Shown in pieces: positions 1-64,000 of a stretch of DNA of 64,000 nt (position 1 is its first letter; each line of letters begins with the position of its first letter). Both the position numbers and the translations under genes were made by a program. Where the stretch lies: positions 3,450,004 through 3,514,003 of the forward strand of contig NZ_KE386496.1 in NCBI RefSeq assembly GCF_000427445.1. The letters are read 5' to 3'. Under the pieces are notes generated by a model that did no database searches, had not been told where the DNA came from, and saw only the letters and a program-made list of their open reading frames with translations. The DNA is from Methylocapsa acidiphila B2. Its GTDB lineage: Bacteria > Pseudomonadota > Alphaproteobacteria > Rhizobiales > Beijerinckiaceae.

Positions 1-245
1 TCATAAAAAGCCCGCAACTGATTCTCGAGATATTTGGGCTGCTGCCCAGCAAGTCTCGGCATGGGAAAATATCCACGATATCCCTGTCCCGACAGCCCAT
101 GACAGGTTTTGCAATAGTCGAGCTTGGCCCGAAGCTCTTGCGATGAAAAGCCGGGCCCGCCCATCTCGTCGGCGCGGCTTGGCGCCGAAAGAACAAGCGC
201 TAGGACCGCTGCTGGCAAAGCCAATCGTAAACCAATGACTTTCAT
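1..245 (-). CDS. Cytochrome c, c4/c553-like (partial, runs off left edge)
   Basis: Only the first 81 or so codons are in the window; the rest lies to the left. The frame opens with a signal peptide (positively charged start, hydrophobic core, likely cut after SRA near residue 25) and then a haem c attachment motif CKTCH at residues 45-49, followed by the MPRLAGQQ stretch typical of cytochrome c4/c553 families. The ATG at 245 was chosen because GGAGG lies just upstream. It is a close paralogue of the cytochrome at 767-1417, with the haem motif at the same residue number, and the two are divergent. Likely a periplasmic electron carrier; the partner enzyme is unknown. Confidence 0.85.
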   Translation of the reverse strand, partial: MKVIGLRLALPAAVLALVLSAPSRADEMGGPGFSSQELRAKLDYCKTCHGLSGQGYRGYFPMPRLAGQQPKYLENQLRAFY

Positions 246-766
246 GATCCGGCCTCCGCGTTCTTCGTTTGCTGTTATTGCTCAATGATCTTCTTGCGAC
301 TCGGGAGACGCCGAGTTCATGCGGTTTTTTGCTCTCCTTGGCCAGGCGCGGCGCGCCGACGCCGGAATGGAGGCGCTGACGATTTTTGTATGTTTCAGAC
401 AAGGCGTGGCGCCCCTTTTCGCTGCTACTTCAAGGGCGGGCCACAGCTATCGACGAATTCGGCTTTTTCAGCGCTCCAAGATGGCTTTTGGCGGATGCAA
501 CGTTCTTTTCTGGATTGGCGGCCTCGATCAGATAGCAATATGTGCTCAAATGGTCCCGTCATGATAAGCAGCTATGAAGACCGTTGTGCGTTCAAAGCCT
601 CAGGCCGGCCAAATTTTGTTGATGTGATCCTCTTCGGCAACACATGCCCGATGCCGACGATTCCCCCCCAGAACGCTCGACTGGCTTGCGTCGCGGCAAT
701 CTCTGGATTTTGGTTTGGATCAGCTCTCGGACAGTCATTGCGCGAGATAATGGTGGACGCCCGATC
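246..766. other. Intergenic region between divergent cytochrome genes
   Basis: This 521-base stretch separates the two divergent cytochrome c genes and should carry both promoters. Frames that cross it lack homology, signal peptides or ribosome-binding sites that I could recognise. I see no RNA gene or clear repeat in it. Confidence 0.4.
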
Positions 767-1417
767 ATGAAGATCTTCAGCTTACAGCCCCTTTTGCAAG
801 CGGCGATTCTCGCCATCGTTTTTTCTGCGACGGGTCGCGCCGAGGACAGCGTTCCGGCGGCGTTCTCCAAGCAAGAGCTCGATGCGAAAATAGGATATTG
901 CAAAACATGTCACGGGCTGTCCGGCCAGGGCTTTCGCGGAGCGTCTCCCATGCCGAGACTTGCGGGGCAGCAGCCCGAATATCTCGAAAATCAGCTGAAG
1001 GCCTTTATCGAGCGCAGGCGGACGAACCCTGTCATGTTCAACGTGGCCCATGTCTTGAGCCCGTCGATGGTCACGGCTTTGGCCGCGCATTTCAAGGATC
1101 TAAATCCCAAGCCGCTGGGCGGCGCGCCACGGGATCTCGCGCCGGCGGGGAAAAAAATCTATGATGAGGGACTGCCCGACGCCAACGTGCCTCCATGCGC
1201 CTCCTGTCATGGTCCGGAGGCCAAAGGCGAGGGGGCGTTTCCCCGTTTAGCGGGCCAGCTTCATGACTACCTCTCTAGGAAGCTGGCGAATTGGAGCAAA
1301 GAGCGGGGTCAGGACCCGGCAAAGCCAGATACGTCAGCAATTATGGAACCGATTGCCCATGGCCTGACGGAGCAGCAGATGGCCGCCGTCGCGGCCTATC
1401 TCAGCGATCTGGAATAG
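767..1417 (+). CDS. Di-haem cytochrome c4-like periplasmic protein
   Basis: A 216-residue protein with a signal peptide (likely cut after GRA near residue 25) and two haem c motifs, CKTCH at 45-49 and CASCH at 144-148, each followed by a PRLAGQ motif. Two repeated mono-haem domains of about 95 residues is the cytochrome c4 layout, used as a periplasmic electron shuttle to oxidases or from dehydrogenases. The frame is open further upstream to 644, but the ATG at 767 begins the signal peptide. Divergent from the paralogue at 1-245. The redox partner cannot be told from the window. Confidence 0.85.
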   Translation: MKIFSLQPLLQAAILAIVFSATGRAEDSVPAAFSKQELDAKIGYCKTCHGLSGQGFRGASPMPRLAGQQPEYLENQLKAFIERRRTNPVMFNVAHVLSPSMVTALAAHFKDLNPKPLGGAPRDLAPAGKKIYDEGLPDANVPPCASCHGPEAKGEGAFPRLAGQLHDYLSRKLANWSKERGQDPAKPDTSAIMEPIAHGLTEQQMAAVAAYLSDLE

Positions 1418-1568
1418 GCCCATCCTTTGATTCGGATCATCTCGCCAATCACCCAACCATAACGCCCCTCTGCGGCGAGTCTTGTCGTTCAGTGGCGGGA
1501 TACGCGTTTAGGGCTATCGATCAAGCCCGCTGACCCACGCCGCCAAAGGGGTCTCGACGCGCGCCGCC

Positions 1569-1785
1569 TCACTCCCCGCCAAACACAATCTCCCCCGCCA
1601 CGAGCTTCAGCTTCACCCCCCACCTCTATCCCCGCGCCTGGTCAAACGGCTGTTCTTGCAGCGCGAATGGAGTTTCGCCGGATAGACCCCATAGGGCTCG
1701 TCGGGATCGAAGCAGATGAGATCAGCCGGCGCGCCGACCTTCAGCCATCCTTGCGGCAGCCATAAAATTCTCGGCGGGGCCGATC
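1569..1785 (-). pseudogene. Decayed 3' fragment of a dihydroorotase-like (pyrC) gene
   Basis: Read on the minus strand, this stretch matches the last ~200 bases of the dihydroorotase-like gene at 23242-24579 nearly base for base. Shared peptide stretches include GAPADLI, FDPDEPY and [10 protein letters not shown]. After that point indels break the frame, while the DNA still follows the parent to the end: the segment coding EIVFG and a stop codon remain at 1569-1571. Only the C-terminal end is present, with no start or active-site region, so it cannot be functional. It lies directly downstream of the arylsulfatase gene. The outer boundary near 1785 is approximate. Confidence 0.8.
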
Positions 1786-1817
1786 GCCCACCCCTCGGAG
1801 CGCGTACATCTCCTCCC

Positions 1818-3302
1818 TCATCGCTTCGGCAGCAGCGTCTTCTCACGCGGCACGCCGCCGTCGCCTATGTCGAAGTCTGGATCGAGGACCGTCTTTCCCT
1901 GCTCGCCGACGAAGGCCGGCTGCGCCTTGATCCATTCGCTGGGCTTTTGCTGCTTGGCGTAGGCGAGAAGCCGCGCTTCGAGATCCTTCACGATCTCGGG
2001 ATTTTCCTCGGCGACATTGGTCGTCTCGCCTGGGTCGGCGGCGAGATTGTAGAGCTCGGTCTTGCCCGGCAGGAGGGCGATCTTCACCAATTTCCAATCG
2101 CCCTTGCGGACCGCGCCGCGAAAGGCCTCGACATTGATCAGCACATCCTCGTTCGGGCTGGCTTCGCCCTTAGCGAGCGTCGGCCAAATATCCTTGCCGT
2201 CAAAAGGATGATCGGGGCTGCCCTCGGCGCCCGCCAAAGCGAGCAGGGTCGGCATGACGTCGACCATTTGAACAGGATCGTCGACGACACGCGGCTTCAG
2301 CTTGGCCGGCCAATTGACGATCGCCGGCACGCGCACGCCGCCTTCATAGAGCGAGCCCTTGCCGCCCCTGAATGGCGCGTTGGAGGCGGGCGCCTTCGCG
2401 TTCTGGGCGATGCCGCCCTCCTCATGCGCGCGTTCCTCTTGGCTCTTCGCGCCCTGGGCGAAGAGGCCGCTCGTCGCGCCGCCATTGTCGCTGGCGAGAA
2501 GGATGATCGTGTTGTCGCGCAGCCCTTTCTTGTCCAATTCGGCGAGGATGCGCCCGATCTGATCGTCGAGGTCGGTGATCATCGCGGAATAGGTTCTGCG
2601 CTGCTTGTCCTCGATCGATTTATACCTATCGAGATATTTTTCGGGCGCCTGGAACGGCGCATGCGGCGCGAGCGAAGCGAAATAGAGGAAGAAAGGCTGC
2701 CGGCCGTCTTGCTGATCGATGAGCTTGATCGCCTCGTCGCCGATGAGATCTGTGTAATATCCCTTCTCGGCCAGGAATTTCCCGTTGCGCTGCCAATCGA
2801 TCAGGCCGCCGCGCTCGCGGGTGAAATAATCGACCTCGCCGACGACATTGCCGTAGAAATAATCGAAGCCGCGATTTTGCGGCCAGAATTTTTTATCCGC
2901 ATGGCCAAGGTGCCATTTGCCCACCATCAGCGTCTTGTAGCCGGCGTCCTTGAGCGCCTGCGGCAAGGTGCGCTCGTCCATCGGCAGGCCATAGGTGTGA
3001 CTCGGGAAAATGACCAGTGTTTGCAATCCATAGCGCATCGGATAGCGGCCGGTCATGAGCGCGGCGCGCGAGGGCGTGCAGACCTGCTGGCCATAGAAGG
3101 ACTCGAGGCGGACGCCTTCGGCCGCGAGCCGATCGATATTCGGGCTCTCGATCTTGCCGCCGCGATAACCGAGATCCGCATTGCCGAGATCGTCGGCCAT
3201 GATGAAAATAATGTTTGGCCGCGGCGGTTCCGCCCGCGCCAGCGACGACGAAAAGATCGATGCGACGAGCGCGCAAAAGAGCGTGGACCGGGTGTGGAGC
3301 AT
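1818..3302 (-). CDS. Secreted type I arylsulfatase
   Basis: A 494-residue sulfatase-family hydrolase, expected to cleave sulfate esters in the periplasm. Residues 1-24 form a signal peptide ending in ARA. Then comes the N-terminal metal-binding segment with D37-D38, and the sulfatase signature CTPSRAALMTGRY at 75-87, in which Cys75 is the residue converted to formylglycine by the FGE enzyme. GKWHLGH follows, as in other family members. The length fits bacterial arylsulfatases. The start has AGGGG upstream. No FGE or sulfate transporter lies nearby, and the natural substrate is unknown. Confidence 0.9.
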   Translation of the reverse strand: MLHTRSTLFCALVASIFSSSLARAEPPRPNIIFIMADDLGNADLGYRGGKIESPNIDRLAAEGVRLESFYGQQVCTPSRAALMTGRYPMRYGLQTLVIFPSHTYGLPMDERTLPQALKDAGYKTLMVGKWHLGHADKKFWPQNRGFDYFYGNVVGEVDYFTRERGGLIDWQRNGKFLAEKGYYTDLIGDEAIKLIDQQDGRQPFFLYFASLAPHAPFQAPEKYLDRYKSIEDKQRRTYSAMITDLDDQIGRILAELDKKGLRDNTIILLASDNGGATSGLFAQGAKSQEERAHEEGGIAQNAKAPASNAPFRGGKGSLYEGGVRVPAIVNWPAKLKPRVVDDPVQMVDVMPTLLALAGAEGSPDHPFDGKDIWPTLAKGEASPNEDVLINVEAFRGAVRKGDWKLVKIALLPGKTELYNLAADPGETTNVAEENPEIVKDLEARLLAYAKQQKPSEWIKAQPAFVGEQGKTVLDPDFDIGDGGVPREKTLLPKR

Positions 3303-3534
3303 TTATTTCCCCTGTTGATCTGCGGGAAGCGATCGAAGTTCGAGCTTGGCGGCTCGGATCTTTCGGTTGCTGACGGCGGGCGCCCGATCGCGAGCGTCAA
3401 GCGCGCGGGCTCGTCAGCGCTTTCGTCGACGCCTGCGATGTTCAACGGCTCCGCTTCGGCGCTCGGAGGAAGCCGAACGCGCCCAAAAGCGTCCCCAGTT
3501 TTGGGGTCAAAACAGCTTAGTCATTGATTTTAAG

Positions 3535-3610
3535 TGGTGCCCAGGGGCGGAATCGAACCACCGACACTGCGATTTTCAGTCGCATGCTCTACCAACTGAG
3601 CTACCTGGGC
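3535..3610 (-). tRNA. tRNA-Phe (GAA)
   Basis: The minus strand folds into a standard cloverleaf: acceptor stem GCCCAGG paired with CCTGGGC, D-arm with AGCTCAGTTGGTAGAGC, anticodon loop CTGAAAA giving anticodon GAA, T-arm with GGTTCGATTCC, and an encoded CCA end at 3535-3537. The total is 76 nucleotides with CCA. Confidence 0.97.
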
Positions 3611-3750
3611 GTCGCGTCGGCCGGGGGGCTCAGGCGCGAGTGGGGTCTTATAGAGGAGCCTTGCCGCGATTGTCCAGCCTCGCATGAAGGGGAAATCGGC
3701 GAAAGGCGCGCCTCGGTCTTTCCGCTCGCGGCGGGGAGGAGTTGGACGAA

Positions 3751-4644
3751 TTAGCGCGGGTCGGCGGCGGCCACGAATTGGCTGATCCCGTCGATCGACG
3801 CCGCGTCGAGGAGAAGCGGCGGGTGGCCCTGGCCTTCGATGACGAGGCTTTCGCAGGAAGGATGCCGGCGCTTCATCTCGGCGAAGGTCTCGGCCGAAAG
3901 AATGTCTGAATTCGCGCCTCTAAGGACCAAAAGAGGAACGTTGCGCAGGCCGTCAAATTGCGGCCAGAACGACGGCAGAGGCTGCTCCAGATCGAGGCTT
4001 TCGAGCGGCTTCAAAAGCTGTGGATCGTAGCGCGCGCCATAATTTCCCTTTGCATCGGCGAAGCTGAGCTTGGCGTAGAGCGCCCAGTCCTCCTCGCCGA
4101 CGCTCGTGAATTGCCGACTCATCAGTCGCTTGAGGAGGTCGATCGCGTCGGTCGCCGTATGCGGGGGCGGCAGCTTGCCGACATAGCTGCGGATGCGGGC
4201 CATGCCGCGCGGTTCGACGACGGGGCCGATATCGTTCAGAACGACGGCGTGAATGACGCTGGGCCTGGTCGCGGCGAGGCCCATCGTCAGCAATCCGCCG
4301 CGCGACGTTCCAACGAAAACGGCGCGCGCGATTCCGGTGGCCGTCAGGACCGCCAGAAGGTCTCCGCTTTCGACCTCAAGGGTGTAATTTCGCCAGTTTC
4401 GATCGCGCTCAGAGAGGCCGCGGCCGCGGGAGTCGAGAGCGAGCACCCGGCGCTTTTCGCCTGCCCGGCCGCTGGCGAGCGCGCTGGCGAGCGGCCCGAA
4501 ATCGGCGGAATTGCGCGTCAGGCCCGGCAGACAAACGACAGGGACGCCCGGATCGAGCGGCGAGCCATAATCGCGGACGTGAAGCCTAAGTCCATCGGGG
4601 GCGGAGAAATAGCGGCTTGCGAATGGAAGCTGCGAGATGGTCAT
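3751..4644 (-). CDS. Alpha/beta hydrolase
   Basis: A 297-residue alpha/beta-hydrolase-fold protein without a signal peptide, so cytoplasmic. It has the oxyanion-side segment VVCLPGLTRN near residue 37, the nucleophile elbow GTSRGG with Ser114, and a C-terminal GQGH that should carry the catalytic His. It resembles the epoxide hydrolase/proline iminopeptidase-like esterase group; the substrate is not predictable. The frame is open to 4794, but the ATG at 4644 has a strong GGAGG upstream and starts the conserved part. Confidence 0.85.
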   Translation of the reverse strand: MTISQLPFASRYFSAPDGLRLHVRDYGSPLDPGVPVVCLPGLTRNSADFGPLASALASGRAGEKRRVLALDSRGRGLSERDRNWRNYTLEVESGDLLAVLTATGIARAVFVGTSRGGLLTMGLAATRPSVIHAVVLNDIGPVVEPRGMARIRSYVGKLPPPHTATDAIDLLKRLMSRQFTSVGEEDWALYAKLSFADAKGNYGARYDPQLLKPLESLDLEQPLPSFWPQFDGLRNVPLLVLRGANSDILSAETFAEMKRRHPSCESLVIEGQGHPPLLLDAASIDGISQFVAAADPR

Positions 4645-4900
4645 GCGACCTCCGAGGGACGGCGGAGCGGGGCGACGAAATAAGCCGGACGAGTTTAGAT
4701 CAAGATAATTGCACGCGGAATCGCCCGGAAATCGCTCACGGCGCGAGCGGTTTTGACGCGACCGTCGCCGCGGCGCTTGGCCTCGGAAGTCCATGCGGCC
4801 GGACGCTTTTGCGATGACGGCTCCGGTATAATCGGCAACGGATTTTTTACCAAAGAACTAACCTAGGGGAACCGTTGTCGACTCGCATGGTTGATGGCGC

Positions 4901-5281
4901 ATGGAACAGGCCGCTAAAATTTCTTCGCCCGTCATTCTTGTCGTCGAGGACGAACCCTTCGTCAGGATGATGGGGGCCGTCGCGCTCGAGGATGCGGGCT
5001 TCGGCGTCATCGAGGCTTGCAACGCCGACGAGGCTTTGCGCGTGCTCGAAATTCGTCCCGACGTGCGGGTTGTTTTCACCGATATCGATATGCCGGGGTC
5101 CTTGGATGGCTTGGCCTTGGCTCGGCGCGTCCACGAAGATTGGCCGCAAATCGGCGTCGTCGTGACCTCCGCATCGTCCCATGTCTCCGACGAGCGCATG
5201 CCCAAAGGCGACTCTTTCGTGGCCAAGCCCTATGCGGTGAAGGCCTTGCTGCGTCGAATCGAGGAGGCCATGCGGCGCTGA
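4901..5281 (+). CDS. Single-domain response regulator (CheY-like receiver)
   Basis: A 126-residue stand-alone receiver domain. Visible landmarks are the acidic pocket (VVED, residues 14-17), the phosphoacceptor in FTDIDMPG (Asp61), and the conserved Lys in FVAKPY (about residue 109). There is no output domain, so it presumably works by protein contact in a two-component relay. No histidine kinase is adjacent. Proteins with this DIDMPGS/LDG signature are common, usually orphan, receivers in rhizobial genomes. Confidence 0.9.
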   Translation: MEQAAKISSPVILVVEDEPFVRMMGAVALEDAGFGVIEACNADEALRVLEIRPDVRVVFTDIDMPGSLDGLALARRVHEDWPQIGVVVTSASSHVSDERMPKGDSFVAKPYAVKALLRRIEEAMRR

Positions 5282-5367
5282 GGGGGACTAGCGGCCGGCG
5301 AGACTTGAACGTCTCGCCCGAAAGCGGGCAAGTCCTCTCCGGCGCGGCGCCTACGCCGCGGCCCGAT

Positions 5368-7548
5368 TTAAAGTTTGGCCTGTGTTTTTTGCGCCGCCGG
5401 GTCGATCGGGGCGCCTTCGCCGAACAGCGTCCGGTAGACCCCGAGGTTTTCAATTACGCGCTGCACGTAATTGCGCGTCTCGGTGAACGGAATGCGCTCG
5501 ACCCAATCGATCGGATCGACTCCCGGCTTGCGCGGGTCGCCATAGGCGTCGATCCATTGCTTCACGCGCTTTCCGCCGGCGTTATAGGCGGCGAAGGTGA
5601 GGATATAGGACCCGCGATGCTCGGCCAGCAATTCGCCGAGATGCGCGGCGGCGAGCTGAGCGTTGAAGGCGGCGTCCGAAAGGAGCCGGCTTTCGTTGAA
5701 AGCGACGCCGGCATGGTCGGCCGTGCGCCGCGCCGTCGACGCGATCATCTGCATCAGGCCCTTGGCGCCAGCGCTGGAGACGGCGTTGGGGTCGAAGGCG
5801 CTTTCCTGCCGTGCGATCGAATAGACGATCGACGAATCGGCGGAGTTTTGCAAAGGATGATAGGACGGCACGCCGTAATTGGGGAAGGCCAGCCGGTCCA
5901 GGGCGATCCCGCGTTGGCTCGCGGCCTTGCCGATCGCGAGCGAGATATGCGCGTCCTGCTGTCTCTCCACGACGCTGGCGAGTGCGGCGATCTGCGTTTG
6001 ATCGCCAAGGCCGCGCACGGCTTCGATCGCCAGCGCGGTCGCGAGATTTTTCTCGCCGATCGCATAAAGCAGCTCGACGGCTCTGACCGAATCGTCGCGG
6101 GCGTCGCCCGTCGCTTCATTGCTCAGCGCGCGGATCGGAAGCGTGGTCAGGCCCAGCCTTCCACGCGCGAGCTGGCCGTAATAGGTGGCCGGATGCGCCG
6201 CCGCCTGCAGATAGAAAGATCGCGCGCTCGCGGCTGCATCCTCAGACGGGGAGGCCTCGGCGGCGCGGCCCTGCCAATAGGCCGCGCGGGCGCGCGACAT
6301 CGGCGTTTCCGCAAGCTTGGCGAGCGCCGCGAAATGTTCCGCCGCGCGCGCGGAATCGTTCAGGAATCGAAGTGCGATCCAGCCTGCGTGAAATTCAGCC
6401 TCGAGCTTCATCTCATGCGACATGGCGGAATGTTCCGCACAGAGCTTATAGGCGGTCTTGGCGTCGTCCTGATCGAGGAGCTTGCGGGCGAGAAGGCGGC
6501 GTTCGACCCACCATTCGTCGCCATTGACGATAAGCGCGGGGTCGCGGGGCGCGGCGAGCATGATGTCGACGGCCTCGCGGATCTTGTCGGCGCGGCGCAA
6601 TTTCTGAATTTGCGCGAACATGAACCCGGGATCCGCGCGCAAGGTCGTGGGAACGGCGGCAAGGAGCTTGTCGCTCGCCGCCTCGCTGATCACGGCCGCG
6701 CGGGCTTTGGCGAGGGCGATCACATCGGGCCCCGCGAGCGCGGCCATGCGGAGGGCGTTCGCGGTTTGCTCCTTATAAAGGAGACGATCGGCGCGATATT
6801 TATGGTCGGCCTTGGTCAGATAGGATCCGTAATCCGCCTTGATCTTGGCTTCGGTAGCAGCGTTGAAGTCGGCCTCGCGCCAAACGTCGCGGACGAGGCC
6901 TGCAGCTTCGTCCGTCTTGCCTTCGTCGACGAGAGCGCGGGCCAAGGCGAGCTTGCCGGCCGCGGTCTCCGGGGCCCGCTCATTGAAGAAAGCCTTGATG
7001 AGCGCCGGGCTCTTGCGGTCGCCGTAGAGTGCTTCTTCGCTACGCTTGCGCAGCCAGGCGAGCGCCGGCCATGTCGGATGCGCGGCGATGAAGGCCTGGA
7101 TGCGTTCAAACCCGGCTTCACGCGGAAAATTCCGCAAGGCGACCCATTCGAGCGTCGTCTGAACGGTCTTGTCCTTGGCTGCTTTGGCGGCCGCGTCGCC
7201 GGCTGCGATAGAGCCGGCCTTGTAGAAACCGATCGCCTCGGTCAATCCGGTCAGGTCCAGGCCAAGCTCATGTGCGACCAAGGCCGGCGAAATATTGCGC
7301 GGAGCGGAGGTTTCCGCCTCTGCAAACCCGCGTCCGGCCGGGCTCGCCTCGTCGTCTTCGGCAAATTCACCTTCATGAAGGAAAGGGACGTCCGGCGGGT
7401 CGAAGGCGACGAGGGTTGGCCCATCGTCCTGAAGGCCGAAGAGATCGAACCCAATCCCCCGCTTCTCGATCCAGGCGCCAGCGAGCCCGAAAAGCGCGGA
7501 AGCAAAGATCCCGGCCATGAGCCGAGCCGTGGATTGCCTCTTGAGCAT
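5368..7548 (-). CDS. slt: Soluble lytic murein transglycosylase (Slt-type)
   Basis: A 726-residue periplasmic enzyme that cleaves peptidoglycan glycan strands to form 1,6-anhydro ends. Residues 1-26 are a signal or anchor sequence. A long alpha-helical superhelical region follows (roughly 60-560), then the C-terminal SLT domain with RQESAF, whose Glu (about residue 582) is the catalytic acid, followed by GAKGLMQ and AYNAG motifs typical of the goose-lysozyme-like fold. Its length is close to E. coli Slt70 plus an N-terminal extension. It is divergent from dapA, the classic arrangement of cell-wall genes in several alphaproteobacteria. Confidence 0.93.
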   Translation of the reverse strand: MLKRQSTARLMAGIFASALFGLAGAWIEKRGIGFDLFGLQDDGPTLVAFDPPDVPFLHEGEFAEDDEASPAGRGFAEAETSAPRNISPALVAHELGLDLTGLTEAIGFYKAGSIAAGDAAAKAAKDKTVQTTLEWVALRNFPREAGFERIQAFIAAHPTWPALAWLRKRSEEALYGDRKSPALIKAFFNERAPETAAGKLALARALVDEGKTDEAAGLVRDVWREADFNAATEAKIKADYGSYLTKADHKYRADRLLYKEQTANALRMAALAGPDVIALAKARAAVISEAASDKLLAAVPTTLRADPGFMFAQIQKLRRADKIREAVDIMLAAPRDPALIVNGDEWWVERRLLARKLLDQDDAKTAYKLCAEHSAMSHEMKLEAEFHAGWIALRFLNDSARAAEHFAALAKLAETPMSRARAAYWQGRAAEASPSEDAAASARSFYLQAAAHPATYYGQLARGRLGLTTLPIRALSNEATGDARDDSVRAVELLYAIGEKNLATALAIEAVRGLGDQTQIAALASVVERQQDAHISLAIGKAASQRGIALDRLAFPNYGVPSYHPLQNSADSSIVYSIARQESAFDPNAVSSAGAKGLMQMIASTARRTADHAGVAFNESRLLSDAAFNAQLAAAHLGELLAEHRGSYILTFAAYNAGGKRVKQWIDAYGDPRKPGVDPIDWVERIPFTETRNYVQRVIENLGVYRTLFGEGAPIDPAAQKTQAKL

Positions 7549-7795
7549 GCTTCGTCCGTTCCTAAAAAGCGACGCTGAAGAAGATCAATTTCAAGCCAAT
7601 CTTTATTAACAAAGGACGCATTTGATAAAAGGCCGCGCCGCGAAGTGATCGTCCGGCCCTTTTCGGACGCGCTTTTGGCGTCTATGTCTGCTGGCGTCTA
7701 TGTCTGCCTGCGGACGTGATTCCTTTTCAACAGAGGGAATTCAGCCTGCAAATTGCGGCGTCTATCGGGCGGATAAGTGGAAAGGTTGGATCCGG

Positions 7796-8689
7796 ATGAC
7801 GAAAAAGGCCGAATTTGGAGGTTCGATCACCGCACTTGTGACGCCGTTCCGGGCGGGCAAGTTCGATGAAGCGGCCTTCCGAGCCTTGGTCGATTGGCAG
7901 ATCGAGTGCGGCACGCATGGCCTCGTGCCGACAGGAACGACCGGCGAAAGCCCGACTCTGTCCCATGAAGAGCATCGCCAGGTTGTCGCCGCCTGCATCA
8001 ACGAGGCCAAGGGCCGGGTTCCGGTCATCGCCGGCGCCGGATCAAACAATACGCAGGAGGCGATCGACATCGCCCAATTCGCGGAAGGCGCCGGCGCGAG
8101 CGGCCTGCTCGTCGTCACGCCCTATTACAACAAGCCTTCGCAGGAAGGGCTTTATCGGCACTATAAGGCTATCAACGACGCGGTCGGCATCCCGATCATC
8201 ATCTATAATATCCCGCCGCGCTCGGTCGTCGACATGTCGATCGACACGATGAAGCGGCTTTACGAGTTGAAGAATATCGCCGGGGTCAAGGACGCCACCG
8301 GCAATCTCGCCCGCACGGCGCTGCAAAGGCAGCAGCTCGGGCCGGATTTCATCCAGCTTTCGGGCGAGGACATGACCGCGCTGGCGGTGAATGCGCTCGG
8401 CGGACATGGCTGCATCTCCGTCACCTCCAATGTCGCGCCGAGGCAATGCGCGAAAATGCAGGAGGCGAGCCTCGCCGGCGATCACGCCGCGGCCTTGAAG
8501 CTGCACGACAGCTTGAGCCTCCTTCATGCGGCCTTGTTCGTCGAGCCAAATCCCGCCGGTCCGAAATGCGCGCTCGCGGCGCTCGGCAAGATCGTCGACG
8601 AGGTGCGGCTGCCCATGCTGCCGGCCTCCGACGTCGCGCGGGCGCAGATCAAGGTGGCGATGATCCATGCTGGGCTCATCAATGCCTGA
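7796..8689 (+). CDS. dapA: 4-hydroxy-tetrahydrodipicolinate synthase
   Basis: A 297-residue TIM-barrel aldolase that condenses pyruvate with aspartate semialdehyde in the diaminopimelate/lysine route. The Schiff-base lysine is Lys165 in GVKDATGN, and Tyr137 in IIYNIP is the catalytic tyrosine; TGTTGE and [10 protein letters not shown] are also typical. The ATG at 7796 was taken since it starts at the usual [18 protein letters not shown]-like N-terminus; the frame continues upstream to 7700 without homology. The ribosome-binding site is weak. smpB follows 25 bases downstream, the order found in many alphaproteobacteria. Confidence 0.97.
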
Positions 8690-8714
8690 GCATTTGTCGC
8701 GCGGGGTGCGTTGA

Positions 8715-9191
8715 GTGGCCGAAAAAAAGGAGCGCCTGTTCAAGATCGCCGCCGAAAACCGCCGGGCGCGCTATAATTATGAGATCGGCGAGACTTTCGA
8801 GGCGGGCCTGATGCTGACCGGCACCGAGGTGAAGTCGCTGCGCACCGGCAAGGCGACGATCGCGGAGAGCTACGCTTCGGTCGATCGCGCCGGCGAGCTT
8901 TTTCTCGTCAACGCCAACATCCCCGAATATTTGCAGGCCAATCGCTTCAATCATGAGCCGAAGCGGCCCCGCAAATTGCTCCTGAAGTCGCGCGAGATCG
9001 CCAAGCTCTCGCAGGCGACCGAGCGCGAGGGCATGACCATCGTGCCGTTGAAAATCTATTTCAACGACAAGGGCAGGGCCAAGATCGAGATCGCGCTCGC
9101 GCGGGGCAAGCAATTGCACGACAAGCGCGAGACGGAAAAGAAGCGCGATTGGAATCGCGAGAAGGGCCGTTTGCTCAGGGAGAAGGGGTGA
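8715..9191 (+). CDS. smpB: SsrA-binding protein SmpB
   Basis: A 158-residue tmRNA-binding protein needed for trans-translation and ribosome rescue. The conserved core from [18 protein letters not shown] through TGTEVKSLR is intact, as is the basic C-terminal tail ([17 protein letters not shown]) that enters the empty mRNA channel. Translation starts at a GTG. It sits 25 bases behind dapA and is probably cotranscribed. Confidence 0.97.
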
Positions 9192-9394
9192 GGCGTGATC
9201 GCCGGAGCCCCGACGCCAGAAATCTCAGCTATCCATTCGTCTTACGGCTGGCATTATCGGCGAGACTCGCCCCGCTCGCCAAACTCGCCGCCATGAGATG
9301 AAGGTCGAAATCCGACGCTCGGCGGCGGAATTCTTCTAATCCCAAGGCGCGATCGACCGTTCTAACCTCGGCGGCGCCAAATCAAGTCCGGCTC

Positions 9395-10498
9395 ATGTCC
9401 CACAACACATTCGGTCATCTTTTTCGCGTGACGACCTTTGGCGAGAGCCATGGGCCGGCGATCGGCTGCGTCGTCGACGGCTGTCCGCCGCTCCTTGAAC
9501 TCGAGGAAGCGGACATTCAGCATTTCCTCGACCAGCGCCGCCCCGGCACCTCGCGCTTCACCACGCAGCGGCAGGAGGCGGACCAGGTCAAGATCCTTTC
9601 CGGCGTCTTTGTGGACGATAAAACCGGCCGCCAGGTCACGACCGGAACGCCGATCGCGCTCATGATCGAGAACACGGATCAGCGCTCCAAGGATTACGAC
9701 GACATCAAGGATAAGTACCGGCCGGGCCATGCCGATTTCGCCTATGACCTGAAATATGGAATCCGCGATCCGCGCGGCGGCGGACGTTCGTCGGCGCGCG
9801 AGACGGCGAGCCGCGTCGCGGCGGGCGCCGTCGCCCGCAAGGTGATCGCCGGCGTGCGCGTGCGCGGCGCTTTGGTGCAGATCGGCCCGCATAAGATCGA
9901 CCGCGCCCGCTGGGACTGGGCGGAGACGCAAAAAAACCCGTTCTTCTGCCCCGACGCCGAGGCCGCCGCATTCTTTGAGACCTATCTCGATGAGATCAGG
10001 AAGGCCGGCTCCTCCATTGGCGCGGTGATCGAGATCGTGGCCGAAAATGTTCCCGTCGGCTGGGGCGCGCCGATCTATGGCAAGCTCGACGCCGAGCTCG
10101 CGGGCGCGCTCATGTCGATCAATGCGGTCAAGGGCGTCGAGATCGGCGACGGTTTCGCCGCTGCTGAACTTTCGGGCGAGGCCAATGCGGATGAGATGCG
10201 CGCGGGGAACGAAGGCGCGCCGCGGTTTCTTTCAAACCATGCCGGCGGCGTGCTCGGCGGCATCTCGACCGGCCAGCCTTTGGTCGCGCGCTTTGCGGTG
10301 AAGCCGACCTCCTCGATCCTTCAGCCTCGCTTGACCATCGATCGCGGCGGCGCCGAAACGGAAATCGTCACCAAAGGCCGACATGATCCCTGCGTCGGCA
10401 TTCGCGCCGTGCCGGTGGGCGAGGCCATGGTCGCCTGCGTGCTGGCAGACCAATTCTTGCGCCATCGCGGGCAGGTGGGGGAGGGAGCGAAATCATGA
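9395..10498 (+). CDS. aroC: Chorismate synthase
   Basis: A 367-residue FMN-dependent enzyme of the shikimate pathway converting EPSP to chorismate. The N-terminal signature [19 protein letters not shown], the RPGHADF segment, and [18 protein letters not shown] are all present, as is the usual length. Its stop codon overlaps the start of the next gene by four bases, so the GFA-type gene is likely translationally coupled. Confidence 0.97.
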
Positions 10499-10920
10499 CC
10501 AGCTATAAGGGCGCCTGTTTCTGCGGCGCGGTCGAAGTCGAGGTCAGCGGCGAGCCGACGGCGATGGGCTATTGCCATTGCCGCTCGTGCCGGTCCTGGT
10601 CGGCCTCGCCCGTCAACGCCTTCACGCTCTGGAAGCAGGAACAGGTGAAAGTGACCAAGGGAGCCGAGCATCTCGGCGCCTATCAGAAGACGGAAAAGAG
10701 CGACCGGAAATTCTGCTGCCTTTGCGGCGGGCATGTGCTGACCAGCCATCCAGGTCTCGGCCTCATCGACGTCTACGCCGCGACCATTCCCGATCTTCCC
10801 TTCCAGCCGCAGGTCCACGTCAATTATGCCGAGACGATTTTGCCGATGCGCGACGGGCTGCCGAAACTGAAGGATTTTCCGGCGGAGTTTGGCGGTTCGG
10901 GGGAGGTGGTTGGGGAATAG
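10495..10920 (+). CDS. GFA-family zinc-binding protein
   Basis: A 141-residue protein of the glutathione-dependent formaldehyde-activating (GFA/Mss4-like) family. Zinc ligands are visible as CFC (8-10), CHCRSC (27-32) and a later CCLCG. Most members of this family have no proven activity, and the name should not be read as a demonstrated role in formaldehyde metabolism. It overlaps aroC by four bases (ATGA), which suggests coupled translation. Confidence 0.85.
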
Positions 10921-11079
10921 GGGGCTGGGCACCTGGCCAATGCTCGTCACGCCCGAGGCCGTTATGTTCTTTGGCGTGGCCTATGCGCCGATAGGCAGGC
11001 GGAGGGGGCGAGAAAAGGATTTGCCGGCGCTGAACCGGATCAGACGAGCCGCCCCTGTATCCAGACTTCAGCTTGCGAC

Positions 11080-11299
11080 CGATATTGTTGAAAAAGTCGA
11101 AAAATGAGCGGGGACGAAAATCCCGACTTTGCGCGCGGAGGGTCCTTGCAGCTAATGATCGTTATGCAGAATCTCGTACGAAGACTGCACGCTGCAAAAC
11201 TCGTCGCTCTGCTGAACCCTTGGCGCGATTTTCTTTAAGCCCGCCTTGGGCCTTGAGAATCGTGATCCACGACAAAATTCGAGTTTTTCAACGATATCG
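11080..11299. repeat. 220-bp inverted-repeat element (MITE-like or IS remnant)
   Basis: Twenty-base terminal arms at 11080-11099 and 11280-11299 are inverted copies of each other with two mismatches (core GATAT-GTTGAAAAA). Between them there is no plausible gene. The layout fits a miniature inverted-repeat element or the collapsed ends of an insertion sequence unrelated to the two IS copies nearby. The remainder of 10921-11538 shows no gene that I can support. Confidence 0.55.
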
Positions 11300-11836
11300 A
11301 CCCAAAGCAGCCTTTCAGCGTAGTGAAAATATCAAGATATATGGAACACGCAAGGTATAGTTATTTTACAAGCATATCATTACGATTTGCCCCCCCAAAG
11401 ACGTGAGCGGAGCAATAATTAGAATTCCTGTCAATTTCACGGATGGTCGCGATAGCCCGAGGACCTTTCGCATTATATAGAAGTTTGAGTGGCAATTCTC
11501 CTTTCGGTCCTTCTGTCGCGATAGATTGAGAAGGTGTGATGGCCACTTCAAAACCTTCGGCAGGGGTGGTCATGGGCAGGCGTTTTCGTTGCGGGCTACT
11601 CACTACGTTACTGGCCCTCAGCTTCGGCGTTGGGAGCGCCTTCGAATCAATGGCTCAGCAGCCGCCAGACCTGTTTCGGTTGTTCAACGGCGTCATTCAA
11701 GGGGTTGCAGCGCGAGCGGCTCAAACAGAATGGAGAAAGCTGTCACAGAAAGAAATAGGATGCATTGATAGTAAACTTCGTCCCAATCGGAGTAGCGCCG
11801 CACAATTGATCCGGAGCGGTATTCAACCTAGCGACC

Positions 11837-12618
11837 CTAGGTCCTGTTGACAAATATGCGCATCCAGATCCTGATCGCGGCGATTTGGACGAACCCGAGA
11901 TAGCTGGCTGCGGTTTTGTCGTAGCGGGTTGCGAGGCGCCGAGAGTTTTTGAGCTTGTTGAAGCAACGCTCGACGCGGTTGCGCAAGGCATAGATGTGAC
12001 TGTCGATCTGGATTTGGATCTTGCGGTTTCGGCGCGTCGGAATGATGGCCGCAGCGCCTGTTTTCTCCAGCGTTTCGCGAATATGATCGGAATCATAACC
12101 ACGATCGGCGAGCAGGACTTTGGCCTCAGGTCCTTCCGCTTCCATCAAGGGGGCGAAGCCCGAATAATCCGAGACCTCGCCTGCGGTGATCTTTGCGGCT
12201 ATCGGCAGTCCTTCGCCGTTCGTGCGGAGGTGAATCTTTGTCGTGAAGCCACCTCTCGAGCGGCCAAGACCCTGACGCGGAGTCCCCCTTTAGCGCCGGC
12301 GGCGCAGTGATGCGCCCGGATGATGGTCGAGTCGATCATCTGGACGGTCTCGCCAACGCCCTCGGTTTCATTCAGGGCTTCCAGAAGGAGCTCCCACAGC
12401 CCACTGAGAGTCCAGCGCCGGAACTGCCGATAGACCGACGACCATTTGCCGAAATGCTCGTGCAGGTCCCGCCATTGCGCGCCGGTGCGGGCAATCCAGA
12501 AAATCCCATCGAGAACGAGGCGGTGGTCCTTCGGCCGTCGCCCGCTATGCGCGCCGCGAACCGTCACGAACGGCTCGAAACACGCCCATTCCTCATCCGA
12601 CATCAATCCCCGAATCAA
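11837..12618 (-). CDS. IS427-group transposase, orfA/orfB joined by -1 frameshift (copy 1)
   Basis: OrfA (12199-12618) starts at a TTG preceded by a perfect AAGGAGG; it holds the N-terminal domain and the first catalytic Asp in QMIDSTI. A -1 slip in the run AAAGGGGG (12284-12291, minus strand) moves ribosomes to the second frame, giving RSRGGFTTKIHLR and the DRGYD motif (second catalytic Asp). The C-terminal NRVERCFNKLKNSRR region carries the Glu. The DDE transposase is therefore complete only after frameshifting. The stop codon TAG is completed by target-site bases 11837-11839 outside the element. Confidence 0.88.
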
Positions 12619-12690
12619 GCCCGCCTCCTTCCGAAAGCGACCTTGAATCAGAACCTTACCCTAATGGGAATCCTATTTGTCAACGGGACC
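11840..12690 (-). mobile_element. IS5-family (IS427-group) insertion sequence, copy 1
   Basis: An 851-bp element. Terminal inverted repeats begin GGTCC-GTTGACAAAT on both sides, and it is flanked by the dinucleotide TA (11838-11839 and 12691-12692) within an original CTAG target. It appears identical to the copy at 18992-19842. It carries one transposase gene in two overlapping frames. The element disrupts the coiled-coil repeat gene. Confidence 0.93.
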
Positions 12691-13516
12691 TAGGCTATCG
12701 GCGGTTCGCAATGAATGTAGATCAGAATTGCGGCAAGCGGAGGCAAAACCAAACCAAAATCCGAGTCCAAATCCTCAACGAGCGATGCGCTCAACATTTG
12801 CAGTTGCAGGAATCCGTCTTGGTGATTTGATCGTAAACGAACTAGCTTACAGGCGATACAAATGTTCCCCAAGCGAGCAATTCAGTTCGTTCATTTTTTG
12901 CACGAGCAGTGAGGAGTTGTCAGGTCAAAACGGGCGATTCGCGCGCGGCAATTCCTTGCTACATTCTCAAAATGGAACGGCAGTCTATGTCTCGGAGAAT
13001 ATTACCCCCGCCTTCTTTGGCCCTTCTGACGTCGACAATGAGTTAAGGCGGCTCGCTGCTCATTATAAGGAGCAGCCAAGGATTTTCTTAATGCGTGCGG
13101 AACCGGGGCTTCCAAGTGGGGTGATTGCTACGTGGGGCAGTGTTGTATTGGAGCCGTTGGATGCGGACAGCGTCAACTTTTTGGCGGCCGGCAAACACCC
13201 GCAGAAGGGATTTTTAATTGATTTCTTGGGGAACTTCCGGCGATCCGCTCAGCTTGGATTGCCAATTTACAAAATGACGGGTGGTGCGGGAATATTATGG
13301 AGTGCAAGCTACGATACCTCGGGCAAAGGAAATCTGCGGATCACGGCTATAGATCCTTCTCAATTTGGAGTCAGTGGACCGCCAACTACAGCACTGACGG
13401 CTGCGCCGCCATTTGATCCCGCGCAATTCGATGGAAGGGTCGAAATAGCTCGGAATCCAAGCTCAGCTTCGCCACCCCGTCAACAAGACGAAGAGATGCC
13501 AGCCGCCGTGGTGCAG

Positions 13517-13882
13517 CAAGCCGATCAGCAACGGCTCGCGCAGGCTGACGAGCAACGTCGTGTTGAGCAGGCGAGGCAACAAGCCGATCAGCAACGGCTC
13601 GCGCAGGCTGACGAGCAACGTCGTGTTGAGCAGGCGAGGCAGCAAGCCGATCAGCAGCGGCTCGCGCAGGCTGACGAGCAACGTCGTGTTGAGCAGGCGA
13701 GGCAGCAAGCCGATCAGCAGCGGCTCGCGCAGGCTGACGAGCAACGTCGTGTTGAGCAGGCGAGGCAGCAAGCCGATCAGCAGCGGCTCGCGCAGGCTGA
13801 CGAGCAACGTCGTGTTGAGCAGGCGAGGCGGCAGGCCGATCAGCAGCGGCTCGCGCAGGCTGACGAACAACGTCGTGTTGCA
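13517..13882 (+). repeat. 63-bp tandem repeats (five full copies and a partial sixth)
   Basis: Units start at 13517, 13580, 13643, 13706, 13769 and 13832, each 63 bases and almost identical at the DNA level; only a few silent or R/Q changes differ. Each unit codes 21 residues rich in Q, A, R, D and E, in frame with the host gene. The near-identity suggests recent expansion by slippage or unequal crossover. They are coding repeats, not a CRISPR. Confidence 0.95.
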
Positions 13883-14407
13883 CCCGCGAGTGGTGACATG
13901 GCGACCACTATTCTTGGAGTTTTGTCGGTTTTTTACATCGTCGCAGCGGCCTTCCGAGTCCTGCCTATTGTGCGGCGGCCCTTGATGCATTGGTACAATT
14001 CCCAAATGTGGATTATTAGTGGAACCGGCCCGGTAGATATATTATTGAAGCAGATTGGTTTTCGTTTAACTTTCGAATTGTTCATATTTGGGATTGCCTG
14101 CGTATTTGGTGCTCTCGGCGGATGGCTGCTAACCATAAGAAAAAACCCAAGGGGCGATCAGGCTGATATCGGCGGGTCAAATCAGGCCAATGGATAGTCT
14201 TTCGTTTCAGCGGATTTTATAGAATGAAGAGCGCCTTCAAGGTTTGTGCACGGTGAGGCCGACCACTTACAGCGTGCAGATATCGGGAGCCAATGTCCGC
14301 GTTCCACCCTTTGCAGCGATCTAATAGAGCTACGAACTGCGCTGGTTCCAACAGGCCTAATGACGGCGGTGACCTCGGTTCGCCCTTTCCAAATGCCCCC
14401 TCACATA

Positions 14408-14430
14408 TTAGTTTAGCTTCACTAAACTAA
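14408..14430. promoter_or_regulatory. Perfect 9-bp palindrome upstream of the HTH-ribB gene
   Basis: Arms TTAGTTTAG (14408-14416) and CTAAACTAA (14422-14430) are exact inverted copies around a 5-base spacer, centred about 33 bases before the ATG at 14452. Within otherwise GC-rich DNA this AT-rich site stands out. A related half-site (CTAAAACTAAAC) occurs inside the first codons near 14470. It is a candidate operator, perhaps for the HTH domain of the gene that follows; this is inference. Confidence 0.55.
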
Positions 14431-14451
14431 CCCCGCCGCCCAAGGCGCCCT

Positions 14452-15741
14452 ATGAAGCTCGGCGATTGGCTAAAACTAAACAATCTCAGCCGCGCGGAGT
14501 TCGCCCGTCGGACCGGCCTTTCGAAAGGCGCGGTCTCGCAGATCTGCAATCAAGAGGACGCCTGGGTCTCGCGCGAGACCGCGCAGCAGATTTTGCGCGA
14601 GACCGGCGGCGCCGTGACGCCGAACGATTTGCTCGACGCCCATAAAACCAAGGAGCTTGCGCCCATGGCCAATTCGGTCACCCAGGCCATCGAGGCCATT
14701 GCGCGGGGCGAGATCGTCATCGTCACCGATGACGACGACCGCGAGAACGAAGGCGATCTGATCTGCGCCGCCGCCCATTGCACGCCCGAGAAAATGGCCT
14801 TCATCATCCGCAATTGCTGCGGCATCGTCTGCGCGCCGATCACCGGCGACGAGGCCAAGCGGCTGAACCTTCAGCCCATGGTGGCGACCAATGACGCGCC
14901 GCATGGCACGGCCTTCACCGTCTCGGTCGACGCCAAGCACGGATTGACGACAGGCATTTCCGCCGAGCAGCGCAGCAATACGGTGCGCGCCCTGGCCAAT
15001 GGCAATATGGGCGCGTCGGATTTTGTCCGCCCCGGCCATGTTTTTCCGCTGATCGCGCGGGACGGCGGCGTGCTCATGCGCTCCGGCCATACCGAGGCCG
15101 CCGTCGATCTCTGCCGCCTCGCCGGCCTGCCGCCCGTCGGGGTGATTTGCGAGCTCGCCAATGACGACGGCACGGTGATGGCCGGGCCGCAAATCGTGGC
15201 TTTCGCAGAAAAACACGGCCTGAAGCGCATTTCCGTCGCCGATCTCATCGCCTATCGGCAGGCGCGGGAAAAAATCGTGCAGCGCGTCGGGGCCTTTTCG
15301 GTCGAGGGGCCGAGCGGGCCACTGATGGGCTACGCCTATGTCACGCCCTTCGATCAGGTCCAGCATTTCGCCTTCGTTCAGGGCGAGATCGGCGATGGGC
15401 GCGAGGTGCCGACGAGGCTGCATCGCGTCGACATTGTCGCCGACCTGATCATGGGAGGTGATACGGTCCGCAAGACCTTCGCCTGCTTCAAGAAGGAGGG
15501 GCGCGGGGTCTTCATCTTCTTGCGGGACGGGACGGCGGGCGTGCCGGTCAATATTCCGGGCGCGCCAAAGCCCGATTTGGAGGCCCTGCGCCATAAGGAA
15601 TGGCGCGAGATCGGACTCGGCGCGCAGATCCTGCGCGATCTTGGCGTTTCCTCGATCCGGCTGCGGGCGTCACGGCCGATGACTTATGTCGGCCTCTCGG
15701 GCTTCGGCATCGAGATCGTCTCGAGCGAGGGCCTGGAGTAG
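14452..15741 (+). CDS. ribB: RibB (3,4-dihydroxy-2-butanone 4-phosphate synthase) with N-terminal HTH and RibA-like C-terminus
   Basis: A 429-residue protein in three parts. Residues 1-60 look like a Cro/CI-type helix-turn-helix ([18 protein letters not shown]). Residues 73-280 are DHBP synthase, which makes the four-carbon riboflavin precursor from ribulose 5-phosphate; the acidic loop [11 protein letters not shown] (92-102) is intact. The C-terminal third resembles GTP cyclohydrolase II but lacks its zinc-binding cysteines, so that activity is unlikely. A second start, ATG 14665 (Met72), has AAGGAG nine bases upstream and would give a stand-alone RibB. No FMN riboswitch is seen; the palindrome at 14408 may be the control site. 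Confidence 0.9.
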
Positions 15742-15766
15742 GCGGGGTTTTTCTCACGCCCCCTGT

Positions 15767-16696
15767 TTAGGCGCCCATGAGCGTGATCACATGGGCCGCG
15801 GCGCAACGCGCCAGCGCTTCGAGGTCATAGCCGCCTTCGAGGATCGAGACGATGCGGCCCTTCGCATGTTTCTCGGCGATCTCCATGAGCCTTGTCGTCA
15901 CCCAGACGTAATCGGCTTCGACGAGCTTGAGCCCGCCGAGCGGATCGTGGCGATGGGCGTCGAATCCGGCCGAGATCACGATCAAATCGGGCGCGAAAGC
16001 CTCGACGCGCGGCAGGATCTTCGTCTCCCATGCGTCCCGGAACACGGCCCCGTCATTGCCCGCGGATAGCGGAGCATTGACGATATTGTCATGCTCGCCG
16101 CGCTGGTCCACGGCGCCGGTGCCCGGAAAGAGCGGCATTTGATGCGACGAGGCGTAAAGGACCGTGGGATCGGACCAGAAAATATCCTGCGTCCCATTGC
16201 CATGGTGAACGTCGAAATCGACGATCGCCACGCGCTCTGCGCCATGGACGGCTTGCGCGTGGCGCGCCGCGATCGCCGCCGTGTTGAAAAAGCAGAAGCC
16301 CATGGGCGTCGCGCGCTCGGCGTGATGGCCAGGCGGGCGGGCGGCGAGAAAGGCGTTCTTGGCGTCGCCGCGCATCACCTCATTGACGCCCGCCGTCGCC
16401 CCGCCGACGCAATGGCAGATGGCCTCCCATGTCCCCGCGCTCATGATCGTGTCGGGATCGAGATTGATGCGCCCGGTCTTCGGCGCGGCGGCTTCGATCG
16501 AATTGACATAGGCTTCGGGATGCACGCGCAGGATGGCGGCGCGGTCATTGCCCGGGGCTAGCGCGCGATGGAGCAGATGAAAGCGCTCGTGCTCGAACAA
16601 TTGATCGATGACGCGAATGCGGTCTGGACGTTCGGGGTGGCCGGGCCCGGTATCGTGCTCGAAACTCGAAGGATGGCTCAGGAAAAGCGTCGTCAC
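15767..16696 (-). CDS. Histone deacetylase-family amidohydrolase
   Basis: A zinc-dependent deacetylase-fold protein of the class II HDAC/acetylpolyamine amidohydrolase/acetoin-utilisation group. Visible motifs are HPERPDRI at the N-terminus, RPPGHHAE with the catalytic His pair, GFCFFN, DFDVHHGNGTQ with metal-binding Asp and His, and the C-terminal LEGGYDLEAL. The GTG at 16696 gives 309 residues, the usual length; the frame continues to 16888 but that part has no family match. The ribosome-binding site is weak. It is convergent with ribB. The acylated substrate is unknown. Confidence 0.88.
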   Translation of the reverse strand: MTTLFLSHPSSFEHDTGPGHPERPDRIRVIDQLFEHERFHLLHRALAPGNDRAAILRVHPEAYVNSIEAAAPKTGRINLDPDTIMSAGTWEAICHCVGGATAGVNEVMRGDAKNAFLAARPPGHHAERATPMGFCFFNTAAIAARHAQAVHGAERVAIVDFDVHHGNGTQDIFWSDPTVLYASSHQMPLFPGTGAVDQRGEHDNIVNAPLSAGNDGAVFRDAWETKILPRVEAFAPDLIVISAGFDAHRHDPLGGLKLVEADYVWVTTRLMEIAEKHAKGRIVSILEGGYDLEALARCAAAHVITLMGA

Positions 16697-16951
16697 GATG
16701 GGACACTCGACGGATCTTGCGGGCGCGCCGGATTGGAAGCCGCTTCCTTTATGGCCTTCTTCGCCGCATGTCCACGAAAACTCAAATGCTGCGCCTCTCG
16801 AAGGGCGCATAATTTCGTGTCCTTTCCGCCACGGACGTAAAGCAATTCGCCGAATTGCCGTCGTCAGACGATCGCGATCATAGTACAAAAAGGTCTAATC
16901 AAATATATCTCGCGCGATCCACCCGATACCAATCAGGCTCGCGCGAATTCC

Positions 16952-17569
16952 ATGACCCGCACAGCTCAGCTTCTTTTCGGCGTTCTCGCGCTGCCCTTCG
17001 TGGTCCTGGTCGCCGGGTGCACTTACCAGGCTGTTCCGGATCCGGCGGTTTCAGCGAAGGACGCCGAATTTCTCGCTGTCGTCGCGACAGCCGACATAGA
17101 CCCCGATTTCCACCGCTACAGGGTGGACGATCCGACGGGGCAGGACCCCGGCACGATCGTCGTCGACACCCAGCATCGCTATCTCTATCTCGTCGAGCCG
17201 AACAAGAAGGCGATCCGTTACGGGGTCGCGGTCGGCTCGGAAGCCTATGGCTGGACGGGAACGGCGAGGGTTGCGCGAATGGCGGAATGGCCGCGTTGGG
17301 TGCCGCCGGCCGATATGGTCGAGCGCTGGCCGCATTTGCGTCCGACCCTGGCTGCGGGAGGCGTCGAAGGCGGGCCAGACAATCCGCTCGGCGCGCGCGC
17401 GCTCTATCTCTATCAGGGCGACAAGGATACGCTCTATCGGATCCATGGCACGAATGAGCCGTCTAAGATCGGACGGAGCGTTTCCTCCGGCTGCATCCGC
17501 ATGACCGACATCGACGTGATCGATCTTTATAATCGGGTCAAGGTCGGGGCCAAGGTCATCGTTATGTAA
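16952..17569 (+). CDS. Lipoprotein L,D-transpeptidase (YkuD/ErfK domain)
   Basis: A 205-residue envelope enzyme. A lipobox (VAGC, Cys23) marks it as a lipoprotein. The YkuD domain covers roughly 65-205 and ends with the catalytic HGTNEPSKIGRS-SSGCIRM segment, with His165 and Cys181. Enzymes of this type form 3-3 peptidoglycan cross-links or attach proteins to the wall; which of these applies cannot be told. Divergent from the deacetylase gene. Confidence 0.93.
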   Translation: MTRTAQLLFGVLALPFVVLVAGCTYQAVPDPAVSAKDAEFLAVVATADIDPDFHRYRVDDPTGQDPGTIVVDTQHRYLYLVEPNKKAIRYGVAVGSEAYGWTGTARVARMAEWPRWVPPADMVERWPHLRPTLAAGGVEGGPDNPLGARALYLYQGDKDTLYRIHGTNEPSKIGRSVSSGCIRMTDIDVIDLYNRVKVGAKVIVM

Positions 17570-17593
17570 GGCCCGCCGTTCAAGGAGGCAGGA

Positions 17594-18556
17594 TTAACTT
17601 TGGCCCGGCGCGTTGGCTCGAGCCTGCAAGCCCGAGGCAATGGGGCTCCCGCCGAGCGTCAACTCAACGATTTCCGGCGGCCGCATGAAGCGAACCGGAA
17701 TATGCGACGTGCCGAGACCGCCCGAGATAATGAGATGGCGGCCGTTCTGGACGATATGGCCGTAAACGAGATCGGTGAATGTCGCGCCGAATCGGCGAAG
17801 CGACAGCGGCGTGCCGAGAAACGGGAGATTTATCTGTCCGCCATGCGTGTGGCCGGAGAGCGTTAGAGAGACGCGATCGGGGACGCGACGGAAGATGTAG
17901 GGTTCGTGGGCGAGGAGGATCACCGGTCCGCGATCGGTGATCTGGGCGAGCGTCCCCGGCAGGTCGTCGGCGCCCTCGCCCATATGGCGGCCAAAGACGC
18001 CGGCGAGCTGGTCGCCAAGGCCGGCGACCCAGAAATGCCGTCCGCCCTTGCTAATGCGCACGACGTCATTTTCGAGGAGCCTGATCCGCGCCGCCGCCAA
18101 GGCTTGGCGTATCCCGGCGGCGTCGTCGCTCGGCATGCCTGGAAGCGCGCCATGCCACCAATCATGATTTCCAAGGATCGAATACACGCCGAGCGGCGCG
18201 TCCAGGACGGACAGCGCCTCGCCCCATTCCGGCGGGGTCACCGGGCGGACGAGATGTCGTTGCGAACCGTTGAAGTCGCCAAGGATGAAAATAATGTCTG
18301 GCGAGAGCGCATTCGCGGCTTCCGCGATGGAGCGAACGCGCGCCGCCGGCGTCCAAGGCTCGCAGGCGTGTATATCCGAGAGTATCGCGGCTCTGACCGT
18401 CAAGCCTTCGGGCCAATTCGGCGGGGTGAGCCTGTAGGAGGTGATTTGAAGGCTCAGACCTGGCTCGAGGGCGAAAGCGTAGGAGCCGAACCCGGCGGTC
18501 GCCAAAGCGAATCCGCCGGCGCCCTGCAAGAAAAGCCGGCGGCTGAGGTCAGTCAT
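17594..18556 (-). CDS. Tat-exported calcineurin-like metallophosphoesterase
   Basis: A 320-residue protein. It begins with a twin-arginine signal (SRRLFLQGAGGFALA), so it is exported folded. The dinuclear-metal motifs of the YaeI/YkuE-type phosphoesterases are present: LSDIHAC, LGDFNG, LGNHDWWHG and SGHTHGGQINLP. YkuE/YaeI relatives act on phosphodiester or lipid substrates at the membrane; the specific substrate here is open. Start at ATG 18556; the frame extends only six codons further upstream. Convergent with the transpeptidase gene. Confidence 0.92.
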   Translation of the reverse strand: MTDLSRRLFLQGAGGFALATAGFGSYAFALEPGLSLQITSYRLTPPNWPEGLTVRAAILSDIHACEPWTPAARVRSIAEAANALSPDIIFILGDFNGSQRHLVRPVTPPEWGEALSVLDAPLGVYSILGNHDWWHGALPGMPSDDAAGIRQALAAARIRLLENDVVRISKGGRHFWVAGLGDQLAGVFGRHMGEGADDLPGTLAQITDRGPVILLAHEPYIFRRVPDRVSLTLSGHTHGGQINLPFLGTPLSLRRFGATFTDLVYGHIVQNGRHLIISGGLGTSHIPVRFMRPPEIVELTLGGSPIASGLQARANAPGQS

Positions 18557-18634
18557 GCCTAACCTATACCGCAAAGCGAAAAAGGAGCCAAACTATAACT
18601 CGACGTCTTCCGTCCGCGCGCGCTTCCGAGCCGG

Positions 18635-18829
18635 TCACGCCGCCTCGTCGTCGCGAAGGATCGCTGGAAGCGGCTGGGTCTGGACCTGCGCCGGCTTTTG
18701 AGGCTTGCGCGTGGATTCCAGCGCGGCGGCGACAGCGGAGATGCCGATTTCACGATAGAGCCGGGAGAGAAGGTCATGGGCGCCGTTCGAGCGAGTCGCC
18801 GTATTGGAGGCTGCGTCTTGCTGGGTCAT
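18635..18829 (-). CDS. Small hypothetical protein, 64 residues
   Basis: The ATG at 18829 gives a 64-residue cytoplasmic protein with a central helix (LLSRLYREIGISAVAAALE) and a proline/glutamine-rich tail. I recognise the REIGISAVAAAL pattern as resembling short uncharacterised rhizobial proteins but cannot name a family. No clear ribosome-binding site. It lies just upstream of the metallophosphoesterase on the same strand and may share its transcript. Confidence 0.5.
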   Translation of the reverse strand: MTQQDAASNTATRSNGAHDLLSRLYREIGISAVAAALESTRKPQKPAQVQTQPLPAILRDDEAA

Positions 18830-18988
18830 CGTCTTTACTCGTGAAGTCTGGAGGGGGGCTGAAGCTCGCGGAGCTCCCATGGAATGATCATCGGGGAAGA
18901 TTAACGCCTTCTAACCATTTTTATTTTGATTCGGCTCATTTCGGCTTCGCCTGAGCTGTCGATCGTCACGGAAACATCTTTAAAGAGC

Positions 18989-19770
18989 CTAGGTCCTGTT
19001 GACAAATATGCGCATCCAGATCCTGATCGCGGCGATTTGGACGAACCCGAGATAGCTGGCTGCGGTTTTGTCGTAGCGGGTTGCGAGGCGCCGAGAGTTT
19101 TTGAGCTTGTTGAAGCAACGCTCGACGCGGTTGCGCAAGGCATAGATGTGACTGTCGATCTGGATTTGGATCTTGCGGTTTCGGCGCGTCGGAATGATGG
19201 CCGCAGCGCCTGTTTTCTCCAGCGTTTCGCGAATATGATCGGAATCATAACCACGATCGGCGAGCAGGACTTTGGCCTCAGGTCCTTCCGCTTCCATCAA
19301 GGGGGCGAAGCCCGAATAATCCGAGACCTCGCCTGCGGTGATCTTTGCGGCTATCGGCAGTCCTTCGCCGTTCGTGCGGAGGTGAATCTTTGTCGTGAAG
19401 CCACCTCTCGAGCGGCCAAGACCCTGACGCGGAGTCCCCCTTTAGCGCCGGCGGCGCAGTGATGCGCCCGGATGATGGTCGAGTCGATCATCTGGACGGT
19501 CTCGCCAACGCCCTCGGTTTCATTCAGGGCTTCCAGAAGGAGCTCCCACAGCCCACTGAGAGTCCAGCGCCGGAACTGCCGATAGACCGACGACCATTTG
19601 CCGAAATGCTCGTGCAGGTCCCGCCATTGCGCGCCGGTGCGGGCAATCCAGAAAATCCCATCGAGAACGAGGCGGTGGTCCTTCGGCCGTCGCCCGCTAT
19701 GCGCGCCGCGAACCGTCACGAACGGCTCGAAACACGCCCATTCCTCATCCGACATCAATCCCCGAATCAA
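18989..19770 (-). CDS. IS427-group transposase, orfA/orfB joined by -1 frameshift (copy 2)
   Basis: Identical in both frames to the transposase of copy 1: orfA 19351-19770 from TTG, slippery run at 19436-19443, second frame to the stop at 18989-18991. The stop codon is again completed outside the element by the CTA of the target. Both copies look intact and potentially active. Confidence 0.88.
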
Positions 19771-19842
19771 GCCCGCCTCCTTCCGAAAGCGACCTTGAAT
19801 CAGAACCTTACCCTAATGGGAATCCTATTTGTCAACGGGACC
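18992..19842 (-). mobile_element. IS5-family (IS427-group) insertion sequence, copy 2
   Basis: An 851-bp element with the same ends, same orientation and apparently the same sequence as the copy at 11840-12690, offset by 7152 bases. It is flanked by TA at 18990-18991 and 19843-19844, again inside a CTAG target. The flanks differ from those of copy 1, so this is an independent insertion. The two copies form 851-bp direct repeats around ribB and five other intact genes or parts of genes. Confidence 0.93.
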
Positions 19843-19844
19843 TA

Positions 19845-20321
19845 GCTTGTGCAAAATCGCTCATCTCGAAAAACTTTTATCATTTGGACCTGTTTGGCAG
19901 GCGGGATCTCTCTCGGCTGCGGGGCCGCTCGCGGCTTCGCGCGGGATCGGGTTTGCGCCGCCTGATCAGGTCGGAGGTCGCGGCGGCATTTCAAGCGCAA
20001 GCGCCGCGGGCCGGCATCAATAAATCGTTATGGAAAGATCAGAAGGGATCCGCGACGCGTAGAGCAATGCTCTTGCGCGCGGCGTCGAATGTCGTCTCCA
20101 GGAAATCGAGCATTCAAACAGAGGTCTTGCTAGTGTCGCGATCGCGCCGCATAACCGCTCGCGGAAGAGGCACCGGGCCAAAGGGAGGACGCGTCACGCC
20201 CCTCGACGGGCGAGACGGAGACAAGGAACAGGCATTGGATCAAAGTCATTTCTGCAATGACGCTCATATGGGGGCCGACGGGGCCAGACCCGCGGCTGCA
20301 TTCCCCCGCAAAAGGGGGGCG
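19845..20321. other. Intergenic region after IS copy 2
   Basis: A 477-base stretch between the second insertion sequence and the YbhN-like gene. One frame runs through it in phase with that gene but is rich in Arg and Gly, without homology, and lacks a ribosome-binding site, so I regard it as upstream non-coding DNA. No RNA gene or repeat was seen. Confidence 0.4.
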
Positions 20322-21368
20322 ATGTCCCAAAGCCTGCCATTCGACGAGACCGATGCAGTCGACGCGGGCCATGAGAAAGCGCGACGCTCCTCCGTCGGCA
20401 GGAGGATCGCGGCCGCCTGCAGCATCGCGATCGCGATTTTTTCGGTCTATGTCTTGGCGCGGACGTTTTCGGCCGTCAGCTTCGCCGATTTACGGCATGC
20501 AATCGCCGCGACGAGCGGGGAACAGATCGCGATGGCCGCTCTCTTGACCTCTGTCTCCTTTCTCGCCTTGACGGGCTATGACGCGCTGGCCCTTCGCCAG
20601 CTCAAGACGCGCGTGCCCTATCCGACCACTGCGCTCGCCTCCTTCACGAGCTACGCCATTTCCTTCACGCTGGGCTTTCCGCTGATCACCGCGGGAACGG
20701 TGCGCTACTGGATCTATTCCCAAGCGGGCCTCGCGCCGAGCAAAGTCGCGAGCCTGACCATTGTGGCCGGCGTGACCTTTTGGTTCGGCATGGTTTTCGT
20801 GATCGGGGCCGGATTGGCCTTTCAGGCGGAAGCCATCAGCGCGCTCAATCATTTGCAGCCGGCCTTGAACATGCTGATGGGCCTCGGCGCGCTCGCCGCG
20901 ATTTTCGCCTATCTCATTTGGGTGACGATCCGCCGGCGTCACGTCCGCATTCAGGGATTCCGGCTCGAATTACCGGGGCTCGGCCTCACCCTCGGCCAGG
21001 TCGCTCTCGGGGTCATCGACCAATGCGCCGCCGCCGGCGTCTTATTCTGGCTGCTGCCGAACCATGCCGCGCTCGATTTCTTCACTTTCGCCGCGACCTA
21101 TGTTTTTGCCTGCATCCTCGGCGTCGTCAGCAATGCGCCGGGTGGCATCGGGGTCTTCGAAGCGGCGATGCTGAAGGCCGTGCCGATCGTGTCGCAGGAG
21201 TCGCTGCTCGCGTCCTTGCTGCTGTTTCGCCTGATCTATTATTTGGCGCCCTTCCTTCTGGCTCTGGCCTTCCTCGGCGCACACGAGGGGTTCCGGCGCC
21301 AAAAGAGCCTTCGCGAAGCCATGCGGCAAAGCGATGAGGACGCGCCGATCATAGACGACATCGGCTGA
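20322..21368 (+). CDS. YbhN/UPF0104-type integral membrane protein
   Basis: A 348-residue protein with about eight hydrophobic segments of the lysylphosphatidylglycerol synthase transmembrane (YbhN/AglD-like, UPF0104) family. Recognisable parts are GYDALALRQL, TAGTVRYW, and the C-terminal SNAPGGIGVFEAAML. It lacks the DUF2156 catalytic domain of MprF-type enzymes, so it is not a complete aminoacyl-lipid synthase; a lipid-related transport role is possible. ATG 20322 was chosen because of the GGGGGG tract just upstream and the start of the conserved part. Confidence 0.85.
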   Translation: MSQSLPFDETDAVDAGHEKARRSSVGRRIAAACSIAIAIFSVYVLARTFSAVSFADLRHAIAATSGEQIAMAALLTSVSFLALTGYDALALRQLKTRVPYPTTALASFTSYAISFTLGFPLITAGTVRYWIYSQAGLAPSKVASLTIVAGVTFWFGMVFVIGAGLAFQAEAISALNHLQPALNMLMGLGALAAIFAYLIWVTIRRRHVRIQGFRLELPGLGLTLGQVALGVIDQCAAAGVLFWLLPNHAALDFFTFAATYVFACILGVVSNAPGGIGVFEAAMLKAVPIVSQESLLASLLLFRLIYYLAPFLLALAFLGAHEGFRRQKSLREAMRQSDEDAPIIDDIG

Positions 21369-21377
21369 AGGATGTTT

Positions 21378-21402
21378 CGGTCAGATTGAAGCAATCTGAC
21401 CG
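21378..21402. terminator. Perfect 11-bp stem-loop between convergent genes
   Basis: CGGTCAGATTG (21378-21388) and CAATCTGACCG (21392-21402) pair perfectly around a three-base loop. It lies ten bases after the YbhN-like stop codon and in front of the end of the convergent secreted-protein gene, so it can serve as a bidirectional terminator. There is no T-tract, and it may instead be a dispersed intergenic palindrome. Confidence 0.55.
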
Positions 21403-21484
21403 CCCGGAACATGCTCGGGTCTTTGAAGCGGAAGCGATGGCTTGGACCCGTGACCTGCAAAGCCAGGCCGGGGATTCGCCATAA

Positions 21485-22087
21485 TCAGCGCGGGATCTTG
21501 ACGCTCTGGAACGTATCGCCCGGAGCGGGCCCGGATTCCGGCGAGACGTCGAAGGCGAAGCTCGACCCCAGCCCGTCGTTCACGAAATCGAAAGTGGCGT
21601 TTCCGTCCCCTTTGTCGTCGGTCTTGATGACGCCGAGCTGCTTGCCGCATTTCAGCTTGACGCGATAGGTCGAGTTGGGCTTCGTCGCGCCCGTCAAATG
21701 CACGCTGGCGCCAGTGGTCTGGCTCGACGCGCGGAAGACCGTCACCGAGCCGCCCAGCGTTGCGGGTTCTGCGCCGCTGACCTCGTCATTGGTGCAATTC
21801 GCTTCGTCCTGACGCACCAGCGCGGACGTCTTCGCGGATTTCGTGCCGAGCGGCACCTGATAGGGGCAAGCTGCGCCGCTGCGCCCCGAAATAACATAGG
21901 AATAGGCCTTGTCGCCGCTGTCGCCGGTGCGCAGCACCGCGCCGAGCGTCGCGCTGGCGGGGGCGGCCTCGGCGGCGGCGAAGGCGCCATTGTCATTATA
22001 CCAGCAGACGAGAGTCTGATCCGCGGCGAGCGACGGGGCGGTTTGGAGCGCCGCGACGGAGGCGGCGGCAAAGAGGAGCTTTCTCAT
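21485..22087 (-). CDS. Secreted hypothetical protein, ~200 residues
   Basis: ATG 22087 begins a clear signal peptide (MRKLLFAAASVAALQTAPSLAA, cut near residue 22). The mature part has several cysteines, alternating short beta-like segments rich in S, T and G, and no motif that I recognise. The frame continues upstream to 22138 but the signal peptide fixes the likely start. Convergent with the YbhN-like gene. Confidence 0.7.
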   Translation of the reverse strand: MRKLLFAAASVAALQTAPSLAADQTLVCWYNDNGAFAAAEAAPASATLGAVLRTGDSGDKAYSYVISGRSGAACPYQVPLGTKSAKTSALVRQDEANCTNDEVSGAEPATLGGSVTVFRASSQTTGASVHLTGATKPNSTYRVKLKCGKQLGVIKTDDKGDGNATFDFVNDGLGSSFAFDVSPESGPAPGDTFQSVKIPR

Positions 22088-22294
22088 AGCGTTCCGGGTT
22101 CCGATCAAGATGACGGTGGAGTGACCGACGTCGCTCATAGCATGCGGAATCGCAGCTGAATATTCCCGCCTCGCTGACGCCTTGGGCCCTCTAGGGGGAG
22201 ATCACGAGATAATCCGAGAAAATTATTGGGTCTATCGGCTGAGACCGATCAAACCTATGTGACGCGGCCGTTGCGCTCCTGTAAAACCCGCCGC

Positions 22295-23245
22295 ATGCCA
22301 AGCTTGCCCCGAGACCTCAAATTTCCGCACCGGCATTTGCTCGGGATCGAAGGCCTTTCGCCGCTCGACATCGCCGCTCTGCTCGATCTCTCCGAAGAGG
22401 CGATCGAAGTCTCGCGCCAGGTCGAGAAAAAGCGCTCGACCCTGCGCGGCCGCACGCTGATCAACCTCTTTTTCGAGGCCTCCACCCGCACGCAATCCTC
22501 CTTCGAACTCGCTGGCAAGCGGCTCGGGGCGGACGTCATGAACATGTCAGTCGCGACCTCCAGCGTGAAAAAGGGCGAGACCCTGGTCGACACGGCCATG
22601 ACCCTGAACGCCATGCGCCCCGACATAATCGTGGTGCGGCACGCCCAAGCCGGGGCGGTTCATCTTCTCGCCAAAAAGGTCGATTGCTCGGTCGTCAACG
22701 CCGGTGACGGGGCGCATGAGCATCCGACCCAGGCGCTTCTCGACGCTTTGACGATCCGCCGTAATAAAGGCTGCGTCTCCGGTCTCGTCGTCGCGATCTG
22801 TGGCGACATTCTTCATTCCCGCGTCGCCCGTTCGAATATCCTGCTTCTCTCGGCGCTCGGCGCGCGCGTGCGGGCCGTTGGACCTTCGACCTTGTTGCCG
22901 GCCGGGATCGAGCGCATGGGCGTCGAAGTGTACCGCGACATGCGCGGCGGCCTCGACGGCGCCGACATCGTCATGATGCTGCGGCTTCAGCGCGAGCGCA
23001 TGCAAGGCGGCTTCATTCCCTCCGCCAAGGAATATTTCCGCTTTTTTGGCCTCGACGAAGAGAAGCTCCGTTTCGCCAAGCCGGATGCGCTCGTCATGCA
23101 CCCCGGCCCGATGAACCGGGGGGTCGAGATCGATTCGAGCGTCGCCGACGGCGCCCAGAGCCGCATCCGCGAGCAGGTCGAGATGGGCGTCGCCGTGCGC
23201 ATGGCCGTGCTCGAGGCTTTAGCGCAACATCTGCCGAACGGATGA
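22295..23245 (+). CDS. pyrB: Aspartate carbamoyltransferase catalytic subunit
   Basis: A 316-residue enzyme of de novo pyrimidine synthesis, joining carbamoyl phosphate and aspartate. The carbamoyl-phosphate motif [13 protein letters not shown], the [11 protein letters not shown] motif and the aspartate-binding [10 protein letters not shown] segment are intact. ATG 22295 is chosen because homology starts there; the frame is open to 22226, and no strong ribosome-binding site is visible. It overlaps the following dihydroorotase homologue by four bases, consistent with the ATCase/pseudo-DHOase complexes known in other bacteria. Confidence 0.96.
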
Positions 23246-24579
23246 GAGGGCGCGACGACATGAAGGCTCTAACCTCCGCCTCGATCGCGCATCAGCCGCT
23301 CGCGCTCGTCAACGCCCGGCTGATTGACCCGGCCGAAGAAACCGAGACGTTGGGCGGCGTCCTCATCATCGACGGGCAGATCCGCGATCTCGGCGCGAGC
23401 GTCGTCCCGGCCAATCTGCCGCCCTATGCGCGCGTGGTCGATTGCGCCGGCGATTGCGTCGCGCCCGGCCTCATCGACATGCGCGCTTTTGTCGGCGAGC
23501 CGGGCGCCGAGCATCGCGAGACCATCGCCACGGCGACGGCCGCCGCCGCCGCGGGCGGGGTCACGACCATTCTCGCCCGGCCGGACACCAATCCGCCGGT
23601 GGACGAGGCCGCCGTCGTCGATTTTCTGTTGCGCCGCGCCCGCGACACCGGCCGCGTGCGGGTTCTGCCTTCGGCGGCCCTGACGCGCGGCCTGGAAGGC
23701 GAGGAAATCGCTGAGATCGGCCTGTTGCAGCAAGCGGGCGCGGTCGCCTTCACCGATGGCGCGCGCTCAATCCGCAACGCCCGCACGCTGCGCCGCGCCA
23801 TGGATTACGCGAAGGATTTCGACGCGCTCATCATCCATTACGCCGAGGATCGCGATCTTGCCGCCGAAGGCGTGATGAACGAGGGCGAGTATGCCTCAAG
23901 GCTCGGCCTGGCCGGCGTCCCGCGCGAAGCCGAGGCCATCATTCTCGACCGCGACCTGCGCCTCGTGAACCTGACAGGCGCGCGCTACCATGCTGCTCTG
24001 GTGACGACGACGCTCTCGCTGGACATCATCGCGAAGGCTAAAGCGGCGGGCCTGCCGGTGACTTGCGCGACCTCGATCAATCATCTGACCCTCAACGAGA
24101 ACGACATCGGCGATTACCGTACGTTCTTGAAGCTCGCCCCGCCTTTGCGGCGGGAGGACGAGCGTCGCGCTTTGGTCGGAGCTCTGGCTTGCGGCCTCAT
24201 CGACGTCATCGTCTCGGATCATAATCCGCAGGACGTCGAGACCAAGCGCCTGCCGTTCGCCGAGGCCGAGGACGGCGCGATCGGACTCGAGACTATGCTG
24301 TCGGCCGGCCTTCGTCTCGTCAGCGCGGGCGACCTCTCGCTCCCCCGCCTACTCGCCGCCATGACGACCCGCCCGGCCGAGATTCTGGGCCTGCCGCAAG
24401 GACGGCTGAAAATCGGCGCGCCGGCAGATCTCATTCGCTTCGATCCCGATGAGCCCTATGTCGTCGATCCGGCGAAACTCCATTCGCGCTGCAAGAACAC
24501 GCCGTTCGACGAGGCGCGGATGGAAGGGAAAGTGAAGCTGACGCTGGTGTCTGGCGAGATCGTGTTTGGGATAGGCTGA
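23242..24579 (+). CDS. pyrC: Dihydroorotase homologue lacking metal ligands (PyrX-like)
   Basis: A 445-residue amidohydrolase-fold protein directly coupled to pyrB (ATGA overlap; a second start, ATG 23260, follows GAGAGGG). Active class I dihydroorotases carry HxH after PGLID; here the sequence reads [14 protein letters not shown] with no histidine pair. The later DHAPH-type motif reads SDHNPQ. It is therefore probably catalytically inactive and acts as a structural partner of aspartate carbamoyltransferase, as known for PyrX-type proteins. A true dihydroorotase should be elsewhere in the genome. A decayed copy of its 3' end is at 1569-1785. Confidence 0.88.
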
Positions 24580-24773
24580 GGCGAAAGGCCCGCCGGCGCG
24601 GCTCCTGAGCCAAGTTTGCATGATCACGACAAGTTTGAGGCCGTGCTGCGGCTCACCTCCCGTTCATCTCAACCCTGCCATATTGCCGCTCCAAAGGATG
24701 GGCCCAGAGACAGCAATTAAGTCATGGGAAACCTTCCGGGGGTAGGGTTTCTGCGAAATTCGGAGACGGCGTC

Positions 24774-25061
24774 ATGCGTATCAGCTCCACCAACGACATT
24801 GAAGGCGGCCGCGTTCTTTACAAGATCGGCAAGATCCGCGCGGCCTCCGCCTGGCATGCCGCCACCGGCGGCGTCTTGAGCGAGGATTGGCGGGAGCGCG
24901 CCTTGCGCGAGCTCATCCGCCGGGCCGAGGACATCGACGCCGACGCGATCATCGGCGTCCAATACGAGACCGACGGCGTCGGTCCGATCGAGGCGACGGG
25001 CGTGCGCCTCAACCGCGTCTTCGCTACTGGCGTCGCAGTCAAGCTGTCCTGCGCGGCCTGA
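24774..25061 (+). CDS. YbjQ/UPF0145-family protein
   Basis: A 95-residue protein with the YbjQ-like pattern: an N-terminal strand region, a conserved helix (RERALRELIRRAEDIDADAIIG) and a C-terminal ATGVAVKL strand. Members form pentameric rings, some annotated as heavy-metal-binding, though the evidence for metal is thin. CGGAGA lies upstream of ATG 24774. Confidence 0.75.
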   Translation: MRISSTNDIEGGRVLYKIGKIRAASAWHAATGGVLSEDWRERALRELIRRAEDIDADAIIGVQYETDGVGPIEATGVRLNRVFATGVAVKLSCAA

Positions 25062-25116
25062 CATTTCTTGCCGAAATGCGTCTGGCTTTTCGGGGAGCTT
25101 CCGCGCGGAAGCGCAG

Positions 25117-25509
25117 TCAAGTTCGTTCAACGCGTCGATCGAACTTGACCCTCGCCTCTTCTATCTCCGCCATGTGAGTCTGCGCCCATTGGCCGAGCCC
25201 TAAGACTGGCTCGCGCAGCGAGCGGCCGAGATCCGTCAATTCATAATCGACGCGCGGCGGGATCGTCGGAAAGACGGTTCGCGTCACCAAGCCGTCGCGC
25301 TCGAGCCCCTTGAGGGTGAGTGTCAGCATCCGCTGCGAGATGCCCCCCACCATCCGTTTGATCTCATTGAAGCGGTGCGGCCCATCCCCCAGCAACATTA
25401 CGATCAGGACGCTCCATTTATCGCCGATGCGCGCCAGAACCTGGCTCACTTTGCGGCAGTCCACATGGAGTCGCGGGTCGGGGACGGTCACCTCTTTGTG
25501 CTCTAGCAC
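25117..25509 (-). CDS. HxlR-family transcriptional regulator
   Basis: A winged-helix regulator of about 130 residues. The family pattern is clear: Cys near the N-terminus ([23 protein letters not shown]), [30 protein letters not shown] and the wing [12 protein letters not shown]. HxlR/YodB-type members with this N-terminal Cys often sense quinones, aldehydes or electrophiles and repress divergent reductases. Here it is divergent from an azoreductase gene, which fits that scheme. The start is GTG 25509, or TTG 25512. Confidence 0.9.
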
Positions 25510-25547
25510 CAAAAATGTGCCTCCTTGTGCGCTGCAATTGAAGTCAC

Positions 25548-25575
25548 GTATTTAGTTTAAGTTACAAACTTATAC
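25548..25575. promoter_or_regulatory. Imperfect palindrome between hxlR-type and azoR genes
   Basis: GTAT at 25548-25551 and ATAC at 25572-25575 frame an AT-rich, partly symmetrical 28-base site (AGTTT on one side, AAACT on the other) in the 80-base divergent promoter region. It is a candidate operator for the HxlR-type regulator, which usually binds such GTA...TAC sites. Not verified. Confidence 0.4.
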
Positions 25576-25589
25576 CAACGGTGGATTCA

Positions 25590-26213
25590 ATGAAGCTCCT
25601 TCACATCGATTCGAGCATCCTCGGCGCGCATTCCGTCAGCCGGCCGATCGGCCAGGCGGTCGTTGACAGGCTACGTCGCGAGCGGCCTGATCTCGCCGTG
25701 ACTTATCGGGATCTGGCCGCCGCTCCGTTGCCGCATTTGTCGCCGACGACCGCCCCCAGCGCCCATCCTCTCTCAGGCGCCGCTCAAGGCGCGGACTCGT
25801 CCGTGATCCGCGAGCAAGCCGAGAGCCAAGCCGTGCTCGAAGAATTTCTCGCCGCCGACATCGTGGTGATCGGCGCGCCAATGTATAACTTCACTATTCC
25901 GACCCAGTTGAAGGCCTGGGTCGACCGCATTCTCGTTCCTGGAAAGACATTCGCCTATGGGGCGGAGGGTCCGAAGGGCCTCGCCGGCGACAAGCGCGCC
26001 ATCATCGTCGCCTCGCGGGGCGGCCTTTATGGCGAAGCCGCGCCCTTCGCCGCCGCCGAGCATGGGGAGGCCTATCTCCGCACGGTCCTCGGCTTCATCG
26101 GAATCCATGATCCGGAGGTCATCGTCGCCGAAGGGATCAATATGGGGCCGGAGCAGCGCGATAAAGCGCTCGCCGAGGGTTTGCGCTCCGCGGCGGATCT
26201 TCGCGCGGCCTAA
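25590..26213 (+). CDS. azoR: FMN-dependent NADH azoreductase
   Basis: A 207-residue flavodoxin-fold enzyme that reduces azo dyes and quinones with NAD(P)H. The N-terminal FMN-binding [12 protein letters not shown], the [19 protein letters not shown] segment and ASRGGLY are characteristic. ATG 25590 starts the conserved part; an in-frame GTG lies three codons earlier. Divergent from the HxlR-type regulator, so expression is probably induced by electrophiles or quinones. Confidence 0.93.
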
Positions 26214-26224
26214 GCGCCAGCCTC

Positions 26225-27535
26225 CTATTGCGGCGCTGCGGCGGAATTGACAGAATGCGTGAAAGCGTCGACCTCGTCGGAGAAATGCTCGCGCGTCATA
26301 GGATCGACGACGGCGACTGGCGCAGTCACGACTAGGCTCGCGGCATGGCCGATCGAGGAGGCGGCGCCCGCCGTCGTCGTCATGATCCTTTCGCCGAGCC
26401 CGACGCGCGAATCCGTCAGCGTCTGACCGCTCTCCAGGCTTTGCCCGAGAATAGCGACCGCCTTCGGATTTCCGGCATAGGTCCCGTGGTCGAATTTGTC
26501 GGTCGATTGGAAGTTCGTCAGGTTGACCACCTGGATCTTCTCGCGCGCGAGATCTGTCTTGAAAGGCTCGACATAGGGGTCGATGGCGCCGAGCCGCGGC
26601 CCGCCCCAGAGTTCCCGAGAAACCGCGAGGGCGCGATCATTTTCGGACAGGAAGAGGATGAAATTCGGCCGCTCCGGCCCCATCGTGGCGATCTGCTCGC
26701 GCGCGAGATCGACGTCGACGTCGGGAGCCGCGAGCAGAACGGTGCGGATCTTCGCCGCGACGCGCCCGTCCCGGATCGCCATCTGGCGAAGCGCTTCGAG
26801 CGTCACCCAATTGCCCATTGAATGGGCGAGGACGGTCACCTGATCCACTTTCGGGTTTGACGCAAGCCAACGCAGGAGGTTTTCAAGCGCGTCGCGCGAA
26901 TAGCTCGAGCTTTCTCGGTCATATCCATAGGCTAGGACGCTGCCCTTGGATGGCCAAGTGAACAGGACCGGCACGAATTCGTCTCCGCTGCCGGTGTCGT
27001 GGACAATCTGGGCGAAGCGGAAAACAGCATCGTCGAAGCGATTATTGAAGCCATGGACGAATACCAGCGCCTGCTTTTTCGGGGCTTTCTGGAGCAGGCG
27101 CGAGAATTCGGCGATCGCCGCCTTTTTGTCCGTGATGTCGGCCTTGAGCGTCACGAAGTCCGTCGCCGGATTGCCGGGAAGCTGTTTCGGCCATTCGACT
27201 TGGCCGACTTGATGGGCGCCAGGTGGAGGAATTGACACGATAATGTCGGCGAAGCTCGGCTCCCGGCTGCGATAGCCCGAGAACATCTCGCCTGGGGAGT
27301 CGGCTTTCAGCCGGGTCGTCGCGACCACCATCTCGACTTGGCTTGTCCCCGGCGCGCCTTCAGCGACAGGCAAGAGAAACCCTTTGAGATTGTTGCCGCA
27401 GCCGCCGAGGCTCGCGGCCGAGGCGATCAACGCGACGGCGCCGAAGACGCGGTTGCGCCCGGTCGAGGAGACGGAGCCGCTTGGGGCGGAATGGTGTTTC
27501 CGGGGCGATCCAATGTTCGACACAATCCGTCCCAT
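26225..27535 (-). CDS. Lipoprotein alpha/beta hydrolase (DUF900 type)
   Basis: A 436-residue protein with a late lipobox (LGGC near residue 46) after a hydrophobic stretch, so probably membrane-anchored. The DUF900 hydrolase domain has VFVHGFNN near the oxyanion hole, FTWPSKGS, and the nucleophile elbow LAHSMGNW, as in rhizobial esterase/lipase-like proteins of this group. The true start may be downstream of ATG 27535 because the stretch before the signal is long. Substrate unknown. Confidence 0.82.
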   Translation of the reverse strand: MGRIVSNIGSPRKHHSAPSGSVSSTGRNRVFGAVALIASAASLGGCGNNLKGFLLPVAEGAPGTSQVEMVVATTRLKADSPGEMFSGYRSREPSFADIIVSIPPPGAHQVGQVEWPKQLPGNPATDFVTLKADITDKKAAIAEFSRLLQKAPKKQALVFVHGFNNRFDDAVFRFAQIVHDTGSGDEFVPVLFTWPSKGSVLAYGYDRESSSYSRDALENLLRWLASNPKVDQVTVLAHSMGNWVTLEALRQMAIRDGRVAAKIRTVLLAAPDVDVDLAREQIATMGPERPNFILFLSENDRALAVSRELWGGPRLGAIDPYVEPFKTDLAREKIQVVNLTNFQSTDKFDHGTYAGNPKAVAILGQSLESGQTLTDSRVGLGERIMTTTAGAASSIGHAASLVVTAPVAVVDPMTREHFSDEVDAFTHSVNSAAAPQ

Positions 27536-27674
27536 GTCTCAAATCGGCGAGGGCGCAGGCGCGGCGCGGCCGGCGGGACCCGTTTTGGCCCAAATGGAAC
27601 CAAACCGTGGCTTTATTGAGTTCGAAGGATTGCGGATAAATCGTCAACATCCGATGAAGCATCGGCCTCGCCGG

Positions 27675-28541
27675 TCAAGCGATCGATCGTCGGGCGCCGC
27701 TCTCCTCGCGGGTCAGGAGGTCCCGGAGCGTCGCCTCATCGATTTCTTCGGTCCAGACCCGGAAGGTCTTCAAGACATGCGGACCAAAGGAATTGACGAG
27801 TGGAATGTCGGTCGCGTCGCGGCCCCGCGCGACGGTGATGCGGCCGATGCGCGGCATATTGTGGCGCGCGTCGAAGGTCCGCCAGCCGCCGTCGAGAAAG
27901 ACCTCGAACCAGGCGTTGTAATCCATAGGCGCCGGGTCCGGCGGCACGCCGATGTCGCCCAGGAAGCCGTTGGCGTAGCGCGCCGGAATATTCATGCAGC
28001 GGCAGAACGCGACGGCGAGATGGGAGAAATCCCGGCAGACGCCGACGCGCTCCTGATAGGCTTCAAAGGCGGTTCGGGTCGGGCGCGCATGCTCGTAGCC
28101 GAAGGTCAGGCGATCACAGACAAAGTCGCAAATCGCCTGGACCCGGCGCCAGCCCCGCGGGCTCGATTTGAAATGCTCCCAGGCGATGTCCCCGAGGAGG
28201 TCGGTTTCGCAATAGCGGCTGGCAAGCAGGAACTGCAGCGTCTCATTGGGCAATTGCTCGACCGGGACTTCGTTTGCGTCGAGGTCGATCGTCTCGGGCA
28301 GACCGCTGTCCTCGATGACAGCGTCGGATGTGATCGTGAGATCGCCGGGCGGCGCGACGAACCGCAGCACCGCATTGCCGAAGCTATCGATATAGGTTGC
28401 GGCGGCGACCAGGGGATTGGTTGTCGGCGGGCGCTTATAACGCAGCTGCGGGGACTGGTCGCGATGGGCGTCGAGCAGGCAGACCATCAATGTCGGTTGT
28501 GGGCAAGTGAAGGCCAGTTCATAGCCATATCGTATGAGCAT
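27675..28541 (-). CDS. Transglutaminase-like protein (His of triad replaced by Asn)
   Basis: A 288-residue protein of the bacterial transglutaminase-like superfamily. The N-terminal half is a beta region (bacterial transglutaminase-like N-domain). The core has the nucleophile Cys in ERVGVCRDFSHLA, and the DARHN segment with the Asp. Where active members have HAW, this protein reads DYNAWFEVF, so the usual catalytic His is absent. It may be inactive or use another residue. ATG 28541 begins the conserved MLIRYGYELAF segment. Confidence 0.85.
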   Translation of the reverse strand: MLIRYGYELAFTCPQPTLMVCLLDAHRDQSPQLRYKRPPTTNPLVAAATYIDSFGNAVLRFVAPPGDLTITSDAVIEDSGLPETIDLDANEVPVEQLPNETLQFLLASRYCETDLLGDIAWEHFKSSPRGWRRVQAICDFVCDRLTFGYEHARPTRTAFEAYQERVGVCRDFSHLAVAFCRCMNIPARYANGFLGDIGVPPDPAPMDYNAWFEVFLDGGWRTFDARHNMPRIGRITVARGRDATDIPLVNSFGPHVLKTFRVWTEEIDEATLRDLLTREESGARRSIA

Positions 28542-28733
28542 GGTGCGGTTCCGACTTGATTTTGGGGGGCGCGCGAACCCCCGCCCCGAAAGGCGCAGCG
28601 TCATCGCAGACGTGCGGGGAGGGCCATGCCGGCGGAGCATGAGCGCGAGGGTTGGCGCGCCCGATCAGTGCGCAGGCTAACCCTCCAGGCTAGGTAAGGT
28701 TCCCTGGAAAGGCTTGCGCCGGTCGCGTCCGCC

Positions 28734-29171
28734 TCAGCCTTTATAGGCGACGAGCAGGGCGCCGCAGGCGATCAAGAGAACGCCGAGCCAATTCGGCGCG
28801 GAGAGGCGTTCTCCGAGAAAGGCGACGCCAAAAAGCGCGACGAGCACGGTCGAGAGCTTGTCGATCGGAGCGACCCGGGCGGCGTCCCCGAGCTTCAGAG
28901 CGCGGAAATAACAGAGCCAGGAGGCGCCCGTCGCGAGGCCAGAGAGCGCGAGAAACAGATAGGTCCGCGCCGAAATTTCGGCCAGGGGCTGAAATTGCCG
29001 GGTCGCGGCCAGGATCGCGGCGACCACGGCCAGAATGACCAAAGTGCGGATGAAGGTCGCGAAATCGGAATTGACGTTCTCGACGCCGATCTTGGCGAAG
29101 ATTGCGGTCAGCGCCGCGAAGCCGGCCGAGGCCAAGGCCCAGAATTGCCAAGCGCCGAGCCAGAGCTTCAC
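28734..29171 (-). CDS. EamA-domain membrane protein (single repeat)
   Basis: About 145 residues with four or five membrane segments, matching one EamA repeat of drug/metabolite transporters; typical full-length members have two repeats, so this one should act as a dimer as in small multidrug-type proteins. The best start is GTG 29171, nine bases behind GAGGG. An in-frame TTG at 29180 overlaps the prfA stop. It is cotranscribed behind prfA, where many bacteria instead carry prmC. Confidence 0.85.
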   Translation of the reverse strand: MKLWLGAWQFWALASAGFAALTAIFAKIGVENVNSDFATFIRTLVILAVVAAILAATRQFQPLAEISARTYLFLALSGLATGASWLCYFRALKLGDAARVAPIDKLSTVLVALFGVAFLGERLSAPNWLGVLLIACGALLVAYKG

Positions 29172-29176
29172 GGCGC

Positions 29177-30250
29177 TCAACCCTCGCTCGCGGCGAGAAG
29201 TTGCGCCTGATGATGCGTGACGAGCGCGTCGATCACTTCATCCAAAGCCTCGCCGGTCATGACCTTGTCGAGCTTGTAGAGGGTCAGGTTGATCCGGTGA
29301 TCCGTCAGGCGCCCTTGCGGGAAATTATAGGTGCGGATCCGTTCCGATCGGTCGCCCGAGCCCACCTGGCTGCGCCGGTCCGCGGCGCGCTCGGCGTCGA
29401 GCTTCTGCCGTTCCATGTCATAGATGCGGGCGCGCAAAAGGGCCATGGCGCGGGCCCGGTTCTTGTGCTGCGAGCGCTCGTCCTGAACGAAGATGATTGT
29501 GTTCGTCGGGATATGGGTGATGCGGATCGCGGATTCGGTCTTGTTGACATGCTGGCCGCCGGCGCCCTGCGCTCGCATGGTGTCGATCTTGAGATCCGCC
29601 TCGTTGATGTCGACGTCGACTTCCTCCGCTTCCGGCAGAACCGCGACGGTGGCGGCCGACGTATGGATGCGGCCTTGCGTCTCGGTGTCCGGCACGCGTT
29701 GGACCCGGTGCGTCCCGGATTCGAATTTGAGCCTGGCGAAAACGCCGCGGCCCTCGACCTCGGCGATGATTTCCTTATAGCCGCCGGCCGTCCCCTCGCT
29801 CGCTGAGAGGATCTCGACGCGCCAGCCCTTGGTTTCAGCGTAGCGCTGATACATGCGGAAAAGATCGCCGGCGAAAAGCGCCGCTTCGTCGCCGCCCGTC
29901 CCGGCCCGGATTTCGAGGATCGCGCTTTTCTCGTCGGCGGCGTCCTTCGGCAGAAGCGCGAGCTGCAGATCGCGTTCGAGCGCCGCGAGCCTTCCTTCGG
30001 CCTCGCGCAATTCCTCCTCGGCGAGGCCGCGCATCTCGGCGTCGGTCGCGGGGTCGGCGAGCATGGCCTCGAGCCCGGCGACCTCCTGAGCCTGGGTGCG
30101 AAATTCGCGGATGGCCCGGACGACCTCCTCTAGCCCCGCGAGCTCGCGCGACAGGGCGACGTAAACCGCAGCCTCGGGCGCGCCGGCGAGGCGGGCCGAG
30201 ATTTCGTCATGGCGGCGGAGAATGAGATCGAGCTTGTCTTGCGGCAGCAT
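29177..30250 (-). CDS. prfA: Peptide chain release factor 1
   Basis: A 357-residue class I release factor. The GGQ motif ([18 protein letters not shown]) that triggers peptide release is intact. The stop-codon recognition tripeptide reads PDT, the PxT form of RF1 (UAA/UAG), not the SPF of RF2. Length is standard. Its usual partner, the GGQ methyltransferase gene prmC, is not next to it. Confidence 0.97.
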
Positions 30251-30892
<642 letters not shown>

Positions 30893-30997
30893 ACGCGCGG
30901 CGGCAAGAACAGCCGCGGATGGTCCGCGCCGCAGATAGCATGCGGCCTTCGCCCTTACAAGCGCGCGCTCTTCGCGCGCGACGCCCGACCAATGCGT

Positions 30998-31843
30998 CTA
31001 TTCCGTCGCTGCGCTATCAGCCTTTTGCGCTTCGGGCCGAGGCATCAGGATGATGTTATAGCCGGAATCGACATGATGAATCTCGCCCGTCACTCCGGCC
31101 GAGAGATCGGATAGGAGATAGAGCGCCGCGCCGCCGACGTCGTCGATGGTGACCGTGCGCCGCAGCGGCGCATGCGTCTTCTGAAAATTGAACATGAAGC
31201 GCGCATCGGCGATTCCGGCGCCGGCCAGCGTGCGCACCGGGCCTGCCGAGATGGCGTTCACGCGAACGCCTTGCGGTCCGTAATCGGCGGCGAGATAGCG
31301 CACGCTCGCCTCGAGCGCGGCCTTGGCCACACCCATCACGTTGTAGTTGGGCATGACCCTGGTCGCGCCGCCGAAGGTCAGGGCGACCAGGGCGCCGCCT
31401 TGCGGCATGAGGGCCGCCGCGCGCTTGGCGATCTCGGTGAAGGAAAAGGCTGAGATCGTCATCGTGCGCAGGAAATTTTCCCGCGTCGTGTCGGCGTAGC
31501 GTCCCTTCAGCTCGGACTTGTCGGAATAGGCGATGCAGTGGACGGCGAAATCTATGCTTCCCCAGGCCTTTTCGAGCGTGGCGAACACGGCGTCGACCGA
31601 GTTCAGGTCCTCGACGTCGCAGGGCAGGACAAGGCTCGAGCCGGTCTTGGCGGCGAGCGGCTTGACCCGCTTGCCAAGCGCCTCGCCCTGATAGGTGAAG
31701 GCGAGCTCCGCGCCTTGCGCGGCGAGCGCCTTGGCTATGCCCCAGGCGATGGAATGATCGTTGGCGACGCCCATCACGAGGCCGCGCTTGCCGCGCATGA
31801 GCGGCCCCGGGCCTCCCGCGCCCTGCGGTTCAGGCGTCGACAT
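30998..31843 (-). CDS. fabI: Enoyl-[acyl-carrier-protein] reductase (NADH)
   Basis: A 281-residue short-chain dehydrogenase-fold enzyme that reduces the enoyl-ACP in the last step of each elongation cycle. Visible are [20 protein letters not shown] for NADH binding, the HCIAYSDK segment and the FabI active-site pattern Y-x-x-MG-x-x-K ([13 protein letters not shown]). The ATG at 31843 lies inside the end of fabB, a 14-base overlap, so the genes are coupled in the fabA-fabB-fabI operon. Rhizobial genomes often keep this copy with fabA and fabB in addition to another fabI. Confidence 0.95.
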
Positions 31844-33053
31844 GCTTGAGGACAATGCTCGCGTTGGTGCCGCCGAAGCCGAAGGAGTTCGACAATACGG
31901 CGCGCAACTGCATGTCGTCGCGGCGCTTGCGGACAATGTCCATGTCCGCGAAGGCCGGATCGAGCTCCTCGATATTGGCGCTCTCGCAGATGAAGCCGCT
32001 CTGCATCATCAAGAGCGAATAGATCGCTTCCTGGACGCCGGTCGCGCCAAGCGAATGGCCGGTCAAGGATTTCGTTCCGGCGATCGGCGGCGCCTTGTCG
32101 CCCGATCCGAAGACGGCACGGATCGCCTCGATCTCCTTCAGGTCGCCGATGCCGGTCGAGGTCGCGTGGGGATTGATGTAGTCGATCGGCGTCTTGACGG
32201 TTTCGAGCGCCATGCGCATGCAGCGCGCCGCGCCTTCGCCGGACGGCGCGACCATGTCATAGCCGTCGGAGGTCAGTCCGTATCCGGCCACCTCGGCATA
32301 GATCTTGGCGCCGCGCGCTTTGGCGTGCTCCAATTCCTCCAGGACCAGCACGCCGGCGCCGCCGGCGATGACGAAGCCGTCGCGGTTCTTGTCATAGGCG
32401 CGTGAGGCGACCGCGGGACGATCATTATAGGAGGAGGACATGGCGCCCATGGCGTCGAACAGGACGGACAGGGTCCAATCGAGCTCCTCGCAGCCGCCGG
32501 CGAACATCATGTCCTGCTTGCCGTATTGGATCATCTCATAGGCGTTGCCAATGCAATGATTTGAGGTCGCGCAAGCCGACGAGATCGAATAGTTGACGCC
32601 CTTGATCTTGAACCAAGTGGCGAGCGTGGCCGAAGCCGTCGAGGACATGGCTTTCGGCACGGCGAAAGGACCGATCTTCTTCGGCCCCTTGGTCCGGGCG
32701 ATGTCGGCGGATTCGATCAGCGTCTTGGTCGAAGGACCACCAGAGCCCATAATGATGCCGGTGCGTTCGTTCGAGATTTCGGCCGCCGACAGGCCGGCGT
32801 CCAGGATCGCCTGGTCCATCGCGACATGATTCCAGGCGGTGCCGGTGGCGTGGAAGCGCATTGCCCGGCGGTCGATCATGCTCTCCGGTTCGAGCGTCGG
32901 CGCGCCGTGAACCTGGCTGCGAAAGCCGAGCTCGGTATATTTATCGGCTTTGACGATGCCGGATTTGGCCTCGCGGAGCGAGGCCAGCACCTCCTGGGCG
33001 TTGTTCCCGATCGAGGAGACAATGCCCATGCCGGTGACGACGACCCGTCTCAT
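31830..33053 (-). CDS. fabB: 3-oxoacyl-[acyl-carrier-protein] synthase I
   Basis: A 407-residue condensing enzyme. The active-site Cys lies in [12 protein letters not shown]; the His ligands are in [14 protein letters not shown] and GATGVQE-flanked GHSLG. FabB rather than FabF is supported by its position immediately behind fabA: the pair makes the unsaturated fatty acid branch. The last codons overlap fabI. Confidence 0.95.
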
Positions 33054-33234
33054 GCGTATCTCCCACTTCCGCCGCTCGCCCGTTTGGCGCAGCCCGCGAC
33101 GATCGATCCCTATTTGGGGGCTTCTTTTACTTCATTCGCGAAACCGCGAAGTTCCAAGAGGCCAAAAAACGCCGTCGCTTGGGCGTCTAAGCCCGCGCGC
33201 CGACCGCGTCCAAGGCCCTCGACGCTTGTCTTGG

Positions 33235-33747
33235 TCAGGCCGCAGCCTGGAACAAGCCGACTTTTAGGTCCTTGGCCTCATAAATGCGAGTCCCATCGGC
33301 TTCAAGCCATCCGTCGGCGATGCCGAGCACGAGCTTGGTCTTGAACACGCGCTTCAGGTCGACTCCGTAAATGATCCGCTTGACCGTCGGCAGGACCTGG
33401 TCGGTGAACTTCACCTCGCCGACGCCGAGCGCCCGGCCGCGGCCCGGCAATCCGAGCCAACCAAGATAGAAGCCGAGCAATTGCCAAAGCGCGTCGAGGC
33501 CGAGACAACCGGGCATCACCGGATCGCCCTTGAAGTGGCAGCCGAAAAACCAGAGGTCGGGCTTGATCGCGAATTCCGCCAGAATCACGCCCTTGCCATT
33601 GGCCCCGCCATGCTCGGAAATTTCGGCGATCCGATCGAACATCAGCAAAGGGGGGAGAGGCAATTGCGCGTTGCCGGGGCCGAACAGGTCGCCCCGCGCG
33701 CAGGCGATCAAATCCTCATAGTCGAAATTGGCGCGGCGCTCATTCAT
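33235..33747 (-). CDS. fabA: 3-hydroxydecanoyl-ACP dehydratase/isomerase
   Basis: A 170-residue hot-dog-fold enzyme that introduces the cis double bond into 10-carbon acyl-ACP. The catalytic His is in [23 protein letters not shown], and the Asp follows within the same motif. First gene of the fabA-fabB-fabI operon; 181 bases separate it from fabB. Confidence 0.96.
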
Positions 33748-34039
33748 TTCGCTTCAACTCTCGCGTTTCCGCTCGAAAACCGCAACCCCGGCGCGGCTCG
33801 GACCGCGGGCCTTCTAACATAAGCCTCCAAGCGCCGAAAGCGCGAGAATGCGAATTATGGACTTCAAATGACAGAATCGGCGTTCGCCCCAGGCGACGGC
33901 GAAGATATTCTGGATTTTCCGCCTCTGAACCTTTGCGCTTATAGGCGTCCGGCCGCGCCCTCCCTTTGCGCTTTGGGCTGCAATTCCCCATATAGTGCCG
34001 CGGGGCGAAGGCGCCCGTTCAACGGCAGGATTTCGCGTC

Positions 34040-35044
34040 ATGGCGTTACGCCACAAACTCTCGATATTGATTTTAGCAGCCGCATTCGGCGTGGGGCTCG
34101 CCGGCGACGCATTCGCGCGGGCAGGGTCCGGCGGATCCTTCGGCAGTCGGGGCGCGCGCACCTTTAGCGCGCCGCCCGCGACTGCGACGGCGCCACGGAG
34201 CGCTTCTCCCATGGAGCGCTCCATGACCACGCCGAACGATAGCACCTTCCGTCGCCCGACGTCGGGCGGCTTCTCGCCCGGCGGCTTCTTCTCTGGCGGT
34301 TTCGGACGCGGCCTGCTCGGCGGCTTTCTCGGCGCGGGGCTGTTCGGACTCTTGTTCGGCCATGGATTGTTCGGCGGCCTCGGCGGCGGCCTTTCGATCC
34401 TCGGGCTAATTTTTCAGATCGGGATTTTATATCTCCTGTTCCGGCTCGGCTTGGCGCTGATCCGCGGTTGGCGCCCGGCGGTGCCGCGCGGCTTCACGGA
34501 TCGCGGTCCCTCGGCGTCTCCTTTCGCCGGTCTCGGAAGCTTCGCAGGTCAAGGCGACCAGCGGGGCTTTGGGGGGCAAACCGGTCTTGGCTCAGGCTTT
34601 GGGGCAGGCGGCGTCGCCGGCCGCGCCATGCCGATCGAGGTCAATTCCGCCGATTTCGCCGCCTTCGAGCAGAGGCTGGCGGCAATCCAGACGGCCTATG
34701 GCGCAGAGGATCTCGGCGCGCTGCGTGCGTTGGTCACGCCTGAGATGGCGTCCTATTTCGCCGAAGAGCTCGCGGATAATGCAAAGAAGGGCCTGATCAA
34801 CAAGCTTTCGAGCGTGGCGTTCCTGCAGGGCGACCTTTCTGAGGCCTGGCGGGAGGAGGCCAATGAATATGCCACGGTCGCCATGCGATTTTCCTTGATC
34901 GACGTGATGGCCGATCGCGCCAGCGGGAAAATCGTCTCGGGAGATTCGACGAGGCCGCAGGAGGCGACCGAGGTCTGGACCTTTGCCCGCCGCGCCGGCG
35001 GAGGGCCTGCGGATTGGAAGCTCTCGGCGATCCAGCAGGCTTGA
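34040..35044 (+). CDS. Tim44-like domain membrane protein
   Basis: A 334-residue protein. It has a signal peptide (ending DAFARA near residue 28), a long glycine/phenylalanine-rich hydrophobic middle (about 70-150) with one or two membrane segments, and a C-terminal Tim44/calcium-uniporter-like domain (about 205-334; FAAFEQRLAAIQTAYGAEDLGALR). Bacterial Tim44-like proteins of this layout are common in Hyphomicrobiales and of unknown role. ATG 34040 begins the signal peptide. Confidence 0.85.
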   Translation: MALRHKLSILILAAAFGVGLAGDAFARAGSGGSFGSRGARTFSAPPATATAPRSASPMERSMTTPNDSTFRRPTSGGFSPGGFFSGGFGRGLLGGFLGAGLFGLLFGHGLFGGLGGGLSILGLIFQIGILYLLFRLGLALIRGWRPAVPRGFTDRGPSASPFAGLGSFAGQGDQRGFGGQTGLGSGFGAGGVAGRAMPIEVNSADFAAFEQRLAAIQTAYGAEDLGALRALVTPEMASYFAEELADNAKKGLINKLSSVAFLQGDLSEAWREEANEYATVAMRFSLIDVMADRASGKIVSGDSTRPQEATEVWTFARRAGGGPADWKLSAIQQA

Positions 35045-35151
35045 TTCTATGGGGCGATCGCCAGAGTTTCGTTAATCATTCCTGGCGCTGCCGACGCGCC
35101 GGGAACGGGGACAGGGCCGGCGTCCGGCGCGCTTTGCGACGAAGCCGGCTT

Positions 35152-35754
35152 TTAGCCGTTCTTGGCCGGCGCCTTCAGCTTCTTGCGGCGTTCGTCCCAG
35201 ACGTAAAATCCGCCGGCCGCTGCAACGGCTGCGATGGCGAAGGCCAACACATAATACCATTGCTTCGCTCCCTGCTCGACGGTCAGGTCGTATTGGCTCG
35301 CCATCGCCATGCCGGCGCCGTCGTCGACGTTTAGAAGAACCGAATATTTGCCGGCCTTGTCGAAGTTCACAGGCAGGGTGACGACGCCCGTCCGATAGGT
35401 TTTCGGCGGCAGATAAGCGAGTGTCGCGGCCTCGAGCGCTGCGCCTGTCGGCGGGCTTGCGGTTCCAGTGCTCCTGATGACGCGAACCTCGATCATCATG
35501 TCGCGAAGTTCTTTCGAGACGGCGTTGAGGGTGAGCGTGACCGGTCCCGGCGCCGGGATGTCCGAGCACACGTCTTCTCGGGAATCGGAGGCGTGCGAAT
35601 AAGCGGCCAGCCGCATCTCGTGCATGCCGGCCATCATCATGCATCCCATGTCCATGTTCATGTCCATGAGGCTGCTGTCTTGGGCCTCTGCGCGGGCGCC
35701 GAATAGAAAAATCGTCAGGACAAAAGCGCCGACCAGCCGGCTCATTCCAATCAT
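35152..35754 (-). CDS. Membrane-anchored Met-rich protein, possible copper-handling role
   Basis: About 200 residues. A signal peptide ends near residue 25 (RAEAQ). The mature N-terminus has nine Met in eighteen residues (30, 32, 34, 36, 39, 40, 41, 44, 47) with Cys38 and His45, and a further Cys63. A beta-rich domain (about 70-160) follows, then one C-terminal membrane helix near 168-187 and a basic tail. Such Met clusters bind Cu(I) in known copper chaperones; the function here is inference. GGAGGGG precedes the start; GTG 35760 is an alternative. Confidence 0.7.
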   Translation of the reverse strand: MIGMSRLVGAFVLTIFLFGARAEAQDSSLMDMNMDMGCMMMAGMHEMRLAAYSHASDSREDVCSDIPAPGPVTLTLNAVSKELRDMMIEVRVIRSTGTASPPTGAALEAATLAYLPPKTYRTGVVTLPVNFDKAGKYSVLLNVDDGAGMAMASQYDLTVEQGAKQWYYVLAFAIAAVAAAGGFYVWDERRKKLKAPAKNG

Positions 35755-36385
35755 AGGCACGTCCCCTCCGCCAAATTTGTCTCGTGTCTTTGCGCCTCAG
35801 GAGAGGCCTAGAGCATTTTCCGATCGGATTGAATAGCTCCGATGAGCTGGATGCTGAAGTTTTTGAATGAGCAGCGATTTCCAGCCAGACAAGCTCTGTT
35901 CGGTCGGAAAGCGCTGACCCGCGGGCGAGGATAAAGGGGAAAGCCCGTTCCCGCGCCCATCCCCTCTAAATCATCGTCGGTCTGTGCCAAGGCCGCAAAA
36001 TGTCGCTTGCGCCGCGGAATTGCCCGGCCCGCGGGGCGCGCATTCCGCAAGGCGCCGGTATTTGGCATCTCGCAGAGGTTCGGGCAACCGGTTTTGGTCG
36101 CCTCGGGGGAGCTAGTCCATGTCCATCGGTCGTGGGGGATCGCGCGGGGGGGGCAATTCGAATGGATGCGTTGCGCCCCTGAGCAGCGCGCCACTGGTTC
36201 GGCGGGCGCTCCAGCGCGGGCCGGCTGGTTGCGTCGATGGCTTACAGGGAAAGCAGAGCCGCCACGCCCACGGGCGAAACGCCGGCGAGAGTCCTTCCTC
36301 GCCTTTGGCGAAGCCGTCTTGGCGAACAGAGCCGGGGGAGGGACTTATCGAATCTCGCGCCTACCCAGAGGCAGTGCGCGAGACT
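35755..36385. other. Intergenic region with a short dispersed motif
   Basis: A 631-base gap without a supportable gene. Near 35812 it holds GAGCATTTTCCGATCGGATTG-like DNA, whose first part recurs inverted near 62086 (CGGAAAATGCTC). This looks like a short dispersed intergenic repeat of the genome. Frames in the rest are Arg/Gly-rich and unconvincing. Confidence 0.35.
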
Positions 36386-37234
36386 TCAATATTGCCGCTT
36401 GAGATGATCCTCGAGATAGACCAAGGCGGCCTGACGATCTTCGTCATTGGCGTTCGTCATGGCCTTTTCGTAAAGATCGACGATGGCCTGATCCTTCTTG
36501 GAGTCGCTCGCCGCCTCCCGCGCCAAAGTCAGCCACATCAGGGCGAGCGGCTTTTGCGCCGGAATGCCGTCGACGCCGGTCAGGAGGATTTTGCCCAACA
36601 GAGCCTCAGCTTGGATATGCCCCTTCTTGGCGGCGAGGTCGAGCCACTGCAAGCCGCGGCGGGTGTCCTTTTGGACTCCGGCTCCGTCGAGAAGCATCCG
36701 CGCCAGATTATATTGCGCATTGGCGTCGCCGAAATTCGTCGCGGCGATCTGGAACATTTGCCGCGCGCGCGCGGCGTCGGCTCTGACGTCGGATCCCGCG
36801 ATCCCGTTTAGCCGGTAGACGCCGACCGACACAAAGGCACTGGCCACGAGGGGAAGATCGCGCTGGTTAGGGTTGTCCTCGTCATAGCCGGAAACGATCT
36901 GCGAGAAATAGTCATAGGCTTTGACGTCGTCCCGCGGAACGCCGTCGCCCGTGGCGTAGATCTTGGCCAATTTCCACTGCGCCAAGGCTTCGCCGCCAGA
37001 GGCCGCATATTCCAAAGCCGCTAGAGCGGAACTCGGATTGCCGAGGCGAAAATCCTCGAGGCCTGCCTGAAGCGCGGCGCGCGGCGTCTGATAGGCGCGC
37101 ATGGGCGTTTTGTCCGCCGCGACGGAGCGGCCGGCGCCTTCCAGCGCTCGAATATGCGTGCCCCAAAGTGTGGCCGCGAGCCCGAGCAGCGCGAAGGTGA
37201 CGATGCGGCTAGATGTCAACATGGACATTGGCAT
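36386..37234 (-). CDS. Sel1-like repeat (TPR) exported protein
   Basis: A 282-residue protein with an N-terminal hydrophobic signal or anchor (SSRIVTFALLGLAATLWG) and several Sel1-like helical repeats, for example ALAQWKLAKIYATGDGVPRDDVKAYDYF and the following ANAQYNLARMLLDGAGVQKDT and IQAEALLGKILLTG units. These repeats mediate protein contacts in the envelope. ATG 37234 was chosen; two in-frame ATGs follow within four codons. Confidence 0.82.
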   Translation of the reverse strand: MPMSMLTSSRIVTFALLGLAATLWGTHIRALEGAGRSVAADKTPMRAYQTPRAALQAGLEDFRLGNPSSALAALEYAASGGEALAQWKLAKIYATGDGVPRDDVKAYDYFSQIVSGYDEDNPNQRDLPLVASAFVSVGVYRLNGIAGSDVRADAARARQMFQIAATNFGDANAQYNLARMLLDGAGVQKDTRRGLQWLDLAAKKGHIQAEALLGKILLTGVDGIPAQKPLALMWLTLAREAASDSKKDQAIVDLYEKAMTNANDEDRQAALVYLEDHLKRQY

Positions 37235-37974
37235 TTTCCAAGACGGACGTTCTTTTCGCGCCGCCGAAGCGGTTGCGGCTAAAACCAAACAGCTTGCATG
37301 CACCCATAACGCGCGCGAACGGTTTCGGTTTGCCGCGCCGCGTGAATTTGTCTGGCGTCCGCGGTTTCCGCATCACCCAAATGGAGGCGAAACGCCCACT
37401 TCGCATCGCCGAACGCAAAAAATTTACCACTAGGCCTAAGCGCTGCGGCGCGGCGCGCCGTCGCTCCGGTCCCATGGTCATTCCAATAAGCCGGCGGCTC
37501 CAAGCGCGAAGTGCCAAACGTCACGCGCCGTCCGGCGAGATGGGCTTTGGCGAAAATGGGTGTGACCATGAAAGCCATCACATGTTGGGTTGCGACGGAA
37601 AAAGGATGAGGGCGAGCCCATCGCCGAAGGCGACGCCGACGCTGTAGGCCCCGCCGGTTGGGCCGACGCCTTTCACGCAACAGGCTCGCCCAGCTCGCCG
37701 CCGCGCTGAAATAAGCTTGTTCGAGAGATAAATTAGCGAGTTGTTCGCGCGCAAAAAACATCTTTCTTCTTGCCTGGACAAGTCAAAGCCAACTTGCCGC
37801 TGGCTGTGGCGTAAAAAGCACAAAGAATTCCTCATGGGCGCAGTGCGCGCCGCCGGTCGGGGCTCGACCAGCGAAGGCCCGCGCATGGCGCGACTGTTCT
37901 GGTTGAGGTTCCGCGCGGCAGGTTAAGAATCAATTAACCACAATCGCGCGCCGCAATGTTTTGTGCGGCCGCGA
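37235..37974. other. Gene-poor intergenic region
   Basis: A 740-base stretch, the longest gap in the window. Several frames of 60-145 codons cross it on both strands, but none has a ribosome-binding site, signal or family motif that I can support. No tRNA-like fold or tandem repeat is apparent. Confidence 0.35.
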
Positions 37975-38445
37975 TCAGGACGCTGTGGAATGGCGTTTCA
38001 GAAACCGTGCGAAAGCGGCGAGGGCCGCGTCCGACACGTGGTGCTCGATTCCCTCGGCGTCGAGCTCGGCGCATTGGCGCGGCACCCCGACGGCGATCAA
38101 GAGATCCACGACGAGACGATGCCGAGCGCGAACGCGGGCTGCCAGGCTATGCCCTTCGGGCGTGAGGAAGACGCCGCGGTAGAGCTTGGAGGTCGCGAGG
38201 CCCTCCCGTTTCAAACGGGCGATGCTCTTGATCGCGGTCGCATGCGAGACGCCGAGGCGGCGGGCGATGTCGGTCGGGCGCGCCTCGCCGCCGCTCGCCA
38301 GCAGGTCGTCGATCAGCTCGACATAATCCTCGAGAAGCGCGGACGCCTGCGCGGCGCGGGCTTTCTCGAACCGAAGCGCTTGATCGGCTTCGTCCGGCAT
38401 CTCGACCGGAGCCGCCGTCGCCGCCGCCAATTTTTTTGCGGTCAT
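37975..38445 (-). CDS. mntR: Manganese-responsive DtxR-family regulator
   Basis: A 156-residue MntR-type regulator. A winged-helix N-domain (ARPTDIARRLGVSHATAIKSIARLKREGLA) is followed by the metal-binding and dimerisation region with RHRLVVDLLIAVGVP and the CAELDAEGIEHHVS motif holding the ligands. It lies divergent from mntH with a matching operator between them, so it should repress Mn(II) uptake when manganese is sufficient. Confidence 0.92.
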   Translation of the reverse strand: MTAKKLAAATAAPVEMPDEADQALRFEKARAAQASALLEDYVELIDDLLASGGEARPTDIARRLGVSHATAIKSIARLKREGLATSKLYRGVFLTPEGHSLAARVRARHRLVVDLLIAVGVPRQCAELDAEGIEHHVSDAALAAFARFLKRHSTAS

Positions 38446-38621
38446 GCTGCCCGTAATCCTTTTCGACCGCCTGGGTCCAGCTAAGCCAAGTTCAAGGAGG
38501 CGCCCAGCATTTTTCGCCGGCGTGTTGGCGGCCGGGAATCGGCGACTTGGCGATGGGCGTGCGCCGCTCCTTAGGTTCTGAGAAACAGCCGTCGTGTCAA
38601 TATCTAGATCCTTGATGATTT

Positions 38622-38637
38622 TGTAGCCTGTGCTACA
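38622..38637. promoter_or_regulatory. MntR box upstream of mntH
   Basis: TGTAGC (38622-38627) and GCTACA (38632-38637) are perfect inverted repeats around four bases. The TAGC-N4-GCTA core is the same as the centre of the E. coli MntR box. It lies about 29-44 bases before the GTG start of mntH, where binding would block transcription. Confidence 0.75.
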
Positions 38638-38665
38638 TTTTAGGCGTTCGTGACGGAGATCAGAT

Positions 38666-39988
38666 GTGGCTTCAGCACTACAGTCGGCCGCTGCGCCTTC
38701 GCTCGGCGCGGCCTATGGCAGCGTCCCTGTTCCGCCGTCCGGTTCGCGCCTGCGACGTTTTCTGAGCTTCGCGGGGCCGGGCTATCTCGTCGCGACCGGC
38801 TATATGGATCCCGGCAATTGGGCGACGGCGCTCGCCGGTGGCTCGCGCTTCGGCACGGCGCTTCTGTTCGTCGCGGTTCTCTCGAGTCTGATGGCCGTTG
38901 TGTTGCAGGCCCTCTCGGCGAGGCTCGCTTTCGCGACGGGGCGCGACCTCGCGCAAGTCTGCCGCTCTGCCTTTCCGCCTGCGGTCAGCATTGTCTTTTG
39001 GCTGGTCATGGAACTCGCGATCGTCGCGACGGATCTCGCCGAGGTCATTGGCACGGCGATCGGCCTCGAACTCCTGACTGGCCTGCCGCTCGGAGCGGGC
39101 GTGATCCTCACCGCCTTCGACGCGCTCCTCGTGCTCGCTTTCATGCGCTTCGGCTTTCGCAAGCTCGAGGCTTTCGTCGTCGCGCTTCTGATCTTGATCG
39201 CCTCCTGCTTCGCGATCGAGCTCGTTCTCGCCCGGCCGGACATGGCGGCCGTAGCGAAAGGGCTTTTGCCGAGCCGCGAACTCTTCACCAACCCGCAAAT
39301 GCTCTACATCGCGCTCGGCATTCTCGGCGCGACCGTCATGCCGCATAATCTCTATCTGCATTCTGGAATCGTGCTGACCCGCGCGATAGGTTCGCGCGAG
39401 ATCGACAAGCGGCGCGCGATCGGCCTCGCCATTCTAGACTCCACGGTCGCGTTGCTTTTCGCGCTTATCGTCAATGCGTCGATCCTGGTCCTCGCCGCGG
39501 CGGCCTTTTACGCGCATGGACATTTCGAGGTGGCTGAGTTGCCGGACGCCTATCGGCTGATCGCGCCTCTGCTCGGCAGCACGCTCGCGCCCAAGCTCTT
39601 CGCTATCGCCCTGATCGCCTGCGGACTAAACTCCACCCTGACCGCGACCCTGGCGGGCCAGATCGTGATGGAAGGCTTTGTCAAGATCAGGCTCAATCCG
39701 GCGGCGCGGCGGCTGTTGACGCGCTCCATCGCCATTGTTCCCGCCGTGGCGGCGATTTTCATCGGCGGCGAGGCGACGACCAATAGCCTGCTCGTCCTGA
39801 GCCAGGTCGTGTTGAGTCTGACCTTGCCCTTCGCCGTGGTCCCGCTCGTGTGGTTCACGGCTTCGAGGACGCGCATGGGCGGCCTCGTCGCGCCGCGACC
39901 GACGACGGCGGTCGCGGTCCTGATCGCGCTCGCCATTATCCTGCTGAACGGGAAGCTCGTCTTGGACGCGATCGTCGGCGGGGGATGA
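38666..39988 (+). CDS. mntH: Nramp-family Mn(II) transporter
   Basis: A 440-residue inner-membrane proton-coupled divalent metal importer with about eleven membrane segments. The two unwound-helix metal motifs are present: DPGN (48-51) and the later MPHNLYLHS. The start is GTG 38666, seven bases behind GGAG. Divergent from mntR with an MntR box in front. It is convergent with valS, with a 30-base gap. Confidence 0.95.
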
Positions 39989-40018
39989 CGTCCCCCCGGC
40001 CCGCGCGGCTGCTTCGCC

Positions 40019-42766
<2,748 letters not shown>

Positions 42767-43166
42767 CGAAATTCGCTTCCGTCTCCTGTCCGCCCCGGCC
42801 TCGGGGGGCGGATCGCGCCAGACGCGAGCGATCGCAAAGGAGCGCCGAAAAGGCAAGCGATTAAGACCGCATGCAATTGAGATATGGAAGAGTCGAGGAG
42901 AAACGCGCCGCGAGAGGCGCGCGGAAAAGAAGCGAAGCTGCTTTGCGCGACGTTTCAAATCGTAAATCAAGAGCGTCAAGCTGGGGCGCTCGGCCGGGAT
43001 GCTTGATGTTAATGAATGACGGGCAATGGCGTTCGGCGACGCTCCGCCGAAGTCAGGAGCCGATCGGGCGCCGCAACGCATTTGGCAAAACTATCCGCCT
43101 ATCCGCCACTAGACTACAGACGCCGCCAGTTTTTGCCCTGGGCCCTTTCGATCCAAGTCTTGAAAA
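42767..43166. other. Intergenic region upstream of valS
   Basis: A 400-base gap between the popZ-like gene and valS. It presumably contains the valS promoter. Nothing else can be supported; no T-box-like leader was recognised. Confidence 0.35.
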
Positions 43167-43682
43167 TTAATCCTGCCGCGCGAGCCGCTCGATCTCGGCG
43201 CGGACCAGGCGCTCCACGAGAGCCGGCAGATTTTCATCGAGCCAGGCCTTGAGCATCGGGCGCAGCATGTCGCGGGTCAGGGAGGCGATAGCCTCCGAAT
43301 TGCGCGCGAAGCGGCTCGCGATCAATAGATTGAATGCGGCGGCGACGGACTTATCGGCCGCCGCAGAAAGAAGGCGTGGCTCGGCGTCGGCTTGCGGCGG
43401 CGAACTGGCGGCGGAAAGCTCGGGCTCGGCGTTTTCATCGTCTGGAAGAGCAAGAACCAAATCCGGTGTGCGCGCGGCCTCGCCTGGCTCGGCCTTGGAT
43501 GCGCCGGGCGCTGGGCGCTGCGGTTCCGCGACGCGCGCGGCTTCGCCGTCGCGGCCGGCCAGCAGAGCCTGATCGTCCGCGATGATTCGCCGAATGGAGA
43601 GCAGGATCTCCTCCATTGAAGGCTCATGCGCACGGGGCTCGACTGGATCGCTGATTTTCAGGATGGGATTGGCTGCGTTCAT
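43167..43682 (-). CDS. popZ: PopZ-like polar organising protein (DUF2497)
   Basis: A 171-residue protein with the two conserved ends of the DUF2497/PopZ family: an N-terminal helix EPSMEEILLSIRRIIADD, a Pro/Ala/Glu-rich disordered middle, and a C-terminal helical block (LRPMLKAWLDENLPALVERLVRAEIERLAR). PopZ forms polar condensates that anchor ParB-parS in Caulobacter; the role here is by family. ATG 43682 gives the usual start; the frame is open to 43748. It lies between tolC and valS, a conserved alphaproteobacterial order. Confidence 0.85.
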   Translation of the reverse strand: MNAANPILKISDPVEPRAHEPSMEEILLSIRRIIADDQALLAGRDGEAARVAEPQRPAPGASKAEPGEAARTPDLVLALPDDENAEPELSAASSPPQADAEPRLLSAAADKSVAAAFNLLIASRFARNSEAIASLTRDMLRPMLKAWLDENLPALVERLVRAEIERLARQD

Positions 43683-43935
43683 GGCCGCGATTGCTTTCAC
43701 AAGAGACGGGCGCGTCGTCCGAATTGGCGCGCCGCGCGCCGCCGCCAATTGACTTCGATTCGCGACATCAGGTTAGTCCCGGCGCATTGCGGCTGGCAAG
43801 GCGAGCGTGGCCTAAGGTTCCGTGAAATCCGATGCTAGGGCGTAAAGCGGACGATCCGCGCGAGCACGACGCTCTAAAGCGAACCGTCGCACGCGAAGCT
43901 TGGCTCGAGCTGGCGCCGGCGCCAACCGCCTGGGT

Positions 43936-45357
43936 TCAGCGCCCATCCGGCGTGCGAAGGCCGATCCATTTGTCCTTGACCTGATCGAAATGCACGGTCG
44001 GGTCATATTGCACGACGTTCAGGTTGAGATTGGCGGCCGATAGGCGGCCGATCGCCGCCATCACCGCATAGGACGCGACGACCCGGTCGCGTTGCGCCGT
44101 GACCAAGCTCACCCGCGTGTTCAGCAGGATCTGTTGCTGCTGCAGAACGTCGAAGGTGGTGCGCTGGCCGACCTTCGCCTCCTCGCGGACGCCGTCGAGC
44201 GCGATTTCGGCGGCCTTGACCGCCGCTCTGGCGGATTGAATGACCGCCTTCGCGCTGTCGAGTTGGCCCCAGCTCGAGACGACGCCCGCCCGCACCGAAT
44301 CGCGCTCAAGGTCGGCCTGGATGCGCGCCTGTCCGAGCGTCTCCTTGGCTTGGCGGGCGCGGGCGTAGACATCGCCGCCGCTGTAGATCGGCACGGTGAT
44401 CTGGCCGAGCACCTGCGCGTTTAGAAGCTGCTCTTTGGGAAACCCGCTATAGGCGCCGCTCGCCTGGACGTTTCCGACGAGGCCCACGGTCGGGTAAAGC
44501 TCGCCTTCGACGAGCTTTACCTGCAAAGCGGCGGCGTCGACCGAATGCAGCGCCGATTGAATGACCGGATGTTCGGAAAGCCCGACCAGCACGGCGGTGT
44601 CCACATTGCGCGGCAAAAGGCTTTCGATCGTCCGCGCGGGTTCGAGCTTCGTCGGCTGGATGCCGATCACTTGACGAAAATTGGCGATGCTCGTCTGCAG
44701 ATTGGCCTGGGCCGCGAAATAATCCGAACGCGCGTTCGCAAGGCTGGCTTCGGCTTGGGCGACGTCGGTTCGCGTCACCTCGCCGACGTTGAAACGATCG
44801 CGGGTTTGGCGCAATTGTTCTTCGAGAACGGTGATATTGTTGCGGCGCAAGTCGAGTATCGCGGTGTCGCGCAGGACGTTCATATAGACGGTCGCGCCGT
44901 TCAGAAGAACGTTGAGCTCGGTGTTGCGAAGGTTCTCGCGCGCTCCCATGATATTGGACTCGGCTTGCCGGACGCCATTGATCGTGCGGTTGCCGTTGTA
45001 GACCGTCTGGTTGACGGTGAGGCTGACCGTTCGGGGCAGGGAGCCCGTCCGCTTTCTCGTAAGGCCGTCGGCCTGAGTATAGTCGAGGTAGTTATAGCCG
45101 GCGTCGGCGGAAACGCTGGCGCTCGGCCGCCAGCTGGAGCTGGCCTGCGGCAACGTTTCATCGGTTGCGCGCACGCCCGCGCGCTGCTGGTTCATGTCGG
45201 GGTTGCCGCCATAGGCGAGCGCCAAGGCGCCCGACATTGTCTCGGCGGCGATCGGCGTCGGCGCGAGACAAAGCGCCCCGATAATCGCCGCTCCGGCGGC
45301 GCGCGCTATAGTGATGCGTGATTTAAGTTTGATGTTATGAAAAACGGCGCGGCGCAT
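43936..45357 (-). CDS. tolC: TolC-family outer membrane efflux protein
   Basis: A 473-residue outer membrane channel. A signal peptide ends in PIAAE near residue 39. Two repeats of the outer membrane efflux domain follow, with typical long periplasmic helices (ETLGQARIQADLERDSVRAGVVSSWGQLD), the equatorial VGEVTRTDVAQAEASLANAR segment and the VGQRTTFDVLQQQQILLNTR segment. It should serve type I secretion or RND pumps encoded elsewhere. pcm is 238 bases upstream on the same strand. Confidence 0.93.
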   Translation of the reverse strand: MRRAVFHNIKLKSRITIARAAGAAIIGALCLAPTPIAAETMSGALALAYGGNPDMNQQRAGVRATDETLPQASSSWRPSASVSADAGYNYLDYTQADGLTRKRTGSLPRTVSLTVNQTVYNGNRTINGVRQAESNIMGARENLRNTELNVLLNGATVYMNVLRDTAILDLRRNNITVLEEQLRQTRDRFNVGEVTRTDVAQAEASLANARSDYFAAQANLQTSIANFRQVIGIQPTKLEPARTIESLLPRNVDTAVLVGLSEHPVIQSALHSVDAAALQVKLVEGELYPTVGLVGNVQASGAYSGFPKEQLLNAQVLGQITVPIYSGGDVYARARQAKETLGQARIQADLERDSVRAGVVSSWGQLDSAKAVIQSARAAVKAAEIALDGVREEAKVGQRTTFDVLQQQQILLNTRVSLVTAQRDRVVASYAVMAAIGRLSAANLNLNVVQYDPTVHFDQVKDKWIGLRTPDGR

Positions 45358-45595
45358 GGCTGGCGATCAATCCTTCGGCTCCGGACCCATCTCCGCGTCC
45401 GAATCGTGCCGCGCTCCGCTCCTCCCCTCGAAACCCACGAATTTCCGCGCTGCGCTTCCCGATGCGCAACGCCAGAAGTTAGTTTCGAGGCGGCTCCGCT
45501 TGCAAATCCGTCCAGTCCAAGAGGTAGGGCCTGTCGACTGGCTGATCGTAACTACAGAAAGAAGGCGGAAAAGAGAGAGGGCCGGCCAGGAAGCG

Positions 45596-46312
45596 TCAAG
45601 AAAATGTGAATTCCGCCACTTTTTGGAAGGCCCCGAGAAGCGGCGCGGAAACGTCGAAGAGCGCCCGCGTGCCGATCACTTGGTCGACCTTCTCATAGCG
45701 CATGGCCTTGCCCGCTACGCCGCTTGGGTTGTCGGGTTGAAGCTGGATCGTGAGCAGACGCCCGCCTTCCCGCAGTTGCCCGAGCAGCGGTTCCAAATTG
45801 GCCTCGACCGCGCCATTGATGAAAATCACGTCGAAAGGGCCGTCCTTGGGCGCGCCTTCCGCGAGCGGGCCCAAAATCGTGCGAACGCGGCCGAGCCCAT
45901 AGCGATCGAGATTGGCGCGCGTTGCGTCGCGCAAGGCTTGATCAGACTCGAGGGCGACGACCGCGCCGCCGAGCCCGGCAAAAAGCGCGGTTGAATAGCC
46001 CGTCGTCGGGGCGACGTCCAAAATCTTGTCGCTCGGATGCAGTCCCGCGCCTTGAATGAGTCGCGCAAGGACGAGTGGAGGTAAAAGAACTCTCGATTCG
46101 TCATTGGGCCGGCCGGATTTGATCCGCAGGCTCGCGTCGGAATAGGCGAGGGGCGCAAGCTCGGCGGGAAGGAAAAGCTCGCGCGGGACCTCGAGCAGCC
46201 GCTCGAGCAGGGTCTGATCGGTGACGTCGAAGGTGCGGATCTGGCACTCGACCATCGTGCGGCGGAGCAGGGCGGAGTCCGGCAAGAGTTCAGCGACGCT
46301 GGCGTCCGGCAT
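45596..46312 (-). CDS. pcm: Protein-L-isoaspartate O-methyltransferase family
   Basis: A 238-residue SAM-dependent methyltransferase that repairs isoaspartyl residues, or a close homologue. The N-terminal RRTMVECQIRTFDVTD, the PRELFLP segment, and the SAM motif ILDVAPTTGYSTALFAGLG are visible. The usual GTGSGY sequence is changed to PTTGYS, as in many alphaproteobacterial relatives whose activity has not been shown. ATG 46312 follows GAGGA at 11 bases; ATG 46330 is an alternative. First gene of the pcm-tolC-popZ-valS order. Confidence 0.85.
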   Translation of the reverse strand: MPDASVAELLPDSALLRRTMVECQIRTFDVTDQTLLERLLEVPRELFLPAELAPLAYSDASLRIKSGRPNDESRVLLPPLVLARLIQGAGLHPSDKILDVAPTTGYSTALFAGLGGAVVALESDQALRDATRANLDRYGLGRVRTILGPLAEGAPKDGPFDVIFINGAVEANLEPLLGQLREGGRLLTIQLQPDNPSGVAGKAMRYEKVDQVIGTRALFDVSAPLLGAFQKVAEFTFS

Positions 46313-46437
46313 AATCTTCGAAGTCCTCATCCAACAGGCGCTGTGGCAGGCCCTTTGATCGCGCAAGCTTATAAATCGAACGCTAGAGCCTGTCCATTCC
46401 GGGGGCGGCCAGGCTTGATGCGACGAAGGCTCGTCGA

Positions 46438-46486
46438 ACTGCGGCCCTTTTATCGGTCTTGGAAACTCCGATAAAAGGGCCGCAGT
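46438..46486. other. Perfect 19-bp inverted repeat (stem-loop)
   Basis: Arms at 46438-46456 and 46468-46486 are exact complements (each contains GCGGCCCTTTTATCGG or its complement) around an 11-base loop. The site sits in the shared upstream region of the divergent pcm and DUF4337 genes, where a terminator would be unexpected. No T-tract follows. It could be a mobile palindrome, a leader structure or a protein-binding site. The rest of 46331-46650 shows nothing further. Confidence 0.7.
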
Positions 46487-46650
46487 CCGATTTCGAGAAA
46501 ATATTTCTTTCCAAGTAGCAGAGTCGCGAAAGGCGGCGCTTCTGTTGCGCGCACTTCATGAAAAGGCGCTCTTTTTTCGCCGCGCGGGGTCCCTCTGCGC
46601 GGCCTTATAGTCTATGACCCGGCGGCCGAGTTTCTCAAAAGGATAGGTCC

Positions 46651-47214
46651 ATGGAGGAATCTCCGACCGAGCATTTCGACCATGCGCAACATGCCGAGCA
46701 CGTCGCGCATACGGGCGATTCGTTTCTGACGCGGGTGTCGATCACGATCGCCATTCTCGCCGTCATCGCGGCCACCGTCGGCAGTCTGGAGACGATTGAG
46801 ACGGCGGCGACGATCGGCGAAAAGAACGCCGCCGTGCTTTTGCAAAATAAAGCGACCGATACGTGGAATTTCTATCAGGCGAAAAGCATCAAGAAGAACA
46901 TTTACGCGATAGCCGCGGCGCAAGGCGGCGAGGCCGGCGACGACTACAAGAAGCAATCAGAGCGCTATGGCTCAGACGAGAAAGAGCTATTCGCGAAGGG
47001 TCAGGAACTCGAGCATCAAACCGAGGAAAAGCTGCATGCCAGCGAGCGCCACGAGCATCGCCATCATATCCTGACGATCTCCGTGACTTTCCTGCATATC
47101 TCCATCGCCATTGCGACGATCTCGATCATCATGCGCGGGCGGCGCTGGCCGTGGGGCCTATCGATCGCGCTCGGCGCGCTCGGAACGCTCGGCGCGGCGT
47201 TCGCTTATTTGTGA
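46651..47214 (+). CDS. DUF4337-type membrane protein
   Basis: A 187-residue protein with one N-terminal membrane segment (ITIAILAVIAATVGSLETIET), a long charged soluble stretch with predicted helices (KNAAVLLQNKATDTWNFYQAKSIKKN), and two C-terminal membrane segments. This is the DUF4337 layout; the function of that family is unknown. AAAGGAT lies before ATG 46651. Confidence 0.8.
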   Translation: MEESPTEHFDHAQHAEHVAHTGDSFLTRVSITIAILAVIAATVGSLETIETAATIGEKNAAVLLQNKATDTWNFYQAKSIKKNIYAIAAAQGGEAGDDYKKQSERYGSDEKELFAKGQELEHQTEEKLHASERHEHRHHILTISVTFLHISIAIATISIIMRGRRWPWGLSIALGALGTLGAAFAYL

Positions 47215-47242
47215 GGCTACGGCCGCAACAAAAACGCGGACG

Positions 47243-47737
47243 TCAGCTTTTGAGCCGCTTGTTGCATTCGCTATAATATCCGCCGCCCTTCTGGATCCAT
47301 TTCAAGCCGCCATTGGAATTTGTGGCTTTATTGGCTTTGTATTGATCGAGGCAGGTTTTCTGCCGCGCCTTGCCCGGCAGTTCCTTGGCGTAGGTGGGCG
47401 AAATGGCGGTCGGGAACACGGCGGTGCTGGGCGCGGCGGCCGGCGCCGCCGGCTTGAGCGGATTGGCTGCCGGAGCCGCGGGCGTTGGGGCGGGCGCGGG
47501 CGCAGTGGCCGGCGCCGCCGTCGTCGGCGCGGCGGTCCCTTTGGCCTCGGCGGCGCATTGGCTATAGAATTGCTGCCAGGTCTGGTCGCCCAAGGTTCCG
47601 GCGGTTTTGGCAGCCTGATATTTTGCGCTGCAGTCTTGGCGGACCGTTTGAGCTGAAACCGGTCCGGGGAACGCAAGGCTTAAGCCAATCGAGCCCGCCG
47701 CAATCGCGATCAGCGAACAAGCGCTACGAAATGTCAT
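47243..47737 (-). CDS. Exported Cys-patterned protein, 164 residues
   Basis: ATG 47737, behind GGAGAG, begins a signal peptide that ends in VSAQ near residue 28. The mature part has C-x2-KYQAAKTAGTLG-type and later TCLDQYKANK / SECNKRLK segments, giving two Cys-paired mini-repeats around an Ala/Pro-rich linker. PsiF-like proteins show a similar repeat, but I cannot assign a name with confidence. Convergent with the DUF4337 gene. Confidence 0.65.
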   Translation of the reverse strand: MTFRSACSLIAIAAGSIGLSLAFPGPVSAQTVRQDCSAKYQAAKTAGTLGDQTWQQFYSQCAAEAKGTAAPTTAAPATAPAPAPTPAAPAANPLKPAAPAAAPSTAVFPTAISPTYAKELPGKARQKTCLDQYKANKATNSNGGLKWIQKGGGYYSECNKRLKS

Positions 47738-47872
47738 GGAAGCTCTCCGTCGTGAGGGACGCGAATCGACCAAACGCGCGTGCATTTGATCGAACTTCCC
47801 GCGAAATCCGACGGACGTCAAATATGACGTCATGGCGAACAGGGCGCGGCCGCCCTGCTCGACAGTCGCGTC

Positions 47873-48805
47873 TCAGGCCGGCCCTCCGGCCGCTGCTGCA
47901 ACTTCCGCGGCGAAATCGGTCTCTTGCTTCTCGATTCCCTCGCCGAGCGCATAGCGGACGAAGCCTTTGAGCGTCACCGGCGCGCCGACGGATTTTTCCG
48001 CTTCCTTGACGACTTGGCCGATCGTCTTGCCGGCGTGCTCGGCATGGATCGAGACCTGATCGATGAGGCAGACCTCCTTAAAATAGGTCTTCAGGCCGGA
48101 ATCGACGATTTTTTCGAGGACATGCGCCGGCTTGCCCGCGTTTTTCTCGGCGAGCACGGTCTTTTCCCTCTCGACGACGGCTGGGTCGAGCCCGGAGGAC
48201 TCGAGCGCAGCCGGGCTCGCCGCCGCCACATGCAGGGCGATCAGCCGGCCGAGCGGGGCGAGGGCCACGCTATCGCCCGTCGACTCGAGGGCGACCGCGA
48301 CGCCGATCTTGCCGAGCCCATCGGCGATGGCGTTATGGACATATTGGCCGATGAAGCCCTGGCCCACATGGAGCAGCGCCGCGCGCCGAAGGGTCATGTT
48401 TTCCCCGATCGTCGCGATCGCATTGGCGATGGCGTCGGCGACCGTGCCGCCGCCGGGATAGTGGGAGCCCTTGATCGCCTCGACGTCGGAAAGGCCCTTC
48501 TCGACCGCGACGAGCGCGATCGTTTTCGCGAGAGCCTGGAACTCCTCGTTCCGCGCGACGAAGTCGGTCTCCGAATTGACCTCGACGACGACGCCGTCAT
48601 TGCCGTGAACCGCGACCGCGACGAGCCCTTCCGCCGCAACGCGGCCGGACTTCTTCGCCGCCCGGGACAGGCCTTTCTTGCGCAGCCAGTCGATCGCCGC
48701 CTCGATGTCGCCCTCCGTCTCGGTGAGGGCGGCCTTGCAGTCCATCATGCCGGCGCCGGTCTTCTCGCGAAGATCCTTCACCAGCGCGGCCGTGACGCTC
48801 GCCAT
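47873..48805 (-). CDS. tsf: Elongation factor Ts
   Basis: A 310-residue guanine-nucleotide exchange factor for EF-Tu. The N-terminal [16 protein letters not shown] motif, [10 protein letters not shown] and the C-terminal [12 protein letters not shown]-like region are all intact. It follows rpsB on the same strand with a 113-base gap, the universal rpsB-tsf order. Confidence 0.97.
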
Positions 48806-48918
48806 TCTCGTTTTCCTTCAGGTTCCGGCGGGCTTGCCCATCGCCCACCCACGTATCAAGCTGCTTTCGATGCGCCGCGGACGTGTTCTCGCCGCAGTTC
48901 GAGCGGCTCGGCCGCCGA

Positions 48919-49938
48919 TCAGGCGGCGATGAGGCCGCGCGCGTGATTGACCCAATCGTCGCGCGCGATGCGGCCGCCGAGCTTGAGGTCGTGATCGACT
49001 TTCGTGGTTTCTTCCGCCGTCATGGCCGCGATCTGCCAATAATGGAAAATTCCGGCGTCATTGAGCTTCTTGACGATCTGCGGGCCGATGCCCGGCAATT
49101 TGGCGAGATCGTCGGGCGCGCCGCGCGGCGCGGTGAGAAGCTCGAAGGCCTCGGCCGGCGCCTCGAAGACGTCGCCCGCCGCGGCTTCAGCAGGGAGTTC
49201 CTCCGGGATCGGCTGCTCGGCTTCGCCGAAGTCGATCCCGGCGTCGCCCTGGCTGCGCGAAATGCCGTCGAGCGCGGCGCGGGCGACGAGATCGCAATAG
49301 AGCGCGATGGCGCGGCCGGCGTCGTCATTGCCGGGGATTGGATAGGTGATCCCGTCGGGATCGCAATTGGTGTCGAGGATGGCCGCGACCGGAATATGCA
49401 GGCGCGCCGCCTCCTTGATCGCCAATTGTTCCTTATTGGTGTCGATGACGAAGATGAGGTCCGGCGTGCCGCCCATCTCCTTGATGCCGCCCAGCGCCTT
49501 TTCGAGCTTGTCGCGCTCGCGCGACATCATCAGGCGCTCTTTCTTGGTGAGGCCCGTCGCGCCGCTGCTCAAAAGCTCATCCACCTTGCGCAGGCGCTGG
49601 ATCGAGCCGGAAATCGTTTTCCAATTCGTCAGCATGCCGCCGAGCCAGCGGGAATTGATGTAATATTGCGCCGACCGCCGCGCCGCATCGGCGATGGAAT
49701 CCTGGGCCTGCCGCTTGGTGCCGACGAAAAGAACGCGTCCGCCGCGCGCGACCGTGTCCGACACCGCCTTCAGGGCCTGATGCAGCAGGGGCACCGTCTG
49801 GGCGAGATCGATGATATGGATATTATTGCGCGCGCCGAAAATATAGGGCTCCATCTTCGGGTTCCAGCGATGCGACTGGTGGCCGAAATGGGCGCCTGCC
49901 TCGAGCAGGCCGCGCATGGTGAAATCAGGCAAAGACAT
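48919..49938 (-). CDS. rpsB: 30S ribosomal protein S2 with C-terminal extension
   Basis: A 339-residue S2; the standard protein of about 240 residues ([21 protein letters not shown] to the [11 protein letters not shown] and [12 protein letters not shown] motifs) is extended by some 90 residues. The extension has a helix-hairpin-helix-like [18 protein letters not shown] motif, as seen in several Hyphomicrobiales. ATG 49938 was taken because the MSLPDF start is universal; GGAG lies upstream. tsf follows. Confidence 0.96.
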
Positions 49939-50069
49939 AGGATGATTCTCCGGTTGACGCCGCCGCGGAGCGATGTGAGCCTCCCGCCAGGAGATCATCC
50001 GAAGGGGATGAACCACGGCAAAAAGCCACCGGATGCGGCCCTTGAAGCAGGGCCGCGCGATCCGCGTGT

Positions 50070-50102
50070 GGAATGGGCCGGTTTATAAGGCCGGCCCATT
50101 CC
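50070..50102. promoter_or_regulatory. Stem-loop in the rpsB upstream region
   Basis: GGAATGGGCCGG (50070-50081) and CCGGCCCATTCC (50091-50102) pair perfectly around nine bases, about 130 bases before the rpsB start on the minus strand. It may be part of an rpsB leader that S2 binds for feedback control, or a terminator of an upstream transcript. No T-tract is seen on either side. Confidence 0.5.
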
Positions 50103-50198
50103 GATTGCAAGGCGGCTGCCTGATGCGCTTTAAGCTATCCGTCACACTAAATAGGCGCGCCGCTAGCGCAAATGCGCTCGAGCGCGAGGACGCGCAAG

Positions 50199-51686
50199 AT
50201 GAAACCCATGGACATCGACCAAGCCAGTCTCGCGAAGCGCCGCGAAATTGTCGCCGCCTTGCGCAAGATCGTGCCTGGCGAGGGCGTGATCGAGAGTGAG
50301 ATCAGCCGAAGGCCCTATGAGAGCGACGCGCTCACCGCCTATCGCGCGCTGCCGTTGGTCGTCGTCCTTCCGGACAAGGTCGAGCAGGTCGAGGCGATTC
50401 TCGCCTATTGCCACGCTCAAAACGTGAAGGTCGTCGCGCGCGGGGCGGGAACCTCGCTTTCCGGCGGGGCCTTGCCGCTGGAGGATGGCGTCCTTCTCTC
50501 GATGATGAAATTCAATAAGGTGAAGGAGATCGACTTCGACAATCGCTTCGCCGTCGTCGAGCCGGGCGTCACCAATCTGGCCATCACCCGCGTCGTTGAA
50601 CATCGCGGCTTCTATTATGCGCCGGACCCGTCGTCGCAGATCGCCTGCTCGATCGGCGGCAATGTGGCCGAGAATTCGGGCGGCGTGCATTGCCTCAAAT
50701 ATGGCCTCACCACCAATAATGTGCTTGGGCTGGAGCTGGTGCTGATGACTGGCGAGCGCGTGCGGCTCGGCGGCCGCCATCTCGATCAGGCGGGCTATGA
50801 TCTGCTCGGCCTCGTCATTGGCTCGGAGGGCATGCTTGGCGTGGTGACCGAAGTCACGGTGCGGATTCTCCGCGCGCCGGAGACTGCCCGCGCGCTGCTG
50901 ATCGCCTTCGCCTCGAGCGAGGCGGCCGGCGCCTGCGTCGCCGATGTGATTGCGGCGGGCATCATTCCGGGCGGCATGGAGATGATGGACAGAGCCGCCG
51001 TCGCGGCGGTCGAGGATTTCGTCCATGCTGGCTATCCGCTCGACGCCGAGGCGGTCCTGATCATCGAGCTCGACGGGCCTGCGGTCGAGGTCGACCATCT
51101 CGTCGGCCTCGTCGAGGCTATCGCGCGCAAGCGAGGCGCGACGCAATGCCGAAGCTCGACCTCGGACGCCGAGCGCTTGGCCTTCTGGGCCGGCCGCAAG
51201 GCGGCCTTTCCGGCGGTCGGACGGCTGGCGCCGGATTATTTCTGCATGGACGGCACGATCCCGCGCAAGGAATTGCCGAACGTCCTCGCCGGCATGAGCG
51301 ATCTCTCGCAAAAGCACGGGCTGCGGGTGGTCAATGTCTTCCATGCCGGCGACGGCAATTTGCATCCGCTCATCCTCTACGACGCCAACAAGCCGGGCGA
51401 ACTTTTGCGCGCGGAAGAATTCGGCGCCGATATTTTACGTCTGTGCGTCAAGGTCGGCGGCGTGTTGACCGGCGAGCATGGCGTCGGGATCGAGAAGCGC
51501 GACCTGATGCCGGAAATGTTCAATGAGATCGATCTGAAGCAGCAGATCCGGGTCAAATGCGCTTTCGACGAGAAGCATTTGCTGAACCCCGGAAAAATGT
51601 TTCCAGTGTTGCATCGCTGCGCCGAGCTCGGCCAGATGCACGTGCATGGCGGCAAGCTGGCGTTTCCGGACATTCCGAGGTTTTAG
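50199..51686 (+). CDS. glcD: FAD-linked oxidase, glycolate oxidase subunit GlcD-like
   Basis: A 495-residue FAD-binding protein of the VAO/PCMH family. The FAD-binding domain covers about 40-220 (VVARGAGTSLSGGALP, SIGGNVAENSGGVHCLKYG), and the C-terminal cap has VNVFHAGDGNLHPLI and GVLTGEHGVG. It resembles GlcD and D-lactate dehydrogenases; glcE and glcF, its partners in glycolate oxidase, are not adjacent, so the exact substrate is uncertain. ATG 50199 has GAGGA at nine bases. Divergent from rpsB. Confidence 0.9.
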   Translation: MKPMDIDQASLAKRREIVAALRKIVPGEGVIESEISRRPYESDALTAYRALPLVVVLPDKVEQVEAILAYCHAQNVKVVARGAGTSLSGGALPLEDGVLLSMMKFNKVKEIDFDNRFAVVEPGVTNLAITRVVEHRGFYYAPDPSSQIACSIGGNVAENSGGVHCLKYGLTTNNVLGLELVLMTGERVRLGGRHLDQAGYDLLGLVIGSEGMLGVVTEVTVRILRAPETARALLIAFASSEAAGACVADVIAAGIIPGGMEMMDRAAVAAVEDFVHAGYPLDAEAVLIIELDGPAVEVDHLVGLVEAIARKRGATQCRSSTSDAERLAFWAGRKAAFPAVGRLAPDYFCMDGTIPRKELPNVLAGMSDLSQKHGLRVVNVFHAGDGNLHPLILYDANKPGELLRAEEFGADILRLCVKVGGVLTGEHGVGIEKRDLMPEMFNEIDLKQQIRVKCAFDEKHLLNPGKMFPVLHRCAELGQMHVHGGKLAFPDIPRF

Positions 51687-52083
51687 GCGGCGTCGCTGCT
51701 ATGGGCGATCCACAGGCATTCGCGGGCTTTCGCTGCGCGTCGCCGCGCGCCTTCATATCTCGAGCTTCAGATGTAAATTGTCTTCGATTCGCGCGAGAAC
51801 AGCGTGAAGTTGTGGCATCCCTGCCGTGAGCCGGGTTGCTTTTGGTCTTACTGATCTGTTGCGGCAATCGCGATGCGCGACGCTTCGACAACTTGTAGAC
51901 TCACTTGTAGTTTGCCCTGAGCGTCGCCGTGGGCTTAAACGGTGCAAAAGTAGCCGAGCCGGCGTTTTGCTCTGAGCCAATTTGTCGCGGCATGCGCGTG
52001 GCCGCAACAACTTGTGAAGAGCTGAGCGCACACCATTTCCTATGGCGTGAAGTCATGTGAACATTGCCGTATAGGAGGAAATT
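51687..52083. other. Intergenic region upstream of the microprotein gene
   Basis: A 397-base gap without a supportable gene. It must carry the promoter of the 50-residue microprotein gene at 52084, since glcD is far upstream and no other gene intervenes. No RNA gene was recognised. Confidence 0.35.
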
Positions 52084-52236
52084 GTGGCGGTGCAAGAGAC
52101 CACGAATTATCCCAAAGTTTCGCCGAAAGACAAAGCGAAGGACCCCGTCGCGCGTGCGATTTGGTGGGCCATGATGACGACGCGCTTCATCCTTCCAGGC
52201 TATATGCTGTGGATGTTCTACAGCGCGTTTGGTTGA
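52084..52236 (+). CDS. 50-residue single-span membrane microprotein
   Basis: A GTG start five bases behind a perfect AGGAGG begins a 50-residue frame ending in TGA at 52234. Residues 1-23 are polar and Lys-rich with a KVSPKDKAKDP segment. Residues 25-48 form one hydrophobic, aromatic- and Met-rich helix (ARAIWWAMMTTRFILPGYML). The C-terminus is short, so the N-terminus is probably cytoplasmic. A clear rho-independent terminator follows at 52295, making this a monocistronic unit. I do not recognise the family: it lacks the His of light-harvesting subunits and does not look like CydX or CcoQ. A small accessory subunit of a membrane complex is the best guess. Confidence 0.75.
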   Translation: MAVQETTNYPKVSPKDKAKDPVARAIWWAMMTTRFILPGYMLWMFYSAFG

Positions 52237-52294
52237 GCGCAGTAGGTAAGCTCAATCGCTACAGCCTATATGTTGCGGTGTGCTGAGCATCGGG

Positions 52295-52335
52295 CGTCCT
52301 CGTCGGGTTTGAGCGCCGGACGAGGACGTTTCTTT
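52295..52335 (+). terminator. Rho-independent terminator of the microprotein gene
   Basis: CGTCCTCGTC (52295-52304) pairs with GACGAGGACG (52319-52328), followed by TTTCTTT. This is a textbook intrinsic terminator, 58 bases after the stop codon at 52236. The remaining stretch to 52583 holds nothing else that can be supported. Confidence 0.85.
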
Positions 52336-52583
52336 GCCGCGCGGGTCGTTTTTGGCGCTATGCTTGGCGCGTCCCTCTCGTCAAACTCTCTGGCGTTGCA
52401 TCGGGGCGGGAAGCGGGAGGCGCGCTAGGTTTTCACTTTTGCTCATTCGGCTTTAAGCTTGGCGGAGGAAGGATTCTTGTCCTCCGCTCGGCGGAGCGCT
52501 ATTTGATCTGAGATAAGGAAGGCGGCGACGGACCCGCGGGGATCGTCGCAAGCCGAGCTTTTCATAGCATTGGGGGGCACAAG

Positions 52584-53210
52584 ATGATTTTAAGATCGCG
52601 CTCTTTGCTGCCGAGCTTCGGCCTGTTGGCGGCCGCGCTCGCCGGGTGCTCCACCAATTCATCCACGCCCGTGAGCATAGATTATCGCCAGATCGGCTTT
52701 TGCAACAGCTATGCGGCTTCGGGCGCGGTCCGCGCGGCGAAGCCTGGCGAGGTCTATGTGGTCTACAAGATCGACGCCGTCGATAACGCGAAGCGCAGCG
52801 CCGAATTCACGTTTTTTCCCACGCGCCTCTATATCGATCCGGTGGAATGGGGAGAAGCCAAGACGCTCAAGGCGGCGAAGCCCGGCGAGATGCAGGAGGC
52901 TTTCGCCTTGCGTGACCGCCGCCGCTTTGTTTCGAATGATGCGAGCTTCGCGCAAAGCGTCCATGTCGCCGCCCTGCAGGCGGGCGTCGTCGCTGGCGGC
53001 GCCAAAAAAACTCTCGGCGGTTACGCCATCGTCGCGACGCCGACAAGTTTCGAGGATCGCCCCGTCGAGCATGCCTTTAAGCTATCCTACGAGCCGCAGA
53101 CGGGCGAGGCCGTCGATCCGCCTGTGGTCATGAGCGACGCGGACGCGGGGAAGACCTCGTGGCCTCACCCGGAGAACTGCCAGGAGCTTCCGCTCGACCG
53201 CCTTCCCTAG
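52584..53210 (+). CDS. Hypothetical lipoprotein, 208 residues
   Basis: The N-terminus is a lipoprotein signal with LAGC at residues 19-22. The mature part has a Cys near residue 40 (IGFCNSY), strands with KPGEVYVVYKIDAV and FPTRLYIDP, and a C-terminal PENCQELP. No motif is recognised. GGGGGG lies shortly upstream of ATG 52584. Confidence 0.75.
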   Translation: MILRSRSLLPSFGLLAAALAGCSTNSSTPVSIDYRQIGFCNSYAASGAVRAAKPGEVYVVYKIDAVDNAKRSAEFTFFPTRLYIDPVEWGEAKTLKAAKPGEMQEAFALRDRRRFVSNDASFAQSVHVAALQAGVVAGGAKKTLGGYAIVATPTSFEDRPVEHAFKLSYEPQTGEAVDPPVVMSDADAGKTSWPHPENCQELPLDRLP

Positions 53211-53300
53211 GTCGCGTTCCTGCGTCCAGCGAGACGGCTTTTGCGGCGCCTGTAGCATATTCCCGAGCAGATCGAATAAGTCTATTCGGTTGAAAGCGCT

Positions 53301-54191
53301 CTACGCCGCCGAGCCGTCGCCCTTGGTCTTGTTCTTCGATTTCACCGGACTGGCGGCGCGCTCCATATCCGAGGCCGAGAGGTTGAGCGCCCGCTTCGCC
53401 TCCTTGAGAAGATCGGGATCTATGGGGCGCGGCTCCAGCGGTACGTCGGCGCCGAGCCGATCCGCGAGGATGCGAAGCGCCGCCACGCGGGCATAGGGCT
53501 TGTCGTTCGCCGGGATCAAGTGCCAGGGCGCGTATCTCGTGGACGTTTCGTCCATCATGTCGGCGATCGCCGTCTCGTAATCCGACCACCGGGCGCGATT
53601 GCGAAAATCCTCATAGGATAGTTTCCAGCGCTTCATCGGGTTGACGAGCCTGTCGCGGAAGCGGCGGAGCTGCTCCTCCGGCGTGATGTGCAGGAACAGC
53701 TTGGTGAGGCGAACCCCGGAATCGGTCAGCATGCGCTCGAATGAATTGATCTCGCGATAGGCCCGCCGCCATTCCTTTTCGGTCGCAAATCCCTCGACGC
53801 GCTCGACCAGCACGCGGCCATACCACGAGCGGTCGAAGACCACGATTTGCCCGTTCTGCGGCAGGCGTCGCCAGAAGCGCTGGAGATAATGCTGGGCGCG
53901 CTCATGCGCGTCCGGCGCCGCGATCGGATGCACCTTGAAGCTGCGCGGGTCGAGCGCCCATCCGAGCCGGCGCACCAGGCCGCCTTTGCCGGCGGTGTCC
54001 CACCCTTCGAGAACCAAGACGGCGCGCTCCGTGGTTCCGAGATAGGCTTGCTGGATGAGCTGAAGCACCTCTTGCAATGATGCGAGGCGCCGCTCGTAAT
54101 CCGCGAATTCCATTTTGGGATGATCGACGATCTCGCCGAGCCGGGGGCGGCCGGAGACGACGAATTTTTGCGGCGTCAGCGCTTGCGGCAT
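53301..54191 (-). CDS. ppk2: Polyphosphate kinase 2 (PPK2)
   Basis: A 296-residue P-loop kinase that moves phosphate between polyphosphate and nucleotides. Walker A is GWDTAGKGG (63-71) and Walker B is VVFDRSWYGR with Asp120; the lid segment KRWKLSYEDFRNR is present. Length fits one-domain PPK2 enzymes, but the subclass (ADP or AMP phosphorylating) cannot be settled by eye. No ppk1 or ppx lies nearby. Confidence 0.92.
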   Translation of the reverse strand: MPQALTPQKFVVSGRPRLGEIVDHPKMEFADYERRLASLQEVLQLIQQAYLGTTERAVLVLEGWDTAGKGGLVRRLGWALDPRSFKVHPIAAPDAHERAQHYLQRFWRRLPQNGQIVVFDRSWYGRVLVERVEGFATEKEWRRAYREINSFERMLTDSGVRLTKLFLHITPEEQLRRFRDRLVNPMKRWKLSYEDFRNRARWSDYETAIADMMDETSTRYAPWHLIPANDKPYARVAALRILADRLGADVPLEPRPIDPDLLKEAKRALNLSASDMERAASPVKSKNKTKGDGSAA

Positions 54192-54479
54192 GGCCTAAAT
54201 CGTTTGGGTCGTGATTCTTTTGGATAAGGCATCCAAAGCGTCAAGCATGATCGAGTATCGAAAGCGAGAGCGGGATTTCAAGCGAGAAACCGGATTCCAC
54301 GTTGTTCGCGTCCCGCTCTAGGACGCGCGCCGCTCCGGTTGTTCGTCCGACCAATCGGCATGCAGCATAGGCTCAAATATGAGTCTGTCGAGAAGATCCG
54401 CAAATGATGAATGCGCTCGCTGAGGAGCAAAGGCGGCCTTGGCGCGCGGCCGCAAGGGAGCGGCCTTAGCCTTGAAGGA

Positions 54480-55754
54480 CTAGCGCCGTCCTATGCGCGG
54501 ATTTGAGATGTAGCCGTCGGTCAACGTCTCGAGAAATGCGACGACGTCGTCGATCTCGGCGTCGTTCAGCGCGGGCGCATCGCCCGGCTTGCCGCCGAAG
54601 GGCGGCTCCATATTGACGTTGTCCCAATATTGCGGCGGCAGATCGTCGAATTTATCGATCGAGCCGTCGGCGCGGCGCGGATACCATTTCTCGGGCTTGA
54701 CGTCGCGCTCGACATAGAAGGCCACCGCTCCACGGAGATCGTGGATCACGCCATTATGGAAAAACGCTTTGCGCAGCGCGACATTGCGCAGGGTCGGCGC
54801 CTTGAACAACCCGCAATATTCTGGATGGTCCTTGAGATCTGTGCGCTCCGGACCACAGAGGCCGAGATCATAAAATGCTGGATCGGCGTTGGCGGCGATT
54901 TCCCTATTGCGCGGCAGGCCAAGCGCGACGAGTCCGTCGTCGGTGAAGCGCGGCCGCGTCGCGGTCTTTGGCGCAAGGCTGATATGGCAGCTCGCGCAAT
55001 TGCCCTTTTTCTCGTCGTTGAAGAGATCGAGCCCGCGCTTTTCCTGGTCGCTCAGCGCCGCCGCGCCGCCGAGATAGGCGTCATATTTGCTGCTGTAGGC
55101 GAAGAATTCCTGCGGCGTTTCCTGATAGATTTGCAGCGCCTTGACTGCAGCCTGCAACGCGGGGTGCGGCCCTTGCGGCATCCAGTCGGTCAGCGCCTTG
55201 CGCAGCGTCGCGCCGTAATTCGCCTCGATCAATGCGTTGAGGGCGGAGGCGTTTTTATTGGCCATTTCAAACGGGGAGAACAGCGGAATCAGCGCCTGCT
55301 GGCTGGCCGCGTCGACGCGACCATCCCAAGTGAGGCCGCCGGTCGGCCCGGCGTCGACGCCTCCGCCAGGACTTTCCTCCTCCGATTCATAGAAATGGCG
55401 ACTGAATGGGGGCGCGCCTTGCTTATAGCAAAGGCTCGGAGGCGCGCGCAGCCCTGGTCGGTCGAGATCGACGCCGCCGAGTTGGACGCTCGCCGCGTTC
55501 GCCGGCGAAAAGCCGCGAGAGGGATCATGGCAGGAGGCGCAGGACATTTTCCCGGATGCGGATAGCGCCGGATCGCGGAACATGCGACGGCCGAGAACGC
55601 GGAGCTTTTCGACTTGCCGATAAATGGTCGCGCGCGAAAAGGTGGGATCATCGGCGTCGCCGGGGTTCTGGCCCTCGAGAGCGAACGCGCCGGGCGCGAA
55701 GGTGAGGACCGCCGCCAACGCGCCTGCGACTTGAGCCGTCCGGAACCGCGCCAT
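54480..55754 (-). CDS. Di-haem cytochrome c peroxidase/MauG-family protein
   Basis: A 424-residue periplasmic protein with a signal peptide (ending AFA near residue 25) and two haem c motifs CASCH, at 72-76 and near residue 251. The overall pattern (YRQVEKLRVLGRRMFRDPALSASGKMSC, FMAPTLRNVALRKAFFHNG-like segment) is of the bacterial cytochrome c peroxidase/MauG superfamily. Whether it reduces peroxide or oxidises a protein or small substrate is not known. GGGGGTGAC precedes ATG 55754. Divergent from the phosphoesterase gene. Confidence 0.88.
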   Translation of the reverse strand: MARFRTAQVAGALAAVLTFAPGAFALEGQNPGDADDPTFSRATIYRQVEKLRVLGRRMFRDPALSASGKMSCASCHDPSRGFSPANAASVQLGGVDLDRPGLRAPPSLCYKQGAPPFSRHFYESEEESPGGGVDAGPTGGLTWDGRVDAASQQALIPLFSPFEMANKNASALNALIEANYGATLRKALTDWMPQGPHPALQAAVKALQIYQETPQEFFAYSSKYDAYLGGAAALSDQEKRGLDLFNDEKKGNCASCHISLAPKTATRPRFTDDGLVALGLPRNREIAANADPAFYDLGLCGPERTDLKDHPEYCGLFKAPTLRNVALRKAFFHNGVIHDLRGAVAFYVERDVKPEKWYPRRADGSIDKFDDLPPQYWDNVNMEPPFGGKPGDAPALNDAEIDDVVAFLETLTDGYISNPRIGRR

Positions 55755-55912
55755 TGTCACCCCCGCCAGTTCGGACCGCAAACGTCGGCGAAACTGCCCT
55801 TTCAGTATGACGAAAAAATAACGTTTGCCTGACGCATCCGCGTTTTCGTCGTGTGGTGCTGTCGCATTTCTGTTGTGGGCGGACCCTATTGGGTTGGCGT
55901 TTGGAATTCTTC

Positions 55913-55922
55913 GGGGGGGGGG
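55913..55922 (+). repeat. G10 homopolymer tract in the phosphoesterase ribosome-binding region
   Basis: Ten consecutive G lie immediately before TGGAG and the ATG at 55928. Tracts of this length are prone to slippage and this one sits where its length would change the spacing or pairing of the ribosome-binding site. Confidence 0.85.
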
Positions 55923-55927
55923 TGGAG

Positions 55928-57508
55928 ATGAGGCTTTATCGTTCAAGATGGGCGCTTGCGTCGGTCGCTGCCGGAGTGTTCGTGGGAACGGCGCATTCCG
56001 AGACTCTCACGGGGGCTCAAAGCGGGCATGAGCGCGGGGATCTCGCGAGAATCAAGCATGTCGTGGTGATTTACGCCGAAAACCGCAGCTTCAACAATCT
56101 CTACGGCCGCTTCCCGGGCGCGGACGGGCTGGCGAACGCCTTCGCGCAGTCGGCGTTCCGCGTGCAGAAGGACCGCAACGGCACGGTGCTCGCGGAGCTT
56201 CCGAAGATCTGGGGCGGGCTCACCGCGGCCGGCGTCGTTCCCGCCGTCACCGAGGCGCAGACCGAGCACATGCCGAACAAGCCGTTCGGCATAGACGACG
56301 ACAAGGGCTATAACCAATCCATCGCCGTGACCACGCGAGATCTGGTGCATCGCTTCTATAACAACCAGATGCAGATCAACAACGGCGCCAATGACCGCTT
56401 TGCGGCATGGGCCGATTCCGGCGGCCTGGTGATGGGCTACTACAGCTATGATTCCGACACGCTGCCTCTGTGGAGTTACGCTAAGCGCTTCACCCTCGCC
56501 GATCATTTCTTCATGGGCTCTTTCGGCGGGTCCTTCCTCAACCATCAATTTCTGATCTGCTCCTGTGCGCCCTACTATCCGCACGCCGACACCAGCGTCG
56601 CCAAAGGTTCGATCGCGGCCGTCAATCCCGATGGCGTCAGCCTCAAGATCGATCCGGCTTCCCCGGCCTCGGCGTTGAGCGGCCCGCCGAAATATGTCAA
56701 CGACGGCGCGCTGACGCCGGACTTCTACGCGGTCAACACAATGCAGCCGCCCTATCAGCCGAGCTCCGTCCCGCCGGCGACGGGGCAGGATCCGGCCTAC
56801 GCCAACCCGAATTCGGCGAGCGTGCTGCCGCCGCAAACGGCGCAGACCATTGGCGATTTGCTCAGCAACGCGGGCGTCACCTGGGCCTGGTACGGCGGCG
56901 CGTGGCAGGCCGCGCTTGACGGACAGAACGCCTCCCCGGTTCCAAACTTCCAATATCATCACCAGCCGTTCAACTATTTCGCCGCCTATGCGCCTGGCAC
57001 GGCGGCCAGAGCTGCGCATCTGCGCGATGGCGGCCTCGGAGGCGCAAAGTTGATCGCCGATATTGACGCGGGCGCGCTGCCCGAGGTGACGTTCTACAAG
57101 CCGCAAGGCAATCTCAACGAGCACCCCGGCTATGCCGATGTGGTCGACGGCGACGCCCATATCGCGAATGTTCTCGCCCATATCGAAAAGAGCAAGATCT
57201 GGAACGACGTGTTGGTGATCGTCACTTATGACGAAAACGGCGGCTTCTGGGATCATGTCTCGCCGCCGAAGGGCGACCGTTTCGGCCCCGGCACGCGCAT
57301 CCCGGCGCTTCTCGTGTCGCCCTATGCGGAGCAGGGCTATGTCGACCATACCGTCTACGACACCACCTCGGTGATCCGCTTTCTGACGCGGCGCTATAAT
57401 TTGCCTTTGCTTCCCGGCGTGTCCAGCCGCGACGCCGCCGTCAGGGCGCAGGGCGGTCAGCCAATCGGGGATCTCACCAACGCATTGATCTTCTTTAATC
57501 ATCACTAA
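55928..57508 (+). CDS. AcpA/phospholipase C-family phosphoesterase, secreted
   Basis: A 526-residue secreted enzyme of the phosphoesterase family that includes acid phosphatase AcpA and bacterial phospholipase C. A signal peptide ends near residue 24 (TAHS). The metal-site segments IKHVVVIYAENRSFNNLYG near the N-terminus and VIVTYDENGGFWDHVSPP near the C-terminus are diagnostic, with HFFMGSFGGSFLNHQFLICSC in between. The frame extends to 55853, but ATG 55928 starts the signal peptide behind the G10 tract. Likely role is phosphate release from organic esters. Confidence 0.9.
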   Translation: MRLYRSRWALASVAAGVFVGTAHSETLTGAQSGHERGDLARIKHVVVIYAENRSFNNLYGRFPGADGLANAFAQSAFRVQKDRNGTVLAELPKIWGGLTAAGVVPAVTEAQTEHMPNKPFGIDDDKGYNQSIAVTTRDLVHRFYNNQMQINNGANDRFAAWADSGGLVMGYYSYDSDTLPLWSYAKRFTLADHFFMGSFGGSFLNHQFLICSCAPYYPHADTSVAKGSIAAVNPDGVSLKIDPASPASALSGPPKYVNDGALTPDFYAVNTMQPPYQPSSVPPATGQDPAYANPNSASVLPPQTAQTIGDLLSNAGVTWAWYGGAWQAALDGQNASPVPNFQYHHQPFNYFAAYAPGTAARAAHLRDGGLGGAKLIADIDAGALPEVTFYKPQGNLNEHPGYADVVDGDAHIANVLAHIEKSKIWNDVLVIVTYDENGGFWDHVSPPKGDRFGPGTRIPALLVSPYAEQGYVDHTVYDTTSVIRFLTRRYNLPLLPGVSSRDAAVRAQGGQPIGDLTNALIFFNHH

Positions 57509-57511
57509 AGG

Positions 57512-57545
57512 CTGGCCGACCGAGGGGACTCGTTCGGTCGGCCAG
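57512..57545. terminator. 12-bp stem-loop between convergent genes
   Basis: CTGGCCGACCGA (57512-57523) and TCGGTCGGCCAG (57534-57545) pair perfectly around a ten-base loop, just after the phosphoesterase stop. No T-tract follows on the plus strand, but the position between the convergent phosphoesterase and GST genes fits a bidirectional terminator. Confidence 0.7.
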
Positions 57546-57785
57546 AAACTCGCTCCGCCTTCAAAAATATGCTCTGGGCGAAGCCCGTCGAGCGCTCCCG
57601 GTAGCTGATATCCGAAGGAGAATGGCCAACGCGGGTAGCGTGGCCCTTCTCAATGATGGAGCCGCCCTCGGGCGACCTCCGCGATCGTCGCCGACACTCA
57701 ATCGGTCGCAGGGCGCGAGCCCCCGCCGCTGGCGACAAGGAGCATGTTGACGAGCCAGCCCGCCTTGCAGTGGGTTCCGCTCAAT

Positions 57786-58388
57786 TCAAACGGCATCCGC
57801 CTCGATCGCCTTGGCGCGTTGCAGCGCGGGGCGGGCGAGGCAGCGGTCGACATAGGCGCGAAAGACCGGGCGCGTTGGAACGAGCTTGAAAATGTCGATC
57901 CCAAAATGAAGATCGAGGCCGATCATAACGTCGGCCGCCGTGAATTTTTCGCCGAGGAGCCACGGACCCGGTTGCACCGCGGCCTCGAGCACGTCGAAGA
58001 CGCGGTCGAAATCACCGAAGCTCGCCATCCGCGGATCAACGGCGACATTGGCGAATTTGGTCAGGAAAGCAGGCTCGATGCAGCCCGACGAAAAGAACAA
58101 CCATTGCAGATAACGTCCGCGCGCCGGATGGCCGCGCTGCGGCGAGAGGCCGGCGTCGGGATGGGCCTCCGCGACATAGGCGCAAATAGCCCCAGACTCC
58201 GCCACGGCAAGCGCGCCGTCGGTCAGGGCCGGAACCTTGGCCATGGGATTGATGGCGCGAAACTCCGCGCTTTTTTGCTCGCCGGCGGCGAGATCGATGC
58301 GCACGCGCTCATAAGGTGCGCCGGCCTCCTCGAGGACCCATAATGCGCGCAAGGACCGCGTGCGCGGCGCCCAGTATAGCTTGATCAT
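57786..58388 (-). CDS. Glutathione S-transferase
   Basis: A 200-residue cytosolic GST. The thioredoxin-like N-domain has KLYWAPRTRSLRALWVLEEAG with the catalytic Ser/Thr region, and NPMAKVPAL-x-DGALAVAESGAI binds glutathione. The all-helical C-domain includes GEKFTAADVMIGL. The electrophilic substrate is not predictable. It lies 28 bases downstream of dnaE on the same strand and may share its transcript. Confidence 0.92.
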   Translation of the reverse strand: MIKLYWAPRTRSLRALWVLEEAGAPYERVRIDLAAGEQKSAEFRAINPMAKVPALTDGALAVAESGAICAYVAEAHPDAGLSPQRGHPARGRYLQWLFFSSGCIEPAFLTKFANVAVDPRMASFGDFDRVFDVLEAAVQPGPWLLGEKFTAADVMIGLDLHFGIDIFKLVPTRPVFRAYVDRCLARPALQRAKAIEADAV

Positions 58389-58416
58389 CCGACCCTCCCG
58401 AAGGCTCCCGCCAAGT

Positions 58417-61959
<3,543 letters not shown>

Positions 61960-62330
61960 TGATGCGGATCCATCCGACTAGATCCATTTGCAGAACGAGG
62001 AAGGCCGGAATTAGATCTTCCGCCTGCATCCCGCGGCAAGTTAGAGCAATCGATAATGTTCGAACCCAAGCAAAGTCGCGCTCCGGAAAATGCTCCACAG
62101 GTTTTTGAAGGGCCGCTGCGCTCCACGGACGGCTATTTCGTCGCGGAGGCCTTTACGGGACGCCCCGCAGGCTCGTCCGCTCTCGTGAACCAAAAGGGAA
62201 ATGGCTTTCTATCGAGAGCGAAGGCCTTTTTCGTAATCCACTGAAATGATTTGTCAGCTTGACCGGCGTTTGCGAGAAAAACTATAAGCTCTTTTACCTA
62301 CGAGGATAAATATTTCCAAGTGTAGATTAG
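61960..62330. other. Intergenic region between dnaE and the SGNH-like gene
   Basis: A 371-base gap between divergent genes. It contains the CGGAAAATGCTC motif near 62086, the inverse of the motif near 35812. A 62-codon frame at 62056-62244 lacks a ribosome-binding site or known motif and is not called. Confidence 0.35.
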
Positions 62331-63341
62331 ATGATTAAGCTTGCTACGCTAAAACGGGACGCGCATCCTTCGGATCCGCGCTGGGTGCCTTTGCGCCGCG
62401 ACGTTCTTTATTTCGCATTGATTTCGGCGATCGTCTGGCTTGCGCTCTATGGCGTCTTCGCGGCCTTCCCGTTCGTCCGCAACGGCGCCGATGCGCTCGG
62501 GGCGGCGAAGGTCGGCTATTTGACGTCGCATTCTATTTTCTCGCAGGAGGCGCGGGTGCGCCTCCTCGTTTTCGGCGACAGCAAGGTTCTCGCGGGCTTC
62601 AACCCGACGATCTATGACGCCGCGCTTGGACGCGGCGTCGAAAGCTTCAACGCCGGGCGGCCGAGCGATGGCCGGGTGATTGATCTCTTGAAGCGCGTTC
62701 TCACGCGCGGCGAGAGGCCGACGCATGTGCTCTTGCAATTGCTGACCGAGGAGGAGGGAGAGCCTGAGTGGCGCGATTATCTCGCGCATGACAAGCTGCT
62801 GATCGATCTGCTCTTCCCTTTCCGTACATTCCCTCGTGATTTGGCCTTGTTCTTGATCTCATCGAGGCAGCAAGGCGGGATCGTCAACGCCTATCGAGAA
62901 AATAAAGAGGCCGTCGCCGGAGTCATTGACGATCGAGGATATTATTTCATCAAGGGGCAGAGCCATTATCCAAATGATCGCTTGCCCGATGAGTATCGTC
63001 TGCCGATCGACCAGCCGATGTTGCCCTGGCGATGGACGATCGATCCCGACGCGCCCCAGTTCAAAGAGCTGGCGGGTCTCGCGGCGGCATATGGCTTCAA
63101 GGTGATCTTCATTCCGCGGCCGCTTCGCGTCGGCGAATTCGCCCCGCCGGAACCCACCGTTTTCGACGCCAAGGCGCAGCCGTTGCCTTCGACGCCGGGC
63201 TTCTATGTGGCGGGTCCCTCCGCCTGGCTTTTCGAGCCGCGCTATTTTTCGGACCCGGTTCATTTCAACAAGGAAGGCGCAGCCTTGTATTCGAACCGTC
63301 TCGCTGAAGTCACCGCCCCGATCGTGAACGGCAAGGACTAA
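62331..63341 (+). CDS. SGNH/AlgX-type acyl-esterase-like protein (O-acetylation module)
   Basis: A 336-residue protein with one N-terminal membrane segment (VLYFALISAIVWLALYGVFAAF) and a periplasmic domain. The SGNH pattern is visible as LLVFGDSKVLAGFNP near residue 80 and a C-terminal SDPVHFNKEGAALYS, holding the catalytic Asp and His. Proteins of this type work with an MBOAT acyltransferase to acetylate polysaccharides; such a gene follows four bases later. Low overall similarity to named families leaves the polymer unknown. Confidence 0.78.
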   Translation: MIKLATLKRDAHPSDPRWVPLRRDVLYFALISAIVWLALYGVFAAFPFVRNGADALGAAKVGYLTSHSIFSQEARVRLLVFGDSKVLAGFNPTIYDAALGRGVESFNAGRPSDGRVIDLLKRVLTRGERPTHVLLQLLTEEEGEPEWRDYLAHDKLLIDLLFPFRTFPRDLALFLISSRQQGGIVNAYRENKEAVAGVIDDRGYYFIKGQSHYPNDRLPDEYRLPIDQPMLPWRWTIDPDAPQFKELAGLAAAYGFKVIFIPRPLRVGEFAPPEPTVFDAKAQPLPSTPGFYVAGPSAWLFEPRYFSDPVHFNKEGAALYSNRLAEVTAPIVNGKD

Positions 63342-63345
63342 CGCC

Positions 63346-64000
63346 GTGCTGTTCAATTCCTTCGAATATGCGGTTTTCTTCGCAGCCATTCTCGCCGTCT
63401 ACTTCCGTCTGCCGGTGCGGCCGAGATGGCCCATTCTTCTCATCGCCAGCTATATTTTCTATATGGGCTGGCGGCCCTTGTTCGTCTTCCTCTTGATGTT
63501 CACGACGCTCGTCGATTATGTCGGCGGCCGGATCATCGACGGGGCGAAACGCGAATTGACGCGCCGCTTGGCCTTGGTCGGCTCGGTGTCGATCAATGTC
63601 GGCCTGCTCGCCTTCTTCAAATATTATAATTTTTTCATATCAAACGTGCACGCCGCGGCCTCCGGCTTCGGCTATGACTATGATTTCATCTATATAGACG
63701 TCATTCTTCCAGTCGGCATTTCTTTTTATACGTTTCAGTCGCTGTCTTATACATTCGACGTCTATGCGCGGAAACTGCCGGCGGAGCGCAACCTGCTTCG
63801 CTATGCGCTCTATGTCGCCTTCTTTCCGCAGCTCGAGGCCGGTCCGATTGAACGGGCGGCCAGGCTCGTTCCGCAGATCCAGAAGGACAAGTTCGCTGAT
63901 CCGCAACGGTTCAGGGACGGGCTCTGGCTGATCGGCTATGGGCTCTTCAAGAAGATGTGCATTTCCGATCTGATCGCGCCCGTGGTCATCGGCATCTACA
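63346..64000 (+). CDS. MBOAT-family O-acyltransferase (partial, runs off right edge)
   Basis: Starts at GTG 63346, four bases after the SGNH-like stop, and is open to the window end (218 codons visible). The N-terminal MLFNSFEYAVFFAAILAVYF, several membrane segments, and ILPVGISFYTFQSLSYTFDVY followed by FFPQLEAGPIERA are diagnostic of AlgI/DltB-type membrane-bound O-acyltransferases, which move acetyl groups across the inner membrane to exported polymers. The catalytic His lies beyond the window. Cotranscribed with the SGNH-like gene. Confidence 0.92.
   Translation, partial: MLFNSFEYAVFFAAILAVYFRLPVRPRWPILLIASYIFYMGWRPLFVFLLMFTTLVDYVGGRIIDGAKRELTRRLALVGSVSINVGLLAFFKYYNFFISNVHAAASGFGYDYDFIYIDVILPVGISFYTFQSLSYTFDVYARKLPAERNLLRYALYVAFFPQLEAGPIERAARLVPQIQKDKFADPQRFRDGLWLIGYGLFKKMCISDLIAPVVIGIY

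Follow-up and report, generated by a model that had tools for sequence, protein, structure and literature searches.

The window, by which we mean the whole 64-kb stretch of DNA analyzed here, carries a gene that joins a helix-turn-helix (HTH) domain to an enzyme of flavin synthesis and stands behind a palindrome. Fusions of this kind occur in a group of bacteria from soil and plants. The question raised by this locus is whether the enzyme reads its own promoter, and whether it is made in two forms. The features that bear on this question are listed below.

14408..14430, no strand assigned: operator-like perfect inverted repeat, TTAGTTTAG-CTTCA-CTAAACTAA
14452..15741, plus strand: HTH-RibBX long form, 429 aa, ATG at 14452, stop at 15741
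14452..14634, plus strand: Cro/C1-type HTH domain, residues 1-61 (Pfam HTH_3)
14650..14655, plus strand: internal Shine-Dalgarno AAGGAG, 9 nt upstream of the internal ATG at 14665
14665..15741, plus strand: predicted short form RibBX, 358 aa, ATG at 14665 (residue 72)
14683..15255, plus strand: DHBP synthase (RibB) domain, residues 78-268, with RENEGD and GHTEAA kept
15310..15723, plus strand: RibX domain, residues 287-424, with a GTP cyclohydrolase II fold and no zinc cysteines

An earlier reading of the sequence alone had described an HTH fused to DHBP synthase and to a zinc-less RibA-like domain, and both parts of that description stood. Pfam detected HTH_3 at residues 6-52 (30.1 bits against a cut-off of 23; E 5e-7 with the first 72 aa alone), a complete DHBP_synthase domain (PF00926; residues 78-268, E 3e-84, profile positions 2-191 of 191), and GTP_cyclohydro2 (PF00925; residues 287-424, E 5e-20). 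The RENEGD and GHTEAA motifs were invariant across 28 aligned sequences. In an alignment to 4i14, the cysteines of the RibBA motif, which we take to be zinc ligands, had no counterpart in the window protein. With these cysteines missing and a score of 17.7 bits against a cut-off of 205.85 for the NCBIfam ribA model, the protein does not group with the GTP cyclohydrolase II (RibA) enzymes. Foldseek matched the RibX domain to the RibBX structure 6mnz and to E. coli GTP cyclohydrolase II (2bz0), and no riboflavin kinase domain was found among the Pfam and NCBIfam matches of the window protein with E up to 1. A complete DHBP synthase followed by a GTP cyclohydrolase II-like domain devoid of zinc cysteines is the composition of RibBX, as which we classify the enzyme half from its sequence. 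The AlphaFold2 model of the HTH contains five helices (residues 3-9, 14-21, 25-33, 41-50, and 57-60), of which that at residues 25-33, with Gln30, is the recognition helix; confidence is moderate, with pLDDT 69-87 per block of ten residues and 69 at the lowest. The HTH_3 profile match together with this helical bundle makes the domain a Cro/C1-type (Xre) HTH. In its own 4.1-Mb genome, the window protein is the sole match to itself.

It should be noted that the segment containing the gene is bracketed by two copies of one insertion element (11833-12618 and 18985-19770 of the window), whose ORFs have one translation and one strand in common; the copies lie 7152 bp apart and agree over at least 300 nt. 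These ORFs are read as transposases, and the arrangement resembles a composite transposon. Tandem repeats of 63 nt occupy positions 13450-13953, inside an ORF at 12677-14197; six overlapping 189-nt copies were found, and the units encode a QQRLAQADEQRRVEQARQQAD-like sequence.

The perfect palindrome that had been claimed before the start is indeed present, as a 9-bp inverted repeat that ends 21 nt upstream of the ATG at 14452. The portion of it shared by the family is GTTTAG-N5-CTAAAC. The repeat is the only match at up to three mismatches within the 64 kb, and a match was obtained in 1 of 100 shuffles. In the whole genome, the exact core TTTAG-N5-CTAAA occurs at two places and the core with up to one mismatch at 14, compared with 141 for the reversed control. 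The second exact core (G000:C2:680889; L082 1501-1515), about 110 nt upstream of a hypothetical 185-aa ORF, is probably due to chance. No sigma-70-like promoter was found between positions 14200 and 14700 of the window.

We then read the upstream regions of related genes. The first set consisted of the 80 best relatives from one genome scan: 60 carried the main HTH type from the first residue (61 with the window), 16 lacked an HTH and served as controls, L054 and L081 carried another type (T2), and L024 (match beginning at residue 43, hence an ambiguous N-terminus) and L051 (at a contig edge) were excluded. Among these relatives, a MAG of Methylorubrum extorquens has no HTH. An order-wide search, which matched ribBX in 285 of 297 genomes, supplied a second set of 60 loci, comprising 56 further HTH-bearing genes, one T3 gene (L164), one T2 gene (L168), and two excluded loci (L169 and L170). 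All of 20 additional HTH-less loci were used, which brought the controls to 36, and removal of the duplicates L060, L117, and L147 left 114 non-redundant HTH-RibBX genes. Seven further loci and L194 were read singly, outside all counts; six of these seven have the HTH, with operator scores of 11-14, and L195 and L198 repeat L003 and L028, respectively.

The main consensus, TTTYAGT-N3-ACTRAAA, was read off the first set, and a second one, TATTAGC-N2-TGCTAATA, was read off the genes of a single clade (f21). All 61 genes of the first set had a site resembling the main consensus at 10/14 or better within 120 nt, and 54 of them reached 12, a score attained by 0.07% of letter shuffles. At 12/14 or better within 70 nt, the operator preceded 96 of the 114 HTH-bearing genes, none of the 36 HTH-less genes, and 0.04% of dinucleotide shuffles. 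The main consensus alone, at 11/14 or better in 75 nt, was found before 104 of the 114 (57/60 in the first set and 47/54 in the second); as the two consensuses came from first-set and f21 genes, the sole independent count is that of the second set with f21 left out. When either consensus was allowed, 110 of 114 fused genes had an operator compared with 1 of 36 unfused ones, the exception being L075, with a match 106 nt upstream. The sequence-only reading had staked its case on the palindrome recurring before other HTH-ribB fusions, and it does so. Four fused genes received no operator call: at the usual position, L008 and L027 score 10/14, and the sites of L030 (12/14) and L124 (11/14) lie 62 nt upstream, beyond the scored interval. 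Neither the HTH nor the operator is present in L005, L006 (Methylocapsa palsarum), and L038, which belong to the clade of the window. A putative operator before the gene, co-occurring with the DNA-binding domain that the gene encodes, is what marks a trigger enzyme or autoregulator at the level of sequence.

The association also appears to hold when kinship is considered. In a quickly built tree of the catalytic region (154 rows, without the first 66 residues; the program flagged long branches), 12-14 changes of the HTH label are required, and starred branches force no fewer than eight of them. Among eight independent pairs, the operator followed the HTH in 6.5 on average, opposed it in 0.1, and did not differ in 1.4 (median p 0.016, range 0.016-0.125), which suggests that HTH and operator were gained or lost together.

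HTH-RibBX seems to target its own gene. A search of 16 other genomes for the consensus with up to one mismatch returned 19 places, 17 of them upstream of ribBX, compared with eight for the reversed control pattern. A match stood before ribBX in 15 of the 16 genomes, and 12 had it nowhere else; G302 and G305 have a second, tandem site before ribBX, G297 has two places elsewhere, and G312 has none. These counts agree with the self-targeting that had been proposed, and HTH-RibBX looks dedicated to its own promoter. A wider regulon was considered and found no support up to one mismatch, the two places that do not precede ribBX both being in G297.

The operator also varies with the presumed reading head. 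Where residue 30 of the recognition helix is Ala, Gly, or Ser, position 4 of the half-site is C in 141 of 142 half-sites; where it is Gln or His, that position is T in 50 of 66 and another base in 16. This table was made without f21 and without L008 and L124 (fewer than nine of 12 operator positions), and L027, with Leu30, belongs to neither class. The f21 clade, whose helix reads TQGRVSQ or near it, has a different operator. Since the tree provides only three independent pairs on supported branches (p 0.25), the covariation is a strong description with weak statistics, and we dropped it as proof because it is not significant on the tree.

Other HTH types are fused to RibBX as well. The T2 fusions (L054, L081, and L168) form one clade, in which the first start has a strong Shine-Dalgarno sequence (-9.3 to -9.5), and L054 and L168 have a common GCAACA/TGTTGC spaced repeat. 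The T3 gene has a perfect 7-3-7 palindrome of its own, GTTGCCA-AAA-TGGCAAC, a TA hexamer 6 nt upstream of the start, and internal ATGs at -5.0. Both HTHs resemble the main one at 24-50% over short stretches (best E 9e-4); on this weak similarity they were rejected as members of the main type and kept apart, and they likely arose by separate fusion, judging from these comparisons. Outside the order, L194 encodes an HTH-RibBX with the operator, a TA hexamer, a first start at -5.3, and an internal TTG at -10.3. It shares with L050 (a MAG named Zavarzinia) the operator TTTAAGT-N3-ACTTAAA, or a near form of it, and a TTG internal start with a Shine-Dalgarno energy of -10.3.

The second part of the question concerns translation. 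The internal ATG at 14665 preceded by AAGGAG, pointed out in the sequence-only reading, was confirmed, with an anti-Shine-Dalgarno duplex of -7.7 kcal/mol compared with -3.2 at the first start. Scanning a fixed 22-codon window at the start of the RibB domain, we found that the best start codon has a mean Shine-Dalgarno energy of -7.4 and reaches -5 or better in 108 of 114 genes, compared with 21.8% of 5235 windows of that size taken from other parts of these genes. At the first start, the mean is -0.83, and only three of 114 genes reach -5; starts with a Shine-Dalgarno sequence include those of L003/L195 (-7.4), a close relative of the window, and L201 (-6.4), which has no start codon within the scanned internal window. 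The dinucleotide TA at -12 precedes 77 of 114 first starts, an arrangement reminiscent of a -10 hexamer set 6 nt ahead of the start codon; it is absent before the first start in the window, L002, L003, and L004. The first start thus looks leaderless in most relatives, judging by these motifs, and not so in the window's own clade.

The internal signal could be a relic, no longer used, of the start of the ancestral ribBX, with Lys-Glu or Arg-Glu codons spelling out the Shine-Dalgarno sequence and only the long form being made. We regard this as unlikely, although it deserves weight: the HTH-less orthologue L005 begins at the residue matching the window's internal start, and synonymous shuffles already average -5.55, so that the strength of the internal sequence is partly forced by the amino acids. 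The synonymous-codon test was weakly positive (p at or below 0.1 at 31% of loci). Against a relic, the internal start codon and its Shine-Dalgarno sequence have been kept in eight family codes of the order and in L194, and the first start mostly has no such sequence to offer. Retention is also not automatic, because around the start of RibB the T2 fusions carry GTG codons but no ATG (-3.2, -2.2, and -5.8, the last in L168). We therefore infer that one gene probably gives rise to a long form, predicted to bind DNA, and a stand-alone short form, as the conserved internal start suggests and as had been proposed for the window.

The placement of the sites bears on the direction of control. Of the proximal sites, 75/77 end 22-27 nt upstream of the start, and all 54 distal sites end 49-53 nt upstream, while two control intervals further upstream had sites in 0/114 genes. 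Among the 107 genes outside f21 (at 11/14), the proximal site stands alone in 48 and the distal site in 25, while 29 have both and five have neither; where both occur, the spacing is 26-29 bp. In the seven f21 genes, the sites lie 7-8 nt upstream of the start. From these distances, the proximal site would cover the likely -35 region and the f21 site the likely -10. Repression is the simplest reading because the proximal site would sit over the -35 region (the -10 would be 6 nt before the start) and the f21 site over the -10.

With the same operator and the same self-targeting, HTH-RibBX might instead activate its gene, or the distal site alone might matter. The 25 genes with only the distal site, many Bosea among them, speak for this version, which we nevertheless find improbable: the proximal site passes in 77 of 107 genes and would overlap the -35 region, and both it and the f21 site fit occlusion of RNA polymerase as far as their inferred positions go. 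That the palindrome acts as an RNA hairpin, either an attenuator or an occluder of the start site, is very improbable; the inverted repeat is perfect, able to fold, and changes in both arms together, but it lies upstream of the predicted transcript start where a -10-like hexamer is visible, its sequence is conserved beyond pairing, and it accompanies the HTH rather than ribBX. We give as little credence to a general cell regulator that would bind the palindrome and leave the RibBX HTH another role, since, although other Cro/C1 regulators are known to bind similar AT-rich palindromes, the matches in the 16 genomes almost all precede ribBX, the site is mostly missing where the HTH is missing, and its sequence tracks the recognition helix of that very HTH.

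The best explanation, to which we assign a probability of roughly 0.8, is that HTH-RibBX is a trigger enzyme reading its own promoter. RibB is a homodimer, so the long form could present two HTHs to the palindrome, and it would do so as a RibB dimer. Binding at the proximal site would repress transcription, and in genes with a further site 26-29 bp upstream, two dimers may bind jointly. For most family members, the transcript would begin at or near the first start codon, yielding the long form from a leaderless start, and ribosomes entering at the internal Shine-Dalgarno sequence would yield the short form without the HTH. The latter would provide enzyme and, via mixed dimers, weaken DNA binding. 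A small molecule of the pathway may tune binding, the candidates being ribulose 5-phosphate at the active site of RibB and, in the pocket of RibX, a flavin or a nucleotide. The leaderless step is weaker in the window's clade, which has no -10 hexamer at the usual place, though the operator and the internal start are present.

More tentatively, at somewhat less than even odds, we can sketch a fuller picture in which an essential flavin enzyme and a repressor dedicated to it alone come from a single gene. Promoter occupancy would be set, through mixed RibB dimers, by how much long form is made relative to short form, with the balance between leaderless and Shine-Dalgarno initiation and a pathway metabolite as the signal, and RibBX would have acquired at least three HTH types, probably by separate fusions.

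FMN riboswitches regulate riboflavin genes in many bacteria. The sequence-only reading had noted none here, correctly: no RF00050 match was found in the window or in the whole 4.1-Mb genome, and the same search was positive in 7 of 14 control genomes. Within the order, 108 of 297 genomes have one. At least 57 of the 297 genomes have the HTH, and the riboswitch occurs in 9 of these 57 compared with 99 of the 240 others, in a comparison uncorrected for kinship and with HTH status incomplete among the others. This distribution fits a partial replacement of one control by the other. A riboswitch standing in for the HTH was also considered and set aside, as an Rfam scan of 20 of the 36 HTH-less ribBX loci returned no match.

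The only GTP cyclohydrolase II match in the window's genome (G000) is the zinc-less RibX domain, which leaves the first step of flavin synthesis there without an evident enzyme. A match to GTP cyclohydrolase II better than 1e-30 is missing in 26 of 60 genomes of the family. For Rhizobiales, a route through a formamidase is reported, with a cyclohydrolase that is not known (PMC9478397).

Self-control by HTH-RibBX offers a possible protein-based regulation of flavin synthesis in Hyphomicrobiales genomes that have no FMN riboswitch, with an operator code at hand. It would be a compact enzyme and repressor from one gene, split by two translation starts, and operator and HTH can be followed across a dozen or more gains or losses. 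Because the conserved operator is short and has hardly any further copy in the genomes examined, the model is readily testable.

No published account of HTH-RibB or of its regulation was found in open-licence full texts. Among known systems, the closest to the enzyme half is RibBX of Acinetobacter baumannii (PDB 6mnz), which likewise joins a DHBP synthase to a GTP cyclohydrolase II-like domain and belongs to the same family. Unlike the window protein, it has no room for an HTH, since the match spans window residues 76-424 and chain residues 6-363 of 373. RbkR, the archaeal HTH-riboflavin kinase regulator that controls rib genes, is likewise a flavin-pathway enzyme fused to an HTH. It is, however, a kinase of archaea with rib genes as targets, while HTH-RibBX is a bacterial RibB that seems to control itself; we know of no internal start in RbkR. 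The FMN riboswitch (RF00050) exerts its control through RNA, whereas HTH-RibBX is a protein. BirA, PutA, and NadR are trigger enzymes, in which a metabolic enzyme carries a DNA-binding domain that controls genes of its own pathway. Their enzymes are unrelated to HTH-RibBX, which differs in that its own gene is its sole apparent target and in that a conserved pair of starts uncouples DNA binding from catalysis. Enzymes that bear a DNA-binding domain are thus already known; novelty appears to lie in which enzyme is involved, in its targeting of nothing but its own gene, in the conserved pair of starts, and in the several HTH types fused to it.
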